In this document: positions 1 to 64,000 of the stretch, piece after piece
Layout of the letters: every line of letters starts with the position of its first letter
Numbering within the stretch: position 1 is the first letter of the stretch
From: Verrucomicrobiota bacterium
GTDB taxonomy: Bacteria > Verrucomicrobiota > Verrucomicrobiia > Verrucomicrobiales > V1-33
NCBI GenBank assembly: GCA_003402705.1
Contig: QQNF01000001.1
Location: 1 to 64,000 of the forward strand
Direction of reading: 5' to 3'
Length of the DNA: 64,000 nucleotides
The notes under the pieces: generated by a model
Told to the model about the DNA's origin: nothing
Database searches by the model: none
What the model saw: the letters and a program-made list of their open reading frames with translations, nothing else
Made by a program: the position numbers and the translations under genes

Positions 1-368
1 ACTGGTCCGCCGTGGACCTCGACCGGCGCATCATCGAAATGCTGGCCGGTCAGGCGAAGACAGCCTCCCGCCGTGTCATCCCGATCAGCGACAATCTCGC
101 CGCATGGCTGGCTCCTCTCCGCCGCCGCGGCCGGGTCGTTCCGTCCTGCCGCCAGCACCGCGAAATCACTGCCCTCGCGAAATCCCTCGGCATCCCGTGG
201 CCCCGGAACGTCCTGCGCCACTCATTCATTTCCTACCGCATCGCCATCGTGAAGAGCGCCGATCAGGTCGCCCTCGAAGCCGGCAATTCCCCCGCCATCA
301 TCTTCCGGCACTACCGGGAGCTGACCACGGAGGAGACGGCGAGGGAATGGTTTGGGATTGGGTCATAA
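1..368 (+). CDS. Tyrosine recombinase (phage-type integrase), C-terminal part
   Basis: The reading frame is open to the left edge, so only the C-terminal 121 or so residues are visible. It contains the box-II arginine in the segment NVLRHSFISY and the nucleophilic tyrosine in FRHYREL, followed by a short tail ending at TAA (366-368). In many integrases the first box-II residue is His; here it is Asn. The enzyme family carries out site-specific DNA strand exchange. Its specificity cannot be read from this fragment. An IS66 copy sits directly after the stop codon, and the stop itself lies inside the duplicated target, so the insertion did not break the gene. Confidence 0.85.
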   Translation, partial: WSAVDLDRRIIEMLAGQAKTASRRVIPISDNLAAWLAPLRRRGRVVPSCRQHREITALAKSLGIPWPRNVLRHSFISYRIAIVKSADQVALEAGNSPAIIFRHYRELTTEETAREWFGIGS

Positions 369-372
369 AGAA
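365..372. repeat. IS66 target site duplication, left copy
   Basis: The 8-mer ataaagaa directly precedes the left IS end and is repeated exactly at 3016-3023. An 8-bp duplication is the usual length for IS66 elements. It overlaps the TAA stop of the upstream integrase. Confidence 0.93.
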
Positions 373-385
373 GTAAGCGTCACGC
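373..385 (+). repeat. IS66 left terminal inverted repeat
   Basis: gtaagcgtcacgc matches the reverse complement of 3003-3015 over all 13 bases. Beyond that the two ends are only patchily similar. Confidence 0.9.
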
Positions 386-432
386 GGGCGACCTCTATTC
401 AAGAGATAGCGTAAATGTCATAGGTATTCCAT

Positions 433-909
433 ATGACATCTATGAACGCGGAATCAGTGATCTTGAAAACGGACCGCCAAGGGCGGGTGCGTACGCCCCT
501 GGCCCAACGTGAGGCTTTGCTGGATGCTTTTGAGTGCAGCGGACTCGCGGGGATCAAATTCGCCGCCCTGCACGGGGTGAAGTATCCCAGTTTTGCCAAT
601 TGGGTGCAGCAGCGCAAACGTCGTCGATCAATGACAGCGGCGTCTACCGGACCGGAGAGTGGTGTCGGCGAGGTCGCTGGGCCCGGCGGATCTTCGTTGC
701 GATGGTGGGAAGGGGTCGTCGATCACGGAGCCGGACAGACAAACAGGGCGGCGGGAGCCAGGTGCGGACTGCAGCTGCATCTGCCGGGTGGCGTGCGGAT
801 GGAAATCACCGCTGCCGACCACGTGAGTTGGGCGGCTCAGTTGCTGAAGCTGCTCGCCCCGGGTGTCCGGCCTGACAGTGAAAACATGCAGCCACTGCGC
901 TCATGCTGA
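433..909 (+). CDS. tnpA: IS66 accessory protein TnpA
   Basis: A 158-residue protein. Its N-terminal half resembles the helix-turn-helix part of IS66 TnpA proteins (segment QREALLDAFECSGLAGIKFA followed by KYPSFANWVQ). The basic run QRKRRR follows. The C-terminal LQLHLPGGVRMEI segment is also typical of the family. A second ATG at 442 is an equally plausible start. The stop overlaps the tnpB start by 7 bases, which suggests translational coupling. TnpA is required for transposition in studied IS66 elements, but its exact role is not settled. Confidence 0.88.
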   Translation: MTSMNAESVILKTDRQGRVRTPLAQREALLDAFECSGLAGIKFAALHGVKYPSFANWVQQRKRRRSMTAASTGPESGVGEVAGPGGSSLRWWEGVVDHGAGQTNRAAGARCGLQLHLPGGVRMEITAADHVSWAAQLLKLLAPGVRPDSENMQPLRSC

Positions 910-1256
910 GCTTCACGGGCAGTCTCAAGGTGTTTGTGGCCATTGAGGCCTGCGACATGCGGCGAGGCCACAACGGTCTGCTGGCGCTGGTCGGTGAGAA
1001 GCTCAAGGAGGACATCCGCAGTGGAGCACTTTTTGTGTTCACCAACAAATCGCGCCGCCTCCTGAAGGTGCTCTACTGGGATGGAACCGGCCTCTGGTTG
1101 TTATGCAAAAGGCTGGAAAAGGGAACATTCTCGTGGCCCCGCACCGCAGAGTCCGGAGCCTCGAAACTGAAGCTCACGCCGGAAGCCTTTGCGATGCTTA
1201 CCGACGGAATCGATCTGCGCGACGGAGTCCGGCGGGCGTGGTATGAACGGGAATGA
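903..1256 (+). CDS. tnpB: IS66 Orf2-like protein TnpB
   Basis: A 117-residue protein of the family's usual length. It shows the hallmark TnpB pattern: CDMRRGHNGLLALV near the N terminus, the core FVFTNKSRRLLKVLYWDGTG, then LLCKRLEKGTF and a final LRDGVRRAWY. It overlaps the end of tnpA and lies 106 bp upstream of tnpC. TnpB is an accessory protein needed for IS66 transposition and has no known enzymatic activity. The frame is intact. Confidence 0.95.
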   Translation: MLSFTGSLKVFVAIEACDMRRGHNGLLALVGEKLKEDIRSGALFVFTNKSRRLLKVLYWDGTGLWLLCKRLEKGTFSWPRTAESGASKLKLTPEAFAMLTDGIDLRDGVRRAWYERE

Positions 1257-1362
1257 ATCGGTGGTCATACGCTGACTCTCCATCAGCCCGTCGCCAGCGG
1301 AACCTGGTAATTATAGCAATTGTTTGCTGGCACTCCGCAGGCATATGTGATACCTGTTATTC

Positions 1363-2955
1363 ATGACTCCACTCGAAGCCGAACTGACCGCTGCTCTCGC
1401 CGAGAGCCAGCGGCAGGTAGCGGAGTTCAGGCAGGAGAACGAACTCCTCAGGCGGAAGATCGATGCGCTTGTGAAAAGGATTTTCGGGACCAGGAGCGAG
1501 AAGATGGATCCCGCCCAACTGGAACTCTTCATGGCCGGAACCGATCCCGCCGAAGGCACTTCGTCCGCCGCCACAGGTGATTCTCTGAAGAAATCTCCGG
1601 CGGTGGCTCCCCCGGCGTCCCGTCCTAAACCAGACCGTCGGCCGCGCCTTCCGGAGCACCTTCCGATTGTCGAGGAGATCGTCGATCCGGATGTTGTCCT
1701 GGCCAACCCTGCCGGGTTCCGTTTCGTCAGTCAGGTTGTCACCGAACAGCTCGACTTTGTGCGTGGTCACTTCCTGCGGCGTCATATCATCCGGCGCAAA
1801 TTCGCCCCCATCGGCAATCCTGAAGCGGCCCCGATCATTGCGCCGCTCTCGATCCTCCAGGAGCGCTGCATCGCCGCCCCCGGTCTGCTCGCCGGCATCA
1901 TCACCGGCAAGTACTGCGATGCCCTGCCGCTCTTCCGCCAGGAAAAGATCTTCAAGACCCGGCACGGCATCTGCCTTCCCCGCCAGACCATGGCACGCTG
2001 GATGTCCATGACGGCCTTCTGGTTCACCGGAATCTACAAGGAGATCAGAAAGGGGGTGTTAGCCGACGGTTATGTCGAGTGCGATGAGACGGTCATAAAG
2101 TACCTCGACCCCGGTCATGGGAAAACCCGGCAGGGATACCTCTGGGTGCTGCACCGACCCGGGGGCGACACCGTATTCCACTGGTTTACCAGCCGGGCAG
2201 CCACGTGCCTTGAAGCCATCTTCCCAGCCGATTGGACCGGCACCATCGGCTGCGACCGCTACTCTGCCTACAATAGCTATGCCGTTGCGCGCAATGCAGC
2301 CGCGTATGGCCCCGGCTTCGCGATTGATCTGGCTTCCTGCCTTGCCCATATCCGGCGGGAGTTCGTCGATTCCATAGCCGAAGCCCCGATCCGGGCCGGA
2401 TGGATCATCCGGCAGATGGCCCACCTCTACCAGCTTGAGGAAACGCTCCGGAATAACAAATCGAGTCCAGTCCTGCGCGGGGCTGCCCGGGCGGTCGTGG
2501 CCGGCCCCATCCTGCGGCGTCTGGAGAAAGCCATTTTTCTGTTCATCGCCAGTGGCAGACACCTTCCCCAGAGCGGATTTGGCAAGGCCCTTCAGTACGC
2601 CAGCAACGCCATTGGCGGAATGAAGTCCTACCTGAACGACGGCCGGGTCGAAATCGACAACAATCTTGTCGAGAACGAGATCCGGGGCACCGCCATCGGC
2701 AAAAAGAACTTCCTGTTTTTCGGCTCCGGCGAAGCTGGAGACCACAGCGCCATCATCTACACGATCGTCACCACCGCACGGCGCCGCGGGATAGACCCGG
2801 AAGCCTACCTGGCCGACGTCATCCGCCGCCTCCCTTCCACGCCCGCCACGCAGATGCATACTCTCACCCCTGCCGCGTGGGCTGCCGAGCAAAAGGCCAA
2901 GCCCGCCGCCGCCCCAGCCGCGGCCGCCCCCGTGCACACCAGTTCCGCTGCCTGA
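1363..2955 (+). CDS. tnpC: IS66 transposase TnpC (DDE)
   Basis: A 530-residue transposase. Residues 1-45 form a leucine-rich coiled coil, followed by RIFGTRSEK, a common IS66 motif. The catalytic DDE triad is visible as D241 in VECDET, D298 in GCDRYSAY and probably E437 in NLVENEIRG. The C terminus is an Ala/Pro-rich low-complexity tail of about 25 residues. The frame is full length and the key residues are present, so the enzyme may be active. It ends 60 bp before the right inverted end of the element. Confidence 0.96.
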   Translation: MTPLEAELTAALAESQRQVAEFRQENELLRRKIDALVKRIFGTRSEKMDPAQLELFMAGTDPAEGTSSAATGDSLKKSPAVAPPASRPKPDRRPRLPEHLPIVEEIVDPDVVLANPAGFRFVSQVVTEQLDFVRGHFLRRHIIRRKFAPIGNPEAAPIIAPLSILQERCIAAPGLLAGIITGKYCDALPLFRQEKIFKTRHGICLPRQTMARWMSMTAFWFTGIYKEIRKGVLADGYVECDETVIKYLDPGHGKTRQGYLWVLHRPGGDTVFHWFTSRAATCLEAIFPADWTGTIGCDRYSAYNSYAVARNAAAYGPGFAIDLASCLAHIRREFVDSIAEAPIRAGWIIRQMAHLYQLEETLRNNKSSPVLRGAARAVVAGPILRRLEKAIFLFIASGRHLPQSGFGKALQYASNAIGGMKSYLNDGRVEIDNNLVENEIRGTAIGKKNFLFFGSGEAGDHSAIIYTIVTTARRRGIDPEAYLADVIRRLPSTPATQMHTLTPAAWAAEQKAKPAAAPAAAAPVHTSSAA

Positions 2956-3002
2956 TTAGCAGCTCCGCAGCCTGAATCAGTCCCTCCCGCTAAAGGCACT
3001 TG

Positions 3003-3015
3003 GCGTGACGCTTAC
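3003..3015 (-). repeat. IS66 right terminal inverted repeat
   Basis: gcgtgacgcttac is the exact reverse complement of the left end at 373-385 and marks the right border of the element. Confidence 0.9.
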
Positions 3016-3023
3016 ATAAAGAA
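3016..3023. repeat. IS66 target site duplication, right copy
   Basis: ataaagaa immediately follows the right inverted end and is identical to 365-372. Confidence 0.93.
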
Positions 3024-3219
3024 GCACGCGAGCAATTCTGAAAGTCCGGAGCCGATCCATCATCGCCCCATCGAACATTCATGATAGATTCCAAGGAAAA
3101 AACAGCAACATTCGACGGCAGAGACGCCGTCACCGAACCGAGGTTGATGGTGGACCACGATGCCTCTGGAACGCGATTCCCTACAGTCATCCCCCACTCG
3201 GCCCGATGCCCTGCCCAGC

Positions 3220-3597
3220 TCAGCGACGCTGGGTTGAGGGCGTCGAACCAGGTGCTCTTGGTGACTCTGCCATGAACAGTATGCGAAGTGTGCCAGCAGT
3301 TTCACGAACCGTTGTCATTGCCGAATGAGACACTATTTCCTCTGGCGCCCAGCATCCATCGATATCCTTCAATAATGATCTAAGATATCGAGCCAGCTGA
3401 CAAAGAGTGGTTGAATACTTTTTGTCTAACAACCCGGAGTCTAATTCACGTCCAAGTCCAGAGTCATTGAACAGTCCACAAACCGCTTCGATGAACGAAG
3501 CATGTTCTCCTTCGACCCCACCCGACCAAAGCAAATTCTGGTAGTCGGGGTCAGCCGACAACTCCTTCAAAACATCTATTATAAGTTCAACATTCAT
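3220..3597 (-). CDS. Hypothetical protein, probable immunity protein for the RHS toxin
   Basis: A 125-residue acidic protein with no domain I recognise. Its start codon overlaps the stop of the RHS tip gene by 4 bases (ATGA type), the normal layout of polymorphic toxin and immunity pairs. The DNA is more AT-rich than the surroundings, also common for immunity genes. The last 15 residues are Pro/Ser/Arg-rich and look unlike the rest, so the 3' end may have been altered. The immunity function is inferred from position only. The 196 bp between this gene and the IS66 end show no convincing feature. Confidence 0.6.
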   Translation of the reverse strand: MNVELIIDVLKELSADPDYQNLLWSGGVEGEHASFIEAVCGLFNDSGLGRELDSGLLDKKYSTTLCQLARYLRSLLKDIDGCWAPEEIVSHSAMTTVRETAGTLRILFMAESPRAPGSTPSTQRR

Positions 3598-4907
3598 TGT
3601 ATTCGAAATATGAATTTATTAAGTGGTATGTGAGCATCATCATCTTTTCGCCCGCCACCGGGCAAGGTTGAGGGTGTTCCATCCTGACGCAGGTAAGTTC
3701 CGGCCGCGTTTTGTTGTCGAACATATGGAGCCTGGGAGTTTGGGTACTTACTGCCGGGTTCCCCCTGCATGACACGAACGTTCTCGTTTGGCTTTGCAGG
3801 ATTTGTGTACTGAACACCGCCAGGCTTATCAGTCCCCGTAATATCCCAAGTTTCGGGAAGGCCTAATGGACGAACTCGCGTTCCTGGAGCTGGTCTCACT
3901 CCATTAGTCTCGATTCCCGAACCTTTATATTGTGCCCTTGCGGCTTGGTGCAGTGCCCGGCATTCGGCTTCGATCATTTGGCTTTGCACCTTCGCAAACT
4001 CAGTGCGCATCCACTGCGTATGCTCCCTGACTGACGAAGCTGTCGCGGGCGGCCCAATCGTTGGACCGATGATTCTCTTCATTTCCCGGATCATCTGATC
4101 CCGTTGGGTTTTCGGACAGCAGGAATTTGTGTCTCGCCTAAATACATCAATAACCTTTTCTAAATACGAACGGGTGATTGCCTGCCCGATATTGGCAGCT
4201 TCAAGTGCTTGAGCATTAGCGACGGGTCCACCCCTAGGCGGCCTCCCGGTACGAGGCGAAAGCCCATCAATATCAAAATCATTCACCGCATCATTCCCCA
4301 CCATCCCATAAAGATTCACCCCGCCAGCTTCCCCAATCGGATCCCTGTTCAGCCACCGCCCCGCGCCCGGGTCGTAGAAGCGATAGCCGTAGTAGTTGAA
4401 CCCACTGTCCACATCCCGCAGCTTCGAGCTGTAGTGGAACGGCAGCAGATCCGCCCACGGACGGCTCGCAGGAAGTCCGGGCGGCTGGTTCTCGGTCGGC
4501 GTGTTCAGGCCCCATGCCCGCACCTCGCGCCCGAACGCGTCGTATTCATAACTCGCCACCAGCTGGCCCGTCACATTGCCCTTGGTTGACTTGAACTGAT
4601 AGTAATGCCGCACATTCCCCATGTGGTCGGCGAGTGGAACATGCACTTCCGCGCCACCGGTACCGTACGAGTAACTCTGCACCGCCCCCGTCTGTAGCCA
4701 TGCCACGCCCACGACTCCACCGGCACGCATCCAGTCGCTCCGGGCATACAGACTGCTCCCCACATCCGGACGCCACACGCACGACCACTTCCGGCTGTGG
4801 AATGTGCCATTGGTATTGAGCTTCGCGATCATGATGAGCTTCCAGCCGTCCCACTGATACCCCTCAACCTCGGGCTGATCAACCCCGCGTGTCACCTTCC
4901 GTTCCAC
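3594..4907 (-). CDS. RHS-repeat protein, C-terminal toxin tip (5'-truncated)
   Basis: A 437-residue frame starting at a GTG that is very likely not a natural start: it begins in the middle of an RHS region just after an inserted element. Residues 85-210 hold YD-repeat sequence and the conserved RHS core (GFNYYGYRFYDPGAGRWLNR, then LYGMVGND). After the core comes a variable tip of about 220 residues ending in PNSQAPYVRQ and DDDAHIPLNKF. Tips like this act as toxins against neighbouring cells when delivered, but I cannot assign the activity. The gene downstream is probably the cognate immunity gene. Without the large N-terminal shell this copy is an orphan tip or pseudogene. Confidence 0.8.
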   Translation of the reverse strand: MERKVTRGVDQPEVEGYQWDGWKLIMIAKLNTNGTFHSRKWSCVWRPDVGSSLYARSDWMRAGGVVGVAWLQTGAVQSYSYGTGGAEVHVPLADHMGNVRHYYQFKSTKGNVTGQLVASYEYDAFGREVRAWGLNTPTENQPPGLPASRPWADLLPFHYSSKLRDVDSGFNYYGYRFYDPGAGRWLNRDPIGEAGGVNLYGMVGNDAVNDFDIDGLSPRTGRPPRGGPVANAQALEAANIGQAITRSYLEKVIDVFRRDTNSCCPKTQRDQMIREMKRIIGPTIGPPATASSVREHTQWMRTEFAKVQSQMIEAECRALHQAARAQYKGSGIETNGVRPAPGTRVRPLGLPETWDITGTDKPGGVQYTNPAKPNENVRVMQGEPGSKYPNSQAPYVRQQNAAGTYLRQDGTPSTLPGGGRKDDDAHIPLNKFIFRIQ

Positions 4908-4909
4908 TG

Positions 4910-5133
4910 GGAGCCTGCTGAAAAACCCGGACCGTTAGCGCGGCGAGCCATTTTCCCTCACGGCAAGGCGCGACGAGGGAGAAGGTTAGCACCTTCGACT
5001 GAGGAGCAACGAAGCCCTGTGGGAAAAGGGCCGCCGCCCGCAGGGGACTCCCTCCAATCCAACCGGCGCAGCCGCATGCTTCCACCCCAAGCTCTCTCCT
5101 TCCGCTGACAGTCCCGGTTTTTCAGCAGGCTCC
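4910..5133. mobile_element. MITE-like non-coding element (224 bp) inside an RHS gene
   Basis: The ends are near-perfect inverted repeats: ggagcctgctgaaaaacc at 4910-4927 is matched on the other strand by 5116-5133, and weaker pairing continues to about 35 bp. The interior has no gene. A TG dinucleotide flanks both sides (4908-4909 and 5134-5135). Removing the element plus one TG rejoins the RHS frame exactly, reading DGLWRS then VERKVTRG. The end sequence resembles those of several transposase-encoding IS elements, so it is probably mobilised in trans. Confidence 0.85.
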
Positions 5134-5220
5134 TGACCGCCAGAGACCGTCGTATTTGAACTCAATCGTCGCCGCTGGAAGCTCGTTGGCGGGAATCCCC
5201 TGCGAATTTGCGGCCACAGT
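5134..5220 (-). pseudogene. RHS gene remnant upstream of the MITE-like element
   Basis: Read on the minus strand this stretch encodes about 29 residues, including TVAANSQGIPANELP and IEFKYDGLWR, typical of the YD repeats just before the RHS core. It is in frame with the tip at 3594-4907 once the 224-bp element is removed. Beyond about 5220 the sequence becomes a dispersed repeat, so the rest of the RHS shell gene is missing. Confidence 0.75.
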
Positions 5221-5270
5221 CATCCTGCCTGTGACCCCAATGCCAAAGATCATGAAATCAGCCGCAGCTC
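5221..5270. repeat. Dispersed repeat, copy similar to 47667-47720
   Basis: Roughly 50 bases, containing gcctgtgacc, then aatgcc, agatc and cagccgcag, match 47667-47720 closely by eye. The second copy begins with a cacaggca/tgcctgtg hairpin and leads into a REP-like block. Here the REP-like part is absent. Confidence 0.6.
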
Positions 5271-5318
5271 CAGGCTTTCAACTCGCTGCCGCTGCCTGAC
5301 TTGCAGAACAATTACTCA

Positions 5319-5339
5319 GCAAGGCCGTCTCAGCCTTGC
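5319..5339 (-). terminator. Hairpin downstream of the HTH gene, possible terminator
   Basis: gcaaggc and gccttgc form a 7-bp stem with a 7-base loop, about 40 bp beyond the stop of the minus-strand HTH gene. There is no clear T-run, so a terminator role is only plausible. Confidence 0.35.
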
Positions 5340-5380
5340 CTCCTCCCTAGCCAACCATCCTCAACCACCACACCCACCCC

Positions 5381-5860
5381 TCACGACGCCCCGCGCTTCC
5401 GCTTCCCGCCACCACCCTCATTCGGATCCACCAGACACCGCGCCAATGCCACCAGCGCCTCCCGCACATGACCCCGGCTCTCCGCAGCCTGCAGCAAACG
5501 ATGCACATCCGCTCGCTCCGCATGCGTCCACCGCCACAGCAAATCATCCAGCCCAGACCGCGCCCCACTGTCCCGACCCTTCGTCCCCTGCGGCTCCTCC
5601 CACGCCAGCCGCGCCACATCCCCCAACCGCAACTCCATCCACGCCCGCAACAGCACCTTCACTTCCTCCCCGCTGATCTTCCCCTGCAACGCCTCCACCA
5701 CTCTCCTCATACTGTCCCCATCAGGAAAATCTCGCCCATGCCGCCAACCAGAAATACTCGTCGGCTTCACCCCAATCGCCTCGGCAAGCGCATTCCCGTT
5801 CATTCCAGATTTATGCATCAGCTCATCAAGGAGCAGCGCGAAAGCAGATGGTAACATCAT
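5381..5860 (-). CDS. XRE-type helix-turn-helix protein
   Basis: A 159-residue protein. Residues 5-60 form a Cro/C1-type helix-turn-helix: MNGNALAEAIGVKPTSISGW is the HTH pair, followed by a RHGRDFPDGDS turn. Residues 60-145 are helical, rich in Arg and Glu, and match no family I know. The C terminus is basic (GGGGKRKRGAS). It diverges from the polysaccharide locus with 163 bp between the start codons, so it could regulate that locus, itself or the RHS region. The target is unknown. Confidence 0.75.
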   Translation of the reverse strand: MMLPSAFALLLDELMHKSGMNGNALAEAIGVKPTSISGWRHGRDFPDGDSMRRVVEALQGKISGEEVKVLLRAWMELRLGDVARLAWEEPQGTKGRDSGARSGLDDLLWRWTHAERADVHRLLQAAESRGHVREALVALARCLVDPNEGGGGKRKRGAS

Positions 5861-5975
5861 AACTAGACAACCCTTCAGTCAATCCCCTACGCGCGCAACC
5901 GCCCAATCTCTACCCCTCACCCCCTCGTTTCTTTCTACCCATCATCCCACCCACCCACCCCAGATCGTCCAAATT

Positions 5976-5993
5976 GTTCAAATTTTCTTGAAC
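5976..5993. promoter_or_regulatory. Inverted repeat upstream of the polysaccharide locus, candidate operator
   Basis: gttcaa and ttgaac form a perfect 6+6 inverted repeat with a 6-base spacer (GTTCAAATTTTCTTGAAC). It lies 30 bp before the chosen start of the GbsR/MarR-like gene, in an AT-rich patch within a GC-rich region. MarR-type regulators bind sites of this kind and often repress themselves. Function is inferred. Confidence 0.45.
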
Positions 5994-6023
5994 TCTGCGC
6001 CGCCCGCCCCCACAATTCCCCCC

Positions 6024-6539
6024 ATGCCCACGGCGCACCCCAGCTCCCCAGAACCCCTCCCAGCTCCGCCTCAGCTCTCCACCATGGAAACCGCCGTCAT
6101 CGACGTCTTCGTCTCCGCCGTCAAACTCATCGGCCTCCCCAAATCCATCGGCGAAATCTACGGCCTCCTCTTCAGCTCCCCTCTCCCCCTCACCCTCGAC
6201 GCCCTCGTCCTCCGCCTCTCCATCAGCAAAGGCTCCGCCAGCCAGGGCCTCAAAGTCCTCCGCAGCGTCGGTGCCGTCCGCCCAGTCTACGTCGCCGGCG
6301 ACCGCCGCGACCACTACGCCGCAGAAACCGAACTCAAAAAACTCGTCGCCGGCTTCATCCGCGAAGAACTCCAGCCTCACCTCGACAGCGGCTCCGAACG
6401 GCTCGCCCACCTCCGCCAGCTCCTCGCCTGTTCCCACCCGGACGACTCCGGCTTCCTCGCCTCCCGCATCAGCAAACTCGGCCAGTGGCACACCCGCAGC
6501 AAATCCGTCCTGCCTCTCCTCACCGGCCTCCTCGACTGA
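6024..6539 (+). CDS. GbsR/MarR-type winged-helix transcriptional regulator
   Basis: A 171-residue protein from ATG 6024. Earlier TTG 5988 lies inside the candidate operator, and a later ATG at 6084 is also possible. After a Pro-rich leader, residues 20-110 form a winged helix: GLPKSIGEIYGLLF, then LTLDALVLRLSISKGSASQG as the recognition region, and a wing around GDRRDHY. This resembles the GbsR subgroup. It is the first gene of the polysaccharide locus and is followed 13 bp later by a NusG-like gene, so it probably controls initiation while its neighbour controls elongation. Confidence 0.8.
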   Translation: MPTAHPSSPEPLPAPPQLSTMETAVIDVFVSAVKLIGLPKSIGEIYGLLFSSPLPLTLDALVLRLSISKGSASQGLKVLRSVGAVRPVYVAGDRRDHYAAETELKKLVAGFIREELQPHLDSGSERLAHLRQLLACSHPDDSGFLASRISKLGQWHTRSKSVLPLLTGLLD

Positions 6540-6552
6540 TCCCCTCCCGACC

Positions 6553-7092
6553 ATGCCCGCTGACAATTCCATGGACGCCCTCAAATGGCGCTGCGTTAGA
6601 GGCAAACCCAAGGCCGAACACCTCGCCGCCCGCCAGCTCGTTGCCTCAGGCTTCGAAGCCTTCTGCCCCCGTCTCCGCCACCAGAAAAAAACCGTCCGCG
6701 GCCTCGTCTGGTACGTCGAAGCCCTCTTCCCTGGCTACCTCTTCGCCCGCTTCTCCCCAGCCTCCCTCCGCCACGTCGCCGCCACTCCCTTCGTCTCCCA
6801 GGTCCTCTCCTTCATGGAAGACTTCGGTGCCGTCCCCGACTCCGTCATCACAGACCTCCGCTCCGCCGTCGACGCCGACGACTCCATCACCGTACCCATG
6901 GAAATCGAAGTCGGCGAAGAAGTCGACGTCGTCGCCGGCGCCCTCCGCGGCCAGCAGGCCATCGTCACCAGAGTCCTCCCAGGCGCTCAACGCGTCCGCG
7001 TCCTCCTCGAATTCCTCGGCAATCAGCACGAGGTCGAAATCTCCATCCTCTCCCTCCTCAGCGCACGCAATCCGCGCGCCGAAGTCTTCTGA
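6553..7092 (+). CDS. NusG-like transcription antiterminator (UpxY/RfaH type)
   Basis: A 179-residue protein. Residues 10-110 match the NusG N-terminal domain (WRCVRGKPKAEHLAARQL near the start, then ALFPGYLFARF). A KOW-like C-terminal domain follows around residues 120-160 (VGEEVDVVAGALRGQQAIV). Such paralogues load onto RNA polymerase and allow it to read through long surface polysaccharide operons. Its place as second gene of a roughly 25-kb unidirectional locus fits that role. Confidence 0.87.
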   Translation: MPADNSMDALKWRCVRGKPKAEHLAARQLVASGFEAFCPRLRHQKKTVRGLVWYVEALFPGYLFARFSPASLRHVAATPFVSQVLSFMEDFGAVPDSVITDLRSAVDADDSITVPMEIEVGEEVDVVAGALRGQQAIVTRVLPGAQRVRVLLEFLGNQHEVEISILSLLSARNPRAEVF

Positions 7093-7128
7093 ACCACCTC
7101 CCATGCAGCCTCGGCTCACCTCCCCCTG

Positions 7129-8313
7129 ATGGAACACGTCGACGTCCTCATCGCCGGCGCAGGCTTCTCAGGCCTCGTGCTCGCCGAACGCTGCGCCGCT
7201 CACGGCCTCAAAACCGTCGTCATCGAAAAACGCCACCACATCGGCGGCAACGCCTTCGACCGCACCGACTCCAATGGCGTCCTCTACCACGCCTACGGCC
7301 CTCACTACTTCCGCACCAACAGCCGCCGCGTCCGCGAATACCTCTCGCGCTTCACAGAATGGCAGCACGTCACCTACCGCATCCAGAGCTGGACCCACGG
7401 CCGCTACTGGAGCTTCCCAGTCAACCTCACCACATGGGAACAACTCACCGGCAGACAAGGCTCCGAAGCCGATTTCGCCCAGTGGCTCGAGCAGTCACGC
7501 ATCCCCTGCCCTAACCCTACCAACAGCGAGGAATTCATCCTCTCCGTCGCCGGCCCAGAATTCTACGAACGCTTCTTCCACGGCTACACCCGCAAACAAT
7601 GGGGCCGCGAACCCCGCGACCTCGACGCCTCCGTCTGCGCTCGCATCCCCATCCGCACCTCCCGCGACGACCGCTACCTCCGCGAAGACTTCCAGGCCCT
7701 CCCCGCCCACGGCTACACCCGCATGTTCGAACGGCTCATCGACGCCTCCCCTAACCTCCGCCTCCTCCTCGACACGGACTTCATGGACGCCCGCCGCCAC
7801 TTCCACGCCACCCACACCATCTACTCCGGCCCCATCGACGCCTACTTCGGCTTCCGCCACGGCCGCCTCCCATGGCGCTCCCTCCGCTTCGAAACCGAAT
7901 CCCTCACCAGCGCCGACCTCATCGCCGCCAACCGCTCCCACATCTCCGGCCACACGGACTTCTGGCAACCCGCCCTTCAGGTCAACTACCCTAACGACTT
8001 CGACTTCACCCGCATCGTCGAAATCAAACACGCCACCGCCCAGCAGACCCCGCACACCAACCTCGTCCGCGAATTCCCACTCGCCGACGCCCCGGACCGC
8101 GAACCCTACTACCCCATCCCCGCCCCGGATACCAAGGCCCTCTACGCCCAGTACAAGGCCCTCGCCGCCTCCGAACCCTCCGTCAGCTTCTGCGGCCGCC
8201 TCGCCACCTATCAATACTACAATATGGACCAGGTCACCGGCATGGCCCTCCACGAATTCGACCGCCTCACCAGCCCCACCGGCCCCTTCGCCGGCCTCGT
8301 CACCGTTCCCTGA
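7129..8313 (+). CDS. glf: UDP-galactopyranose mutase
   Basis: A 394-residue flavoprotein of the family's usual length. The N terminus has the FAD dinucleotide-binding motif (LIAGAGFSGLVLAERCA) with a downstream acidic residue in VVIEKR and the IGGNAFD motif typical of Glf. GPHYFRTN and the segment RKQWGREP are also family hallmarks. The enzyme interconverts UDP-galactopyranose and UDP-galactofuranose, so the polymer probably contains galactofuranose. It is the first biosynthetic gene after the two regulators. Confidence 0.95.
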   Translation: MEHVDVLIAGAGFSGLVLAERCAAHGLKTVVIEKRHHIGGNAFDRTDSNGVLYHAYGPHYFRTNSRRVREYLSRFTEWQHVTYRIQSWTHGRYWSFPVNLTTWEQLTGRQGSEADFAQWLEQSRIPCPNPTNSEEFILSVAGPEFYERFFHGYTRKQWGREPRDLDASVCARIPIRTSRDDRYLREDFQALPAHGYTRMFERLIDASPNLRLLLDTDFMDARRHFHATHTIYSGPIDAYFGFRHGRLPWRSLRFETESLTSADLIAANRSHISGHTDFWQPALQVNYPNDFDFTRIVEIKHATAQQTPHTNLVREFPLADAPDREPYYPIPAPDTKALYAQYKALAASEPSVSFCGRLATYQYYNMDQVTGMALHEFDRLTSPTGPFAGLVTVP

Positions 8314-8369
8314 CATCTCCTCCTCCTCCTCCCTCCTCTCCTTCTCAACGCCCGACCCTCTCCGCTCCC

Positions 8370-9686
8370 ATGACCCCTAAAGACAAACTCGCCTCCGGCT
8401 CCGCCACCATCGGCGTCCTCGGCCTCGGCTACGTCGGCCTCCCCCTCGTCCTCGGCTTCGCAGAAAAAAATATCCGCGTCATCGGCTTCGACGTCGATCA
8501 ACGCAAAGTCGACGCCCTCAACTCCGGCAACTCCTACATCCAGCACATCTCCCCAGACCGCGTCTCCTCCGCCGTCTCCGCCGGCACGCTCTCCGCCACC
8601 ACCGACTTCTCACGCATCCCCGAAGCCGACGTCATCATCATCTGCGTCCCCACCCCGCTCAACAGCCACCACGAACCAGACCTCTCCTTCGTCCGCGCCA
8701 CCCGCGACACCATCCTCCCCCACCTCCGCCCTAACCAACTCGTCTGCCTCGAAAGCACCACCTACCCAGGCACCACCGACGAGGAATTCCTCCTCCAGAT
8801 CCGCTCCCGCGGCTTCTCCCCAGGCTCTGACTTCTTCCTCGTCTTCTCCCCGGAACGCGAAGACCCAGGCAACCCCGACTTCCACGGCACCGGCATCCCC
8901 AAAGTCGTCGGCGGCTTCTCACCAGCCTGTCTCGAACAGGGCCTCGCCACCTACGGAGCCATCTACCAGAAGGTCGTCCCCGTTTCCTCCACCCGCGTCG
9001 CAGAAATGGTCAAACTCCTCGAAAACATCTTCCGCGCCGTCAACATCGGCCTCGTCAACGAAATGAAAATCGTCGCCGATGCCATGGGCATCGACATCTG
9101 GGAAGTCATCAACGCCGCCAAAACCAAACCCTTCGGCTTCACCGCCTTCTACCCAGGCCCAGGCCTCGGCGGCCACTGCATCCCCATCGATCCCTTCTAC
9201 CTCACATGGAAAGCCCGCGAGTTCGGCATCCACACGCGCTTCATCGAACTCGCCGGCGAAATCAACGAGGGCATGCCCCACTACGTCGTCCGCCGCGTCG
9301 CCGAACGTCTCAACCAGAACCGCAAAGCCCTCAACGGCTCACGCATCCTCATCATGGGCCTCGCCTATAAAGCCAACGTCGATGACATGCGCGAAAGCCC
9401 CACCTTCAAACTCTTCGATCTCCTCAAGGCCCAGGGCGCAGAAATCGCCTTCCACGACCCTCACATCCCCGTCATCACTCCCACCCGCGAGCACGCCGAA
9501 TACACCGGCCTCCAGAGCATCCCGTGGAACCGCGAATCCGTCGGCTCCTTCGACGTCGTCCTCATCTCCACTCACCACCTCGCCGTCAATCTCACGGAGC
9601 TAGCCGCATGGGCCCCCGTCATCGTCGATACCCGCAACGCGATGGCCTCCACCCCCACCGCCCCGGGCCAGGTCACTAAAGCCTGA
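8370..9686 (+). CDS. wbpA: UDP-N-acetylglucosamine 6-dehydrogenase (WbpA type)
   Basis: A 438-residue nucleotide sugar dehydrogenase. The NAD-binding Rossmann motif is GVLGLGYVGLPL (residues 16-27), and the catalytic cysteine is C270 in GLGGHCIPIDPF. The C-terminal UDP-binding domain includes RILIMGLAYKANVDDMRESP. The WbpA/WbpO/WecC group oxidises C6 of UDP-GlcNAc (or an epimer) to the uronic acid. The next genes match WbpB, WbpD and WbpE, so UDP-GlcNAcA is the likely product. Confidence 0.9.
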   Translation: MTPKDKLASGSATIGVLGLGYVGLPLVLGFAEKNIRVIGFDVDQRKVDALNSGNSYIQHISPDRVSSAVSAGTLSATTDFSRIPEADVIIICVPTPLNSHHEPDLSFVRATRDTILPHLRPNQLVCLESTTYPGTTDEEFLLQIRSRGFSPGSDFFLVFSPEREDPGNPDFHGTGIPKVVGGFSPACLEQGLATYGAIYQKVVPVSSTRVAEMVKLLENIFRAVNIGLVNEMKIVADAMGIDIWEVINAAKTKPFGFTAFYPGPGLGGHCIPIDPFYLTWKAREFGIHTRFIELAGEINEGMPHYVVRRVAERLNQNRKALNGSRILIMGLAYKANVDDMRESPTFKLFDLLKAQGAEIAFHDPHIPVITPTREHAEYTGLQSIPWNRESVGSFDVVLISTHHLAVNLTELAAWAPVIVDTRNAMASTPTAPGQVTKA

Positions 9687-9711
9687 TCAACCCCTCCTCA
9701 CCCTAACGACC

Positions 9712-10659
9712 ATGGAACCATCGATCGCCGCCGTCGGAGCAGGAGCATGGGGCAAAAACATCGTCCGCACGCTCCACCAGATGGGCGCTCTCCACTCCAT
9801 CGTCGAACCCTCGCCAGCCCTCCGCGACGCCGCCTCCACCGCCTGCCCCGGCGTCCCCACCGTCTCCCACATCAGCGAAATCCTCGCCAATGACTCCATC
9901 CGCGCCGTCACCCTCGCCACCCCAGCCCCCACTCACCATTCGCTAGCCAAAGCCTGTCTCCTCGCCGGCAAGGACGTCTTCGTCGAAAAACCCATGACGC
10001 TCACCGCCGCCGAAGCCGAAGACCTCGTCGCCACCGCCGACCATCTCGGCCGCGTCCTCATGACCGGCCACCTCCTCCTCTACAAACCAGCCGTCGTCTT
10101 CCTCCGCAACTGGCTCGCCGCAGGCCACCTCGGCCGCATCTTCTCCTATCACCAGGAACGCATGAAACTCGGCAAGGCCCGCGCCGTCGAAAACGCCCTC
10201 TGGAGTCTCGGCGTCCACGACGTCGCCGCTCTCCTCTTCATCGCCAACGCCACCCCCTCCCACGTCTCCTTCTCCGGCCACTGCGGGCTCCAACCCGGCA
10301 TTGAGGACGACACCTACCTCCACATGACGTTCCCCGACGGCCGCGCCGCCCACCTCCACAACTCATGGCTCTGGCCCGAAGACCGCCGCGGCCTCCGCAT
10401 CATCGGCGAACTCGGCATGCTCTCCTACGACGAAAAATCCGAATCCGTCACCCTACACCGCAAAACCATCGACCACGCCCTCAACCACTCCGACGCCGGC
10501 GCCGAACTCCTCTTCTCCGCTCCCCAGGACTTCCAGGCCCTCCGCGCGGAACTCGAACACTTCACCGACTGCATCCGCTCCCGCGCCACCCCGCGCTCCT
10601 GCGGCCGCAACGGGCTCGACGTCATCCGCGTCCTCGAACGCGCCGCCACCCCAGCCTGA
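9712..10659 (+). CDS. wbpB: Gfo/Idh/MocA oxidoreductase (WbpB-like)
   Basis: A 315-residue NAD(P)-dependent oxidoreductase. The Rossmann motif is AAVGAGAWGKNIVRTL at the N terminus. The catalytic-loop lysine is K93 in VFVEKPMTL, the family's EKP motif. In the Wbp pathway WbpB oxidises the 3-hydroxyl of UDP-GlcNAcA to the 3-keto sugar used by the aminotransferase WbpE. Its place between wbpA and the acetyltransferase and aminotransferase genes supports this assignment over other family members. Confidence 0.83.
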   Translation: MEPSIAAVGAGAWGKNIVRTLHQMGALHSIVEPSPALRDAASTACPGVPTVSHISEILANDSIRAVTLATPAPTHHSLAKACLLAGKDVFVEKPMTLTAAEAEDLVATADHLGRVLMTGHLLLYKPAVVFLRNWLAAGHLGRIFSYHQERMKLGKARAVENALWSLGVHDVAALLFIANATPSHVSFSGHCGLQPGIEDDTYLHMTFPDGRAAHLHNSWLWPEDRRGLRIIGELGMLSYDEKSESVTLHRKTIDHALNHSDAGAELLFSAPQDFQALRAELEHFTDCIRSRATPRSCGRNGLDVIRVLERAATPA

Positions 10660-10675
10660 CCTTCCCTCCTAACCC

Positions 10676-12355
10676 ATGGCCGCCCCGCGTCACTTCCTCA
10701 TCATCGCCGTCTGCCTCGCCCTCACCGGCGTCCTCTTCGCAGGCGCATTCTCGTCATGGCCCTCCGCCGAGATCGATGTCGAAATGTACCCGTCCTTCTC
10801 AGAAGCCTCCCACGGCGGCTGGCTCGCCGCCCTCACCATGGACCGGGCCCAGAACCCAGCCATCAGTCTCCCCTACGCCGGCTGGCCCCCCCTCCACGGT
10901 CTCCTCGTCTGCCTCGCCGGAAAAGCCGGACTCTCCTTCAAGGCCGCCGTCGCAGCCGTCAACTCCCTCGCCCTCCTCCTCTCCGCCGCCGCCGCCGCTC
11001 GTCTCCTCCGCCTCCTCAATCTCCCCGCTGCCCAGCTCGCCGCCGCCGCCGTCGTCCTCTTCAGCGCCGCCTCATGGGTCACCGCCACCATGGCCTTCGC
11101 CCACATCCTCACTCCCCTCGCCCTCCTCCTCGGCATCTCCGACTTCATCGTCTCCTCTAACGCTTCCTCCTCTTCCCGCGCACGCCCGCTCGCCCTAGCC
11201 GCCCTCGCAGGCTTCTTCTGCGCCTCCATGAACTGGGCCGCCTTCTTCATCGCCCCTGCCGTCGTCGTCGCCTCATGGTGGCTCCGCCGCCACCCTGACA
11301 CTTCCCCAGCCACCCGCTCCTCCACCTTCTCAGCCACCCTCCGCTGGGCCGCCGCCTTCACCCTCGGCACCATCCTCTTCTTCATCCTCTTCAAAACCAT
11401 CAACCTCGCCGCCAGTCGCGACCCCGGCGCGCTCCTCGCCGCCTCCTCCGGCAACCTCGACCGCTTCAAGGAACGCGCCCTCCCCACCCCTGGCAAACTC
11501 GCCGGTGCCGCCTTCTTCACCGCCGCACGCTGCACCGTCGCCGCCATCGTTCTCCTCGCCGCCGCCGCCGCCGCACGCCGCTCCCGCTCGTGGCTCCCAG
11601 CCTCCACCCCAGCTCCCGCACGCATCGCCGCCCTCGCCCTCCTCCTCGCACCCCTCGGCTTCATCGCCGCCCTCTCCGGCGAAATGGCCGTCCCCGCTCA
11701 CACGTTCCACTCCCGCCTCTTCATCCCATGGGCCGCTCTCTCCGCCGCCCTCTGGTTCCCTGCGCTCTCCACTCGCGCCCGCACCGCTGGCATCGCCCTC
11801 CTCGCCGCTTCCTCCGCCTTCGCCGTCTGGGGCGGCCGCTTCCTCCCGGACTCCCTCACCGGCAGCCCAGCCCTCGACTGGATGGCCCCAGGCTTCGCCG
11901 CTCCAGGCAATCTCCCCGTCGCCTTCTCCAATAGCGCCTTCTCTCCTTCCTCCGTCGCCCGCACCCTCACCAAACAAGCCGCCGCCAACTCCCTCCCGCT
12001 CCTCGCCTCTCGCCACTCCGACGCTCGCGGAAAAATCATCGCATGGCTCGAATCCCACCGCGACTTCATCCGCTCTAACACTTCCCCGGACGATGTCATC
12101 CTCGGCTGGCACCACATGGGCATCGTCGCCCCATGGGCCCTCGACCGCACCGTCCTCGGCAGCCCAGACAACGCCGCCGTCAGCCGTCTCGCCGCCGCCT
12201 GCCTCAAACACCTCCCGCCCCAGCAACTCGTCATCCCCGTCCCCGCTGGCACCCAGCCCGAATCCATCTCCGCCGCCCTCAACCTCCCGGACATCCGCTG
12301 GTCCCTCTCCGCCTCCTCCTCCGACCTCTCCCTCTTCCGCGGCACCAAACCCTGA
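10676..12355 (+). CDS. Polytopic membrane protein, possibly a GT39/GT83-like glycosyltransferase
   Basis: A 559-residue protein with an N-terminal hydrophobic segment (FLIIAVCLALTGVLFAGAF) and about ten further hydrophobic stretches rich in Ala and Leu. The first loop contains SAEIDVEMYPSF, with acidic residues where GT-C enzymes carry their catalytic acid. The C-terminal 150 residues are soluble. The overall layout matches bacterial GT-C glycosyltransferases, but I see no diagnostic motif, so a structural or transport role is possible. It sits between wbpB and wbpD. Confidence 0.6.
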   Translation: MAAPRHFLIIAVCLALTGVLFAGAFSSWPSAEIDVEMYPSFSEASHGGWLAALTMDRAQNPAISLPYAGWPPLHGLLVCLAGKAGLSFKAAVAAVNSLALLLSAAAAARLLRLLNLPAAQLAAAAVVLFSAASWVTATMAFAHILTPLALLLGISDFIVSSNASSSSRARPLALAALAGFFCASMNWAAFFIAPAVVVASWWLRRHPDTSPATRSSTFSATLRWAAAFTLGTILFFILFKTINLAASRDPGALLAASSGNLDRFKERALPTPGKLAGAAFFTAARCTVAAIVLLAAAAAARRSRSWLPASTPAPARIAALALLLAPLGFIAALSGEMAVPAHTFHSRLFIPWAALSAALWFPALSTRARTAGIALLAASSAFAVWGGRFLPDSLTGSPALDWMAPGFAAPGNLPVAFSNSAFSPSSVARTLTKQAAANSLPLLASRHSDARGKIIAWLESHRDFIRSNTSPDDVILGWHHMGIVAPWALDRTVLGSPDNAAVSRLAAACLKHLPPQQLVIPVPAGTQPESISAALNLPDIRWSLSASSSDLSLFRGTKP

Positions 12356-12368
12356 CTCCCCCCACACC

Positions 12369-13016
12369 ATGGCCTTCTTCGCCCACCCCACCGCCATCAT
12401 CGATTCCCCCGTCTCCATCGGCGACGGCACCAAAGTCTGGCACTTCGCTCACATCTGCCCAGGCGCTTCCATCGGCACCAACTGCATCTTCGGCCAGAAT
12501 ACCATGGTCGCCAACGACGTCGTCATCGGCAGCAACGTCAAAGTCCAGAACAACGTCGCCATCTACACCGGCACCACCATCGAAGACGATGTCTTCCTCG
12601 GCCCCTCCTGCGTTCTCACTAACGTCACCAACCCACGCAGTCAGGTCAAACGCCACAGTCTCTACGAACACACCCTCATCCGCCGCGGCACCACCATCGG
12701 AGCCAACGCCACCATCGTCTGCGGCATCACCCTCGGACGCTACGCCTTCATCGCCGCCGGAGCCGTCGTCGCTCGCGATGTCCCCGACTACGGCTTCATC
12801 GTCGGCGTCCCCGGCCGCCTCAAAGGCTGGATGAGCCGCCACGGCCACCTCCTCCAGTTCAATGCCGACGGGCTCGCCACCTGCCCGGAATCCAACTTCT
12901 CCTACCGTCTCGAAAACAATACCGTCCGCTGTCTCTCGCTCGACGAAGACCTCCCTCTCCCGGACCATCTCGCCACCGGCACCACCTCCTACGACTCCTT
13001 CAAATCCCTCTCCTGA
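12369..13016 (+). CDS. wbpD: UDP-2-acetamido-3-amino-2,3-dideoxyglucuronate N-acetyltransferase (WbpD-like)
   Basis: A 215-residue hexapeptide-repeat protein. Left-handed beta-helix repeats run through residues 8-145 (for example PVSIGDGTKVWHFAHI and IGSNVKVQNNVAIYTG). The region around TLIRRGTTIGANATIVCG is strongly WbpD-like. The family uses acetyl-CoA to acetylate the 3-amino group made by WbpE. The in-frame sequence upstream of ATG 12369 belongs to another reading frame of the membrane protein and is not part of this gene. Confidence 0.9.
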   Translation: MAFFAHPTAIIDSPVSIGDGTKVWHFAHICPGASIGTNCIFGQNTMVANDVVIGSNVKVQNNVAIYTGTTIEDDVFLGPSCVLTNVTNPRSQVKRHSLYEHTLIRRGTTIGANATIVCGITLGRYAFIAAGAVVARDVPDYGFIVGVPGRLKGWMSRHGHLLQFNADGLATCPESNFSYRLENNTVRCLSLDEDLPLPDHLATGTTSYDSFKSLS

Positions 13017-13042
13017 TCTCTCCCCCCCACCCCATCACCGCC

Positions 13043-14236
13043 ATGAATGTCCCTCTCCTCGACGTCAACGCCCAGAATCTCCCCCTCGAAGCGGAACTCA
13101 CCGCCGCCTTCACCAAGGTCCTCCGCAGCGGCCAGTTCATCATGGGCCCCGAAGTCGATGCCCTCGAAAAAGAGTGCGCCGCCATGGTCCACGCCTCCCA
13201 CGGCATCGGCTGTTCCTCCGGCACCGACGCCATCCTCCTCGCCCTCATGGCCCTCGGCATCGGCCCCGGCGACGAGGTCCTCGTCCCCACCTTCACCTTC
13301 TTCGCCACCGCCGGCTGCGTCTCCCGCACCGGTGCCACCCCCGTCTTCGTCGACGCCTGCCCAGTCTGCTTCAACATCGACGTCTCCAAAGCCGCCGCCA
13401 AAATCACCCCGAAAACCAAAGCCATCATCCCCGTCCACCTCTTCGGCCAAAGCGCCGACATGGACGCCATCATGGCCCTCGCCAACGCCCATAACCTCTT
13501 CGTCATCGAAGACGGTGCCCAGGCCATCGGCGCTCTCTACAAGGGCCGCCCCGTCGGCTCCATCGGCCACTTCGGCACCTACAGCTTCTTCCCCTCCAAA
13601 AACCTCGGCGGCTTCGGCGACGGCGGTCTCCTCGTCACCAGCGACGACACCCTCGCCGATCGCGCCCGTCTCCTCCGCACCCACGGCTCAAAACCCAAGT
13701 ACTATCACAAAGCCGTCGGCGGCAACTTCCGCCTCGACCCGCTCCAGGCCGCTCTCCTCCGCGTCAAACTCGCCCACTACAGCGAGTACACCACCCGCCG
13801 CCAGGCCAACGCCGCACACTACTCCTCAGCCCTCGCCCAACTCCCCGGCGTCGTCCCCGCCGACCCCGCCCACTGCAAATGCGCCGTCTCTCAGGACGCA
13901 TGGCTCGCCGAATCCGGCGCACGCATCGTCCTCCCCGTCCCCTACGCCCACAATTCCCACATCTGGAACCAGTTCACCCTCCGCATCATCGGCCCCGGCC
14001 AGCGCGACGCCTTCAAAAACCACCTCTCTTCCCTCGGCATCGGCTGCGAAATCTACTACCCTGTCACCATGGACCAGCAGGAATGCTTCGCCTACACCTC
14101 CGACACCGCCCGCGCCGACTGCGCCACCGCTCACCGTCTCGCCTCGGAAGTCATCAGCATCCCCATCTTCCCGGAACTCTCCGCTCCACAGCGCGACGCC
14201 GTCATCGCCGCCGTCGCTTCCTTCCTCGCCGCCTGA
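13043..14236 (+). CDS. wbpE: DegT/DnrJ/EryC1 sugar aminotransferase (WbpE-like)
   Basis: A 397-residue PLP-dependent aminotransferase. The cofactor-binding lysine is K186 in SFFPSKNLGGFGD. The substrate loop includes GIGCSSGTDAILLALMALGI. Within the Wbp pathway it transfers an amino group from glutamate to C3 of the 3-keto uronic acid. It completes the four-gene WbpA/B/E/D set, giving a UDP-2,3-diacetamido-2,3-dideoxyglucuronic acid. The C2 epimerase WbpI, which would give the manno form, is not present in the window. Confidence 0.9.
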   Translation: MNVPLLDVNAQNLPLEAELTAAFTKVLRSGQFIMGPEVDALEKECAAMVHASHGIGCSSGTDAILLALMALGIGPGDEVLVPTFTFFATAGCVSRTGATPVFVDACPVCFNIDVSKAAAKITPKTKAIIPVHLFGQSADMDAIMALANAHNLFVIEDGAQAIGALYKGRPVGSIGHFGTYSFFPSKNLGGFGDGGLLVTSDDTLADRARLLRTHGSKPKYYHKAVGGNFRLDPLQAALLRVKLAHYSEYTTRRQANAAHYSSALAQLPGVVPADPAHCKCAVSQDAWLAESGARIVLPVPYAHNSHIWNQFTLRIIGPGQRDAFKNHLSSLGIGCEIYYPVTMDQQECFAYTSDTARADCATAHRLASEVISIPIFPELSAPQRDAVIAAVASFLAA

Positions 14237-14259
14237 AACCCTAACTTCTCATCACCTCC

Positions 14260-15042
14260 ATGAAAGTCGTCATCCTCTGCGGCGGTAAAGGCACCCGCCT
14301 CCGCGAAGAAACTGAGTTCCGCCCCAAACCCATGGTCCCCATCGGCGGCAAACCCATCCTCTGGCACATCATGAAAACCTACGCCCATCACGGCCATCGC
14401 GAGTTCATCCTCTGCCTCGGCTACAAGGGCGACATGATCAAAGAATACTTCCGCAACTACCTCTGGAATACCTGCGACGTCACCCTCAAACTCGGACACG
14501 ACGCCGAAGCCGTCTTCCATAACCACCACGACGAGGAAGACTGGAGCGTCACCCTCGCAGACACCGGCGAAGACTCCATGACCGCCTATCGCGTCAAGCA
14601 GATCCAGCGCTACATCCCCGCAGGCGAACCGTTCCTCCTCACCTACGGCGACGGGGTCTCCTCCCTCGACATCAACAAATCCATCGCCTCCCACAACGCC
14701 GCCGGCAAGGTCTGCACCATCACCGCCGTCCACCCAGCAGGCCGCTTCGGCTCCATGCGCGTCGAAGAAGACGGCGCCATCTCCTCCTTCGAAGAAAAAC
14801 CCCAATTCGAAAAAACCCTCATCAACGGCGGCTACATGGTCTGCGATCACTCCATGTTCAATTACCTCCCCGACGACCCGGACGTCATGCTCGAACGCGC
14901 CCCCATGGACAAGCTCGTCGCCGACGGACAGCTCAACGCCTACCGCCACACCGCCTTCTGGCAACCCATGGACACCTATCAGGAAGCCCAGCACCTCAAC
15001 CGTCTCTGGGCCGACGGCGACGCCCCATGGAAGGTCTGGTAA
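14260..15042 (+). CDS. rfbF: Glucose-1-phosphate cytidylyltransferase
   Basis: A 260-residue nucleotidyltransferase of standard length. The N-terminal signature is GGKGTRLREETEFRPKPM. Acidic metal-binding residues are in LLTYGDGVS, and EEKPQFEK is present. RfbF makes CDP-glucose from CTP and glucose-1-phosphate, the first step of CDP-3,6-dideoxyhexose synthesis. It is followed by rfbG and rfbH. Its codon use matches the C-rich style of the upstream genes. Confidence 0.94.
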   Translation: MKVVILCGGKGTRLREETEFRPKPMVPIGGKPILWHIMKTYAHHGHREFILCLGYKGDMIKEYFRNYLWNTCDVTLKLGHDAEAVFHNHHDEEDWSVTLADTGEDSMTAYRVKQIQRYIPAGEPFLLTYGDGVSSLDINKSIASHNAAGKVCTITAVHPAGRFGSMRVEEDGAISSFEEKPQFEKTLINGGYMVCDHSMFNYLPDDPDVMLERAPMDKLVADGQLNAYRHTAFWQPMDTYQEAQHLNRLWADGDAPWKVW

Positions 15043-15068
15043 CCAACCCGCCCTAATCTCCCGCAGCC

Positions 15069-16187
15069 ATGCCCGCCCCCTTTCACGACCTCTTCCGCAA
15101 CCGCCGCGTCCTCGTCACCGGCCACACCGGTTTCAAAGGCGCATGGCTCTCGGAATGGCTCCTCGCCCTCGGCGCTGAAGTCCACGGCTACGCCCTCGAC
15201 CCACTCCCCCACGCCCTCCTCTTCGACCAGCTCAACCTCCACCACCGCATCGCCGCCGACCACCGCGCCGATATCATGGACCGCGCTCACCTCGCCGCCG
15301 TCACCCGCGACACCGCACCAGACTTCGTCTTCCACCTAGCCGCCCAACCGCTCGTCCGCCTCTCCTACGACCAACCCGTCGAAACCTTCGCCGTCAATGT
15401 CATGGGCTCGGTCCACATGCTCGACGCCCTCCGTCTCGCCGCGCACCCCTGCACCGTCATCATGGTCACCACTGACAAGTGCTACGAAAACCGCGAGTGG
15501 CTCCACCCCTACCGCGAATCCGACCCCATGGGCGGTCACGACCCCTACAGCGCTAGCAAAGGAGCCGCAGAAATCGCCATCGCCGCCTACCGCCGCTCGT
15601 TCTTCGATTCCCCGGACTCCCCAGTCCGAGTCGCCAGCGCACGCGCCGGCAATGTCATCGGCGGCGGCGACTGGGCCCCCGACCGCATCGTCCCCGACGC
15701 CATCCGCGCCGTCCTCGCAGGCCAGCCCGTCCCCGTCCGCAACCCCCACGCCACCCGCCCGTGGCAGCACGTCCTCGAACCCCTCAGCGGCTACCTCCAG
15801 CTCGCCGCTGCCATCCACGCCGCCTCCCACCACCTCCCCAGCGCGTCCTCCGCACCCCTCGACGCCCTAACTTCCGGCTTCAACTTCGGCCCCGCCGTCT
15901 CCGCGAACCAATCCGTCGGCTCGCTCGTCGCCGCTCTCCTCTCCCACACCGGCGGCTCATGGACCACCGCCGCAGACCCCTCCGCCCCTCACGAAGCCTC
16001 CAAACTCCACCTCGCCACCGAAAAAGCCTATCACCTCCTCGGCTGGGAACCCGCATGGCAGTTCCCCGATACCGTCCGCATGACCGCCTCATGGTACCTC
16101 CAATCCGCCAAAGGCGCAGACCCAGCCAACCTCACCCGCTCCCAAATTTTGGACTACGCCGCCATCGGCATCCGCACGACCAACTAA
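15069..16187 (+). CDS. rfbG: CDP-glucose 4,6-dehydratase
   Basis: A 372-residue extended short-chain dehydrogenase. The NAD-binding motif is VTGHTGFKGAWLSEWLL (residues 16-32), and the catalytic Tyr-x3-Lys is in DPYSASKGAAEI. The length and segments such as ARAGNVIGGGDWAPDRIVPD are typical of RfbG. It converts CDP-glucose to CDP-4-keto-6-deoxyglucose, the substrate of RfbH. It is the last C-rich-style gene before the change in codon use at 16.2 kb. Confidence 0.94.
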   Translation: MPAPFHDLFRNRRVLVTGHTGFKGAWLSEWLLALGAEVHGYALDPLPHALLFDQLNLHHRIAADHRADIMDRAHLAAVTRDTAPDFVFHLAAQPLVRLSYDQPVETFAVNVMGSVHMLDALRLAAHPCTVIMVTTDKCYENREWLHPYRESDPMGGHDPYSASKGAAEIAIAAYRRSFFDSPDSPVRVASARAGNVIGGGDWAPDRIVPDAIRAVLAGQPVPVRNPHATRPWQHVLEPLSGYLQLAAAIHAASHHLPSASSAPLDALTSGFNFGPAVSANQSVGSLVAALLSHTGGSWTTAADPSAPHEASKLHLATEKAYHLLGWEPAWQFPDTVRMTASWYLQSAKGADPANLTRSQILDYAAIGIRTTN

Positions 16188-16201
16188 CTCAACCGAAGAA
16201 C

Positions 16202-17749
16202 ATGCAACACGAAGAATTGAAACAGGAAATCCTCCGCCTAACGCGCCTCTACTCACAGCTGCGCCACGCTGCGAACCTCCCCGGCGAGCATCACCGCAAA
16301 ACTCCCTTCGCCGTCGGCGACGCCATCCCCTACGCAGCACGGGTGTTCAGCGAAGATGAAGTCGAAGCCGCTGTTTCCGCCACACTCGATTTCTGGCTCA
16401 CGCTAGGCAGCGAGGGCCACGCTTTCGAAGAGGAACTTGCAGGCTTCCTCGGTGTCAGGCAGACCATCCTGACAAACTCCGGTTCCTCAGCCAACCTGCT
16501 CGCCGTCAGCGCCCTGACGTCGCACAAACTGCCACCGGAGCGCCGCCTCCGTCCCGGTGACGAGGTCATCACCGTCGCCGCCGGCTTCCCGGTAACCGTT
16601 GCGCCTATCGTTCAGGTCGGTGCCATTCCGGTCTTCATCGATTCGCACCTTGAAACCGCCAATGTCGATTGCTCGCGCCTCGAGGCGGCTCGCACCCCTC
16701 GCACTAGAGCGGTCATGATCGCCCATGCGCTCGGCAATCCCTTCAATCTCGCAGAGATCGTCGCCTTCTGCCATCAACATGGACTCTGGCTGGTCGAAGA
16801 CAACTGCGACGCGCTCGGTTGCTCCTACACTCTGCCAGTCGATCTTGCAGAGAGCATTGGACTCGAACACCTTGTGAAGGCCGCCCGCAAGCGTGCTGCC
16901 GACGGCACACCGGGCTTCCCGGCAATCGAGGGCGGCATGCTCACGGCATGGACTGGCTCGTTCGGTGACCTCTCCACTCAGTCGTTCTACCCGCCGCACC
17001 ACCTCACCATGGGGGAGGGCGGTGCCGTCAGTGTGATTCGCCGCCCCCAGTTCCGCACCATCATCGAAAGTTTCCGCGACTGGGGCCGGGACTGCTGGTG
17101 CCCCTCGGGTCAGGATAACACCTGCGGGAAACGCTACGACTGGCAGTTCGACGGCCTGCCCGATGCCTACGATCACAAATACGTCTACAGCCACCTCGGC
17201 TTCAATCTCAAGCCTCTCGACGTGCAGGCCGCGATCGGCCGCGTCCAGCTCCGCCGCCTGCCTGACTTCATCGAGGCCCGTAAGCGGAACTGGGAGGCGC
17301 TCCGCCGCGGACTAGCCGACCTGGAGCATGTCTTCCAGTTCGTCCTGCCCTCGCACGCCACCGCATGGCTCCCCCCCGCCACTCCCTCCGCACCCCTGAC
17401 ATCACAGTTCGCATGGGATGCAACCGGCTGCCGAACGGAGTGTTCGTGGTTTGGCTTCATGATGACTGTCCGGCCCGACGCCCCCTTCACCCGCGCAGAC
17501 CTCGTCCGTCACCTCGAAAAGGAACGCGTCGGAAACCGCATGCTCTTCGGCGGAAATCTTGTCAGGCAGCCCGCCTTCGCACAGCTTGCCAAAGACAATC
17601 CGGACGCTATGCGCGTTGTCGGTTCCCTCGATGTTGCCGACCGCATCATGCACGACACCCTCTTCCTCGGTACTTACCCAGGATTGTCGCCTGCCATGAT
17701 CGCACACGAGATTGCCGTCATCAAAAACTTCGTCACATCCCGCCAATGA
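16202..17749 (+). CDS. rfbH: CDP-4-keto-6-deoxyglucose-3-dehydrase (E1, RfbH)
   Basis: A 515-residue PMP-dependent iron-sulfur dehydratase, longer than the usual 430-440. The PLP lysine of the aminotransferase fold is replaced by histidine in YPPHHLTMGEGG (H266/H267), as in E1. The [2Fe-2S] cysteine pattern C-x-C-x7-C is present as C298, C300 and C308, with a fourth candidate at C202. It removes the C3 hydroxyl, giving a 3,6-dideoxy sugar. The usual E3 reductase partner is not seen in the window. Codon use is balanced, unlike rfbF and rfbG. Confidence 0.92.
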   Translation: MQHEELKQEILRLTRLYSQLRHAANLPGEHHRKTPFAVGDAIPYAARVFSEDEVEAAVSATLDFWLTLGSEGHAFEEELAGFLGVRQTILTNSGSSANLLAVSALTSHKLPPERRLRPGDEVITVAAGFPVTVAPIVQVGAIPVFIDSHLETANVDCSRLEAARTPRTRAVMIAHALGNPFNLAEIVAFCHQHGLWLVEDNCDALGCSYTLPVDLAESIGLEHLVKAARKRAADGTPGFPAIEGGMLTAWTGSFGDLSTQSFYPPHHLTMGEGGAVSVIRRPQFRTIIESFRDWGRDCWCPSGQDNTCGKRYDWQFDGLPDAYDHKYVYSHLGFNLKPLDVQAAIGRVQLRRLPDFIEARKRNWEALRRGLADLEHVFQFVLPSHATAWLPPATPSAPLTSQFAWDATGCRTECSWFGFMMTVRPDAPFTRADLVRHLEKERVGNRMLFGGNLVRQPAFAQLAKDNPDAMRVVGSLDVADRIMHDTLFLGTYPGLSPAMIAHEIAVIKNFVTSRQ

Positions 17750-18810
17750 GCGACGCAGATCACATCCGCCTGCTGGACTCCTCCGTGGAACCGTTCGCGG
17801 CGATCGCGCGTCGGCTGGACGGGTGCTCCGTGCTGGTCACCGGGGCATCCGGCTTCCTCGCATCCAGCCTTCTCGTGTACCTTGATGCGCTGCGCCGCAC
17901 CCACGGTATCCAGCTGCACCTCCGCGCCTCGGCGCGCCGCGCACCCGACAAAGTCCCGCTCTTCGCGTGGATGGGATGCCAGCCGTGGGACGAGTGGGAG
18001 CTGGCTGGAGTCGAGCACACCACAGTTCCGGCGGGCCGCTGCTGGATCCTCGTGCATACCGCCAGCTATGGAGCCCCCGCAGATTACATGGCGCATCCGG
18101 TCGAAACCTACCAGGCAAATGTCGACGGCCTCCGCCAGCTGTTCGCAGGAGCTGCCGGCGCAGACTGCAAACGCATCATTTACTTCAGTTCCGCGGAGGT
18201 CTACGGCCAACCACCGGAAAAATGCATCCCGACTCCGGAATCCTACACAGGTGGTCCTGACCTCGCCGATCCCCGCTCGATCTACGGCGAATCGAAACGC
18301 ATGGCCGAAGTCCTCGGCCTCACCATGGCTGCCGCTTCAGGCATCGACTTCACCATCCTGCGCCCGTGGAATGTCTACGGGCCAGGTCAGCGCATCAGCG
18401 ACGGCCGGGTTCCGGTTGCCTTCTTCCGGCAACACGCCGCAGATGGCAGCATCCACCTGCTCAGCGACGGGTCTCCGCGCCGCAGTCTCTGCCATGTCTG
18501 GGAGGCCATGCCTCAGATCGCCGCCTGCCTGACTCACCAGGACGCCGCGGGCCGTGCATTCAACATCGGTCGTCAGGGCGACGAAATCTCCATTCTCGAG
18601 CTGGCCCGTGCCTGTGCCCGGGCATGCAGTGCCTCGGAATCCACCGTGATATGGAATCCCTCGGCACAGGCTCCCGGCATGGCACGGTGCCAGCCCGAGA
18701 CAAGCCGCGTGCACTCCCTGCTCGAGTCAACGCCTCCCGCAGTCCCACTGGCCGACGGCCTCCTCACCATGCACCAATGGGTGCGCCACCTCACTTATTC
18801 CGCCGCATGA
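17746..18810 (+). CDS. NAD-dependent epimerase/dehydratase (CDP-dideoxyhexose modifying)
   Basis: A 354-residue extended short-chain dehydrogenase that overlaps the rfbH stop by 4 bases. The Rossmann motif is VLVTGASGFLASSLLVYL, and the catalytic serine and Tyr-x3-Lys lie in YFSSAEVYG and SIYGESKRM. The position after rfbH suggests it reduces or epimerises a CDP-4-keto-3,6-dideoxy sugar, like abequose, paratose or tyvelose enzymes. Which sugar is made cannot be decided from sequence alone. It belongs to the block with distinct codon use. Confidence 0.82.
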   Translation: MSDADHIRLLDSSVEPFAAIARRLDGCSVLVTGASGFLASSLLVYLDALRRTHGIQLHLRASARRAPDKVPLFAWMGCQPWDEWELAGVEHTTVPAGRCWILVHTASYGAPADYMAHPVETYQANVDGLRQLFAGAAGADCKRIIYFSSAEVYGQPPEKCIPTPESYTGGPDLADPRSIYGESKRMAEVLGLTMAAASGIDFTILRPWNVYGPGQRISDGRVPVAFFRQHAADGSIHLLSDGSPRRSLCHVWEAMPQIAACLTHQDAAGRAFNIGRQGDEISILELARACARACSASESTVIWNPSAQAPGMARCQPETSRVHSLLESTPPAVPLADGLLTMHQWVRHLTYSAA

Positions 18811-19967
18811 ATGCACCAACCGCCAGCCGCCTCACCGGAGCGTCAATGAACGCCGCACGCGTACTCATCGATGTTCCTTCCGCACCCCTACCCGGACTTT
18901 ACACCGAATCCGAGGACGAAGCCTGTGGGCTGCGAGCACCTATGAAGGTGGTCCAGAGTACCGACGGCTTCGTGCAGCTCGCTCACCAGTTGCCCACCAG
19001 CATTTACGCCCGCTACGGATTCGCCGGCGGCCACAGTGCCGGCTATCGCGATTACCTGACTGGGTTCGCGGCCCGCCTTCGGACAACACTGGTCCCGGAT
19101 GCCTCGATCTTTGAAATCGGCTGCGGGGACGGCACCCTGCTCGACGCCCTCATGGATGTCGGCTTCCGCGACTGCGCGGGAATGGATCCCTCACCCCAGG
19201 CAGACCTGCCCGCACCGGGACGGTTCCCACGCTATCGAGGGTATTTCCCCGGCGACCTCCCTTCTCACCTTGCCAGCCGCCGCTACGATGCCATTCTGTG
19301 CCGGCACGTCCTCGAGCACATCGAAGAACCTGATGCCTTCCTGTCGGCGGTCCTCCCCTGTCTGCAGGAGAATGGGGAGTTCTGGATCGAAGTGCCGGAC
19401 CTCCGCAGCACCGTGGAGCGCAGATGGTGGACCAATTTCTACGCCATCCACTGCAACTACTTCGAGGCGCCCACACTCGATGCCCTGCTCGCCAGACATG
19501 GCATGCGCTGCGTGCACGGGGAAACCGTCCCCATTTTCGGCGGATCGCTCCTGCGTCGCTATATCCGCGGCCCCGCATCCTTAGAGCCGGCCTCATCGTG
19601 GGACAGCATCCCCGATGCCGTCGCTTCATGGCGGGCGGCCATGGACGCCGCCGTCCTCACGCTGCCCGCACGGACATGGGGCTGGGGTGCCGCTGAACGC
19701 ACCGCAGCCGCACTCGCATTTTCGCCCGTCCTGGAGTCGCGCCTGGCTGGTGTCGTTGACGGCAACCGCGGACTACAGGGACGATGGATGGCGGGCACCT
19801 CACTGGTCGTCGCAGCCCCGGAATCCCTAGCCGCACAACGGCCTGAAGCCGTCGTGGTTTTCGCGCTCTCATATGCCGAGCCTATTCTTGAAGCGCTGCG
19901 CGGCATGCTCCCCGCCGGAATACCCGTGCTTGTCCCCGGGGACCCAGTTCGTCACCTGATTCTGTAA
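18807..19967 (+). CDS. SAM-dependent methyltransferase, C-methyltransferase-like
   Basis: A 386-residue class I methyltransferase starting in the stop of the previous gene (ATGA overlap). The SAM-binding motif I is IFEIGCGDGTLLDALMD around residues 97-113. A post-I region follows, and then ILCRHVLEHIEEPDAFL. The C-terminal third (GTSLVVAAPESLAAQ, then VVVFALSYAEPI) looks like the extra Rossmann-like domain of sugar C-methyltransferases. A sugar C-methyl branch is plausible given the dideoxy sugar genes around it. N- or O-methylation cannot be excluded. An N-terminal Cys cluster is not evident. Confidence 0.75.
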   Translation: MNAPTASRLTGASMNAARVLIDVPSAPLPGLYTESEDEACGLRAPMKVVQSTDGFVQLAHQLPTSIYARYGFAGGHSAGYRDYLTGFAARLRTTLVPDASIFEIGCGDGTLLDALMDVGFRDCAGMDPSPQADLPAPGRFPRYRGYFPGDLPSHLASRRYDAILCRHVLEHIEEPDAFLSAVLPCLQENGEFWIEVPDLRSTVERRWWTNFYAIHCNYFEAPTLDALLARHGMRCVHGETVPIFGGSLLRRYIRGPASLEPASSWDSIPDAVASWRAAMDAAVLTLPARTWGWGAAERTAAALAFSPVLESRLAGVVDGNRGLQGRWMAGTSLVVAAPESLAAQRPEAVVVFALSYAEPILEALRGMLPAGIPVLVPGDPVRHLIL

Positions 19968-19973
19968 AATTGT

Positions 19974-20792
19974 ATGGCTGTTCCCGATTCCACTTCTCTT
20001 GCCCGCACCATCCGGGCACACGCTTTGCGCATGGTAGCCGCGGCCCGCGGTTCGCACCTTGGCGGAGCACTCTCCATGGCCGATGTCGTGGCGGTCCTGT
20101 ATGCCGATATCCTCCGCCTTCTCCCTAGCAATCCGGCCTGGCCGGACCGTGACCGCTTCGTCCTCAGCAAGGGCCACTGCTGCTCGGTTCTCTATGCTGC
20201 CCTCGCCGAGGTCGGCTTCTTTTCCGTCTCCGAGCTGGAAACCTACGGGCAAGATGGCTCTCGGCTGATGGCTCACGTCAGTCACAAGGTGCCAGGTGTG
20301 GAATTCTCCACTGGCTCCTTGGGGCATGGCCTGCCCTTCGCCCTCGGAAAGGCGCTCGCCGCCAAACGCAGCGGCCATACATTCCGCGCCTTCGCACTGC
20401 TGAGCGACGGAGAGCTGGACGAGGGCTCCAACTGGGAGGCCATCCTTCTGGCCCCTCAACTGCAGCTCGACAATCTCGTGCTCATCATCGACGCCAACGG
20501 CATCCAAAGTCTCGGCAGTGTTGCCGAAGTCATCAATCTCGAACCCCTTCGCGCCAAATTCGAGGCTTTTCGCTGGGAGGTCAGGGAAATCGACGGCCAC
20601 AATCACGAGGCCATCCGTTTGGCCGGCGCTGCGTTGCCCTTCCAGCCGGGTCGCCCCTCGTGCCTCATCGCACGCACAATCAAGGGCAAAGGCGTCGATT
20701 TCATGGAAAACCAGCTCGCCTGGCACTACCGGTCCCCTAACGCCGATCTCCTCGCCAAGGCCCTCGCCCAACTGGAACAGAACCCGTCATGA
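19974..20792 (+). CDS. Transketolase-like protein, N-terminal (ThDP-binding) half
   Basis: A 272-residue protein that equals the pyrophosphate-binding half of transketolase. It shows HLGGALSMADVVAVLY, FVLSKGHCCSVLYAAL, GSLGHGLPFALGKALA and the ThDP/Mg motif LLSDGELDEGSNWE. The active enzyme should pair with the next gene, which overlaps by 4 bases. Transketolases move two-carbon units. In this locus the pair may serve sugar modification rather than the pentose pathway. This is the last gene with balanced codon use; its partner is C-rich. Confidence 0.9.
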   Translation: MAVPDSTSLARTIRAHALRMVAAARGSHLGGALSMADVVAVLYADILRLLPSNPAWPDRDRFVLSKGHCCSVLYAALAEVGFFSVSELETYGQDGSRLMAHVSHKVPGVEFSTGSLGHGLPFALGKALAAKRSGHTFRAFALLSDGELDEGSNWEAILLAPQLQLDNLVLIIDANGIQSLGSVAEVINLEPLRAKFEAFRWEVREIDGHNHEAIRLAGAALPFQPGRPSCLIARTIKGKGVDFMENQLAWHYRSPNADLLAKALAQLEQNPS

Positions 20793-21700
20793 GAACCGCC
20801 TTCATCGAAGAACTCACCGCCCAGGCCCGCATCAACCCGGCCATCTTCCTCGTCGTCGGCGACCTCGGCTACTCGGTCATCGAACCCTTCGCCGCAGAAT
20901 TCCCCGACCGCTTCCTCAACGCAGGCGTCGCCGAACAGAACATGGCAGGTCTCGCCGCAGGCCTCGCCTCCGAAGGCTTCCACGTCTTCACCTACTCCAT
21001 CGCCAACTTCCCCACCCTCCGCTGTCTCGAACAGATCCGCAACGACATCTGCTATCACAATCTCCCCGTCACCTCCGTCGCCGTCGGCGCAGGCCTCGCC
21101 TACGGCAATCTCGGCTACTCCCACCACGCCGTTCAGGACATCGCCATCTTCAGAACTCTCCCTAACCTCCGCCTCCTCAGCCCAGCCGATCCAGGCGAAG
21201 CCCGCGGTGCCGTCCAGTGGCTCTCCGCCAACCCCTGCCCTTCCTACCTCCGTCTCGGCAAGGCCGGCGAGAAACACCTCTACTCGTCCCCGCCTCTCTC
21301 CCCTAACCCAGTCGTCGTCCAACCCGGCAACCCCGACGTCGCCCTCGTCGCCACCGGCTCGGTCCTCTCCATCGCCCTCGATGCCGCCGCCCTCGAAGCC
21401 GCCGCCGGGCGCCCCGCCCCCACGGTCTTCTCCATGCCCTGGCTCCACCCCGCCAGCCCAGCCACCACCGCCACCCTTCGATCCTTCAAACACGTCATCT
21501 GTCTCGAAGAGCACATCCGCGAAGGCGGGCTCCGCGAAATGCTAGCATCCCTCCTCCCACGCTCCATCCGGGTCTCCGGTCTCGCCCTCCCCTCCAACGC
21601 CACCGTCGCCGTCGGCTCCCAGAACTTCCTCCGCGCCGCCGCCGGCCTCACCGCCACCCACGCCCAGCAGCTCATCCTCAGCCGCGACGATGACGCCTGA
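20789..21700 (+). CDS. Transketolase-like protein, C-terminal (pyrimidine-binding) half
   Basis: A 303-residue protein matching the PYR and C-terminal domains of transketolase. The catalytic glutamate that activates ThDP is in NAGVAEQNMAGLAAGL. LGYSHHAVQDIAIFRTLPNL and LRLGKAGEKHLY follow. It overlaps the N-terminal half gene (ATGA) and should form a heterotetramer with it. Its codon use returns to the extreme C-ending style, so the two halves of one enzyme have different sequence histories or have adapted to different degrees. Confidence 0.9.
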   Translation: MRTAFIEELTAQARINPAIFLVVGDLGYSVIEPFAAEFPDRFLNAGVAEQNMAGLAAGLASEGFHVFTYSIANFPTLRCLEQIRNDICYHNLPVTSVAVGAGLAYGNLGYSHHAVQDIAIFRTLPNLRLLSPADPGEARGAVQWLSANPCPSYLRLGKAGEKHLYSSPPLSPNPVVVQPGNPDVALVATGSVLSIALDAAALEAAAGRPAPTVFSMPWLHPASPATTATLRSFKHVICLEEHIREGGLREMLASLLPRSIRVSGLALPSNATVAVGSQNFLRAAAGLTATHAQQLILSRDDDA

Positions 21701-23015
21701 ACCTCTCTCAGGCCCCATGTCCCCATCCCGCTCCCTCTCATCTCTCTTCAAACTGCCTAGCGGCACCGGCTTCTACGCCAGTGTCACCAGACTCGCTACC
21801 GGCGCAGCCCTCGCTCAGATCATCACCGTCGCCGCCGGCCCCTTCCTCTCCAGAATCTACGGCCCCGCCAACCTCGGCCTCTACGCCGCCTATCTCAGCG
21901 TCGTCACCACCGCCGCTGGCATGTCCTGTCTCCGCTACGAACAGGCCCTCATGCTCCCCGACGACCGCTCGGAAGCCAACCACCTCTGGACGCTCGTCCT
22001 CGCCCTCGCCGCCCTCTCCTCCTCCCTCGCCGTCCCCGCCCTCCTCACCGCCCGCGCCATGGGCTGGACCGGCAAACTCGCCACCCTCGGCCCCGCCATC
22101 TGGCTCCTCCCCGTCGCTCTAGCCGTTATTTCCCTCGGCCTCGCCGCCGGCGTCTGGGCCAACCGCAACCGCTCCTACTCGCTCCTCTCCGTCTCCCGCA
22201 CCGCCGCCGCCGCCTCCGCCGCCCTCACCGCCATCGGCATCGGCCTCCTCGTCCCCTCCGGCCCGTGGCTTATCTTCTCCCACGTCCTCGGCCAGGCCGT
22301 CCTCTCCGCCCTCCTCTTCTTCGGCATCCGCAAATCCCAGCTCCCTCCGGTCACCGGTGCCTCCGCCTCGGAACTGAAACGCGTCGCCTCCCACTACCGC
22401 CAGTTCCCCGCCTATAACTTCCCCATGACCGCCGTCGACCAGATCACCGGCGCGCTCCCCGTCATCGTCTTCACCGAATCCTTCGGCCTCGAAACCGCAG
22501 GCCTCCTCAGCATCGCCTTCCAGGCCCTCCGCCTCCCCGGTGCCTTCATCGGCAACGCCGTCGCCCAGGTCTTCTACGAACGCGCCTCTCGCATCCGCAA
22601 GGACCTCCCCGCCCTCCGCTCCCTGACACTCAAAACCTGCGGGCTCCTCTCCCTCGCCATCATCCTCCCGGCCCTCGTCATCACGCTCTGGGGCCCCTCA
22701 CTCTTCTCCTTCGTCTTCGGCCCGCGCTTCGCCCCCGCCGGCGACCTCGCACGTCTCCTCATCATCAGCACCAGCGCAGGCTTCATCTGCTCCCCCATCA
22801 GCATGCTCCCCACCGTCATCGGTCGTCAGGGAGGCCACTTCCTCATCGCCCTCATCGCCGCCTCCCTCCGCGCCCTCGCTCTCTGGCTAGGCGCTCGCTC
22901 CGGCAACCCCTCCACCACCCTCGCATGGTTCGTCGCCGCGGAATCCATTGGCCTCCTCATCTTCGCCGCATGGGTCCTCCACCTTATCCGCCCCACCCAT
23001 TCCTCTTCCCCATGA
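21690..23015 (+). CDS. Polysaccharide flippase, Wzx-like
   Basis: A 441-residue membrane protein with about twelve hydrophobic segments and the features of oligosaccharide flippases of the MOP superfamily. The N-terminal region contains FLSRIYGPANLGLYAAYLSV, a common start for these proteins, and SCLRYEQALMLP. The chosen start overlaps the previous gene; ATG 21717 is an alternative. It probably moves the lipid-linked repeat unit across the inner membrane before polymerisation. Confidence 0.85.
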   Translation: MTPEPLSGPMSPSRSLSSLFKLPSGTGFYASVTRLATGAALAQIITVAAGPFLSRIYGPANLGLYAAYLSVVTTAAGMSCLRYEQALMLPDDRSEANHLWTLVLALAALSSSLAVPALLTARAMGWTGKLATLGPAIWLLPVALAVISLGLAAGVWANRNRSYSLLSVSRTAAAASAALTAIGIGLLVPSGPWLIFSHVLGQAVLSALLFFGIRKSQLPPVTGASASELKRVASHYRQFPAYNFPMTAVDQITGALPVIVFTESFGLETAGLLSIAFQALRLPGAFIGNAVAQVFYERASRIRKDLPALRSLTLKTCGLLSLAIILPALVITLWGPSLFSFVFGPRFAPAGDLARLLIISTSAGFICSPISMLPTVIGRQGGHFLIALIAASLRALALWLGARSGNPSTTLAWFVAAESIGLLIFAAWVLHLIRPTHSSSP

Positions 23016-24091
23016 CCGCCGTCCTCTCCATCACCATCCCCACATGGAACCGCGACTCCGAACTCGACGGCCTCCTCGCCTGCATCCACGACCAGACCAG
23101 CTCCGACCCCGACCTCGCCGCCGCCATCGATGTCCTCATCTCCGACAACGGCTCCGATGACTCCACCCCCGACGTCGTCGCCCGCTGGCAGGCCAAAGGC
23201 CCCTTCACGCTCCACTCCGTCCGCCACCCCGCCAATCGCGGCCCCATCCCTAACGTCAATCACTGCCTCCAGCACGCCCCGGGCCGCCACTACATCCTCC
23301 TCGGCGACGACGACCGCTTCGCCCCAGGCTCCCTCCGCGCCATCGTCGACTACCTCCGCTCCCACCCGGACGCCCCCGTCGTCCTCGTCCAGCACGACCT
23401 CTCACGCCACATCTACAACTTCGCACCAGGCTCCTCCGCCACCATCTCCCTCGAGGAAATGGCCCGCCGCTACTACTGGTACGTCGGCAACGCCGGCAAC
23501 TTCGTCGTCCGCTCCGACCTCTCCGCACGCGCCATCACTTCCGTCCCCCCTAACCACCCCTGGACCTGCTGGCCCCAGACCGAGGTCATCTGCCTCGCCG
23601 CCATCTTCTCCTCCCAGCCACTCCCCATCCACTGCACCGGCATCATCGCCCAGGACGGCTCCCGCCACGGCCTCAATACCCGCGGCACCGCCTACTACAT
23701 CTGGGAAACCGGCTACCTCGCCCTCCTCCGCACCGCCCTCAACGCTGAACCAGTCACCGGCTCACCCATCCGCCACGACGCCGTCCGCTTCCTCAACCGC
23801 CCCGGCATTCTCATCCGCCACTGGTTCCGCATGCTCCTCTGTCTCGGCTCCACCGACACCGACCGCGAAGTCGCCGACCTCCGCAGCGCCACGTCCCGCT
23901 CCCGTCGCTACGCCGACCCCTCCACGTGGCTCCCCATCCACATCGCCTTCCTCATCGCTCATCTCCCCCGCTTCCTAACACGTCTCCTCCACCCAGTCCT
24001 CTCTCTCTTCGGCAACCGCAAGGGCCGCGCCGCCTCCGCCACCACCACAGGCACCGGCCGCACCCTCACCGCCGAAGACTGCGAACCCTGA
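23012..24091 (+). CDS. Family 2 glycosyltransferase
   Basis: A 359-residue GT-A enzyme overlapping the flippase stop by 4 bases. The N terminus has the GT2 pattern LSITIPTWNRDSELDGLL and ISDNGSDDSTPDVV. The metal-binding DxD-type motif is in YILLGDDDRFAPGSL. The C-terminal region has one amphipathic or weakly hydrophobic segment (FLIAHLPRFLTRLL). It probably adds one sugar to the lipid-linked repeat unit on the cytoplasmic face. Donor and acceptor are unknown. Confidence 0.88.
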   Translation: MTAVLSITIPTWNRDSELDGLLACIHDQTSSDPDLAAAIDVLISDNGSDDSTPDVVARWQAKGPFTLHSVRHPANRGPIPNVNHCLQHAPGRHYILLGDDDRFAPGSLRAIVDYLRSHPDAPVVLVQHDLSRHIYNFAPGSSATISLEEMARRYYWYVGNAGNFVVRSDLSARAITSVPPNHPWTCWPQTEVICLAAIFSSQPLPIHCTGIIAQDGSRHGLNTRGTAYYIWETGYLALLRTALNAEPVTGSPIRHDAVRFLNRPGILIRHWFRMLLCLGSTDTDREVADLRSATSRSRRYADPSTWLPIHIAFLIAHLPRFLTRLLHPVLSLFGNRKGRAASATTTGTGRTLTAEDCEP

Positions 24092-24117
24092 CATCTTTCC
24101 CGTCTCCGCCCCCAGCC

Positions 24118-25281
24118 ATGAAATCGCGCATCGCCATCCTCGCCTCCGCCTTCGACCCGCGGCTCAATTACCAGGAAAGTGTCACCGCGCGCACCCTCCA
24201 CCGCTCAGGCTACGACGTCCGCGTCTTCACCACCACCGCACCCATCGTCCGACACGACATTTCCTATCCCGACGTCGACGCCGCCAGCGGGATCGCCATC
24301 ACCCGCACTAGCAAATTCATCCGCATCAGAAACACGTTCATCCCACGCGACCCCGACACCGTCGCCGCCATCCGCGCCTTCAACCCAGACCGCGCCATCC
24401 TCTTCGCACCCGCCAGCGGCATCGGCTACCACTGGATGTCCGCCCTCCCGCCCGCCTGCAAGGTCATGGCCTTCATCAGCGACCTCCCATGGCACCGCTC
24501 CTCCAGTCTCATGTGGCACCTCCTCAAACGCCGCTGGCTCCGCGCCGTCTTCAAACGCGCCGACGCCGTCGCCGCCGTCACCGCAGACACCGAAGCCATG
24601 CTCCGCTCCGCCGGCGGCCACCTCCTCGACGGCAAACTCCTCATGACCGGCCTCAGCTACGACAACGCCATCTTCGGCGATCAGCCAGCCGCCACCCCTC
24701 CCGAAGTCCTCGCCCTCAAAGCCCGCGCCCCGCGCCTCATCGCCATCGTCACCAAATCCGCTCCCGATAAAAAACTCGACGAAGCCATCACCGCCATCAC
24801 CTCCGTCCTCGCACAAAACCCCGACACCGGCTTCATCCTCGCAGGCACCACCGACGACGCCTGCGGTCTCGCCCTCAGAAACCAGATCGCCGCCTCCCCA
24901 GTCGCCGACCGCTGTCTCGTCCTCCCCGTCCTCGAAGCCCCCGCCATCAAAGGCATCTTCGAAAACGCCTCCTGCGCCCTCTTCTCACTCGTCTCCATCG
25001 GCATCCAGCAGGCCCTCGCCTGCGGCTGCCCAGTCCTCCTCCGCTCCGGCCAGCCCGCCAGCCACATCCTCAAAGAAGGCACTAACTCCTCCCGCTTCGA
25101 CTCCTTCGCCTCCCTCCCCGCCACTCTCCTGCCGTTCCTCAACCACCCGTGGAACCGCCACACCATCCGCGACAGCATCCTCCCATGGCGCTCGGAAGTC
25201 GTCCTCGACCGCCTCATGGCCTTCGCCGATTCCCCCCTCTCCCAGCGCATCGCCGCTGAATCCTCATCCTCTCCTTCCTGA
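24118..25281 (+). CDS. GT-B fold glycosyltransferase (family 4-like)
   Basis: A 387-residue protein with the two-domain layout of GT-B enzymes. The N-terminal part begins RIAILASAFDPRLNYQES, typical of donor-side glycosyltransferases. The C-terminal domain includes RLIAIVTKSAPDKKLDEAI (the GT4 linker region), then GIFENASCALFSLVSIGIQ and QALACGCPVL, corresponding to the E-x7-E region. The second Glu of that motif is not obvious. Specificity is unknown. Confidence 0.8.
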   Translation: MKSRIAILASAFDPRLNYQESVTARTLHRSGYDVRVFTTTAPIVRHDISYPDVDAASGIAITRTSKFIRIRNTFIPRDPDTVAAIRAFNPDRAILFAPASGIGYHWMSALPPACKVMAFISDLPWHRSSSLMWHLLKRRWLRAVFKRADAVAAVTADTEAMLRSAGGHLLDGKLLMTGLSYDNAIFGDQPAATPPEVLALKARAPRLIAIVTKSAPDKKLDEAITAITSVLAQNPDTGFILAGTTDDACGLALRNQIAASPVADRCLVLPVLEAPAIKGIFENASCALFSLVSIGIQQALACGCPVLLRSGQPASHILKEGTNSSRFDSFASLPATLLPFLNHPWNRHTIRDSILPWRSEVVLDRLMAFADSPLSQRIAAESSSSPS

Positions 25282-25289
25282 CTAATCCC

Positions 25290-27209
25290 ATGTGCGGCAT
25301 CGCTGGCTTCCTCTCCTCCTCGCCTAACGCCTCCGGCGACCGTCTCGCCGCCGCCGGCAGGCGTCTCCAGCACCGCGGCCCGGACGATTCCGCCTTCCTC
25401 GCCGCCTCCCTAACCTCCTTCTCCATCTCCAGGGAACCGCCCCAACTCCCCTCCCACCTCGGCTTCGTCCACCGCCGTCTCTCCATCCTCGACCTCTCCG
25501 AACGCGGCCGCCAACCCATGGCCAGCCCCTCCAACCGCTCCGCCATCTGCTTCAATGGCGAAATCTACAACTACCGCGAACTCCGCACCGAACTCGAATC
25601 CCTCGGCTCAACCTTCCACACCGAATCCGATACCGAGGTCCTCCTCGCCATGCTCGACCGCTTCGGCCGCGCCGCCCTCCCGCGCCTCCGCGGCATGTTC
25701 GCCTTCGCCTACCTCAATCTCGACTCCCGCTCCCTCCTCCTCGCCCGCGACCCCTTCGGCATCAAACCCCTCTATCTCCTCCGCCACCAATCCCAGCTCG
25801 CCTTCGCCTCCGAAACCGCCGCCCTCCTCGACCTCCTCCCGGACGCCCCCACCTCTCTCGACCCCCAGCACGTCTACAACTTCCTCCGCTTCGGCACCGC
25901 CGACAACGGCCGCTCCTCCCTCTACCGCGAAATCTCCCAGCTCCCTCCCGCCCACTCCCTCGAGATCCCCCTCGACAACCCCGCCGTCGGCACCCCCGTT
26001 CCCTACTGGTCCGTCCAACTCAACGAACCCCGCCAGATCTCCCTCAAAGAAGCCGCCGCAGGCCTCCGCGACCGCTTCATCGACAGCGTCCGCCTCCACC
26101 TCCGCAGCGATGTCCCCGTCGGCGCCGCCCTCTCCGGCGGCGTCGATTCCTCCGCCATCGTCGCCTCCATGCGCGCCCTCGAACCGCACGCCGACATCCA
26201 CGCCTTCTGCTACGCCCCCGCTGGCTTCTCCCTCAACGAGGAACGCTGGGCACGCATCGCCGCCGATAAAGCCGGCGTCCACCTCCACACCGTCGACTTC
26301 TCCGCCTCCGAACTCGCTAGCGATCTCGATCAACTCCTCCTCACCCAGGGCGAACCCTTCGGCAGCACTAGCATCTACGCCCAGTACAGAATCTTCAAAG
26401 CCGCCCGCGCCGCCGGCGTCCCCGTCATGCTCGACGGCCAGGGCGGCGACGAAACCCTCGCAGGCTACCCGCTCTACTTCGCCGCCAGACTCGCAGGCAT
26501 GGCCCGCCGCCACGAATGGTCCCAGCTCCTCAACCTCTGGCGCAAACGCGCCACCAGCGGCGGCGGCCACATGAGCGCATGGTACCAGGCCGCCGGCCAC
26601 CTCCTCCCCGAATCCCTCGCCAACGCCGGCCGCCGTCTCGTCGGCAAGGAACTCATGCCAGCATGGCTCCAGCAATCCTACTTCCAAGACGCAAGGGTCC
26701 GCACCGGCCGCCTCGAATCCCCTCTCAACTCGTCCGGCGTCCGCGGGGTCCTCGCAGAAACCCTCACCCGCACCATCATCCCCCAGCTCCTCCACTTCGA
26801 AGACCGCAACTCCATGGCATGGTCCGTCGAAAGCCGCGTCCCCTTCCTCCACGTCGAATTCGTCGAATTCGCCCTCTCCCTCCCAGAACACCTCCTCCTC
26901 GGCGACGACGGCACCACCAAACTCGCCTTCCGCGAAGCCATGCGCGGGCTCGTCCCAGACCCCATCCTCGACCGCCGCGACAAAATCGGCTTCCACACCC
27001 CCCAGAACACCCAGCTCGCAGAAACCACCCCCTGGGTCCGCTCCATCCTCGACTCCATCCCGGAATCCGCCTCCCGCATCATCAACCCAGACGGTCTCCT
27101 CAGTCTCTGGAACCGCGTCTCCTCAGGCCAAGCCGGTCACGACCACTCCTTCTGGCGCGCCCTCTGCTTCATCCGCTGGCTCCAACTCCACCCAGCTGTC
27201 TCCCCCTGA
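25290..27209 (+). CDS. asnB: Glutamine-dependent amidotransferase, asparagine synthetase type
   Basis: A 639-residue protein with an N-terminal class II glutaminase domain (MCGIAGFLSS; nucleophile C2) and a C-terminal ATP pyrophosphatase domain with ALSGGVDSSAIVASM. In surface polysaccharide loci such enzymes often amidate uronic acids (WbpS type) rather than make asparagine. The WbpA/B/E/D genes upstream would provide a uronic acid, so that role fits here. The upstream gene ends 8 bp before it. A likely promoter follows it. Confidence 0.9.
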   Translation: MCGIAGFLSSSPNASGDRLAAAGRRLQHRGPDDSAFLAASLTSFSISREPPQLPSHLGFVHRRLSILDLSERGRQPMASPSNRSAICFNGEIYNYRELRTELESLGSTFHTESDTEVLLAMLDRFGRAALPRLRGMFAFAYLNLDSRSLLLARDPFGIKPLYLLRHQSQLAFASETAALLDLLPDAPTSLDPQHVYNFLRFGTADNGRSSLYREISQLPPAHSLEIPLDNPAVGTPVPYWSVQLNEPRQISLKEAAAGLRDRFIDSVRLHLRSDVPVGAALSGGVDSSAIVASMRALEPHADIHAFCYAPAGFSLNEERWARIAADKAGVHLHTVDFSASELASDLDQLLLTQGEPFGSTSIYAQYRIFKAARAAGVPVMLDGQGGDETLAGYPLYFAARLAGMARRHEWSQLLNLWRKRATSGGGHMSAWYQAAGHLLPESLANAGRRLVGKELMPAWLQQSYFQDARVRTGRLESPLNSSGVRGVLAETLTRTIIPQLLHFEDRNSMAWSVESRVPFLHVEFVEFALSLPEHLLLGDDGTTKLAFREAMRGLVPDPILDRRDKIGFHTPQNTQLAETTPWVRSILDSIPESASRIINPDGLLSLWNRVSSGQAGHDHSFWRALCFIRWLQLHPAVSP

Positions 27210-27222
27210 CCCGTTTTTGCAA

Positions 27223-27252
27223 TTGGACACCTCCCTCCCCTGAGGCTATTCT
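27223..27252 (+). promoter_or_regulatory. Candidate sigma-70-type promoter for the Wzy/ligase-like gene
   Basis: TTGGAC (27223-27228) and TATTCT (27247-27252) are separated by 18 bp and lie 43 bp upstream of the start codon at 27295. The 85-bp gap is the longest gene-free stretch in this part of the locus. Assigned by pattern only. Confidence 0.45.
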
Positions 27253-27294
27253 CTCCTCCGCCCGCGCCGTCTCAGCCACGTCGTCACCCCAACC

Positions 27295-28884
27295 ATGAAC
27301 GGCAACGCCATCAATAGCATCGCAGCCACCTTCGCTCTGCTCGCCGCATCGCTCTGGGTCGCCTTCGATATCTTCACCTCCGGCGGCAACGCCGTCGCCC
27401 GCTCCTACATGTACGTCATGGGAGCCAGCGGCATCTACGGCCTCCTCAGCCCACACCGCGCCTTCTACATCCTCCTCTTCCTCACCGCTTACCTCGACTA
27501 CTTCAAGCGGCTCATGATCTTCGACTCCGCGCTCAGCCGCATGGACCTCTACTTCGTCCTCGGCATCGCCCCCTGCACCCTCGTCGGCATCGCCGTCAGC
27601 GTCCTCTACCAGCATTTCATGGGCCGCTCAGAACCCAGACCCGGCCTCCTCCGGCTCATGTTCTTCACCTTCACCGGCGCCGCCGCTCTCCTCCTCGTCT
27701 CCATGACCGGCGCCAACAAGGGCTTCCGCAGCCTCGGCGACTCCGTCAACGCCGCCGTCTACCTCCTCCTCCTCTACACCGTCCCAGCTCTCTTCCGCAC
27801 CCCCGGCGACCTCAAAAAACTCCTCAAAATCTGCGTCGTCCTCTACGTCCCAGCCATCATCTACATGCTCGTCCACTTCTTCCGTGACGGCATCTTCGAC
27901 TGGGAAATGGACTACGTGAAGAGCGGCCTCACCGGCGAAATCCGCCAGCTCATGGAACGAAAATTCCGCCCCTTCGGCACCATGAACTCCGCCGCCAACG
28001 CCTCCACCGTCTTCGGCCTCATCCTCGCCCTCATCGTCTCAGGCATCTGGAAATACCGCTCCCTCCCCCCCTACGACCGCCAGACCAATCCCATCACCCG
28101 CTTCCTCCTCATCGTCCCCATCGGCCTCGCCATGTACGCCACCTTCAGCCGCATGGGCTGGATCTCCTGCGTCGTCTCCATCGTCGCCGTCTGGTTCTTC
28201 AAACGCCGCGCCCTCACCCTCCTCGGCTACGCCCTCGCCGTCACCGCCGCCGTCGCCACCGTCCTCGCCTCCCCTTACCTCCTCCGCTACAAAATCCTCA
28301 ACAGAATCAGCGAAGACCTCATCGACAATCAGGGCTCCGACGAATGGACCCAGACCGCCAACATCTCCACCCTCAACGACCGCCTCGAAGGCTTCAACGC
28401 CCTCGTCACCAACCCCAAAGTCTGGACCCCCCTCGGCCTCCGCTTCAGCCCCTACAACGAACAATCCGTCATCTCCCAGGTCCGCTCCCACGACCTCTTC
28501 ACCGACACGCTCCTCCGCTACGGATACCTCCCCATCCTCCTCGGCCTCGTCCTCGGCGGCATCCTCCTCGCACGTCTCCACCGCTTCATCTTCGACCAAC
28601 CCCCAGGCCTCTCCCGCGAAATGGCCGCCACCTGCCTCGCCGCCGCCCTAACCATCACCGCAGGCGGTCTCGTCAACGGCGCTCAGCTCTCCACCTACCC
28701 CGTCAACTTCTTCATCTGGCTCATGTTCAGCGTCGTCGCCTCCCTCATGATGCACGCCAGTGAACAGAAAGCCCTCGCCCCTCTCCCGGAAAAAGATTCC
28801 CCGCCCGCACCCTCATGGCGCGATGTCCAGAAAATCGCCGGCCGCAGACCCCAGCCTCCCCTCCCGGCCCCCGCCAGCGTCTGA
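27295..28884 (+). CDS. O-antigen polymerase/ligase-like membrane protein
   Basis: A 529-residue polytopic protein with about twelve hydrophobic segments and a large hydrophilic loop in the second half (around GSDEWTQTANISTLNDRLEG, then TDTLLRYGYLPILLG). This loop position and the pattern of membrane segments match the Wzy/WaaL family. A soluble C-terminal tail of about 60 residues is rich in Pro and Ala. It could polymerise repeat units or ligate the polymer to its anchor. Sequence does not separate the two. Confidence 0.8.
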   Translation: MNGNAINSIAATFALLAASLWVAFDIFTSGGNAVARSYMYVMGASGIYGLLSPHRAFYILLFLTAYLDYFKRLMIFDSALSRMDLYFVLGIAPCTLVGIAVSVLYQHFMGRSEPRPGLLRLMFFTFTGAAALLLVSMTGANKGFRSLGDSVNAAVYLLLLYTVPALFRTPGDLKKLLKICVVLYVPAIIYMLVHFFRDGIFDWEMDYVKSGLTGEIRQLMERKFRPFGTMNSAANASTVFGLILALIVSGIWKYRSLPPYDRQTNPITRFLLIVPIGLAMYATFSRMGWISCVVSIVAVWFFKRRALTLLGYALAVTAAVATVLASPYLLRYKILNRISEDLIDNQGSDEWTQTANISTLNDRLEGFNALVTNPKVWTPLGLRFSPYNEQSVISQVRSHDLFTDTLLRYGYLPILLGLVLGGILLARLHRFIFDQPPGLSREMAATCLAAALTITAGGLVNGAQLSTYPVNFFIWLMFSVVASLMMHASEQKALAPLPEKDSPPAPSWRDVQKIAGRRPQPPLPAPASV

Positions 28885-28908
28885 TCCCCTCCCGCGGCCC
28901 CTCCTCTC

Positions 28909-29205
28909 ATGGCCCCGCCTCTCCACCGCGCCGCCAAAGCTCTCCTCCGCTCCCTCGTCGCCATCGCCGGCACCAAGGTCACCGACCAGCGCACCGGCCT
29001 CCCCGCCGGTAAAGCCCTCTTCATCCCATGGCGCGGCAAACTCCTCGTCATCGGCCTCGAAAATGCCCGCGTCTCCCCAGCCTTCCTCCCCCAGCCACAC
29101 CTCACCTACTGGTGCCAGGACCTCGGTTTCTCCTCCCACCCAGAGCCGGACTTCCCCCATGAACCACCGGCTCACAGCCATCCTCTCCCACCTCCCAGCC
29201 CCTGA
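28909..29205 (+). CDS. Small hypothetical protein
   Basis: A 98-residue protein in the same C-ending codon style as its neighbours, which supports real coding. The visible sequence has a basic N-terminal stretch (LHRAAKALLRSLVA) and a middle FIPWRGKLLVIGLENA. The end is Pro/His-rich and overlaps the next gene by 47 bases, so the last 15 residues may be run-on. No domain recognised. Its place between a polymerase/ligase and a glycosyltransferase-like gene suggests a small locus-specific factor. Confidence 0.55.
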   Translation: MAPPLHRAAKALLRSLVAIAGTKVTDQRTGLPAGKALFIPWRGKLLVIGLENARVSPAFLPQPHLTYWCQDLGFSSHPEPDFPHEPPAHSHPLPPPSP

Positions 29206-29902
29206 TTCCGCACGCATCGCCGCCGCATGGCAGGCCTCCTGCCCGGACTCAGACTTCCTCCTCGTCTACGGCGGCTCTCAGGACCAGTTCAACGCCCTCG
29301 AATCCTCCCCAAAGGTCTTCGTCACCGACCCACGCCTCCGCACCCGCGACCACCAGCGCGAGCGCCAGTCCTACCAGGGGGTCTTCAGCGCCGTCAGCAC
29401 CTTCATCGCCCCCTTCCCACACTACAAGTTCATCCACTTCACCGAATTCGACTGCGTCCCCCTCCACCACAATCTCCCACTCTGGCTCGCCGACCGCCTC
29501 GAATCCGAAAACGCCGACGTCCTCGGCTGCCGTCTCTCCCGCATCGACGGCACCAACCACCCCCACTTCCTCTACCACGCCGCCGACCCAGCCTTCCGCT
29601 CCCTCATCCACCGCACCTCCTCTCGCCCCGACCCCTCCGTCGTCCTCTCCATGCTCGGCTGCATGTCCTTCTGGAAACGAAACGCCTTCGACGCCGTCGC
29701 CAACGTCCCAGACGCCTCCCCATTCTACCTCGAACTCGTCATCCCCACCCTCGCCCACCACCTCGGCTTTCGCGTCCGCAACCTCCCGGACCAATCCCCC
29801 TTCGTCAAACCCTCCGGCACCTTCAAAAACCTCTCCCTCCTCCAGCAATCCGGCGCCGTCATGGCACATCCAGTCAAAAATTTCCCCGCCCACACTCCGT
29901 AA
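29159..29902 (+). CDS. Putative glycosyltransferase-like protein
   Basis: A 247-residue protein. The sequence FLLVYGGSQDQFN near residue 35 and HFTEFDCVPLHHNLPLWLAD near residue 95 resemble the nucleotide-binding and acidic metal-binding parts of GT-A glycosyltransferases. GCMSFWKRNAFDAV in the middle is another glycosyltransferase-like segment. I cannot place it in a CAZy family. It overlaps the small gene before it and ends the close-packed part of the locus. A function in polysaccharide assembly is inferred from position. Confidence 0.6.
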   Translation: MNHRLTAILSHLPAPDSARIAAAWQASCPDSDFLLVYGGSQDQFNALESSPKVFVTDPRLRTRDHQRERQSYQGVFSAVSTFIAPFPHYKFIHFTEFDCVPLHHNLPLWLADRLESENADVLGCRLSRIDGTNHPHFLYHAADPAFRSLIHRTSSRPDPSVVLSMLGCMSFWKRNAFDAVANVPDASPFYLELVIPTLAHHLGFRVRNLPDQSPFVKPSGTFKNLSLLQQSGAVMAHPVKNFPAHTP

Positions 29903-29984
29903 CTCCCCCTTTTTAGTCTCCGGTTCATCACGGGAAACTCATCAACTCACGTCCACTCCGCCCTCTGCACCCTCCCGGCCCGCC

Positions 29985-30137
29985 GTGTTTCCCCCTGCCT
30001 TCAACAGCTTCAACGCAGAATCCATCACCGGCGGCACCGACATCCCACTCCGCGTCATCAGCGCCGTCCAGTATTCCATTGCGGCTGTCCGTGAATCCGC
30101 ATTAACCATCATTCACTTTTCGTCGTCACTCCAGTAA
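29985..30137 (+). CDS. Possible small ORF coupled to the FGGY kinase gene
   Basis: A 50-codon frame from GTG 29985 to TAA 30135-30137, with the stop overlapping the kinase start (TAATG). The encoded peptide begins MFPPAFNSFNAESITGG. The first half shows the C-ending codon style of nearby genes. No homology recognised. It may be a leader peptide, a gene remnant or chance. The rest of the 234-bp gap shows nothing else. Confidence 0.3.
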   Translation: MFPPAFNSFNAESITGGTDIPLRVISAVQYSIAAVRESALTIIHFSSSLQ

Positions 30138-31651
30138 TGATCCTCGTCCTCAACCTCGGGCTCAAAAGCTTGCGCGCCGTCGTTTTCGACGACCGCGGCC
30201 GCCGCATCCTCACCGCCTCCCGCACGCTTCACACGTTCGTCGACGGCGACCGCATCGAACAGGACCCCGCAGAATGGCGCCGCCTCTCCCTCGACGTCCT
30301 CGCAGAAGCCGCCGCCAACCCAACCGTCCGCTCCGCCCTCAAGGCCATCACCATCACCTCCTCCGCCGGCAACCTCATCTGCACCGCCCCAGACGGTTCC
30401 GCCCTCGGCCGCGCCATGCTCGCCTCCGACACCCGCGCCACCTCCGAAACCGCAGACCTCGCCTCCGACCCAGTATTCCTCCGCCACGCCACCTCCTCCG
30501 GCAGCCTCCGCCCGGAACCTTCCCTGACACTCCCCCGTCTCCTCTGGCTCCGCCACCACGACCCCACACGCTGGAACCAAAGCCGCTTCTTCCTCAGCAG
30601 CAACGCATGGCTCATCGCCCAACTCACCGGCATCACCATCACCGACCCACTCAACGCCGAAAAATCAGGCTTCCACTCCCCCTCCAACTCCTACCCCCCT
30701 GACCTCCTCGACCACCTCGGCATCCCCACGGAAAAACTCGCCCCCGTCGCCCCCATCCTCTCCACCGTCGGCCCTCTCCTCCCTGACATCGCCGCCGCCG
30801 CAGGCTTCCCCAACCGCCCCATCCCCGTCATCCTCACCTCCTACGACGCCATCTGCGGGGTCTTCGGCACCGCCGCCGCCGAACAAGGCATCGCCTGCGA
30901 CGTCTCCGACACCCTCACCTCCCTCCGCACCCTCTCCCCATCCCCTCCCACCAACCCACTCAACGGGCTCTCCTCCCAGCACATCCCCTCCACAGGCCTC
31001 CACATCGTCAGCGGCTCCCATAACCCCGCCAGCAGTCTCATCGAATGGGTCCGCCAGTCCTTCTACCACAACAACCCCGACGCCGACAACCTCATCGAAT
31101 CCGACGCCACCGCCGCAGGCCCAGGCGCAGACGGCCTCGTCTTCCTCCCCTGCCTCCCCGGCGAACGCGCCCCGCTCTGGGACCCCTCCGCCCGCGGCGT
31201 CTTCTTCGGCATCGACCGCCGCCACCGCCGCCGCGAATTGGTCCGCGCCATCATCGAAAGCACCGCCTGCACCATCGCATCCCTCCGCGATGCCCTCGAA
31301 CCCCTCACCGGCCCCATCCGCAAAATCCGCGCCACCGGCTCTCCCGCCAGTCTCCCGCTCGTCTCACAACTCAAAGCCGATATCCTCGGCGTCCCCATCG
31401 AAATCACCAACGAATCCGAAACCTCCGCCCTCGGCGCTTCCTTCCTCTGCCACCTCGCCACCGGCACCTTCTCCTCCCTCGCCGACGCCGCTCCCCTCAT
31501 CTCCATCCGCGAAACCCTCGAGCCTGACAAGTCTCTCGCCCCCTTCTACCGCGATCTCCTCTCCTTCCACCGCGACCTCTACTCCGCCTGCCACCCCCTC
31601 TTCTCAAGCCCCTCTCCCAACTGGCACCGTCCCGTAGCGACGACCTGTTAG
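30137..31651 (+). CDS. FGGY-family carbohydrate kinase
   Basis: A 504-residue sugar kinase. The N-terminal phosphate-binding loop region is LVLNLGLKSLRAVVFDDRGR, and GLVFLPCLPGERAPLWDPSA with ARGVFFGIDRRH is the strongly conserved mid-region of xylulokinase-type enzymes. The ATP-binding C-terminal part has IRATGSPASLPLVSQLKADI. Family members phosphorylate xylulose, glycerol, ribulose and related sugars; the substrate here cannot be named. It follows the polysaccharide locus on the same strand. Confidence 0.85.
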   Translation: MILVLNLGLKSLRAVVFDDRGRRILTASRTLHTFVDGDRIEQDPAEWRRLSLDVLAEAAANPTVRSALKAITITSSAGNLICTAPDGSALGRAMLASDTRATSETADLASDPVFLRHATSSGSLRPEPSLTLPRLLWLRHHDPTRWNQSRFFLSSNAWLIAQLTGITITDPLNAEKSGFHSPSNSYPPDLLDHLGIPTEKLAPVAPILSTVGPLLPDIAAAAGFPNRPIPVILTSYDAICGVFGTAAAEQGIACDVSDTLTSLRTLSPSPPTNPLNGLSSQHIPSTGLHIVSGSHNPASSLIEWVRQSFYHNNPDADNLIESDATAAGPGADGLVFLPCLPGERAPLWDPSARGVFFGIDRRHRRRELVRAIIESTACTIASLRDALEPLTGPIRKIRATGSPASLPLVSQLKADILGVPIEITNESETSALGASFLCHLATGTFSSLADAAPLISIRETLEPDKSLAPFYRDLLSFHRDLYSACHPLFSSPSPNWHRPVATTC

Positions 31652-31652
31652 T

Positions 31653-31835
31653 AGCCCCGGGTCTCGCAACGTCATGCCCGGGGCAACCATCCAAACATCC
31701 TCACAACCACATACGGGGTTGCACCCTCTCCAAACCCGCCGCTCCCCAGGCCGAAGGCCTGACGGAAATTAGCCGGTGGCGTCAGCCACCGGTCTAACAT
31801 AATAATGAATCACCGCCCCGGCAGGGGCGGCAGAT
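31653..31835. repeat. Cluster of GC-rich hairpin repeats after the FGGY kinase
   Basis: Several stem-loops stand in a row: gccccggg/cccggggc (31654-31685), aggcc-gaa-ggcct (31748-31760), ccggtgg/ccaccgg (31773-31792) and a cgccccgg/ggggcg pair (31813-31829). They resemble REP-like intergenic repeats found elsewhere in the window (34672 and 47721). The block separates two convergent genes, so it may also end transcription. Confidence 0.6.
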
Positions 31836-31840
31836 CCACC

Positions 31841-32404
31841 TCACTGACCCACACTGGAAGCCGGGGCACGCCAGAAGGTCACATCATACACCTTCGACGC
31901 AACCGTGCCCGTCCACGCCCTTCCCTCCTCTGCCTCGGGACTTGGATCGCATTTATACACCACCTGCATCCTGACATTCGACTCACCCTCGGCGATCCAG
32001 GGAAGCTCATCCCAACGCTCGTCAAAAGCGATCCGGAACACCGTCACCTCTCCTCCCTGGACCTCGTAGGTACTCGGAAAATTGCGGGTGAAATCCTGAT
32101 CCTTTCGCGTCAGCACCCGAACCCCATCTGCCGTGTGAAAACGAAAACTGATGTTCTGATACCCCCAGCTGTTCCAGAACTCGAAAAGCCGCTTCGGTTC
32201 CTTGCTCTTGTTCTTGAGCACCACGTAAAACGCCTGCGGGTTCGGTGAAACCGAAATCACCCGGGCATTGGGCACCAGAAACACCTCGAAATCATCCCCC
32301 TTCGCCTCACCCTTAGCCTCACTCTCAGGAAATCCTCCCGCCAAAAATCCTGCCCCGAATCCCAACACAAGTGTAACGAACGCAACGAGGAGATATCGCT
32401 TCAT
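31841..32404 (-). CDS. Hypothetical protein with N-terminal membrane anchor
   Basis: A 187-residue protein. Residues 4-24 are hydrophobic (YLLVAFVTLVLGFGAGFLAGG), giving an uncleaved signal or anchor. The rest is soluble, with YVVLKNKSKEPKRLFEFWNS and FRFHTADGVRVLTRKDQDF, reminiscent of beta-sandwich domains. No family recognised. It is convergent with the FGGY kinase and lies 124 bp downstream of the Mrr gene on the same strand. Its codon use is balanced. Confidence 0.75.
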   Translation of the reverse strand: MKRYLLVAFVTLVLGFGAGFLAGGFPESEAKGEAKGDDFEVFLVPNARVISVSPNPQAFYVVLKNKSKEPKRLFEFWNSWGYQNISFRFHTADGVRVLTRKDQDFTRNFPSTYEVQGGEVTVFRIAFDERWDELPWIAEGESNVRMQVVYKCDPSPEAEEGRAWTGTVASKVYDVTFWRAPASSVGQ

Positions 32405-32527
32405 GGAATTCTTAGTTCCGTGAATGGAGATGCGGGACCATTCCCCCTGAGCCCAGATTCACCGGTTCCACCATCTTCGCCACTCGGCATGACGGCTGGC
32501 ACCCGCTCGCTGGACCGTGTGTTCGAC

Positions 32528-33376
32528 TCATATTTTCTGGAACCATTCTCGGTGAACAGAAACTTCTTCCACCGTCCTTGCTCGCACCTCAATGCCCAAA
32601 CGCAAATCCTTCAGCATGATCACAAGCTCGTCACCATCAATCGTGTCCAGTGGGGGAGCTCCATCTCGCTGTGCTTCCAATCTAGCATCTCGCGTAAATG
32701 TGCCAGTAGTAATAAACAAACCTTTGTCCGCTCTCCCAACCATCGCTCCCCGAAAATCGCGAATCGCACCGGAAGATACGCTGTCACGATAGCGCTTACA
32801 CTGAAAAATCACATGGAACGAAAGTATGCCTCCGAGCTTTACAACGCCCTTGCCGTCTATGCCGCCATCGCCCGAACGACCAGTAACCTCGACTTGAATG
32901 AATCCGCTTTCGCGAAGTAATCTCTGACAGAGGCGTTCGAAAGCATCTGGTGTCATCTGCTTGAGCGCTTCGAGTGCCTCGTCCTGCCAGCGGAGGTCTT
33001 TAACCATTTCGGGCGTCTCTTGCTCCTCCTCTGCATCTGCAGCTCCCTCTCTTGCAATGCGGTCTTCCTGCTGAACAGTACGCGTGACATCTTCAGAAAC
33101 CACCCGCTCGGTTGCGATTCCCCGATCTGAAAGCGACCAAACTCCTCTATCTGAGTTGTCGAGAAGTCCGTATCTCTTTAAATATGTTCGGGCCCAAGCA
33201 AGGTTGTAGCTGAACTTAGTGCGATTGCCCTTATGGATCTGATTGATGTCGTCGTCCGAGAGCCCCAGAATGCGGGACACTGACTCCTCTAACTCGGGAA
33301 TTGATGCGGAGCCTCCCAACTCGCGCAGTGCTGCTAGCAAAGGATTAAAAAGCTCGTAATATTTTGGTGCAGCCAT
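32528..33376 (-). CDS. mrr: Mrr-type restriction endonuclease
   Basis: A 282-residue protein of the family's usual length. The N-terminal winged-helix domain (YELFNPLLAALRELGGSASI and SYNLAWARTYLKRYGLLDN) matches Mrr_N. The C-terminal nuclease core holds D-x(n)-QxK: GDGGIDGKG and FHVIFQCKRYRD. Type IV Mrr enzymes cut methylated DNA and defend against modified phage DNA. No methyltransferase gene is next to it. The balanced codon use and the small hypothetical neighbours mark this as an accessory island. Confidence 0.93.
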   Translation of the reverse strand: MAAPKYYELFNPLLAALRELGGSASIPELEESVSRILGLSDDDINQIHKGNRTKFSYNLAWARTYLKRYGLLDNSDRGVWSLSDRGIATERVVSEDVTRTVQQEDRIAREGAADAEEEQETPEMVKDLRWQDEALEALKQMTPDAFERLCQRLLRESGFIQVEVTGRSGDGGIDGKGVVKLGGILSFHVIFQCKRYRDSVSSGAIRDFRGAMVGRADKGLFITTGTFTRDARLEAQRDGAPPLDTIDGDELVIMLKDLRLGIEVRARTVEEVSVHREWFQKI

Positions 33377-33718
33377 GTTGGGGGGTGTTTATCATTTGAT
33401 TAATCCAGAACCACCACCAACCCCGCTCCCCCCTCGCAAATCCCGGCGTGGGGAATCCCCGCACCGGGCTCCTGAAAATGGCACGCGAGTCGAACAACGA
33501 CAGAAACAATCTGGTTCATGGTTGACAAGATCATGCACGATTGAGGGACCTTTGTCGAGCGGACCTTGGCGTTCGAGCCTCACTTCCCACCGGATCCATC
33601 CGGACTCCACCAACCCCTCTCCCCACGAGCCCTTCGCGCCTTCGCGCGAGACCCCTCTCTCGGAACCAGCCCTCTCCCCACACGCCCACCTTCCCGGCAT
33701 CCCCCCTCTCGTCTGCCT
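33377..33718. other. Gene-free stretch between mrr and a hypothetical gene
   Basis: About 340 bp with no convincing gene. A C/T-rich right half (Cys/Pro shadow frames) and a short mixed left part are present. A frame of 102 codons on the minus strand (33392-33700) has no coding character. Confidence 0.5.
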
Positions 33719-34129
33719 TCACGCGCCCAACGCACGCCTCAATGCAGCCACTCTATCGTCAGGAAAAATGCCGCCATCCATCTTCAGAATCACATGGTCC
33801 GCCCCATCCACGAAAATCTCCCCATCACAGAGCATCTGATCCGCCGAGCACGATTCCTCCCAGGCCTCCTGACTGAACAGGAAGCTCCATTCCCACCCCG
33901 GCCTGCTCGTCACAATGTGAGCAGACAACGGCACACCCTCAAGAATCGCCGCCGCCTCATCAAATGGCCAAAGCCTGACTCCCACTGCGTCTCCCGAACC
34001 ATTCCGCAGAACATCCAGGACTCCGATACACTCAGAAGCCGGAACCTTCACCAAACCCGGCTCCCAACCAACTGCGCCACCGATACTGAAAAGCGGCTTC
34101 GGCAGCAGCGCGATCCGGAGACAGTTCAT
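33719..34129 (-). CDS. Hypothetical protein
   Basis: A 136-residue protein from the ATG at 34129; the frame extends 18 codons further upstream. It reads MNCLRIALLPKPLFSIGG, then WEWSFLFSQEAWEES and DGEIFVDGADHVILKMDGGI near the end. Acidic, soluble, no domain recognised. The size and acidity would fit an immunity or antitoxin-like protein, but there is no partner next to it. Codon use is balanced. Confidence 0.55.
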   Translation of the reverse strand: MNCLRIALLPKPLFSIGGAVGWEPGLVKVPASECIGVLDVLRNGSGDAVGVRLWPFDEAAAILEGVPLSAHIVTSRPGWEWSFLFSQEAWEESCSADQMLCDGEIFVDGADHVILKMDGGIFPDDRVAALRRALGA

Positions 34130-34267
34130 GCTCGAATCCCCTCCTCGCGTGCTCCCGGACAGTGATGACAAGTTGTTCCGCATGATTTCACAACCGGATC
34201 GATAGCATCACCTCTCCAAATGCCAACCCCCATGCTGGCCCGCCCGCACCTTCATCGGCACCGCCGA

Positions 34268-34552
34268 TCATATCCGGGATACGGCATATCCCAACACCGC
34301 AAAGTAACCGATTCCCGCAATCATGAAGCCGCAGAGGACGGACCTCAGGTGGCCGGACCCAGGAATGGCAGGGCGGACAAGTCCAGCCATCCCTGCGGTC
34401 ACGCAAATGCATGCCAAGTACCAGATTCCGTCGCCAAACAGATCCGCAGAACGAGGTCCGCCAGTCGCCAGAAACACGAACACCGTCAGAGTAGTGAACG
34501 CAACCATAACAGTAATCACTACAGGTACCAGCTTTGACCTTGTCGTTCTCAT
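34268..34552 (-). CDS. Small membrane protein
   Basis: A 94-residue protein from ATG 34552 (a longer frame begins at 34603). It has three hydrophobic segments: VVITVMVAFTTLTVFVFLA, then YLACICVTAGMAGLV and FMIAGIGYFAVLGYAV. The shorter start puts positive charges (RTTRSK) just before the first segment, as expected for an inner membrane protein. No family recognised. Neighbours are hypothetical. Confidence 0.55.
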   Translation of the reverse strand: MRTTRSKLVPVVITVMVAFTTLTVFVFLATGGPRSADLFGDGIWYLACICVTAGMAGLVRPAIPGSGHLRSVLCGFMIAGIGYFAVLGYAVSRI

Positions 34553-34671
34553 AAATAGGAGGTTGATGACGTTTGAAAGTGTCTCTCGGAAGGCGAAGCG
34601 CAAGGCAGGACCGTCAACCTATCGGCTTCCCACTCGCAGACCCGGGCGCACCGAAATCCCGAAGGCTCCCC

Positions 34672-34762
34672 CAGATGCCCCAACGGGGCCCAGATGTGAT
34701 AGCCCAGGGCAACGCCCTGGGAACATCCCAAAAGAACCCTCCAAGCCCTGAAAGGGCGCAAC
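34672..34762. repeat. REP-like intergenic repeat, copy 1
   Basis: Three hairpins in order: gcccc-aac-ggggc, cccaggg/ccctggg and gccct-gaa-agggc. The sequence cagatgccccaacggggccc and the following gatagccc segment are shared nearly base for base with 47721-47810. Both copies lie in intergenic spaces. Confidence 0.75.
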
Positions 34763-34810
34763 GTGACGCCCCTTTCTCTCCGTTCAAACCTCCTCTCCCA
34801 ACCAGCCCAT

Positions 34811-34853
34811 CTCACTTCTCACTTCTCACTTCTCACTTCTAACTTCTAACTTC
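34811..34853. repeat. Heptamer tandem repeat (cacttct)n
   Basis: ctcacttctcacttctcactt and the following cttctaacttctaac form about six copies of a 7-bp unit with late drift. The same unit occurs at 41902-41925 and 47815-47837, each time at the edge of a gene. Confidence 0.8.
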
Positions 34854-34862
34854 CCTCCCTTC

Positions 34863-35237
34863 TCACACAAAATACGTGTCCCCATGCGCATACGCCGGCG
34901 CGCAGCAGCACAGAAACCGCAGGCCCTCAATCCCCGTGATCCGATGCCATGCCCCCGGCGGGATCAGCACGCCATCACCCGGCCCGACCTCGCGCTCCAC
35001 CCCATCCACCTCCATCAATCCCCGGCCCTCCAGCACAAAGTAGAACTCCTCGCTCACCCGGTGATAGTGCCGCTCCGTTGCCACGCCCGACGGAACCGTC
35101 GCTTCCGCGAGCGACTGGTTCCGCACGGGCGCATTGCTGAGATCAAGAATGCTCCGGATCGTACTCCCGTCCTTCGTCGTGAACGGCACCTGTTCCGCAA
35201 TCCGGCGCAGCGTCATCCCAGCATCACTTGAGGTCAT
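34863..35237 (-). CDS. Cupin-domain protein
   Basis: A 124-residue single-domain cupin. Cupin motif 1 is ERHYHRVSEEFYFVLEGRG (metal-binding His, His, Glu) and motif 2 is PGDGVLIPPGAWHRITGIEG with a third His. Such proteins bind a metal and act as isomerases, dioxygenases or sugar-modifying enzymes; the substrate here is unknown. The start overlaps the end of the cytochrome/LRR gene by 14 bases, suggesting a shared transcript. Confidence 0.85.
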   Translation of the reverse strand: MTSSDAGMTLRRIAEQVPFTTKDGSTIRSILDLSNAPVRNQSLAEATVPSGVATERHYHRVSEEFYFVLEGRGLMEVDGVEREVGPGDGVLIPPGAWHRITGIEGLRFLCCCAPAYAHGDTYFV

Positions 35238-37329
35238 CCGGCAACCCGGCGTCCTTGATCTTCACATCCGTCTTCGCTCCCCCGTCGATCCACCACTTCA
35301 GAATCTTGATCTCCTTCTCGCTAGGCTGCTCCTTGTCCTTCGGCGGCATGTGCTCGTCCTCGTCCGCCGGCAGCGCAATCCGCTTCACTATCAGACTGTC
35401 CGCCGACTTCCCGGCCACCACCGCCGCCTCGCCGCTGTCACCACCCTTCATCAGCACCTCGAAGTTGTGCATCGCCAGCTTGCCCTTCTGCTTGTCCGCC
35501 CCGTGACACCCCGTGCACGTCCGCTCGAAAATCGGCTGGATCAATCCCGCATACAGCGCCGCTTCCGGATCCATCGGCTTCGGCGCGGCAGGCACTGCCG
35601 GAGCCGCTGGCGGTGGTGCCATCGCCGTCCGCACTTCGTTGTCCCATCCGAGATTGATCACAATCGCCGGCAGCTTCTGATGCAGCGCCTCCGCCGCAGG
35701 CTTCGTCACCCCCGTCTGCCACACAAACAACCGCTTCAGATTCGCTAGCTTCTCCAGCTTCGGGATCGCCGCGTCCGTCACCTTCGTCCCGAACAGATTC
35801 AGATACTCAAGCCCCGCCACCGACACCATCGCATCCACCCCCGCATCCGTCACCGCCGTGTTCTGCAAGTGCAGCCGCTTCAGATTCTTCATCCCCCCAA
35901 GCACCGCCAGCCCCGCATCCGTCACCTTCGACCGCGCCAGATTCATCTCCACCATCCGCTCAGCCAATGGCGCAAACTTCGCCAGCTCCGCATCCCCGAA
36001 CTTGTCCGCCACATTCACACAATTGAACGTCAGCGCCGGATCATTCTGCGCCACCGGAAGAATCGTCACCCCTAACTCCTTCTCAAGCGCCGCCACCGCA
36101 GGATCCACCGCCGGGGCCGCTCCCGCCGCACCCTGAGGCGCAGGCGCAGGAGCCGGAGCCGCCTGCGGGGTCGGAGCCGGAGCGGGCGCAGGGGCCGCCT
36201 CCGCAGCCGGGGCCGCCGCCAGCGCCGCGATCACACTCGTCAGTGTCGTCTTCAGCGGATCGTTCAACCCGCTGTCCTTCACCTTCACATCCGCCTTCGC
36301 ACCCGCATCCACCCACCACTTCAGCACCGCCACCTCATCCTCGCTCAACTGCGTCTTCTCCTCCGGCGGCATGTGATCCTCATGATCCTTCGGCAGCAGA
36401 ATCCGCTTCAGACTCTCGCTCTCCGCAGACTTGCCCGGAACAATGCTAGCCATCCCGCTCTCGCCAGCCTTCAGCATCACTTCCAGCGTGTGCATCTGCA
36501 GGTCTCCCTTCTGCTTCTTCTCACCATGGCAACCCGTGCACGCCTTCGCCATCATCGGCGCAATCGCCGCTTCATACACCGTCATCCCCGCAGCATCACC
36601 CGTCACCACCGGCGACCCGCTGGCCTCCGGACGCAGCAGCTTCAGCGCCGGCGTAATGACGTCGCCATGCGTCAGGCTGCCGCCAAAATGGCCGGCAATG
36701 AACAAGGTAGCCGCAGAGAGCAGCAGGGGAGCGCGATAGATTCCGGTAGCCATGGTAGGTCTGGTTTCGTGGATGAGTTTGGTCAGAAGTGTCATGCCTG
36801 TCAGCAATGGTATAGCGAGCCCCGACCACATGTGCCAGCGCAGCGTGTCGGAATCGCTCCCGTGCCCGGAGAAATATCCCGCCACCGCCGCCGGCGCCGC
36901 CGTCAGAAATGCCAGCCACAGCAGCGCCGTCACCGCCGCCGTAAACGTCCGCTTCTTCCCTCCCATCACCTCAAGAAATACCACCCCAAGCACCAGCCCG
37001 ATCGGCAGATGCAGCACCAGCGGGTGAAAATTACCCACCACCTCCACCCACGCCGGCGCATGAAATCCCTCCGTCCTCGGCAGAAACCGGAAACAATAGA
37101 ACACCGCCCCCACATACCCAGCCAATCCCAGCCCAGCCAGCGTGATCCATCCCTTCCGCGACGGCCCAGCCACCACCGCCGCTCCCGCAGCCCCAGTTCC
37201 CACCACCGGTTCCGGTCGCTCAATCGTAAACCGCGCACCACACGCCGGGCATAGGCCTTGCTCGCCCTCCATCGACGCATCCACGTCGAAGGGCTTCAGG
37301 CAGGAGGGACAGGAGACACGGTGATTCAT
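35224..37329 (-). CDS. Membrane protein with zinc ribbon, two planctomycete-type cytochrome c domains and leucine-rich repeats
   Basis: A 701-residue protein. An N-terminal four-cysteine zinc ribbon (C7, C10, C27, C30) is followed by a 6-7 helix membrane region resembling DUF2231 (NFHPLVLHLPIGLVLGVVFL). Two heme-binding CxxCH motifs sit at C264-H268 and C605-H609; each has a likely distal Met in HMPP. Ala/Pro-rich linkers and leucine-rich repeats (LKRLHLQNTAVTDAG) lie between them. Planctomycete-type cytochromes of this sort are common in Planctomycetota and Verrucomicrobiota. It probably serves electron transfer or sensing at the membrane. Confidence 0.88.
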   Translation of the reverse strand: MNHRVSCPSCLKPFDVDASMEGEQGLCPACGARFTIERPEPVVGTGAAGAAVVAGPSRKGWITLAGLGLAGYVGAVFYCFRFLPRTEGFHAPAWVEVVGNFHPLVLHLPIGLVLGVVFLEVMGGKKRTFTAAVTALLWLAFLTAAPAAVAGYFSGHGSDSDTLRWHMWSGLAIPLLTGMTLLTKLIHETRPTMATGIYRAPLLLSAATLFIAGHFGGSLTHGDVITPALKLLRPEASGSPVVTGDAAGMTVYEAAIAPMMAKACTGCHGEKKQKGDLQMHTLEVMLKAGESGMASIVPGKSAESESLKRILLPKDHEDHMPPEEKTQLSEDEVAVLKWWVDAGAKADVKVKDSGLNDPLKTTLTSVIAALAAAPAAEAAPAPAPAPTPQAAPAPAPAPQGAAGAAPAVDPAVAALEKELGVTILPVAQNDPALTFNCVNVADKFGDAELAKFAPLAERMVEMNLARSKVTDAGLAVLGGMKNLKRLHLQNTAVTDAGVDAMVSVAGLEYLNLFGTKVTDAAIPKLEKLANLKRLFVWQTGVTKPAAEALHQKLPAIVINLGWDNEVRTAMAPPPAAPAVPAAPKPMDPEAALYAGLIQPIFERTCTGCHGADKQKGKLAMHNFEVLMKGGDSGEAAVVAGKSADSLIVKRIALPADEDEHMPPKDKEQPSEKEIKILKWWIDGGAKTDVKIKDAGLPDDLK

Positions 37330-37403
37330 CGGTCAAGACAGTTAAACCGCCGCCGCCACCCATCTTTCACCTCCCGCCTTCCGGATCCCCGGTCTTCCCC
37401 CGC

Positions 37404-37817
37404 TCAGAACAGCTCGCCAGCCGCAAAGAAACGCTTCAATTCCTCCGCCGCAGTCTCCGGCCCATCCGATGCATGGCACATATTGACCATCTTGTTCTCG
37501 CCGAAATCCCCGCGGATCGTCCCCTTCGCCGCCACCGTCGAATCCGTCGGCCCCAGCAGATCACGCACCCGCGCAATCACATTCTCCCCTTCCAGCGCCA
37601 GCGCCACCACCGGACTGCTCTGCATGAACGACGCAATTTCAGGATAAAACGGCTTGTCCGCCACATGCGCATAATGCTCCCGCAGCACCGCGTCGCTCAA
37701 CTGCATCATCTTCAGCCCCCGCACCCGGAAGCCCTCGGCTTCCAATCGGCGCAGCACTTCGCCGCTCAGGCGCTTCTGAACACAGTCAGGCTTGAAAAGA
37801 ATAAGGGTCGTTTCCAT
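37404..37817 (-). CDS. ndk: Nucleoside diphosphate kinase
   Basis: A 137-residue enzyme of standard length from the ATG at 37817 (METTLILFKPD), which fits the family better than the upstream in-frame ATG. The phosphorylated histidine is in MCHASDGPETA, the family's NxxHxSD motif. It equilibrates nucleoside di- and triphosphates using ATP. The neighbours are unrelated housekeeping genes. Confidence 0.96.
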   Translation of the reverse strand: METTLILFKPDCVQKRLSGEVLRRLEAEGFRVRGLKMMQLSDAVLREHYAHVADKPFYPEIASFMQSSPVVALALEGENVIARVRDLLGPTDSTVAAKGTIRGDFGENKMVNMCHASDGPETAAEELKRFFAAGELF

Positions 37818-37943
37818 GATCGTTGTTGTCTGATTTGAAATGGGTCCGCCGCCCTGATTCAAGGCACGAGGGGGGCGCACCATGGGCAATCACCTCGGCT
37901 TTGCAACCCGGTTTCCACACGCGCCTTCCCAGCGGCCGCCAGC

Positions 37944-39509
37944 TCACGCCTTCGGCTCCAGCAGGCTCCTCCCCGTCATCGCCGCCGGCTGCGCCACCCC
38001 CAGCATCGCCAGCAGGGTCGGCGCAATGTCCGCCAGAATCCCGTCCCGCACCCGGTACCCGCCCGCATCAGCAGCCACATACACACAGTGCACCAGATTC
38101 GTCGTGTGCGCCGTGTGCGGCGACCCATCCGCATTCCTCATCTGCTCGCAATTCCCATGGTCCGCCGTCAGCAGACACTTGCCCCCCAGCGCCAGCACCT
38201 TCTCCACAATCAGCCGCACCCCCAGATCGATCGTCTCCACCGCATGCACCCCCGCCTCCACCACCCCAGTGTGCCCCACCATGTCAGGATTCGCAAAATT
38301 CATGATTACCGCATCATATTCCTCCAGCCGCCGCCACACCTCGAACGCCAGATCCGGCGCACTCATCTGCGGCTTCTTGTCATACGTCGGCACTTCCTTC
38401 GGACTGATCGCCAGATACCGGTCCTCACCAGGAAACGGGGCGTCCGCCCCCGCATTGAAGAAGAACGTCACATGCGGAAACTTCTCCGTCTCCGCCGCTC
38501 GCAACTGCCGCAACCCCGCCTCCGCGAGCACTTCCCCCAGAATCCCCTTCATGCTCTCCGGCCCGAACACCGTCCGCACCCCCAGCGCCGCATAACTCTC
38601 CTTGTACTCCGTTAGCGTATAACAAGCCACCCGCGGCGTCACCTCCCGCTCGAACGAATCAAACGCAGGATCCATCAGCGCCTCCGTCAGCTGCCGCGCC
38701 CGGTCCGCCCTGAAATTGAACCACAGCACCACATCCCCGTCCCTCACGCGCTGCTCCCCAGCCTCACTGAAAATCATCGGCTGCAGAAACTCGTCACCCC
38801 TCGGCTCCCCGGCATACGCCGCACGGATCGCCGCCGATGGAGCCCCCGCCGTCACCGCACCCCGTCCTAGCACGATCGCATCCCACGCCAGCTTGTTCCG
38901 CTCCCACCGCTTGTCGCGGTCCATCGCAAAATACCGCCCGATCACCGTCGCAATCCGCGCCCCCGTCGGCGCAATCGCCCGCTCCACCAGCGCTAGCGAA
39001 TCCGCCCCGCCCGTCGGCGAAGTGTCCCGCCCGTCCGTGATCGCATGCACCACGATGTCCCCGCAACCCGCCGCCGCCGCCGCCTCACACAACGCCGCCA
39101 GATGATCCTGATGACTGTGCACCCCCCCGTCACTCACCAGCCCCAGCAGATGCAGCCGCCCGCCCTTCGCCTTCCCAAACGCCTCCACCAGCACCGGATG
39201 CGTCGCCAACTCCCCGTCCCGGATCGCCTTGTTGATCCGCGTCAGATCCTGATAAACAATCCGCCCAGCCCCCAGATTCAGGTGCCCCACCTCGCTGTTC
39301 CCCATCTGCCCGGCCGGCAACCCCACGTCCTCGCCGCTCCCCGAAACCTGTCCCCACGGATACTTCCCGTACAGCTCATCATGAAACGGCGTCCGCGCCA
39401 GCAGCGTCGCGTCACCATTGACCTCCGCCGCCGCACGTCCGCCCGGATTGATGCCCCAGCCATCGCGAATGATCAGAACCACAGGTTTTTTCACCATCAT
39501 GGCCCGCAT
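37944..39509 (-). CDS. gpmI: 2,3-bisphosphoglycerate-independent phosphoglycerate mutase
   Basis: A 521-residue glycolytic enzyme, close to the family norm. From the chosen start the N terminus is MRAMMVKKPVVLIIRDGWG; starts at 39500 and 39497 are equally plausible. The metal-binding Asp is in RDGWG. The phosphoserine is in GQMGNSEVGHLNLGAGR. The later metal ligands are in LTADHGNCEQM and the TGVVEAG and MVGHTG segments. It interconverts 3- and 2-phosphoglycerate. Confidence 0.96.
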   Translation of the reverse strand: MRAMMVKKPVVLIIRDGWGINPGGRAAAEVNGDATLLARTPFHDELYGKYPWGQVSGSGEDVGLPAGQMGNSEVGHLNLGAGRIVYQDLTRINKAIRDGELATHPVLVEAFGKAKGGRLHLLGLVSDGGVHSHQDHLAALCEAAAAAGCGDIVVHAITDGRDTSPTGGADSLALVERAIAPTGARIATVIGRYFAMDRDKRWERNKLAWDAIVLGRGAVTAGAPSAAIRAAYAGEPRGDEFLQPMIFSEAGEQRVRDGDVVLWFNFRADRARQLTEALMDPAFDSFEREVTPRVACYTLTEYKESYAALGVRTVFGPESMKGILGEVLAEAGLRQLRAAETEKFPHVTFFFNAGADAPFPGEDRYLAISPKEVPTYDKKPQMSAPDLAFEVWRRLEEYDAVIMNFANPDMVGHTGVVEAGVHAVETIDLGVRLIVEKVLALGGKCLLTADHGNCEQMRNADGSPHTAHTTNLVHCVYVAADAGGYRVRDGILADIAPTLLAMLGVAQPAAMTGRSLLEPKA

Positions 39510-39574
39510 ATAGACGCTCCTCCTCCCGCAGCAACCCGGGAAATGCCCCACTCCCTCCATCTCCATCCCTCCTC

Positions 39575-39985
39575 ATGAACCTTTTCGTCTACGGCTCCCT
39601 CATGTTCGACGTCGTCTGGCAACGCATCGCCCGCACCTCCAACCCAACCCTCCCCGCCACCGCCCAAGGCTGGTCCGTCCGCTCCCTCCAAGGCGTCTCC
39701 TACCCAGGCCTCATCCCCGCTCCCCCGGACTCCCTCGCCTCAGGCCTCCTCCGCTCCAACGTCTCACCCATCGCCCTCGCCCGTCTCGACGCCTTCGAAG
39801 GCCCCGACTACCTCCGCCAGCTCATCGCCATCACCCTGCCCGACGGCTCCACCTCCTCCGCATGGGCATGGATCGTCAGCCCAGCCGCTAGGCACCTCGT
39901 CCTCCCCGATCCATGGGACCCCGACCGCTTCGCTCGCGACTCCCTCACAGATTTCATCCGCAACACCACCGGCGATCCCCCCTGA
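39575..39985 (+). CDS. Gamma-glutamylcyclotransferase-like (AIG2) protein
   Basis: A 136-residue protein. The N terminus NLFVYGSLMFDVVW and the later LARLDAFEGPDYLRQ (substrate-binding Glu) are the family's hallmarks. Members cleave or handle gamma-glutamyl compounds, and many have unknown substrates. It is divergent from gpmI with 65 bp between starts and convergent with the prenyl synthase gene (8-bp gap). Confidence 0.87.
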   Translation: MNLFVYGSLMFDVVWQRIARTSNPTLPATAQGWSVRSLQGVSYPGLIPAPPDSLASGLLRSNVSPIALARLDAFEGPDYLRQLIAITLPDGSTSSAWAWIVSPAARHLVLPDPWDPDRFARDSLTDFIRNTTGDPP

Positions 39986-39993
39986 TCCCCGCC

Positions 39994-40884
39994 TCAGAAA
40001 TCCCGCGCCAGTAAATGCCCCGCCAGCTCATGCAGCCGCCGGGCATTCGAACCAAACGGAGCCAGCGCCGCCGTCGCCTCCGCCGTCAGCCGCGACGCCT
40101 CCACTCTCGACGCCTCCAGCCCCAGAATCGCCGGATACGTCGACTTCCCCACCGCCACATCCTTCCCCGCCGTCTTCCCCAGCTTCTCCGACGTCTGCGT
40201 CACATCCAGAATGTCATCAATCACCTGAAACGCCAGCCCCAGCGCATGCCCGAACCGCGTCAGCGCCGCCAGCTCGTCCTCACTCGCCCCTCCCGCCATC
40301 CCCCCCAGCCGCAGGCTGCACGTCAGCAACGCCGCCGTCTTCCCCTCATGGATCGCCCGCAGTTCCTCGAACGACACCACCTTCCCCTCCGCCTCAATAT
40401 CCCGCACCTGCCCGCCAATCAGATGCCGCGACCCCGCCGCCACCGCCAGCTCCCCAACCATCGCCCCCACACTGTGCCCCACCCCCGGCGGCGACTCCAG
40501 CACCAGCCCGAACGCCAGCGGCTGCAACGCATCCCCCGCCAGCACCGCCACCGCATCGCCATACACCTTGTGACAAGTCGGTCGCCCGCGCCGGAAATCA
40601 TCGTCGTCCATGCACGGCAGATCATCGTGAATCAGCGAATACGTGTGAATGCACTCCACCGCGCACGCCACCCCCACCGCTCGCTCGTCATCCCCCCCGC
40701 ACGCCTCGCACGCCGCCAGCGTCAGCACCGGCCGCAACCGCTTCCCACCCGCAAACATACTGTGCCGCATCGCCGCATGCAGCGTCCCCGGAGCCTCCCC
40801 AGCCCCCGGCAACCATCGCTCCAACGCCGCATCAAGGCGATCCTTCTGCCGCCCCAGATACTCAGAAAGTGTTTCGTCCATCAT
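39994..40884 (-). CDS. ispA: Polyprenyl (farnesyl/geranylgeranyl) diphosphate synthase
   Basis: A 296-residue short-chain trans-prenyltransferase. The first aspartate-rich motif is LIHDDLPCMDDDDFRRGRPT and the second is QVIDDILDVTQ. SYSLIHDD-type residues before the first motif suggest C15 or C20 products. It condenses isopentenyl diphosphate with allylic diphosphates to make precursors for quinones, carotenoids and undecaprenyl carriers. The upstream neighbour on the same strand is the decayed zeta-toxin. Confidence 0.93.
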   Translation of the reverse strand: MMDETLSEYLGRQKDRLDAALERWLPGAGEAPGTLHAAMRHSMFAGGKRLRPVLTLAACEACGGDDERAVGVACAVECIHTYSLIHDDLPCMDDDDFRRGRPTCHKVYGDAVAVLAGDALQPLAFGLVLESPPGVGHSVGAMVGELAVAAGSRHLIGGQVRDIEAEGKVVSFEELRAIHEGKTAALLTCSLRLGGMAGGASEDELAALTRFGHALGLAFQVIDDILDVTQTSEKLGKTAGKDVAVGKSTYPAILGLEASRVEASRLTAEATAALAPFGSNARRLHELAGHLLARDF

Positions 40885-41001
40885 GTTCGCACGCTCTCTC
40901 CCAACACTCCGCGCCTCGCGAAACCGGAAACTCTCTGCGCATTCCCGCGCCCCACCCTCTCCACCGCCGGGCCTCCACCGCCAGCACCAGATCTCGCATC
41001 G

Positions 41002-41154
41002 TCAACTCACACCCCTTCCTCGAACCCCAGCCTCAATCTCATCAGCATTCAGATACACCCCAAGCAGCGGCTCCGGCAGGTAGGACTTCAGCACGCTCTT
41101 CCCCGACCCATTCGGCCCAGCAAACATGCGCAGTCTCCGCGTCCCATCGTTCAT
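41002..41154 (-). pseudogene. Truncated zeta-toxin-like ATPase
   Basis: A 50-codon frame beginning MNDGTRRLRMFAGPNGSGKS, with an intact P-loop (AGPNGSGKS), then LGVYLNADEIEAGV, which is the start of zeta-toxin/AAA proteins. The frame ends at TGA 41002-41004, far short of the usual 190-200 residues. The next 117 bp up to the prenyl synthase have no matching continuation. It overlaps the antitoxin-like gene by 4 bases. The toxin domain is therefore lost. Confidence 0.72.
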
Positions 41155-41375
41155 CGTAGCGTGTAGATCGTGCCGGACTTCACCCGAATCGGCGGCTCGA
41201 TCTGCTTCACCACTTCTTTGCGCCCGTCAGGATAGACCCTGACCACCAACCCTCCCTCCGTCTGCAGCACACTCTGCCCCGACGCCAGTACCTCCAGACG
41301 CGCACTCGCAAACGCCTGCCCGGAAAAGGCGGGAAACTCGCTCTCAAGGGCATCAATATCAGCTTCAGACATCAC
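41151..41375 (-). CDS. Antitoxin-like small protein paired with the truncated zeta-toxin
   Basis: A 74-residue acidic protein with EADIDALESEFPAFSG at the start and GGLVVRVYPDGRKEVVKQIE near the end. It sits directly before and overlaps the P-loop fragment, the usual order of antitoxin then toxin in such operons. No strong family match is visible. With the toxin truncated, it may be a relic or may have another role. Confidence 0.6.
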   Translation of the reverse strand: MMSEADIDALESEFPAFSGQAFASARLEVLASGQSVLQTEGGLVVRVYPDGRKEVVKQIEPPIRVKSGTIYTLR

Positions 41376-41611
41376 CTCCCATTAGCTCATCCGCTTCTCC
41401 GCATCAACCTCGTCCTTCCACCCTAAGATTCCCGCATCTTTGTCCCCCTCCGCATCCATGTCGCTCAAACACCCGGGCGATCCCGCATCCGATCCTCGTC
41501 CACATCCCCGAGAACGTCGTCGTGCTCGGCCCGATTCTTCAATGATCCCGTTTCTCCTTCCCAAGGCTCCTTTCCCCCCCGGCACCCGTACCACTCTCAC
41601 CGCCACTCCCC
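41376..41611. other. Gene-free stretch, possible gene remnant
   Basis: Intergenic, 236 bp. A short plus-strand frame around 41480-41541 reads AIPHPILVHIPENVVVLGPI before TGA, with coding-like codons, and could be the decayed end of a gene. Otherwise nothing is evident. Confidence 0.35.
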
Positions 41612-41869
41612 ATGAACCCACCTCCCGTGCCCGACCACCTCTCAAACATCATCCGTCTCGCGTGGGAAGACCGCACCAGCTTCGAGGAAATCAAAGAACG
41701 CACCGGCTTCACCGAAAAACAGGTCATCGACCTCATGCGCCGCCAACTCAAACCCTCCAGCTTCCGCATGTGGCGCAAACGCGTCGCCGGCCGTGTCACC
41801 AAGCACCGCAAGCTCCTCGAACAGCACCTCCATGCCCCCCACCATCGCGACGACTCCTCCGATCCGTAG
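41612..41869 (+). CDS. TIGR03643-type small protein
   Basis: An 85-residue helical, basic protein with DHLSNIIRLAWEDRTSFEEI and GFTEKQVIDLMRRQLKPSSF, then MWRKRVAGRVTKHRKL, the conserved core of the TIGR03643 (DUF2805) family. The middle looks like a DNA-binding helix-turn-helix. Function is unknown; members occur in several bacterial groups. It precedes the peroxiredoxin-like membrane protein by 56 bp and could be cotranscribed with it. Confidence 0.88.
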   Translation: MNPPPVPDHLSNIIRLAWEDRTSFEEIKERTGFTEKQVIDLMRRQLKPSSFRMWRKRVAGRVTKHRKLLEQHLHAPHHRDDSSDP

Positions 41870-41901
41870 CCTCCCACCCGCACCTTTCCTAACACTGCCA
41901 C

Positions 41902-41925
41902 CTCACTTCTCACTTCTCACTTCCC
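41902..41925. repeat. Heptamer tandem repeat (cacttct)n directly before a start codon
   Basis: ctcacttctcacttctcactt lies immediately upstream of ATG 41926, forming the translation leader of the peroxiredoxin-like gene. It is the same 7-bp unit as at 34811 and 47815. Confidence 0.8.
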
Positions 41926-42864
41926 ATGACCACCACCCCTCCCCGCTGGATGCGGAACGTCCTCCTCGCCGCCGGGCTCTACAACATCCTCTGGGGCGCC
42001 TTCGCCGTCCTCTTTCCTGGCGCCTTGTTCACATGGCTCAACATGCCCCAGCCGAACTACCCCCAGTTCTGGCAATGCATCGGCATGATCGTCGGCGTCT
42101 ACGGCCTCGGCTATGCCATCGCCGCCACCAATCCCGCCCGCCATTGGCCCATCGTCCTCGTCGGATTCCTCGGCAAAGTCTTCGGCCCCCTCGGCATGGC
42201 TCAAGCCCTCTGGACCGGTGCCCTCCCATGGCCCTTCGCCCTCAATTGCCTAACCAACGATCTCATCTGGTGGGTGCCGTTCTTCCTCATCCTCAAATAC
42301 GCATGGGATCAATTCCAGAACGAACCCGCCAACTCCCAGCGGCCCGACGAAGCCGCACTCCTCTCTAACGCCGCCACCTCCACCGGCACCACTCTAGCCG
42401 CCCTCTCGCAGCAGCATCCCGTCCTCCTCGTCTTCCTCCGCCACTCCGGCTGCACCTTCTGCCGCGAAGCCATGGCGGACCTCTCCGCCGCACGCACCGC
42501 CATCACCAGAAACGGCACCTCCCTCGCCCTCGTCCACATGGGCACCGCCGACTCCTTCGCCGCCTTCGCCGCCACCTACGGCATGGAAGACGTCCCCGCC
42601 ATCTCCGATCCCGATCGCCAACTCTATCAAGCCCTCGGCCTCCGTCGCGGCAACCTCCGCCAGCTCCTCGCACTCTCCGTCTGGTGCCGCGGCCTGACAT
42701 CTTTCCTCGCAGGTCATCGCCCCGGCCCCATGGAAGGCGACGCCACCCAGATGCCCGGCGTCTTCCTCATCCATCACGGCCGCGTCGTCCGCCGCTTCTC
42801 CCACACCACCGCCGCCGTCCGCCCCGACTACGCCGCCCTCGCTCAACTCCCCTCGCCCGCCTGA
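41926..42864 (+). CDS. Membrane protein fused to a peroxiredoxin/thioredoxin-like domain
   Basis: A 312-residue two-part protein. Residues 10-130 have four hydrophobic segments (MIVGVYGLGYAIAA, IVLVGFLGKVFGP and others). Residues 150-300 form a thioredoxin-fold domain with C176-x-x-C179 in FLRHSGCTFCREA, as in AhpC/SelL-like proteins, and continue with VPAISDPDRQLYQALGL and GVFLIHHGRVV. A cytoplasmic or periplasmic redox role is likely. Linking such a domain to this membrane part is unusual. It is followed by a small membrane protein. Confidence 0.83.
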   Translation: MTTTPPRWMRNVLLAAGLYNILWGAFAVLFPGALFTWLNMPQPNYPQFWQCIGMIVGVYGLGYAIAATNPARHWPIVLVGFLGKVFGPLGMAQALWTGALPWPFALNCLTNDLIWWVPFFLILKYAWDQFQNEPANSQRPDEAALLSNAATSTGTTLAALSQQHPVLLVFLRHSGCTFCREAMADLSAARTAITRNGTSLALVHMGTADSFAAFAATYGMEDVPAISDPDRQLYQALGLRRGNLRQLLALSVWCRGLTSFLAGHRPGPMEGDATQMPGVFLIHHGRVVRRFSHTTAAVRPDYAALAQLPSPA

Positions 42865-42865
42865 C

Positions 42866-43279
42866 ATGTGCCCGCTCCTGCCCCTCCACGCCGCCGCAAC
42901 CTTCGCCCTCACCGGCCTCATCTGGACCATCCAGCTCGTCCACTATCCCCTATTCTCCCTCGTCGGCCCCGACTCCTTCCCATCCTATCACCAGCAGCAC
43001 ACCACCCGCATCACATGGCTCGTCGCTCCCCTCATGCTCACCGAACTCCTCACCGCCGCCTCCCTCGTCTACCTTGGCAACCGCAACCCATGGCTCCTCG
43101 CCAGTCTCGTCCCCCTCATCTTCAACTGGCTCTCCACATGGCGCGTCCAGATCCCCCTGCACAACATCCTCACCTCCGGTTTCAACCTCCACGCCCACCA
43201 GCGTCTCGTCTCCTCCAACTGGTGGCGCACCGCCGCATGGTCCTCCCGCACCGCTTGCCTCCTCATCATCCCCTCATAG
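42866..43279 (+). CDS. Small membrane protein
   Basis: A 137-residue protein with four hydrophobic segments, beginning LPLHAAATFALTGLIWTIQL and including QLVHYPLFSLVG. Two conserved-looking His (HYPLF, HQQHTTR) sit between the first and second segments. It starts 1 base after the previous gene's stop, so the two are likely coupled and may act together in redox metabolism. The pattern resembles DUF1772/anthrone oxygenase-like proteins. Confidence 0.75.
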   Translation: MCPLLPLHAAATFALTGLIWTIQLVHYPLFSLVGPDSFPSYHQQHTTRITWLVAPLMLTELLTAASLVYLGNRNPWLLASLVPLIFNWLSTWRVQIPLHNILTSGFNLHAHQRLVSSNWWRTAAWSSRTACLLIIPS

Positions 43280-43367
43280 CCCGCTGAAATTCCCGCCCCC
43301 GCTGCCCGCTTGCCCTCCCGCCCCAGCCTTGCTTTCCTCATTCATACACCAAGGCAGCAAGGCCCCC

Positions 43368-44252
43368 ATGAACAAGAAAGGCATCATCCTCGCCGGCGGC
43401 GCCGGCACCCGTCTCGATCCGCTCACCCGCATCGCCTGCAAACAACTGCTGCCGATCTACGACAAACCCATGATCTACTACCCGCTCAGCACACTCATGC
43501 TCGGCGGAATCCGCGAAATCCTCATCATCTCCACCCCCAAGGACCTCCCAGCCTTCCGCGACCTCCTCGGCGACGGCTCCCGCCTCGGCATCCGCCTCGA
43601 ATACATCGAACAACCCGCCCCCGAGGGCATCGCCCAGGCCTTCCTCCTCGCCGAAGACTTCCTCGCCGGCTCCGGAGCCACCCTCATCCTCGGCGATAAC
43701 ATCTTCTACGGAAAACTCGACTTCTTCCGCTCCGCACTCGCCATGGAAAAAGGCGCCTGCGTCTTCGGCTACCACGTCCGCGACCCCGAACGCTTCGGCG
43801 TCGTCGAATTCGACGCCTCCCGCCGCGTCATCAGCATCGAGGAAAAACCCAAACGCCCCAAATCCAACTTCGCCGTCCCCGGCCTCTACGTCTACGACGA
43901 ATCCGTCGTCGCTCGCGTCAAACAACAATCACCCTCCGCTCGCGGCGAACTCGAAATCACCGACCTCAACAACGCCTACCTCCGCGACGGCGCCCTCGAA
44001 GTCCGTCTCCTCGGCCGCGGCATCGCATGGCTCGACACCGGCACCCCCGCCAGTCTCCTCGAAGCCGGCAACTACATCGCCACTATCGAACACCAGCAGA
44101 ACCTCAAGGTCGCCTGCATCGAAGAAGTCGCCTTCAACCGCGGCTTCATCAACGAAGCCGAATTCGAACTCGTCATCAGCGCCACCCGCAGCCCGGACTA
44201 CCGCCGCTACCTCGAAGGCGTCCTCACAGAATGGCGCCAGCAACCACGCTGA
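43368..44252 (+). CDS. rfbA: Glucose-1-phosphate thymidylyltransferase
   Basis: A 294-residue enzyme of standard length. The signature is GIILAGGAGTRLDPLTRIACKQ at the N terminus. Metal-binding Asp is in LILGDNIFYG. EEKPKRPKSNFAVPGLY and RGIAWLDTGTP are also typical. It makes dTDP-glucose, the precursor of dTDP-rhamnose and related sugars. No rfbB, rfbC or rfbD genes are seen nearby, so the rest of the dTDP-sugar pathway must be elsewhere. Confidence 0.95.
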   Translation: MNKKGIILAGGAGTRLDPLTRIACKQLLPIYDKPMIYYPLSTLMLGGIREILIISTPKDLPAFRDLLGDGSRLGIRLEYIEQPAPEGIAQAFLLAEDFLAGSGATLILGDNIFYGKLDFFRSALAMEKGACVFGYHVRDPERFGVVEFDASRRVISIEEKPKRPKSNFAVPGLYVYDESVVARVKQQSPSARGELEITDLNNAYLRDGALEVRLLGRGIAWLDTGTPASLLEAGNYIATIEHQQNLKVACIEEVAFNRGFINEAEFELVISATRSPDYRRYLEGVLTEWRQQPR

Positions 44253-44265
44253 CCCTCACCCCACG

Positions 44266-44934
44266 ATGCGCTTCCTCCCCGCCCTAGCCGCTGCCGTACT
44301 CCTCCCGGCCTGCCAATCCCAGCGCACCGTCATCGCAGGCCCCACCCAGACCAGCCTCTCCGCCGCATCCGGCGGCGGCGAAGTCGACCCCAATGCCCGC
44401 TTCCAGGCCGCCGACCCCTTCGGCTATCAATCCAACGGCTCCGGCGGCCTCAACGCCCTCAGCGGCAAAATGTTCTCCGGCAATACCGCCCAGAAGAACA
44501 TGCGCTCCTTCAACCAGACCCGCGACTTCGTCGCCAAACGCTACGGCGGCTCCACAAGGGAACTCGGTACCGCTGACAAACAATCGTTCCTCCAGAAAAT
44601 GACCTCCCGCTTCTCCGGCAGCTCCGCCTCGGAATCAGGCAACGCCTCGGAAGCCTCCAGAAACTTCCGCGAACAGGACCGCTCCGTCGCCGCCTCCACT
44701 AACCGCAACCAGGACCGCGCCGCCAATGTCCGCGACTTCCCGGACAGCACCCGCACCGCCCGCACCGGCTACTACTACCCAGCCGAAAAAGACGCCCAGA
44801 ACGGCTTCACTCAGCCAAAGATGATGAACGCAGACAAAGGCACCGCAGAAAAAATCACCAGCCTCATCATGAGCGGCACCAACGAGGAACCAGCCACCGT
44901 CGACGACATCCGCAAGGCCCTCGGCAAACCCTGA
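44266..44934 (+). CDS. Lipoprotein of unknown function
   Basis: A 222-residue protein with a lipoprotein signal: hydrophobic FLPALAAAVLLPAC with the lipobox cysteine C16. The mature part is low in complexity and rich in Ser, Asn and Gly (RFSGSSASESGNAS), with no recognised domain. It lies 14 bp after rfbA. Its role may be in envelope structure. Confidence 0.75.
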   Translation: MRFLPALAAAVLLPACQSQRTVIAGPTQTSLSAASGGGEVDPNARFQAADPFGYQSNGSGGLNALSGKMFSGNTAQKNMRSFNQTRDFVAKRYGGSTRELGTADKQSFLQKMTSRFSGSSASESGNASEASRNFREQDRSVAASTNRNQDRAANVRDFPDSTRTARTGYYYPAEKDAQNGFTQPKMMNADKGTAEKITSLIMSGTNEEPATVDDIRKALGKP

Positions 44935-45147
44935 GCCCACGGAACCTTCGCCCGCAGGTGCCGCTTCAATAACCAGGACCAGCATCGCCGCCACTCGTTT
45001 GCCCGCAAGGCACGGCACCGCGTCTCCTCTAGCAACCAGCACACCCACCCCCACACCCCACACCCCACACCCCCCCCCAAACCGTACCGCTTCCCGGTGG
45101 ACACCACACCGTCCCAGAGCCATAACCTCCCGCGACTTCCCCGCTCC
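44935..45147. other. Intergenic region with (cacccc) low-complexity run
   Basis: A gap of 213 bp. At 45039-45083 a C/A-rich run made of cacaccc and ccacacccc units forms a microsatellite-like stretch. No gene or promoter recognised. Confidence 0.5.
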
Positions 45148-47652
45148 ATGCACCTCACTTATCTCTCTCCGTTGTGGTGGCTGCTCAGCCTCCTTGTGCT
45201 GGCCGGCGGTTTCTGGTTCACCCTCGTGGACCGGCCGAAACACCTCATGACGGCCTCCTTCCTCCTCCGCTGCCTCGCCGTCATCCTCCTCGTCCTCGCG
45301 CTCTGCCGCCCAGGCTGGATGAAAGACGCAGACGACGCCCACGTCGTCTTCCTCGTCGATGTCTCCCAAAGCGTCGACCCCTCCGCCTCCCGCAAAGCCG
45401 TCGACGAGGTCAACTCAGCCGTCACCTCCCTCCGCTCCGGCGACTCCCACTCCGTCTTCTCCTTCGCCAACGGCGTCCGCCTCCGCAAAACCGAAGACCT
45501 CGCCACCGAACTCGACACATGGCGCAAAGGCATCGCCGATGACCAGTTCCGCTCCGCCTCCAGACTCGCAGACGCCGTCCTCAGCACCAGACTCGCCTTC
45601 CCAGCTGGCAAAAGCCGCCGCCTCGTCCTCCTCACAGACGGCCTCGAAACCGACGGCAGCATCGCCGCAGCCATGGAAACCCTCCGCCGCGAAGACGTCG
45701 ATGTCGTCTGGCAACGCCTCGACAGTCTCTCCGACCCCGAAGCCTCCATCGTCTCCGTCGAACCCAATACCCCCTCCGCCTTCGCCGGCGAAATCGTCCG
45801 CCTCAACGTCCGCCTCGCCGCCAACCGCGACATGCAGGCCAGGGTCCGCATCCTCAGCAAGGGCGTCGCCGTCGCCGAAAAACCCATCACCCTCTCCGCC
45901 ACCAGCCCCAACTCGCTGGAATTCGACATCCCCATGACCACCCCCGGAGCCAGTCTCTGGACCGCAGAACTCGTCCCCGCTCAGGACCGCTTCCCTATCA
46001 ATAATCAGGCCTCCACCACCATCGAGGTCAAAGGCAAAAGCCGCCTCCTCGTCATCCACAAATCCCCCAAGGAAATGCGCGGCATCTCCCGCGCCCTCCA
46101 GGAACAGGAATTCGATGTCGATGTCCGCGGCGAAAACGGGGTCCCCGAAACCATGGACGAACTCCTCTCCTTCGGCGCCGTCGTCCTCGCCGATGTCCCC
46201 GCCACGTCCCTCAACGCCCGCCAGATGGACCTCCTCAAGCGCTACGTCCAGGACTTCGGCGGCGGCCTCGCCATGCTCGGCTCCGAAAACTCCTTCGGCC
46301 TCGGCGGCTACTACAAAACCCCCGTCGAAGACGTCCTCCCCCTCGTCAGCCGCTTCGAAAAGGAAAAGGAAAAACCTTCCCTCGCCATGGTCCTCGTCAT
46401 GGACAAATCAGGCTCCATGGAAGGCCTCCCCATCGCCCTCGCACGCCAGGCCGCCAAAGCCTCCGTCGAACTCCTCGGCCCCCAGGACCAGATCGCCGTC
46501 ATCGGCTTCGACAGCGAACCCCAAATCATCTCCGACCTCCGCCGCGCCTCAGAAAAAGACGCCATCCAGGCCTCCATCGATACCCTCGAAGCAGGCGGCG
46601 GCACCGACATGTACCCGGCCATGCAGCAGGCCAAACAAATGCTCGATAACTGCGCCGCCAAGGTCAAACACATGATCTGCATGACCGACGGCCAGACCCC
46701 CGACCAGGGCTTCGCCGAACTCACCCAGAGTCTCGCCGACAGCGGCGTCACCGTCTCCACCGTCGCCCTCGGCGACGGTGCCTCCGGCGACCTCCTCCAG
46801 GCCATCGCAGAAATCGGCAAAGGCCGCTTCTACGCCGCCACAGACCCTAACACCGTCCCCCAGATCTTCACGCGCGAAACCATGCAGGCCAGCAAAAGCG
46901 CTATCAAGGAAGACGTCTACGCACCCATCGTCACCACAGACCACCCCATGCTCGCAGGCTACGCCGACAGTCTCCCCTCCGCTCTCGGCTACGTCATGAC
47001 CGAAGCCAAACCCGCCACCCAGACCATCCTCTCCGCTGACACCGGCGATCCTCTCCTCGCCATCGGCCGCTTCGGTCTCGGTCAGGGCCTCTCCTTCACC
47101 TCCGACCTCACCGAAAAATGGGGCGGCGAATGGCTCGCATGGGACGGCTGCGGCAAATTCTGGGCCCAGGTCCTCCGCTCCATCCTCCGCAAAAACGACA
47201 CCGATGGCATGGAGGTCCGCTCCGCCATCGACCAGAACCGCTGGCTCATCGACATCACCCGCCGCGACCCCGACGGCATGCCCGTCGGCAACCTCCAGTG
47301 GGACGCCCTCGCCGTCGACGAAAACAGCCGCGAATTCCCAGTCACCATCGAAGAACGCGGGCTCGGCCGCTACACCGCCTCTCTCCCGCTCGAAGGCCGC
47401 GAAAAACTCACCCTCCGCCTCCGCGATAAGGACTCCAACAAACTCAAGGTCCTCCACTACAATCGCCCGTCCCCGCCCGAATACCGCCTCAGCCGCGACG
47501 TCCCCCCCGCTCTCGCCGCCGCCCCAGCCTTCGCCCCAGCCTCCGTCCGCGACGGGCTCCGCCCCGCACGCACCCGCAAAGGCCTCGAATCATGGTGCTC
47601 CCTCCTCGCCCTCGCCTCCGCCCTCGGCAGCGTCGTCCTCCGCAGGGTCTAG
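45148..47652 (+). CDS. Large membrane protein with two VWA domains
   Basis: An 834-residue protein (start chosen as ATG 45148, which puts a transmembrane pair at residues 8-26 and 36-54). The first VWA-like domain starts at FLVDVSQSVDP (D71, S73, S75). The second has a canonical MIDAS start, LVMDKSGSMEGLP (D419). The region between resembles a glutamine-amidotransferase-like domain (LRVLVIHKSPKEM). The C-terminal end has another hydrophobic segment (LLALASALGSVVL). Proteins of this type occur in Verrucomicrobiota and Planctomycetota. A cell-surface or stress role is probable. Confidence 0.85.
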   Translation: MHLTYLSPLWWLLSLLVLAGGFWFTLVDRPKHLMTASFLLRCLAVILLVLALCRPGWMKDADDAHVVFLVDVSQSVDPSASRKAVDEVNSAVTSLRSGDSHSVFSFANGVRLRKTEDLATELDTWRKGIADDQFRSASRLADAVLSTRLAFPAGKSRRLVLLTDGLETDGSIAAAMETLRREDVDVVWQRLDSLSDPEASIVSVEPNTPSAFAGEIVRLNVRLAANRDMQARVRILSKGVAVAEKPITLSATSPNSLEFDIPMTTPGASLWTAELVPAQDRFPINNQASTTIEVKGKSRLLVIHKSPKEMRGISRALQEQEFDVDVRGENGVPETMDELLSFGAVVLADVPATSLNARQMDLLKRYVQDFGGGLAMLGSENSFGLGGYYKTPVEDVLPLVSRFEKEKEKPSLAMVLVMDKSGSMEGLPIALARQAAKASVELLGPQDQIAVIGFDSEPQIISDLRRASEKDAIQASIDTLEAGGGTDMYPAMQQAKQMLDNCAAKVKHMICMTDGQTPDQGFAELTQSLADSGVTVSTVALGDGASGDLLQAIAEIGKGRFYAATDPNTVPQIFTRETMQASKSAIKEDVYAPIVTTDHPMLAGYADSLPSALGYVMTEAKPATQTILSADTGDPLLAIGRFGLGQGLSFTSDLTEKWGGEWLAWDGCGKFWAQVLRSILRKNDTDGMEVRSAIDQNRWLIDITRRDPDGMPVGNLQWDALAVDENSREFPVTIEERGLGRYTASLPLEGREKLTLRLRDKDSNKLKVLHYNRPSPPEYRLSRDVPPALAAAPAFAPASVRDGLRPARTRKGLESWCSLLALASALGSVVLRRV

Positions 47653-47666
47653 CAAAGTGACACAGG

Positions 47667-47720
47667 CATCTTGCCTGTGACCTCAATGCCGAAGATCCTG
47701 AAACCAGCCGCAGGCTCTTC
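47667..47720. repeat. Dispersed repeat with cacaggca/tgcctgtg hairpin
   Basis: The hairpin cacaggca-tct-tgcctgtg (47661-47679) opens a block whose rest matches 5221-5270 closely. It runs directly into the REP-like block at 47721. Confidence 0.6.
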
Positions 47721-47810
47721 CAGATGCCCCAACGGGGCCCAAATGTGATAGCCCGGGGCATCGCCCCGGGTCACTCATAACATAAACCACAAGCCCTGAA
47801 AGGGCGGAAC
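47721..47810. repeat. REP-like intergenic repeat, copy 2
   Basis: Same order of hairpins as 34672-34762: gcccc-aac-ggggc, then cccgggg/ccccggg and gccct-gaa-agggc. The two copies agree in most positions. Where the middle stem differs (cccaggg versus cccgggg), the pairing is kept by compensating changes. Confidence 0.75.
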
Positions 47811-47814
47811 AAGC

Positions 47815-47837
47815 CCTTCTCACTTCTCACTTCTCTC
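47815..47837. repeat. Heptamer tandem repeat at the end of the methyltransferase gene
   Basis: cttctcacttctcacttctc overlaps the last codons of the minus-strand gene, so the C-terminal ERSEK is written by repeat units. Confidence 0.75.
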
Positions 47838-48854
47838 CAGCCCCACCAGCGCCAGCTCCCGGTGATGCACCGCCATCTGCTGTAACCGCACCGTCCGGAA
47901 CCCCATCGCCCGCATCGCCGCCAGCCACTCCCCCTGCGCCGACGCCTCCGCAAAATCCGTCAGCTTCAGCGTGATCACCGCCGACCGGATCGACGGACAC
48001 ATCCCAATGCACCGCCGGCACTCCGTGATCGCCACCGCCGGCGATTGATTCATGTCCGACATGAACCACGTCGCCCGTCCCCCAAGATCCCGCTTGCTCA
48101 CCAATGCCGCCGGCTTCCGGCAATGCACCACCCACGGCACCGTCCCTCCAACCCCGGCACCCGGCATTTCCGCCACCGCCGACGCCATCACCACCGGAGC
48201 CAGTCGCGCCGGATCCACCCCGATCACTGACACCCCACGCCGCAGCAACGCCAGGATCACTCCCCCAGGCGCACACCCCAACTCCACCACCACGTCCTCC
48301 GCCCGAAACCTCAAATCAAAAAACCGCACCGCCTCCTCCAGCTTCAGCCACGCCCGCGACGGCGCATCCTCCGGCATCTCCACCCCACTCGCTCCCCCCG
48401 GATCAGGACTCAGCAGCCGCCCATGCCAGTGCAACCCCGTCCAGTAATCCTCAGGCCCCACCTCAATCACCGTCCCCACCACCGCCCCGTCCGCCAATCG
48501 CCCCTCCCCCACTCCTCCACCCATCCCCACCAGCCGTCCCTTCTCCAATCCCAGATGATGCACCACCATCCCCGCTCCACCCACTCCCCGCACCACCTCC
48601 TCCGCTCCCTCCCGCGTCCCCGCCTTCCCAGCAAATAAACTCACCCGCCTCGCAAACGCCAGCCGCTCCCTCAATGCCTCCCGCCCAAACTCCCCCACCC
48701 CATCCCCAGCCTTGAACGCCACCATCCCCTTCGCCTGAAACCCAGGCCGCCACCCCAAACCCGCCGCCACCACCTCCCCCTTCAATGCCCGCTCCGATCC
48801 CGAATTCGTCAGGGCCAGCAGATGGGGCGAGGTAAATTCAGTCACAACTCTCAT
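47820..48854 (-). CDS. RlmM-like ribosomal RNA methyltransferase
   Basis: A 344-residue protein. The N-terminal third is a THUMP-like domain; the C-terminal part is an FtsJ-type SAM-dependent methyltransferase. DAPSRAWLKLEEAVRFF and VVVELGCAPGGVILAL (motif I), then WFMSDMNQSP, are its signatures. The order and length resemble RlmM, which methylates 23S rRNA at C2498. The C terminus ends inside a heptamer repeat. Confidence 0.87.
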   Translation of the reverse strand: MRVVTEFTSPHLLALTNSGSERALKGEVVAAGLGWRPGFQAKGMVAFKAGDGVGEFGREALRERLAFARRVSLFAGKAGTREGAEEVVRGVGGAGMVVHHLGLEKGRLVGMGGGVGEGRLADGAVVGTVIEVGPEDYWTGLHWHGRLLSPDPGGASGVEMPEDAPSRAWLKLEEAVRFFDLRFRAEDVVVELGCAPGGVILALLRRGVSVIGVDPARLAPVVMASAVAEMPGAGVGGTVPWVVHCRKPAALVSKRDLGGRATWFMSDMNQSPAVAITECRRCIGMCPSIRSAVITLKLTDFAEASAQGEWLAAMRAMGFRTVRLQQMAVHHRELALVGLERSEK

Positions 48855-48990
48855 TCAGCGCGTTTCTCCCCCAACGGAACGGCGTTCCCCCTCCCGGTCA
48901 ATCCGCAATCCCTCTCCCCAAACCCTCTCCCCGCTGCTTTTCCACATCCCTTCATCTTCCCGCGTCACCCTCTGCCCGTAATTCAGTAAC

Positions 48991-49019
48991 TTGACGGCTG
49001 CCAGACCATCCTTCATCAT
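48991..49019 (+). promoter_or_regulatory. Candidate promoter for the PEP-CTERM gene
   Basis: TTGACG at 48991-48996 and CATCAT at 49014-49019 are spaced by 17 bp. The -10 hexamer is weak. It lies 64 bp upstream of the start codon. Confidence 0.35.
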
Positions 49020-49082
49020 GGAATCTTCAGGGTCTCCCCCATCCCTTTCTCCACCGCTCCATCCTAGCCTGCCCTAACCGTC

Positions 49083-49709
49083 ATGATCTCCATCAAGTCC
49101 CGTCTCGATTCCCATTTCCGCCTCGCCGCCGCCGCCGCTACCGGTGCCGCCGCCGTCAGCACTTCCTCTTCCGCCAACGCCGCCGTCATCTACAGCGGTC
49201 TCCAGAACGTCCCCATCTTCCCGATCGCCGCCAACGGTGGCGTCTACTTCGAATTCGAAGCCCCCTTCACCGCCGCCCAGGGCACTCGCCCCGCCGGCTG
49301 GGACGTCAACCCCTACGCCTCCGGCGCCAGCATCTACCTGAACAGCAACACCGCAGTCGTCCTCGTCGGTGCCACCGCCGCTGACCTCGCCTTCGGTACC
49401 CCCATCACCGCCGCCTCCCTCTTCTCCGGCAATGGCTTCTCCGGCGGCGTCGGCATCCCCGCAGGATCCACCGGCATCTTCGGCTTCCGCTTCATCTCCA
49501 ATAACGGCGGCGATCCCGCCCAGGACCTCTTCGGCTGGGCTCGCATCTCCATCGCCGCCGCCGGCAACGGCAACATCGTCGACTGGGCCTACGAAAATAC
49601 CGGCGCTTCCATCACCGCAGGCGCCGTCCCGGAACCCAGCTCCCTCGGCCTCCTCGCCGCTGGCACCGCAGGCCTCGCCCAATGGCGCAGACGCCGCGCT
49701 TCGGTCTGA
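49083..49709 (+). CDS. PEP-CTERM sorting domain protein
   Basis: A 208-residue secreted protein. An N-terminal signal (FRLAAAAATGAAAVSTSSSANA) precedes a Gly/Ala/Asn-rich surface domain. The C-terminal sorting signal has VPEPSSLGLLAAGTAGLA followed by a basic WRRRRASV tail. Exosortase systems cleave such signals and attach the protein to the surface or polysaccharide. No exosortase gene is in the window. A clear terminator follows. Confidence 0.92.
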   Translation: MISIKSRLDSHFRLAAAAATGAAAVSTSSSANAAVIYSGLQNVPIFPIAANGGVYFEFEAPFTAAQGTRPAGWDVNPYASGASIYLNSNTAVVLVGATAADLAFGTPITAASLFSGNGFSGGVGIPAGSTGIFGFRFISNNGGDPAQDLFGWARISIAAAGNGNIVDWAYENTGASITAGAVPEPSSLGLLAAGTAGLAQWRRRRASV

Positions 49710-49752
49710 TTGAAAGAGGCACTTCCCGTACCTCTCTCCACATCCCTTCCCC

Positions 49753-49786
49753 AACGGGAGCGCCCTCCAAACGGCGCTCCCGTTTT
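49753..49786 (+). terminator. Rho-independent terminator after the PEP-CTERM gene
   Basis: aacgggagcgcc and ggcgctcccgtt form a 12-bp perfect GC-rich stem with an 8-base loop, followed by tt. It starts 43 bp after the stop codon and ends just before the next gene's start. Confidence 0.85.
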
Positions 49787-49798
49787 GCTGCCCTCCTC

Positions 49799-51856
49799 AT
49801 GCCCCCATCCCCGCGCAAAATCCTCCTCATCGGCTGGGACTCCGCCGACTGGCGCATCCTCGACCCTCTCCTCGCCGCAGGCCAGATGCCCGCCCTCGCC
49901 AGTCTCATCGCCCGCGGGGTCCGCGGCAACCTCGCCACCGTCGAACCCGTCCTCTCCCCAGCCGTCTGGACCACCATCGCCACCGGCAAATTCCCCTTCC
50001 GCCACGGCGTCCTCGGCTTCGTCGAACCAGACCCCCTGACAGCCGGCGTCCGCCACACCGGCAGTTCCTCCCGCCACGGCGCTGCCCTCTGGAACATCCT
50101 CTCCCACTCCGGCCTCCACTCTCACTCCATCGGCTGGTTCGCCAGCCACCCCGCTGAACCCATCAACGGGCTCTGCCTCACCGACCGCTTCCCCCTCGCC
50201 ACCGCACCCCTCTCCGCCCCATGGCCGCTCCCCGATGGCTCCATCCACCCCCCAGACCGCGCCGCCTCCCTCGCCCCCCTCCGCGTCCACCCAGCCGAAA
50301 TCGAAGGCGATCAACTCCTCCCCTTCGTCCCCGCCGCCGCCTCTCTCGACCAGTCCGACGAGCTCACCCGCTCCCGCCTCCAGCAGATCGCCCTCATCCT
50401 CGCCTCCACCGCCTCCCTCCAGGCCGCCGCTACCCACGTCCTCCAACACGAACCATGGAACTTCCTCGGCGTCTACTTCCGCGCCCTCGACGAATTCGCG
50501 CACCACTTCATGCCGTTCCACCCGCCCCTCCTCCCGGGCATCTCCCCGACTGACGCCGCCACCTACGGCCAAGTCATCACCACCGCCTGCCGCTTCCACG
50601 ACGCCATGCTCGCTCGCTTGCTCCACCTCGCAGGCCCAGACACCACCGTCATCCTCGTCTCCGACCACGGCTTCGAAAGCGGTCACCTCCGCCCCGGCAC
50701 CCGCGCCGATCTCTCCTCCACCATGGCCCAATGGCACCGACCCTTCGGCATCTTCGTCATGGCCGGCCCCGGCATCGTCTCTAACGAAACCATCACCGGT
50801 GCCACCGTCCTCGACATCACCCCCACCATCCTCCACCTCTGCGGCCTCCCCGTCGCCGACGACATGGACGGCAAGGTCATGGTCACCGCCCTCGAACACC
50901 CGGAACCCATCCAGCGCATCCCCTCATGGGACCACTCCCGCCCCGCCTCTCCTAACCAACCCCTCTCCTCCACCACCGCCGCCGAAGCAAAACTCCTCAT
51001 GGATCAGCTCGCCGGCCTCGGCTACATCGACGACGCCTCCGCCGCCGCCGCCGACCTCGCCGCCCAGGCCGCCGCCGAACTCCGCTACAACCGCGTCGCC
51101 TCCCTCGCCCAGGCCTCCCACCTCATCGCAGCTTCCTCCGAAGCCTCCTCCCTCGCCGACGACTTCCCATCCGTCCTCCGCTATCGCCTCAAGGCCATCC
51201 AGGTCCTCCTCATGCGCGGTCTCCTCACAGGCGCCGCCTCCGCCCTCCACGCCGCGGAATCCGACCTCGGCCTCTCGGAACCTCTCTCCCGCATGAAGGC
51301 CAATCTCCTCGCCGCCTCCGGTCAGCCAGCCGACGCCCTCCTCGCCCTCAACTCCATCCCCGCAGACTCCCAGCTCCCCGCCGTCCACGAACAATACGGC
51401 TCCTTCCACCTCCAGCTCCGCAACTGGCCAGCCGCAGAAGCCGCCTTCCGCCGCGCCCTGACCCTCGAACCCGATAACCCCGGTGCCCTCCTCGGCCTCG
51501 CCAGCGCCCTCGCTCGCCAGGACCACAACGATGACGCCGCCGCCGCCGCCCTCCAAGCCCTCGAACTCCAGTACTGGTTCCCCGCCGCACACTTCCGACT
51601 CGGCGCCATCCTATCAAAATCCGCAGACTTCGCACGCGCCGCCGCTTCCTTCGAAACCGGCCTCTCCATGCAGCCCGGCAACCTCATGGCCCATCGCTAC
51701 CTAGCCAGAATCTACCTCCGCCTCGGCCAGCCAGAACGCGCCGTCGCCCACCGCGCCGTCGTCCGCGCCCTCACGGCGCACTCATCCACCGCGCCCGGTA
51801 AAACCGCCCCGGCCCAGCCCGCGTCAGCGGCACAGTCAGCACATTCCCATTCATGA
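49799..51856 (+). CDS. Alkaline phosphatase-family protein fused to TPR repeats
   Basis: A 685-residue protein. Residues 5-400 form a type I phosphodiesterase/nucleotide pyrophosphatase-like domain: metal ligand D14 in LLIGWDSADW, nucleophile threonine region TTIATGKFPFRHG, and D289/H290 in VSDHGFESGH. Residues 500-660 contain tetratricopeptide repeats (for example AAEAAFRRALTLEPDNPGAL). The C-terminal tail is low complexity and lies over the end of the convergent gene, so the stop may be a later run-on. Confidence 0.88.
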   Translation: MPPSPRKILLIGWDSADWRILDPLLAAGQMPALASLIARGVRGNLATVEPVLSPAVWTTIATGKFPFRHGVLGFVEPDPLTAGVRHTGSSSRHGAALWNILSHSGLHSHSIGWFASHPAEPINGLCLTDRFPLATAPLSAPWPLPDGSIHPPDRAASLAPLRVHPAEIEGDQLLPFVPAAASLDQSDELTRSRLQQIALILASTASLQAAATHVLQHEPWNFLGVYFRALDEFAHHFMPFHPPLLPGISPTDAATYGQVITTACRFHDAMLARLLHLAGPDTTVILVSDHGFESGHLRPGTRADLSSTMAQWHRPFGIFVMAGPGIVSNETITGATVLDITPTILHLCGLPVADDMDGKVMVTALEHPEPIQRIPSWDHSRPASPNQPLSSTTAAEAKLLMDQLAGLGYIDDASAAAADLAAQAAAELRYNRVASLAQASHLIAASSEASSLADDFPSVLRYRLKAIQVLLMRGLLTGAASALHAAESDLGLSEPLSRMKANLLAASGQPADALLALNSIPADSQLPAVHEQYGSFHLQLRNWPAAEAAFRRALTLEPDNPGALLGLASALARQDHNDDAAAAALQALELQYWFPAAHFRLGAILSKSADFARAAASFETGLSMQPGNLMAHRYLARIYLRLGQPERAVAHRAVVRALTAHSSTAPGKTAPAQPASAAQSAHSHS

Positions 51857-54800
51857 TGTGCGTGCTCTCCGTTCCCCACACCCCCAGATTCACCGAACTC
51901 TCAATCCGGTAAATCCGCCCCGCCGCATCCGGCAGCGTCAGCTGCAATCCCGTCCCGCCAGTCTCCGTCAATCCCAGCCGCGGCACCACCATCGGAGCCG
52001 TATTCACCAGCCCGCCACCCGTCACCGTATCGACTTCTAACTCAAGATCAAATCCCAGATCGCTGCTCGTCGCCGCGTTCTGCCGGATCTCCGCCGCAAA
52101 CACATTGTTCCCCGCCGTCAGCGCAGAAACCGCCAGCGGCACCGTCAGCCACGTCTGCTCGTCCGCCCCGCCCACACTCACCGTCGCCAGATCCGCAGGC
52201 CCGGGATTGGCAGGAAGATTGTTCACCCAGATCCGGTTCCCGTTCAGATACAGCTGAATCCCGTCGTCCCGCATCACCCGCAGTCTCGCCGCACTGAACA
52301 CCACCCCCGCAGGCACCGCAAAGGCCCGCCGGAACCAGTACACCGTCCGCCCCGGCGTCACCTGACCAGTCTCCCCATCCCCCCCGAACCCTAGCCGCGT
52401 CCGCCCGGTCTTCCACGCCGCATCATCAAACACACCACCCGTCCACCCCGCCGCAGGAGCCACCCCACTATCCAGGTAACGCCAGTCCGCCCCCGACCAG
52501 ATCAATCGCTGCACCGTCACCGGCGACCCCACCGTCACCGGCACCACAGCCGTCGTCAGCGACGCCCCGCTCACCAGCTCCACCCGCGCCCGCACCCCGT
52601 AACTCCCCTTCAGCGCACTCGCCCACACCAGCCCCCACGGCGCACTCACCGCCTCCCCTAGCTTCGCACTCCCTGCAAAATACTCCACCCTCCTCACCGC
52701 TCCCGGCAGATTCGCCGTCGCCACCGCAAACCCTAACGGCTCATCCGACTTCACCACCTGCCCCGCCGCCGGTGCCGTCAGCCAAACCGACGCCCCACCC
52801 GCCGCCGGTGCCTTCAGCCCCGCCAGCTCCAGATCAAATCCCAGATCACTGCTCCCCACCGCCGACTGATGCACCTCCACCGCCAGCTGATTCTCACCAG
52901 CACGCAACCCAGTCACCGGCACCACCACCTCCACAGGATTCACCTCGTCCTCCGCAGCCGCACTAGCCAGCGTCGAAAACGCCAGCACTCCCTCCGGCAG
53001 ATTGTCCCGCAGCAGCTCCACACGGTTCAACTGCACCGACACCCCGTCGTCCCGCACCACCCGCAGCCGCAGCGCATCAAACGCCGCAGGATCCGTCACC
53101 GTGAACTTCTTCCGGAAATACACCGTCGCCGGCTTCGCCCCAGCATCATCATATCCCAGCGCCGTCACCTCCCCGTCTCCCCCGTACCCTAACCGACCCG
53201 GCCCCTCACGCCAAGCCGTATCGTCAAAACTCGTCCGCCCCGGCCAGTTAGGCCCCGGATCCACCCCGCGGTCCTCATACTTCCATACCTCCCCCCGCTT
53301 CACCAGCACCGTCGCCTGCGCCGGAGCCCGCACCACCAGCGTCACCCCCGGCCCGCTGAACACCGCCCCCGCACTGTCCGTCGCCACCGCCGTCACCATA
53401 TGATTCCCCGCCACCGCGCCACTCCACGCCACACTCCACGGCCACTCGCCACTCTCCCCCACCTTCACCCCGTTCACCAGCCACTCCACCCGCCGCACCC
53501 CCAACCCAGCCCCCGGCAGCACCTCTCCCGTCAGCACCGGCACCTCCGGCAGCAGCACCGCCCCTCGCGCCGCCACATACACGCCCCGTCCCCGCCCCGT
53601 TCCCACGTCCGCCTTCAACTCCATGTCAAAACTCGCATCCGAACTCGTCGCCGATTCCTGCACCAGCTCCACCGCCACCGTATTCCATCCCGCCCGCAGC
53701 AACCCCCCATCCAGCATCGCTTCCACCCACGCATTCTCCTCACTCCCCGCCGCCTGCGCCGTCCCGTCCGCCCGGATGTTATGCCGGAACGCCAGCACCC
53801 CGTTCACATAAACCAGCGCCGCATCATCCCGCACCAGCCGAAACCGCAACCCGCTCACCGCACGCGGATCCGCCACCGCAAACGTCCGCCGGAACTGCGC
53901 CCTCACATACCTCGCCCCTCCAGGACTGATGTTCGTCACCTCATCCCCATCCCCGTACCCTAACTGCCCAGCCCCGCTGCTCCACCCGCTGTCGTCAAAC
54001 CCGGGCCGCTCCCAACCAACCGGTGCCGCCGCCGTCGCCGCACGCCACTTCCACACACTCCCCGCTCCAATCAGATCCACCGGAGCCGCTCCCACCGTCA
54101 CCGCCACCGCTCCAGATGTCAGCGGACTCCCCACACTGAACGTCGCCACCACCCGCAGCACATGCGCCCCAGCCGTCGGATTGCTCCACGTCAGCGCATA
54201 CGGAGCCGTCACATCCTCACCCGCCTTCACCCCATCGATCAGAAACTCCACCTTCGTCACCGTCGCCGTCCGCGCCCGCGCCTCCGCCGTCAGCACCACC
54301 GGCACTCCCGCCACCAGCCGCCCCCCGCTCTCCGGAAATGTCAGGTAAGCCGCCTGCGCCCCAGCCGTCGGCGCATCCTGCACCCCCAGCAACTCCCCAT
54401 CAAACGCCAGATCACTGCTCGTCGGCTCCACCTGGTGCACCTCCGCACACAACCAGTTGTCCCCCGCCACCAGCAGCGTCGGACTGATCCCGTTCGTCTG
54501 CTGATACACCCCCGGCTCCGTCGAATCCAATGCCGTCGTTGCATACGTGATGTTCGCCTCCGTCACCGTCGCCGCAAAATTATCCTGATAAATCCGCGTC
54601 CCGTTCAGATACACCATCACCGCATCATCCCGCTGACACAACAGTCTCAACTCCTTGTACAACGCCGGATTCGCCACACTGAACCGCCGCCGGAAATACG
54701 CCGTCGTCCGCTTGTTCTGCGCATCCGGCCCGAAACTGATCACCGTCCCCTCTCCGCCATTCCCGTACCCTAGCAACCCAGGCCCCTGCGCCCACGCCGC

Positions 54801-57338
54801 ATCATTGAACGTCCTCGCACGCCACGCCGTCCCCAGATCCGTCCCCGTGTCATTGTACTTCCACACACTCAGCCGCGGCACCAAACCCGTCACCGTCTCC
54901 GCCGCCGTCTCCGCCACTGACAGATCCGCACCCGTCGCATTCACCGTCCAGTTCATCCCGCTGCTGAACGTCCGCACAAACGTCAGCCGGTTCGCCACCA
55001 CCTCCATCGCATCAATCCGCCGCACCCCCACCGGCACCCGGCACAACGCATAACTCCCATCACTGTCGCTCCACGCATACAGATTCCCTTCCGTATACAC
55101 CCGCACCCCGCCCATCGGCTGGCTGTCCCCGTCCACCACCCGCCCCGAAATCCTAACCTGCCCAGTCGGCAGCACTCCCACCCGCTGCACCACCGTCTTC
55201 CGCCACGTCCCCCCGCGGCAGTCACTCACCACACACTGCACCGCATACTCCCCATCCCCTCCAAACGTCTTCCGCTGCACCGGCTCGTTGTCCCACGAAT
55301 GCGTCCCATCCCCGAAATCCCAGTAATACGCCAGCCGGTCCCCGTCCGCATCCGTCGCCTCCACCTCCCACACACATTCCGCCCCGCTCGCCACATGCCC
55401 CGCCTGCGCCACCAGCCGCCCCTCCGGTACTCGGTTCCCACTCACCGCAAACCCCACCGCCAAATCCATCGCCCGCGGAAAAGCCGCCGCCCCAGTCCCC
55501 AGCGGCGTCACCGATACCCCCGCCGCCACATCCGTAAACGTCATCCCCACCGGCAAGGTCAGCCCAGTCTGCCTCGGCATCGCATCCACCCGGTAACTGT
55601 CCTCCCCCTGCTTGTTAGTAAAATGCAGCACCAGCCCGCGCTCGAACTCCGTCCCGCTCAGAGTCGCCCGATAGTCAAACCAGTAGTCCCTCCCCGCATC
55701 ACGACTCACCCGCAACCCCCGGAACCCATTCCCGTTCCGCGGCTCGTCACTCACATGCAGACGATACACCCCGGCCGTCGTCACCCGCGCACTCTCACCA
55801 TCCGGGATCCAGTCAATCGACGTCTTGTGACTCGACGTGTAATGCATCCCGTCACCCCCGCTCCCCATCGGATCATGGTTGTTCCCGTACTCCACATTCG
55901 ACCCATCCCCGATGATGCTGTTATCACTCGTATCCCACCGGTGCGCATGCGGCAGCCCCAGATTGTGCCCGAATTCATGCGTGAACACACTCAGCCCGTA
56001 ATAACCATTCGCTAGGTGCATCCCCACACCACCCACATACGCCAGCCCCGCATAACCAGCCGCCGGCCGCCCGTTCGTGAACACCCCCGCAAATGCAAAA
56101 TCGCTTAGCACGAAACCCGCCGCCGCCGCCGCCGCCCGCGCGTCAGGATACAGCCGCGACAACCCAGCATTGTCATAATCCCCGGCCGGCCGCCCGATCG
56201 CCAGCGCCGGTGTGAACTGCGATCCCCCGGGCCCCAGCGGCGCAATCCGGATCCGCCCCCACGACAGGTTGTTCATGTGATTGATGAACTCATTCATCAG
56301 CGCCGTCGCCCGCGCATCACTGATCGTATCCGCTAGCGCACTGCTGCTGTCGCTGAACCGCGGCCGCAGAAACAGCATCCGCTTGTATCCCTCCGTATAG
56401 CCACTCGCCGCCACCGGCAACCCGCTCGCCGCCACCTCCCCAACCCCGCCCGACGCCATCACCGGCAAATCCGGCTCACCTAACGCATACGCCGCCACCG
56501 CCCGACCCGCCCACTCCCTCCCGTGCGCCGCACAGCAGAACCGCCGCACCTCCCCGCCCAGCCTCACCGCCACCCCATCCTCCACCGCACACCCTCCCAC
56601 CCGCTCCCGCTCCACCCCGCGCTCCTCCACTCCCTCCACCTCCACCACCTCCGCAGGCTCGGAATCCAGCGCCATCACCTTGTCCACCCTCACCGCAGGA
56701 TTCACCGAAACATTCGTCGCCGCCTCCACCGGCAGCGCAATCCCCCGCAACGGCACCCGCCCTTTCGTCACATACTCTAACCCAGCCCCATACACCCCCA
56801 CCTCATACACCTCCCCGCCAATCTCCGCCCACCTCAGCAACCCCCCGCCCTCCACTTCCCGCCCAGGCACCACCCGCGCACACGCCACCGAAAAACTCCC
56901 CATCGCATTCACCTCCTCCTCCAGCATCTCCCTCACCCGCTCCGGCAAACCCGCCCGCCGCGCCCCCCTCACCGCCACCCGCAACGCCCGCTCCGGATCC
57001 GCCACCATCAAATCCGCCATCCTCCTCCTCCGCTCCCGCGCCAACCCCACCCCCTCAGCCTCCATCCCCGCACGCTCCCCACTCCCGGCGCGCTCCCAGC
57101 GCCCCATCCACCCCGCAAACGCCGCAATCTCCGGAATCTCCTCCCCCGCCACTCCCTCCTCATCTCCACCCACACTCACCCTCTCCTTCACCACATCCCT
57201 CACCCCTTTCTTCAATCCAACCCGCTCCCTCTCACCCACCTTCTCCACAACCTCCGGTCCACGGCTCACCCAAACCGCCGCCCCCAACAGGCCCAGCAGT
57301 ACTCCCAGATGCAGTCGCTTGCTCTTCATGCCCGCCAT
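51771..57338 (-). CDS. Large secreted reprolysin-like metalloprotease with repeated domains
   Basis: A 1855-residue secreted protein with an N-terminal signal (GVLLGLLGAAVWV). The zinc motif HEFGHNLGLPH is at residues 454-464. A PKD-like domain follows near residues 640-720, then a carboxypeptidase-regulatory-like domain (PTGQVRISGRVVDGDSQPMG). Four copies of a roughly 150-residue unit starting VWKY/WKW/WRY recur near 825, 1096, 1349 and 1616, separated by three Ig-like domains. The C-terminal end is a short FYRARW-type tail. It probably digests polymers outside the cell. Confidence 0.9.
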   Translation of the reverse strand: MAGMKSKRLHLGVLLGLLGAAVWVSRGPEVVEKVGERERVGLKKGVRDVVKERVSVGGDEEGVAGEEIPEIAAFAGWMGRWERAGSGERAGMEAEGVGLARERRRRMADLMVADPERALRVAVRGARRAGLPERVREMLEEEVNAMGSFSVACARVVPGREVEGGGLLRWAEIGGEVYEVGVYGAGLEYVTKGRVPLRGIALPVEAATNVSVNPAVRVDKVMALDSEPAEVVEVEGVEERGVERERVGGCAVEDGVAVRLGGEVRRFCCAAHGREWAGRAVAAYALGEPDLPVMASGGVGEVAASGLPVAASGYTEGYKRMLFLRPRFSDSSSALADTISDARATALMNEFINHMNNLSWGRIRIAPLGPGGSQFTPALAIGRPAGDYDNAGLSRLYPDARAAAAAAGFVLSDFAFAGVFTNGRPAAGYAGLAYVGGVGMHLANGYYGLSVFTHEFGHNLGLPHAHRWDTSDNSIIGDGSNVEYGNNHDPMGSGGDGMHYTSSHKTSIDWIPDGESARVTTAGVYRLHVSDEPRNGNGFRGLRVSRDAGRDYWFDYRATLSGTEFERGLVLHFTNKQGEDSYRVDAMPRQTGLTLPVGMTFTDVAAGVSVTPLGTGAAAFPRAMDLAVGFAVSGNRVPEGRLVAQAGHVASGAECVWEVEATDADGDRLAYYWDFGDGTHSWDNEPVQRKTFGGDGEYAVQCVVSDCRGGTWRKTVVQRVGVLPTGQVRISGRVVDGDSQPMGGVRVYTEGNLYAWSDSDGSYALCRVPVGVRRIDAMEVVANRLTFVRTFSSGMNWTVNATGADLSVAETAAETVTGLVPRLSVWKYNDTGTDLGTAWRARTFNDAAWAQGPGLLGYGNGGEGTVISFGPDAQNKRTTAYFRRRFSVANPALYKELRLLCQRDDAVMVYLNGTRIYQDNFAATVTEANITYATTALDSTEPGVYQQTNGISPTLLVAGDNWLCAEVHQVEPTSSDLAFDGELLGVQDAPTAGAQAAYLTFPESGGRLVAGVPVVLTAEARARTATVTKVEFLIDGVKAGEDVTAPYALTWSNPTAGAHVLRVVATFSVGSPLTSGAVAVTVGAAPVDLIGAGSVWKWRAATAAAPVGWERPGFDDSGWSSGAGQLGYGDGDEVTNISPGGARYVRAQFRRTFAVADPRAVSGLRFRLVRDDAALVYVNGVLAFRHNIRADGTAQAAGSEENAWVEAMLDGGLLRAGWNTVAVELVQESATSSDASFDMELKADVGTGRGRGVYVAARGAVLLPEVPVLTGEVLPGAGLGVRRVEWLVNGVKVGESGEWPWSVAWSGAVAGNHMVTAVATDSAGAVFSGPGVTLVVRAPAQATVLVKRGEVWKYEDRGVDPGPNWPGRTSFDDTAWREGPGRLGYGGDGEVTALGYDDAGAKPATVYFRKKFTVTDPAAFDALRLRVVRDDGVSVQLNRVELLRDNLPEGVLAFSTLASAAAEDEVNPVEVVVPVTGLRAGENQLAVEVHQSAVGSSDLGFDLELAGLKAPAAGGASVWLTAPAAGQVVKSDEPLGFAVATANLPGAVRRVEYFAGSAKLGEAVSAPWGLVWASALKGSYGVRARVELVSGASLTTAVVPVTVGSPVTVQRLIWSGADWRYLDSGVAPAAGWTGGVFDDAAWKTGRTRLGFGGDGETGQVTPGRTVYWFRRAFAVPAGVVFSAARLRVMRDDGIQLYLNGNRIWVNNLPANPGPADLATVSVGGADEQTWLTVPLAVSALTAGNNVFAAEIRQNAATSSDLGFDLELEVDTVTGGGLVNTAPMVVPRLGLTETGGTGLQLTLPDAAGRIYRIESSVNLGVWGTESTHIMNGNVLTVPLTRAGPGRFYRARWMSAP

Positions 57339-57460
57339 TCTCTCACGTTCCCCTCACCGCGCAAAAGCGTTCCTCATCACCCCCATCACCCCCGGGACTT
57401 GCCCTCTCACCCTCGCTGCGCCATAAACCCCCGGCCTTCCCGCCACGACCCGCTCCCCTC

Positions 57461-59440
57461 ATGAACCTTCCCCAAGGCCTGCGCTCCTTCTTCGACCGAC
57501 GCGATCCCGCCACCATCCGCGTCCTCGTCGCCCTCTCCACCCTAGCCATCGCCCTCGCCGCCTTCCTCATCAAGGCCGTCAAACCATGGAACCCCAAACT
57601 CCTCGCACGCTGGCATTCCCCCAAAGGCCCTAAACTCGACGACTTCATCACCGCAGGCCTCTGGTACGGAGCCGCCCTCGCCCTCGCCTTCCTCCTCATC
57701 TCCCTCCTCACTCAACGCTGGTGGTCACTCCCCGCCGCACCCGTCCGACCCGACCACGGCCGCCCCGTCCTCCCCCCAGCCGCACGCCGCTGGGTCTGGC
57801 TCATGCTCGCCGCCGTCACCATCCTCGCCATGTGGGCCCGCTCCCCTCGCCTCAACCACAGCTTCTGGAACGACGAAGCCATGCACCTCCGCTACTACGT
57901 CTGGGGCGACCCCAGCGCCGGTTCCCCGGACCAGCCGCACTTCGAAGCCGCCACATGGAAAGACGCCCTCTTCCTAAATAAAAAAGGCAATAACCACATC
58001 GGCAGCTCCCTCGAAGCTCGCGCCGCCCACGCCCTCTCCGGCGGCTCATGGGACGGCACCAAACCCTTCGTCGAAAGCCACCTCCGCCTCTTCCCGTGGC
58101 TCAGCGGCCTCCTCACCGTCGCCCTCACAGGCTTCATCGGCGCAGCCCTCGGCAACCCCCGCACCGGCCTAGCCGCCGGCCTCATCATCGCCATCCACCC
58201 ATGGCACCAGCGCTGGAGCGTCGAAATGCGCGGCTACTCCACCATGATCCTCGCCACCACCGCCGCCCTCTGGTGCCTCCTCCGCGCTCTCCAATCCAAC
58301 CGCTGGCGCTGGTGGCTCGGCTTCGCCGCCGCCCAGGCCGTCACCCTCCTCTGGTTCGCCGGAGCCGTCTACCCAGTCGCCGCCGCCAACCTCTCCGCCC
58401 TCGCCGTCATCCTCTCCTCCCGCCGCGCCTCCCCCTCCGAACGCCGCACCGCCGCCCTCCGCCTCATCACCGCAGGTACCCTCTCCCTCGTCCCCGTCGC
58501 CCTCATCATGGGCCCCTCCGTCCCCCAGATCGCCGCCTACCTCAAGCGCTCCCACCACTACGCTCCCATGGACCTCCACTGGTACATGGACCTCGGGAGC
58601 CACCTCCTCTCCGGCCTCCGCTCCCACGCCGACCCGCCAGCCACCAGCGGCGGCCTCACCCTCCCAGACCTCACCGCCGCCTCCCTCTGGCAACGCATCC
58701 TCTTCCTCGCAATCCTCCCGCTCCTCTCCATCTCAGGCCTCTTCCTCTTCATCCGCGAAAACTGGAAAACCCGCCTCATCACCGGCGCCCTCCTCGGCGG
58801 CGCAGCCCTCGGCTGTCTCCACAATTCCCTAACCCACTCCGCCATGATGAACTGGTACCTCCTCTACCTCATCCCCCTCTTCGCCCTCTCCCTCGCATGG
58901 TCCGGCCGCTTCATCGCCTCTCTCTTCCCAGACTCCCACCGCGCCCAGGCCGCCCCCCTCCTCATCGCCGCTCTCTTCGCCCTCGCCTCCGCCCCGGCCA
59001 TCGCCCGCCAGCAGCAGATCCCGCGCCAGCCCATCCGCGAAGCCGTCGCCCTCGCCCGCGGCTCAGCCCCAGCCCTCCAACCCAACCCCGACGTCGTCAC
59101 CGCCACCTTCGGCACCGGCGCAGGCCAGATCCGCATCTACGACCCAGCCGTCCACCTCCTCGAAAACACCACCGGCCTCACTAACCTCACCAACAAATGC
59201 CGCGAAGACGGCAAGGCTCTCTGGATCTACCTCTTCAACCGCCACGCCATCCCCTCCATCTCCTCCCCCTCCGACCCCGATTCCGCCTCATGGCCAGACA
59301 TGCTCGCCTTCCTCGAAGACAGCGGCGAATTCCAATACGTCGGCCTCGTCCCAGGCATGGAAGCCATCTGGTCCTGCTCCGTCTTCTGCTCCGTCCCAGA
59401 CACCATCATCCGCCTCAAATCCCCCACCCGGAAACCCTGA
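57461..59440 (+). CDS. GT39/PMT-like membrane glycosyltransferase
   Basis: A 659-residue protein with about twelve hydrophobic segments. The first large periplasmic loop has the GT-C acidic pair in NHSFWNDEAMHLRYY, as in dolichol/undecaprenyl-phosphate mannose transferases. HPWHQRWSVEMRGYSTMIL later also fits the family. It would move sugars from lipid carriers to proteins or lipids outside the membrane. The gene has the extreme C-ending codon use of the main chromosome and ends just before the change at 59.5 kb. Confidence 0.85.
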   Translation: MNLPQGLRSFFDRRDPATIRVLVALSTLAIALAAFLIKAVKPWNPKLLARWHSPKGPKLDDFITAGLWYGAALALAFLLISLLTQRWWSLPAAPVRPDHGRPVLPPAARRWVWLMLAAVTILAMWARSPRLNHSFWNDEAMHLRYYVWGDPSAGSPDQPHFEAATWKDALFLNKKGNNHIGSSLEARAAHALSGGSWDGTKPFVESHLRLFPWLSGLLTVALTGFIGAALGNPRTGLAAGLIIAIHPWHQRWSVEMRGYSTMILATTAALWCLLRALQSNRWRWWLGFAAAQAVTLLWFAGAVYPVAAANLSALAVILSSRRASPSERRTAALRLITAGTLSLVPVALIMGPSVPQIAAYLKRSHHYAPMDLHWYMDLGSHLLSGLRSHADPPATSGGLTLPDLTAASLWQRILFLAILPLLSISGLFLFIRENWKTRLITGALLGGAALGCLHNSLTHSAMMNWYLLYLIPLFALSLAWSGRFIASLFPDSHRAQAAPLLIAALFALASAPAIARQQQIPRQPIREAVALARGSAPALQPNPDVVTATFGTGAGQIRIYDPAVHLLENTTGLTNLTNKCREDGKALWIYLFNRHAIPSISSPSDPDSASWPDMLAFLEDSGEFQYVGLVPGMEAIWSCSVFCSVPDTIIRLKSPTRKP

Positions 59441-59502
59441 CCTTCACCGAGACAACGCTGACATGCTGATTGCATCTCGCCACCGGATTTCTATGGTGCT
59501 GG

Positions 59503-61335
59503 ATGTCCGTCTCCCGTCCGCGCTGGCTTCGTGATTTGATCCGCTTTCTGCCATTGCGGAGCCAGTTCGTATTATCGGGAAATGTGAGGGATCAGTATCC
59601 GGTGGAAATGCGGATGGCGATGGTGGTGCCCATGCCGTTGGTATCCTGTCTGGGTATGGAACTGCAGCGGGAAGGCATGGCACATTTTTTGGCGTTTGAC
59701 CCCGCACACGGGTTCTCAGTGCCGCTGGTTCACGGCCTGGATCAGCAGACTGAGCGCGATTTCTTCTCGAATCTCCTCGGGTTGGCATGGGCAGAGAATG
59801 GTCGGGCGGCAGCTTCTTCCGAAAGGTTTTTCGACCTGATGGAGACTATCGTGCGGCACTCCGCCGAGCCAATCGTACTGCTTGCCGATTTCGCCTCGCG
59901 GTTACTGATTCGGGCCGATTTGCCGACCGAGGCGGAGCAACGTGGATTCACGCGAGCGCTGGTGTTGTCGCATCAGGTGCTGCCCCGTCCACTCGGCCCG
60001 GACGGTAGGCCGTTTTTCAATCCGGTGATCTGGATCGTGGACAAGGAAGGCGATCTTCCAGACTGGTTCCTGCTGGGTAATCCGAAGATCCGGCATATCC
60101 CCGTGCCGTCGCCCGACCACGCGACCCGACGGCTGGTGGCGGGGAATCTCGCGGCGACTCTGAAGGGAGACTTGGCAGATGAACCCGTGACGCAGCTCGT
60201 GGATACCTTCGTGGAAGCAACGGATGGTCTGCTCGTCTGTGATCTCGTGGGCATTGCCCAGCTTTGCCGGAGCGAGGGACTCACCCTGACTGAAATTGGC
60301 GAAGGTGTGCGCCGCTACAAACTTGGCGTGACCGAGGACCCATGGAAAAAGGTGAATCGCGAAAAATTACGAATGGCAGAATCCTTGATCCGTCGCCGCG
60401 TGAAGGGTCAGGCCCACGCAGTGACGCACATGCTGGATCTCGTAAAGCGAGCGGTCTCAGGGATTGGCACGAAGGAAGGCGGCGGCGGGCGGCCCCGTGG
60501 CGTGGCGTTTCTCGCGGGACCCACGGGCGTGGGTAAAACCGAGCTCGCGAAGACCGTTACAGAGCTGTTGTTCGGAGACGAATCCCTCTGTATTCGTTTT
60601 GACATGAGCGAGTTCTCCGCCGAGCACAGCGATCAGAGGCTCATCGGCGCTCCGCCGGGGTATGTTGGCTATGATGTGGGCGGTGAACTGACCAACGCCG
60701 TGCGGCAGAAACCGTTCAGCGTGGTGTTGTTTGATGAAATCGAGAAAGCTCATCCGCGTATTCTGGACAAATTCCTGCAAGTGCTGGACGACGGGGTACT
60801 GACTTCCGGTCGCGGGGAAAGGGTGTATTTCTCCGAGGCCTTTCTGATCTTCACCTCCAATCTCGGCATATACCGTCTGGATGCGCACGGGGAGCGCGTT
60901 CCGAATGTTCTTCCGGGCGAACCCTACGACGCCGTGCAGGCCAAGGTGAAGGATGAGATCGCTCGGCATTTCAATCTAACACTAGGACGGCCGGAAATCC
61001 TCAACCGTTTGGGTGAAAATATCATGGTCTTCGATTTCATCCGCGACGATGTGGCTGCAGAGATTTTCGATGCCATGCTCGATGGCTTGGCTCTCAAAGC
61101 GAAACAGTCGCAACATGTGACTGTCGAAATTTCCGCGGAAGCAAGACACACTTTGCGGCAGCTCTGCACCGCAGATCTGTCCAATGGCGGGCGTGGCATT
61201 CGCAACCAGTTGGAGGTACATTTCGTCAACCCTCTGGCACGTCTGCTGTTCGATCAGAACGTGCCTCCCGGCACCACGCTTCGGATCAACGGATTGCACC
61301 ACACCACAGCGACCGTAATGGATGCCGCATTTTGA
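59503..61335 (+). CDS. ClpB-D2-like AAA+ ATPase with unusual N-terminal half
   Basis: A 610-residue protein (start ATG 59503; TTG 59470 is possible). Residues 1-300 are an N-terminal domain starting with LPLRSQFVLSGNVRDQY, itself possibly a degenerate P-loop fold. Residues 310-600 are a full AAA+ domain of the ClpB/Hsp104 D2 type: Walker A GPTGVGKT (K345), pore loop GAPPGYVGYDVGG, Walker B VVLFDEIEKAH (D411, E412) and sensor FTSNLG. It could remodel proteins. The next two genes follow closely, so the three probably work together. Confidence 0.88.
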   Translation: MSVSRPRWLRDLIRFLPLRSQFVLSGNVRDQYPVEMRMAMVVPMPLVSCLGMELQREGMAHFLAFDPAHGFSVPLVHGLDQQTERDFFSNLLGLAWAENGRAAASSERFFDLMETIVRHSAEPIVLLADFASRLLIRADLPTEAEQRGFTRALVLSHQVLPRPLGPDGRPFFNPVIWIVDKEGDLPDWFLLGNPKIRHIPVPSPDHATRRLVAGNLAATLKGDLADEPVTQLVDTFVEATDGLLVCDLVGIAQLCRSEGLTLTEIGEGVRRYKLGVTEDPWKKVNREKLRMAESLIRRRVKGQAHAVTHMLDLVKRAVSGIGTKEGGGGRPRGVAFLAGPTGVGKTELAKTVTELLFGDESLCIRFDMSEFSAEHSDQRLIGAPPGYVGYDVGGELTNAVRQKPFSVVLFDEIEKAHPRILDKFLQVLDDGVLTSGRGERVYFSEAFLIFTSNLGIYRLDAHGERVPNVLPGEPYDAVQAKVKDEIARHFNLTLGRPEILNRLGENIMVFDFIRDDVAAEIFDAMLDGLALKAKQSQHVTVEISAEARHTLRQLCTADLSNGGRGIRNQLEVHFVNPLARLLFDQNVPPGTTLRINGLHHTTATVMDAAF

Positions 61336-61345
61336 TTCCACTGCC

Positions 61346-62017
61346 ATGCGTCTCTTCCTCAGCCGGCTGCATTTTCCCGTGACCACCCTCGGTCCCGGAC
61401 GTCGTGCAGGCATCTGGTTCCAGGGATGCAGCCTGCATTGTCCAGGCTGCATCAGTACCGACACCTGGATCCATGAGCGAGGCCAGACAACGGTGGCCGA
61501 CGTGATACAAACCATTTCTCCCTGGCTGCACGAGGCTGATGGCGTCACAATCTCCGGAGGTGAACCGTTCGAGCAGCTGGAGGCGTTGGAGGCTCTGCTG
61601 ATCGCGCTGCGGGAGGAGATCGGACCAGACAAAGATGTGCTGGTCTACTCCGGCCATACATGGGAGAAAATTTCGCGACGCCTGTCAACGTGGGCGGGTC
61701 TCGCCGATGCACTCATCAGTGATCCGTTCGTGCGTTCGGGTTCGCAAACGTTCGTCTGGCGCGGATCGGATAATCAGCGCCTGCATCTTCTCACGGAATT
61801 GGGGCGGAAGCGTTACTCCGATTCACGGCACGCACTTCGCGAAACATTACCGAAGGCCTTGGATGTGTATTTTGATGGCGACACAGTCTGGATGGCAGGG
61901 ATTCCAGAAGCAGGCAGCCTCACTCAAATCACGCAGGCTCTCGCCGACGCCGGATTCGCTTCCGCCGCTTCAGATGGCGATCCGATATCGCCGCAGCCTT
62001 TTCCTGTTTTCGCATGA
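61346..62017 (+). CDS. Radical SAM activase-type protein (4Fe-4S, NrdG-like)
   Basis: A 223-residue protein from ATG 61346 (an upstream ATG at 61322 overlaps the AAA+ gene). The cluster motif is C28-S-L-H-C32-P-G-C35 (CxxxCxxC), followed by the SAM-binding GGE in TISGGEPFEQ. The segment RRAGIWFQGCSLHCPGC is typical of ribonucleotide reductase activase and related single-cluster proteins. It may make a glycyl radical or modify a partner protein. Its substrate is not clear; no glycyl radical enzyme is visible in the window. Confidence 0.87.
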   Translation: MRLFLSRLHFPVTTLGPGRRAGIWFQGCSLHCPGCISTDTWIHERGQTTVADVIQTISPWLHEADGVTISGGEPFEQLEALEALLIALREEIGPDKDVLVYSGHTWEKISRRLSTWAGLADALISDPFVRSGSQTFVWRGSDNQRLHLLTELGRKRYSDSRHALRETLPKALDVYFDGDTVWMAGIPEAGSLTQITQALADAGFASAASDGDPISPQPFPVFA

Positions 62018-64000
62018 TACGCCGTTGTCCAAGGTGCCAGACCGATCGTTCGCTAGACGAAATCCTGTGTCAGGGTAGCTTTGGTGACCGCAAGTGTGGC
62101 TGGTCATTGCTCGACATTCTGCCCTCGCCCGTGTCCCAGCCCACCGAAACCAATGCGCCTGTCGCCGTGGTGGAAACGGTCACGGGCAATGCTCCCGCCG
62201 CCTTGCGATGCCGGAATGGGCACCCGCTGGAACCGGGTGATTTTCTTTGTTTGGAATGCGGCGAGCCTGTGGTCAGTGCCGAAGCGCCGGAGAGCAGGCT
62301 CGTGCAGGCTGATCCCGAGATGATCAAAGGCTGGACGCCGGGCGCGGAGCTGCCAGTGCATTCCGGCGAATCCGATCTCCGGCTTGTTCGCAAGGACGGG
62401 GTCACCGCTGTCCTCAAGCACTACCGGCGCGGCATCGAACCGGAGGTAGCGTTGTATCCATCGCTGCGTACCTTGGATGCAGCACATGGTGTGCGGCTGC
62501 TGGACTCGGGACGTCATGAGGATCGCGCTTTTGAAATCTGGGAATACCTTCCGCTGGGCACGCTGGGTGGCATTCCAGCTGAGGAGAAAGCGAATCCCGG
62601 ACTCGTTCGTCTCATCTTGGACGAACTGGGCCGCGCGTTGCACGGGCTGGCGCAGATCAACTTGATCCACCGGGACTTGAAACCCGCCAATGTGCTGGTG
62701 CGCAGCCGCGAGCCGCTGGATCTGGTGCTGGCGGACTTCAGCACCGCCACGGTCAGCGAGTTCGATTTGCAACTCACGATCTCCCGGCAAACAACCCGTT
62801 ATGCAGCACCTGAGACGATTGCCGGTACCTGCTCAATGGCTTCGGATTGGTGGAGCCTCGGCGTCATGGTGCTGGAAATGCTCACCGAGGGACGCGGCTT
62901 CGAGGGCGTGCATGAGCGGGCGTTTTTGCTCCATCTCGTCACGCGCGGGCTGCGGGTGCCGGAAGATTTGCCAGAAGAATGGCAGGAGCTTCTAAAGGGG
63001 CTGCTGACACGCGATCCTTCGCAACGATGGAGCTGGCCGCACGTGGAGCGCTGGCTGAATGGCGAGCGCGGCATTCCGCATGGTTACACGCAAGAGAGCG
63101 CCGAGGCCGCGCCCGCTGGAATCACCTTGCGGCTCGGGGCGCGCACTTGGGGCACACCGGAAAGCTTTGCGCTGGCGGCGGTGGAAGCAGCGCATTGGGA
63201 CGAAGCTCGGGATATTCTGTTGAGCGGACGGCTGGCCACCTGGCTGCACGAGCGCGGGGGCGAAAGAGACGTCGCACGTGCGGCCCAAGTACGGGATGTC
63301 GCCTCGGAAACCGCATTGCCCGAAGATGCCCGGCTCGCGGCAGCGGTAATGCTGCTCAACCATCATCTTCCACTCTGCCTGCACGGTGAAATCATCACGC
63401 CGAACTGGTTGCTGGCGCATCCCGATACCGCCTGGCAATGGCTGAATAGCCCGCTTCCTCACCGACTGAGGCAATGTGGACGCGAGACGTGGCTGGTGCG
63501 ATTGAAGGATCGCGCGGACCGCCTTCGCCACCGACTGCGAGAGTTGAAGCTCGACGTCGACGAAGTACAGCTTTCCGCAGCCATGCTATCCACTTCCCAA
63601 AGCATGCTGGAGAGTCGCTGGGCGCAGCGGCGCCGGCTTTACCCCGAAGCCGAGCATCCTGCGCTGATTGGCATGATGCAGCGGCGGACCGCCATGGAGG
63701 ATGACCTCATCCTGCTCATCTCCGCCAGCACTTCTTACTTTCGACCGGCGGCAGACGTGCTGGAGGAAGCCACCCGCGAAGCGCATCGCGCACAAGTTTC
63801 CTTCGCTCCCGACACGATGGCCATCTGGTTCGAACGCAGCCGGACTGACGTTCTGAAAGCAGTCGATCGACAGCTGCAAAACTTCGCTCGCTGTGGCCGC
63901 GGGATTCCCGATCAATGGGCGGACGATTTCCGGCAGGATCGACGCATCACACTGGCACGAGCCCTCGTGCTGCTGGCCATTCCTCAGGACGAATGGCGTG
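62014..64000 (+). CDS. Zinc-ribbon serine/threonine protein kinase with large C-terminal domain (partial)
   Basis: A frame of at least 662 residues with no stop before the window ends, overlapping the radical SAM gene by 4 bases. Two N-terminal cysteine clusters (CPRCQTD, CGWS, then CRNGHPLEPGDFLCLECG) look like zinc ribbons. The kinase domain spans residues 110-350: a Lys in AVLKHYR (K135), HRDLKPANVLV (H219, D221, N226), then DFS (D241, S243) where DFG is usual, and APETI. A clear glycine-rich loop is missing. The large C-terminal region is helical and unlike anything I recognise. Confidence 0.9.
   Translation, partial: MIRRCPRCQTDRSLDEILCQGSFGDRKCGWSLLDILPSPVSQPTETNAPVAVVETVTGNAPAALRCRNGHPLEPGDFLCLECGEPVVSAEAPESRLVQADPEMIKGWTPGAELPVHSGESDLRLVRKDGVTAVLKHYRRGIEPEVALYPSLRTLDAAHGVRLLDSGRHEDRAFEIWEYLPLGTLGGIPAEEKANPGLVRLILDELGRALHGLAQINLIHRDLKPANVLVRSREPLDLVLADFSTATVSEFDLQLTISRQTTRYAAPETIAGTCSMASDWWSLGVMVLEMLTEGRGFEGVHERAFLLHLVTRGLRVPEDLPEEWQELLKGLLTRDPSQRWSWPHVERWLNGERGIPHGYTQESAEAAPAGITLRLGARTWGTPESFALAAVEAAHWDEARDILLSGRLATWLHERGGERDVARAAQVRDVASETALPEDARLAAAVMLLNHHLPLCLHGEIITPNWLLAHPDTAWQWLNSPLPHRLRQCGRETWLVRLKDRADRLRHRLRELKLDVDEVQLSAAMLSTSQSMLESRWAQRRRLYPEAEHPALIGMMQRRTAMEDDLILLISASTSYFRPAADVLEEATREAHRAQVSFAPDTMAIWFERSRTDVLKAVDRQLQNFARCGRGIPDQWADDFRQDRRITLARALVLLAIPQDEWR

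Follow-up and report, generated by a model that had tools for sequence, protein, structure and literature searches.

The window, a 64,000-nucleotide stretch of a Verrucomicrobiota contig, breaks off inside an operon, and reading past its end disclosed four genes, A-B-C-D, at contig positions 59503-69651. The window end truncates gene C, whose full form reaches contig position 68304 and encodes 2,096 aa; gene D (68317-69651) lies 3' of C, beyond the window. A gap of 10 bp separates A from B, counted from the B start at 61346 that matches the starts of its homologues (the longest open reading frame starts at 61322), and 4 bp are shared by B and C. The earlier note had described three genes with this spacing (A at 59503-61335, B up to 62017, C from 62014) and had read them as a ClpB-D2-like AAA+ protein, an NrdG-like radical SAM protein and a zinc-ribbon Ser/Thr kinase; the positions were confirmed, and Pfam and NCBIfam agree with the assignments, giving a protein kinase-like domain for the third. 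Its three-gene system survives as one conserved unit but not as three genes only, since the window cuts C and D is a fourth gene. The window contains the following features.

59444..64000, + strand: left part of an inserted island running on to contig ~69818 (total ~10.37 kb; contents exactly A-D)
59503..61335, + strand: gene A, AAA+ unfoldase-like ATPase of 610 aa (Pfam AAA_2 3.7e-45 and ClpB_D2-small; AF2 model against ClpC/ClpB, D1 and D2)
59503..60336, + strand: N-terminal degenerate D1-like AAA domain of A (conservation, motif counts, structure match)
60493..61335, + strand: predicted active D2 motor of A (Walker A GPTGVGKT, pore loop PPGYVGYD, Walker B, arginine finger)
61346..62017, + strand: gene B, NrdG/PFL-AE-like radical SAM enzyme with intact CxxxCxxC (Fer4_12 3.4e-26; NrdG 86.8 bits)
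62014..64000, + strand: gene C, first 662 of its 2,096 aa, with zinc ribbons and kinase-like domain
62026..62097, + strand: zinc ribbon 1 of C (C5, C8, C19, C28; conservation of 95% or more across 76 homologues)
62209..62259, + strand: zinc ribbon 2 of C (C66, H70, C79, C82; conservation of 95% or more across 76 homologues)
62341..63051, + strand: Ser/Thr kinase-like domain of C (Pkinase 1.6e-24; motifs intact here, lost in most orthologues)

The island and its distribution

Two congeners, L121 (G537) and L122 (G539), align with the contig up to 59441-59443 and again from 69819, and this clean empty site shows that the insert of about 10.4 kb contains exactly A, B, C and D. No target-site duplication, terminal repeats, integrase or tRNA was seen at the island ends, nor any tRNA in the 20-kb stretch examined. 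The GC3 of the operon is 0.62-0.69 versus 0.78-0.87 in the three neighbour genes measured, so that the codon-use shift is borne out, as is, by the empty site, the accessory island proposed from the sequence.

The N-terminal domain of A served as the specific query for family searches. The order A-B-C-D is kept in 71 of the 73 homologous loci with enough sequence, distributed over several phyla, which rules out a chance neighbourhood; B is linked to A in 72 of the 73 and in all operon variants. The earlier note had held that rare co-occurrence of the genes, or a housekeeping role in the lineage, would speak against it, and what was found is nearly constant co-occurrence and no intact gene in any of the 12 other genomes of the host's family examined. 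Across the four bacterial groups sampled, the operon occurs in roughly 1-3% of genomes, spread over many phyla: in 7 of 286 in the host's class, as 4 strong matches among 248 in Pseudomonadaceae, and in 3 of 248 and 2 of 151 in two further groups. An independent Verrucomicrobium assembly has the same operon with A and C 75-83% identical, and it recurs in dozens of genomes and plasmids. Its clean empty site, its sparse presence and its carriage on conjugative Rhizobium plasmids together indicate an accessory, mobile nature. A DNA search with the Limnobaculum A gene gave no E. coli copies, and no phage records with the N-terminal domain of A were found. The A tree is mostly coherent by phylum (6 label changes, the minimum being 5), suggesting that long-range transfer is modest and lending no support to strong inter-phylum transfer.

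The upstream neighbours of the operon include scattered defence genes (JetA, NACHT, AbiEii and others), which are not counted as proof. In G419, the genes A, B, C and D stand in order (D intact by tblastn), followed by an IS and then by DndH-like, DNA methyltransferase and Vsr genes.

Gene products of the operon

The D1-like domain of A has no Walker A; where the P-loop and the Walker B would lie, it reads SGNVRD and DFASR. On these motifs, A is a ClpB/ClpC-like AAA+ protein whose first ATPase domain is predicted to be dead and whose second is intact. It shares with ClpB, ClpC and ClpA the D1-D2 fold and an active D2 with a pore loop but differs from them in its dead D1 and the lack of an N-domain, and no IGF/IGL ClpP-docking tripeptide was found in the window A protein. 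Membership of the ClpB disaggregases, which requires two active AAA domains, was rejected given the D1 without Walker A and a ClpB curated score of 250.8 against a cut-off of 1232.1 bits.

The three cysteines of the CxxxCxxC motif of B are invariant in 30 homologues, and the motif together with the family profile (Fer4_12 3.4e-26, the Radical_SAM profile itself falling below its gathering score) assigns B, at the level of sequence, to the radical SAM superfamily. NrdG is the best named family at 86.8 bits, below the cut-off of 126.1, and the related solved structures are PFL activating enzymes. With NrdG and the pyruvate formate-lyase activating enzyme, B has in common the radical SAM fold and CxxxCxxC, but it scores below the cut-off, is tied to an AAA+ gene and lacks the usual partners in several hosts: no NRDD was found in 6 of 11 system-bearing genomes, and neither NRDD nor a Gly_radical domain in G000, G152 (99% complete), G286 and G289. 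Because these are missing there, an ordinary activase is rejected for several hosts, and B appears to be a repurposed enzyme; NrdG membership is rejected on both score and partner. Of the 'NrdG-like activase' suggested earlier, the family level thus holds, and the activase role is rejected for those hosts.

The helical protein D carries a conserved MSGPK at its N-terminus and falls into no consistent Pfam family. Its model is good (pLDDT 88), but neither fold nor sequence comparison brought up a significant match in the PDB. Of 79 D proteins, 6 lack MSGPK, a truncated one among them, and the PIN-type variant lacks it as well while retaining B, which weakens the idea of D as the universal substrate of B.

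The 'zinc-ribbon kinase' portion accounts for only the first sixth of gene C, which beyond the window encodes DUF4011, an SF1 helicase and an MTES_1575/Vsr nuclease (Pfam DUF4011, AAA_11/12, MTES_1575). The VAIK Lys is replaced by Thr in 62 of 76 orthologues and the DFG Asp by Gly in 61 of 76, and the three residues expected of an active Ser/Thr kinase (VAIK Lys, HRD Asp, DFG Asp) co-occur only in three copies, that of the window and two from Verrucomicrobium (L002, L023, L024). The kinase is therefore probably dead in almost all members, the Verrucomicrobial clade excepted, and is ruled out as a conserved activity. The invariant catalytic parts are the helicase, whose Walker residues K980, D1642 and E1643 and arginine R1914 are unchanged in 76 homologues, and the nuclease (D2021 in 76/76, E2037 in 75/76, D2039 in 73/76); a kinase-centred three-gene system, as first read, is not supported. 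The C-terminal half of C matches the defence proteins ProA (2.1e-151) and Hhe (4.2e-95) and the candidate PDC-S37 (3.5e-150).

Relation to known systems

Like Hhe, ProA and PDC-S37, C joins a helicase to an MTES_1575/Vsr-type nuclease, in the same order in its second half, and it holds DUF4011, SF1 helicase and Vsr/MTES_1575 nuclease in one chain. It differs from Hhe/ProA in its front zinc ribbons and kinase domain and in being accompanied by A, B and D; it was not accepted as an equivalog, with 319 of 2000 and 506 of 1500 bits, and its orthologues score alike. CoCoNuT type II/III systems with TerY-P resemble the operon in their UPF1-like helicase, zinc-ribbon/kinase parts and AAA+ family motor (PMC11090510), but the motor of A-D is ClpB-like rather than McrB, vWA, McrC and HEPN were not found, and a radical SAM enzyme is present; membership, which calls for an McrB-type GTPase CnuB with CnuC and CnuH, was rejected since no McrB/McrC-like gene lies in the island. 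The TerY-P triad (vWA, PP2C and zinc-ribbon kinase) was likewise rejected, as the island has no vWA or PP2C, PP2C and FHA occurring in variant operons only. What remains of the TerY-P likeness raised earlier is a distant phospho-signalling link through variants with zinc-ribbon/FHA, PP2C and active kinase. In Hachiman HamAB, according to the available part of PMC12278908, the helicase restrains the nuclease and then frees it upon DNA-damage sensing; this is an analogy with no system homology, and HamAB has no AAA+ or radical SAM part.

The A-B core also occurs with other partners. A Pseudomonas sibling operon (L123/L124) combines it with a Mokosh MkoA-like helicase (3.1e-105) and a PIN protein, and a similar operon is present in Leisingera; the sibling thus recalls Mokosh, with genes for PIN, AAA+ and radical SAM proteins in addition. 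As for C, it does not belong to Mokosh, for which a full-length match is required, its MkoA match being limited to the helicase core. On an Aristaeella plasmid the core stands with a ProA/Hhe-like helicase, and elsewhere with FHA/PP2C/kinase genes (in L015, L075 and L020, kinase genes are accompanied by PP2C and FHA). In PAO1, the counterparts of the operon would be PA2725-PA2728.

The available part of Johnson et al. 2023 (PMC10250203) places a DUF4011 gene, a radical SAM gene and a small hypothetical gene at the right flank of P. aeruginosa core defence hotspot 1. There they serve as a landmark only, with no proposed function and the AAA+ gene unmentioned. Given that G419 has A-D in order beside an IS and defence genes, these genes are very probably the same operon as A-D. 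They are core in P. aeruginosa, whereas the operon is sparse elsewhere; the flanking DUF4011 gene is present in all P. aeruginosa isolates (PMC10250203), which is unusual for a pure defence gene.

The effector half is known, as kin of anti-phage helicase-nucleases, and the control half of radical SAM enzyme and dead-D1 AAA+ protein was in no named defence system found in the PADLOC, NCBIfam and literature searched.

A probable defence role and its rivals

Considering that C matches defence proteins, that its catalytic residues are conserved, that the A-B core pairs with different defence-family helicases, that the operon is accessory and mobile, with defence genes past the IS in G419, and that in P. 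aeruginosa it appears to lie at the edge of core defence hotspot 1, we think it reasonably probable that A-D form a mobile anti-invader (anti-phage/anti-plasmid) operon, a so far unnamed defence system in which a radical SAM enzyme and an AAA+ protein control a helicase-nuclease. No phage phenotype for the operon was found reported; the defence role and the working order of the parts are what we infer, and the substrates of A and B are conjecture. C would be the sensor-effector: behind its zinc ribbons, a kinase fold that is dead in most members and DUF4011 comes a catalytic half whose SF1 (UPF1/DNA2-like) helicase and Vsr-like nuclease would process nucleic acid that is damaged or comes from an invader. 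A may form a single-motor AAA+ ring, the dead D1 being a docking platform and D2 threading or remodelling a protein client. B, of NrdG/PFL-AE type, would have departed from glycyl radical enzymes; its present target would be a part of the complex or one of its clients, probably something that A engages. D could be a helical adaptor whose MSGPK tag is the leading candidate for A's handle or B's modification site. The resting complex would be inactive until it meets a trigger, which may be nucleic acid that is foreign or aberrant, or else a redox/Fe-S change that B senses; A would then remodel D or C and so free the helicase-nuclease activity.

A stress-response or nucleic-acid repair and quality-control module (resembling Ter, or else pairing a protein remodeller with a helicase for RNA/DNA surveillance), acting on the cell's own damaged nucleic acid, is unlikely but carries real weight. 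UPF1/DNA2-like helicases have surveillance and repair roles, both a ClpB-type motor and an Fe-S enzyme sensitive to oxygen fit stress biology, the FHA, PP2C and active-kinase variants resemble signalling, and the ubiquity of the hotspot gene in P. aeruginosa points the same way; yet the very sparse, mobile distribution, the recurrent pairing with helicase families catalogued as anti-phage and the defence genes beside the operon in G419 argue otherwise. That the system centres on phosphorylation by its zinc-ribbon kinase seems improbable: the window copy retains all three residues and the kinase genes of some variants have PP2C and FHA partners, but the substitutions in most orthologues count against it. 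A normal ribonucleotide reductase or pyruvate formate-lyase activase that has a ClpB relative and a restriction-like gene as chance neighbours would agree with the best named family and the solved relatives of B, and is nonetheless very improbable given the missing NRDD and Gly_radical partners, the near-constant tie to A and the NrdG score. Chance neighbours or an assembly artefact are scarcely credible, for although the assembly that supplied the window contig is 75% complete, the operon recurs in the independent assembly and the many other genomes and plasmids.

Within the defence reading, it is possible, and proposed here tentatively, that the radical SAM enzyme and the half-dead AAA+ unfoldase are the common core of a new class of prokaryotic immune machines, a core that would install or read a radical-derived protein modification and thereby license interchangeable DUF4011/Vsr or Mokosh-like/PIN effectors or FHA/PP2C/kinase modules. 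The kinase-loss pattern and the MSGPK tag make specific mutants readily testable. If confirmed, the system would explain what the genes apparently anchoring the main P. aeruginosa defence hotspot do, and radical chemistry on proteins would be a further way in which bacteria control immune effectors.

A mobile four-gene unit

The AAA+, radical SAM and zinc-ribbon kinase genes that the earlier note had described as a three-gene system are present where it placed them (59503-64000). The contig (168,656 bases) runs on beyond the window, which ends within gene C, and the sequence past 64000 completed C at 68304 and added a fourth gene, D.

Genes of the operon
59503-61335, + strand: gene A, first operon gene, ClpB/ClpC-like AAA+ protein
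61346-62017 (longest ORF from 61322), + strand: gene B, second operon gene, NrdG-like radical SAM protein
62014-68304, + strand: gene C, third operon gene, 2,096 aa, extending past the window
68317-69651, + strand: gene D, fourth operon gene, 444 aa, helical protein

A and B are 10 bp apart, B and C overlap by 4 bp, and C and D are separated by 12 bp. The left neighbour gene of the island is kept in the congeners G537 and G539 at 90% and 96% identity. Homology of both congeners to the contig stops at 59441-59443 and restarts at 69819 with 12–13 bp in between, indicating an insertion of about 10.37 kb that holds exactly A-D. Intact A was found in neither congener, the match in G539 being 57 residues (22.7 bits) at a contig end. 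The GC3 values were 0.62–0.69 within the operon versus 0.78–0.87 in three measured flanking genes, which together with the empty sites bears out the accessory island and codon shift claimed earlier. The island shows no sign of an integrase, a tRNA gene, a target duplication or terminal repeats. A-D form a mobile four-gene unit.

The left neighbour is glycosyltransferase-like and adjoins a 1,855-aa protein (51771-57338, - strand) that carries HEFGHNLGLPH, a metalloprotease-like motif, and contains similar units in repeat. A dispersed repeat around L121:4451-4963, a congener locus, matches 31743-31839 of the window and 78.7–79.1 kb of the contig with 86–91% identity over roughly 100–270 bp.

Distribution and genomic context

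Using the N-domain of A as a family-specific query, matches were found in 7/286 genomes of the class, and the 12 other genomes of the host family held a short fragment at most. Strong matches occurred in 4 of 248 Pseudomonadaceae genomes, and matches in 3/248 of the family of a Rhizobiales host and 2/151 of the phylum of a Chlamydiae host. Scanning genome contigs yielded 194 relatives; of the best 80 loci, 73 had enough downstream DNA, B being present at 72 and the complete A-B-C-D order at 71, so that the genes do co-occur across genomes. Among the hosts are Proteobacteria, Verrucomicrobia, Chlamydiae, Cyanobacteria, Acidobacteria, Planctomycetes and delta/myxobacterial MAGs. Plasmid copies lie on Rhizobium plasmids and one Caballeronia plasmid, and five of nine plasmid records with a match were typed conjugative. 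On the Rhizobium sp. C104 plasmid (L018:15821-22744), B is truncated to 126 aa and C is split into two ORFs, through either decay or sequencing errors. Phyla are mostly coherent in the tree of A, with some mixing (e.g., gammaproteobacterial rows among Chlamydiota), and the sparse pattern is therefore ascribed to loss and mostly shorter-range transfer.

In genome G419, which we take to be PA7, an IS element lies next to the operon on the D side, and beyond it are methyltransferase, DndH-like and Vsr genes; the PAO1 counterparts of the operon are presumably PA2725-PA2728. Scattered JetA, NACHT, AbiEii and integrase genes lie upstream of other loci, in a listing without enrichment control. Johnson et al. 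2023 (PMC10250203) describe a gene set that borders core defence hotspot 1 on its right side in every P. aeruginosa isolate; its order and orientation correspond to those of D, C and B.

Predicted activities of the four proteins

The second half of A is a ClpB-D2 type AAA+ domain with conserved Walker A, pore loop (PPGYVGYD), Walker B and arginine finger. The first half had no Pfam match, and the AlphaFold model of whole A (mean pLDDT 83) matches ClpC/ClpB structures over D1 and D2. D1 carries SGNVRD at the P-loop position and DFASR at the Walker-B position; alignment and fold thus point to a degenerate, presumably non-hydrolysing AAA domain. No IGF/IGL ClpP-docking tripeptide occurs in the A protein of the window, so a role in remodelling seems likelier than one alongside a protease.

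B is an NrdG/PFL-AE-like radical SAM protein that scores under the NrdG cut-off, has the PFL activating enzyme as its nearest solved structures, and retains three invariant cluster cysteines and a GGE motif in 30 homologues. Eleven system-bearing genomes were surveyed for NRDD and Gly_radical domains, with positive controls in E. coli and others; neither domain was found in G000, G152 (99% complete), G286 and G289, so B has no known glycyl radical enzyme to serve in these four hosts.

C comprises two zinc ribbons (C5, C8, C19, C28 and C66, H70, C79, C82, each at least 95% conserved), a kinase-like domain, DUF4011, an SF1 helicase (AAA_11/AAA_12) and an MTES_1575 nuclease, and scores under the curated cut-offs of the anti-phage proteins Hhe and ProA. 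In the helicase, K980, D1642, E1643 and R1914 are unchanged in all 76 homologues compared; of the nuclease residues, D2021 is found in 76 of them, E2037 in 75 and D2039 in 73. The VAIK lysine is replaced by Thr in 62/76 and the DFG aspartate by Gly in 61/76; these two and the HRD aspartate are all kept only by the window copy and two Verrucomicrobium copies, so the kinase fold appears to be retained mostly as a pseudokinase.

D consists of long helices followed by a conserved C-terminal domain (LGYEV, D384, W391, C392; L023 numbering), and a search of the PDB gave no match. Despite only ~20–30% overall identity, 73 of 79 D proteins begin with MSGPK, and residues 2–10 form a strand in the AlphaFold model (pLDDT 88). 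Two separate groups, the D genes of L064, L079 and L095 and those of L027 and L029, lack MSGPK and start with MS[AS]SVH or MSKL; B is kept in both, with only a fragment of B read at L029. Directly 3' of D in Verrucomicrobium BvORR034 (L011:4127-5271) lie genes for a P-loop protein resembling zeta toxins (VLAGVNGAGKSS) and for a partner of 160 aa; the two may form a toxin-antitoxin pair.

Variant operons and proposed function

Variant operons
(i) L015:1313-8490 and L075:131-7674: verrucomicrobial; A, B, zinc ribbon with FHA, PP2C, MSGPK protein, active kinase
(ii) L020:3170-21032: clostridial Aristaeella plasmid; DUF4011-helicase-MTES_1575, two kinases, MSGPK protein, FHA, B, A, PP2C
(iii) L022, L123:4851-14820 and L124:9421-19374: UPF1-like helicase, PIN protein, helper protein, A, B

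Variant (i) is without a helicase; its kinase is fused to an FGE-sulfatase-like domain in L015 and to membrane helices in L075, and its MSGPK protein carries a hydrophobic segment that probably spans the membrane. The kinases, FHA, PP2C and DUF4011 helicase-nuclease of variant (ii) are separate genes, the last close to ProA/Hhe (1187 bits to ProA), and a clostridial D variant likewise begins with MSGPK. The helicase of the Pseudomonas copies of variant (iii) (L123, L124) matches MkoA of the Mokosh defence system at 3e-105, and this Pseudomonadaceae sibling operon appears to be another unnamed system that shares the AAA+/radical-SAM core. B adjoins A in every variant seen.

The helicase, nuclease, motor and radical-SAM residues are intact, and we consider the operon probably a defence system; action in stress or repair instead seems unlikely. 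As a defence effector, C would act on nucleic acid and A would remodel a protein client, as their families suggest. B may modify a component handled by A, conjecturally with the MSGPK tag of D as the first candidate; A itself, C or a client protein are equal candidates, since B persists without MSGPK in L027, L064, L079, L095 and variant (iii).

None of the defence model libraries names the system, and none has a full-length model for A, B or D; the literature search, with subscription papers outside it, returned no paper treating the operon as a system. It would thus belong to a known kind, helicase-nuclease defence. That the A+B core represents a new class of immune control is a tentative suggestion. 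A and B are the constant core across the variants while the effector is swapped, and of all the findings on the system this one says most.
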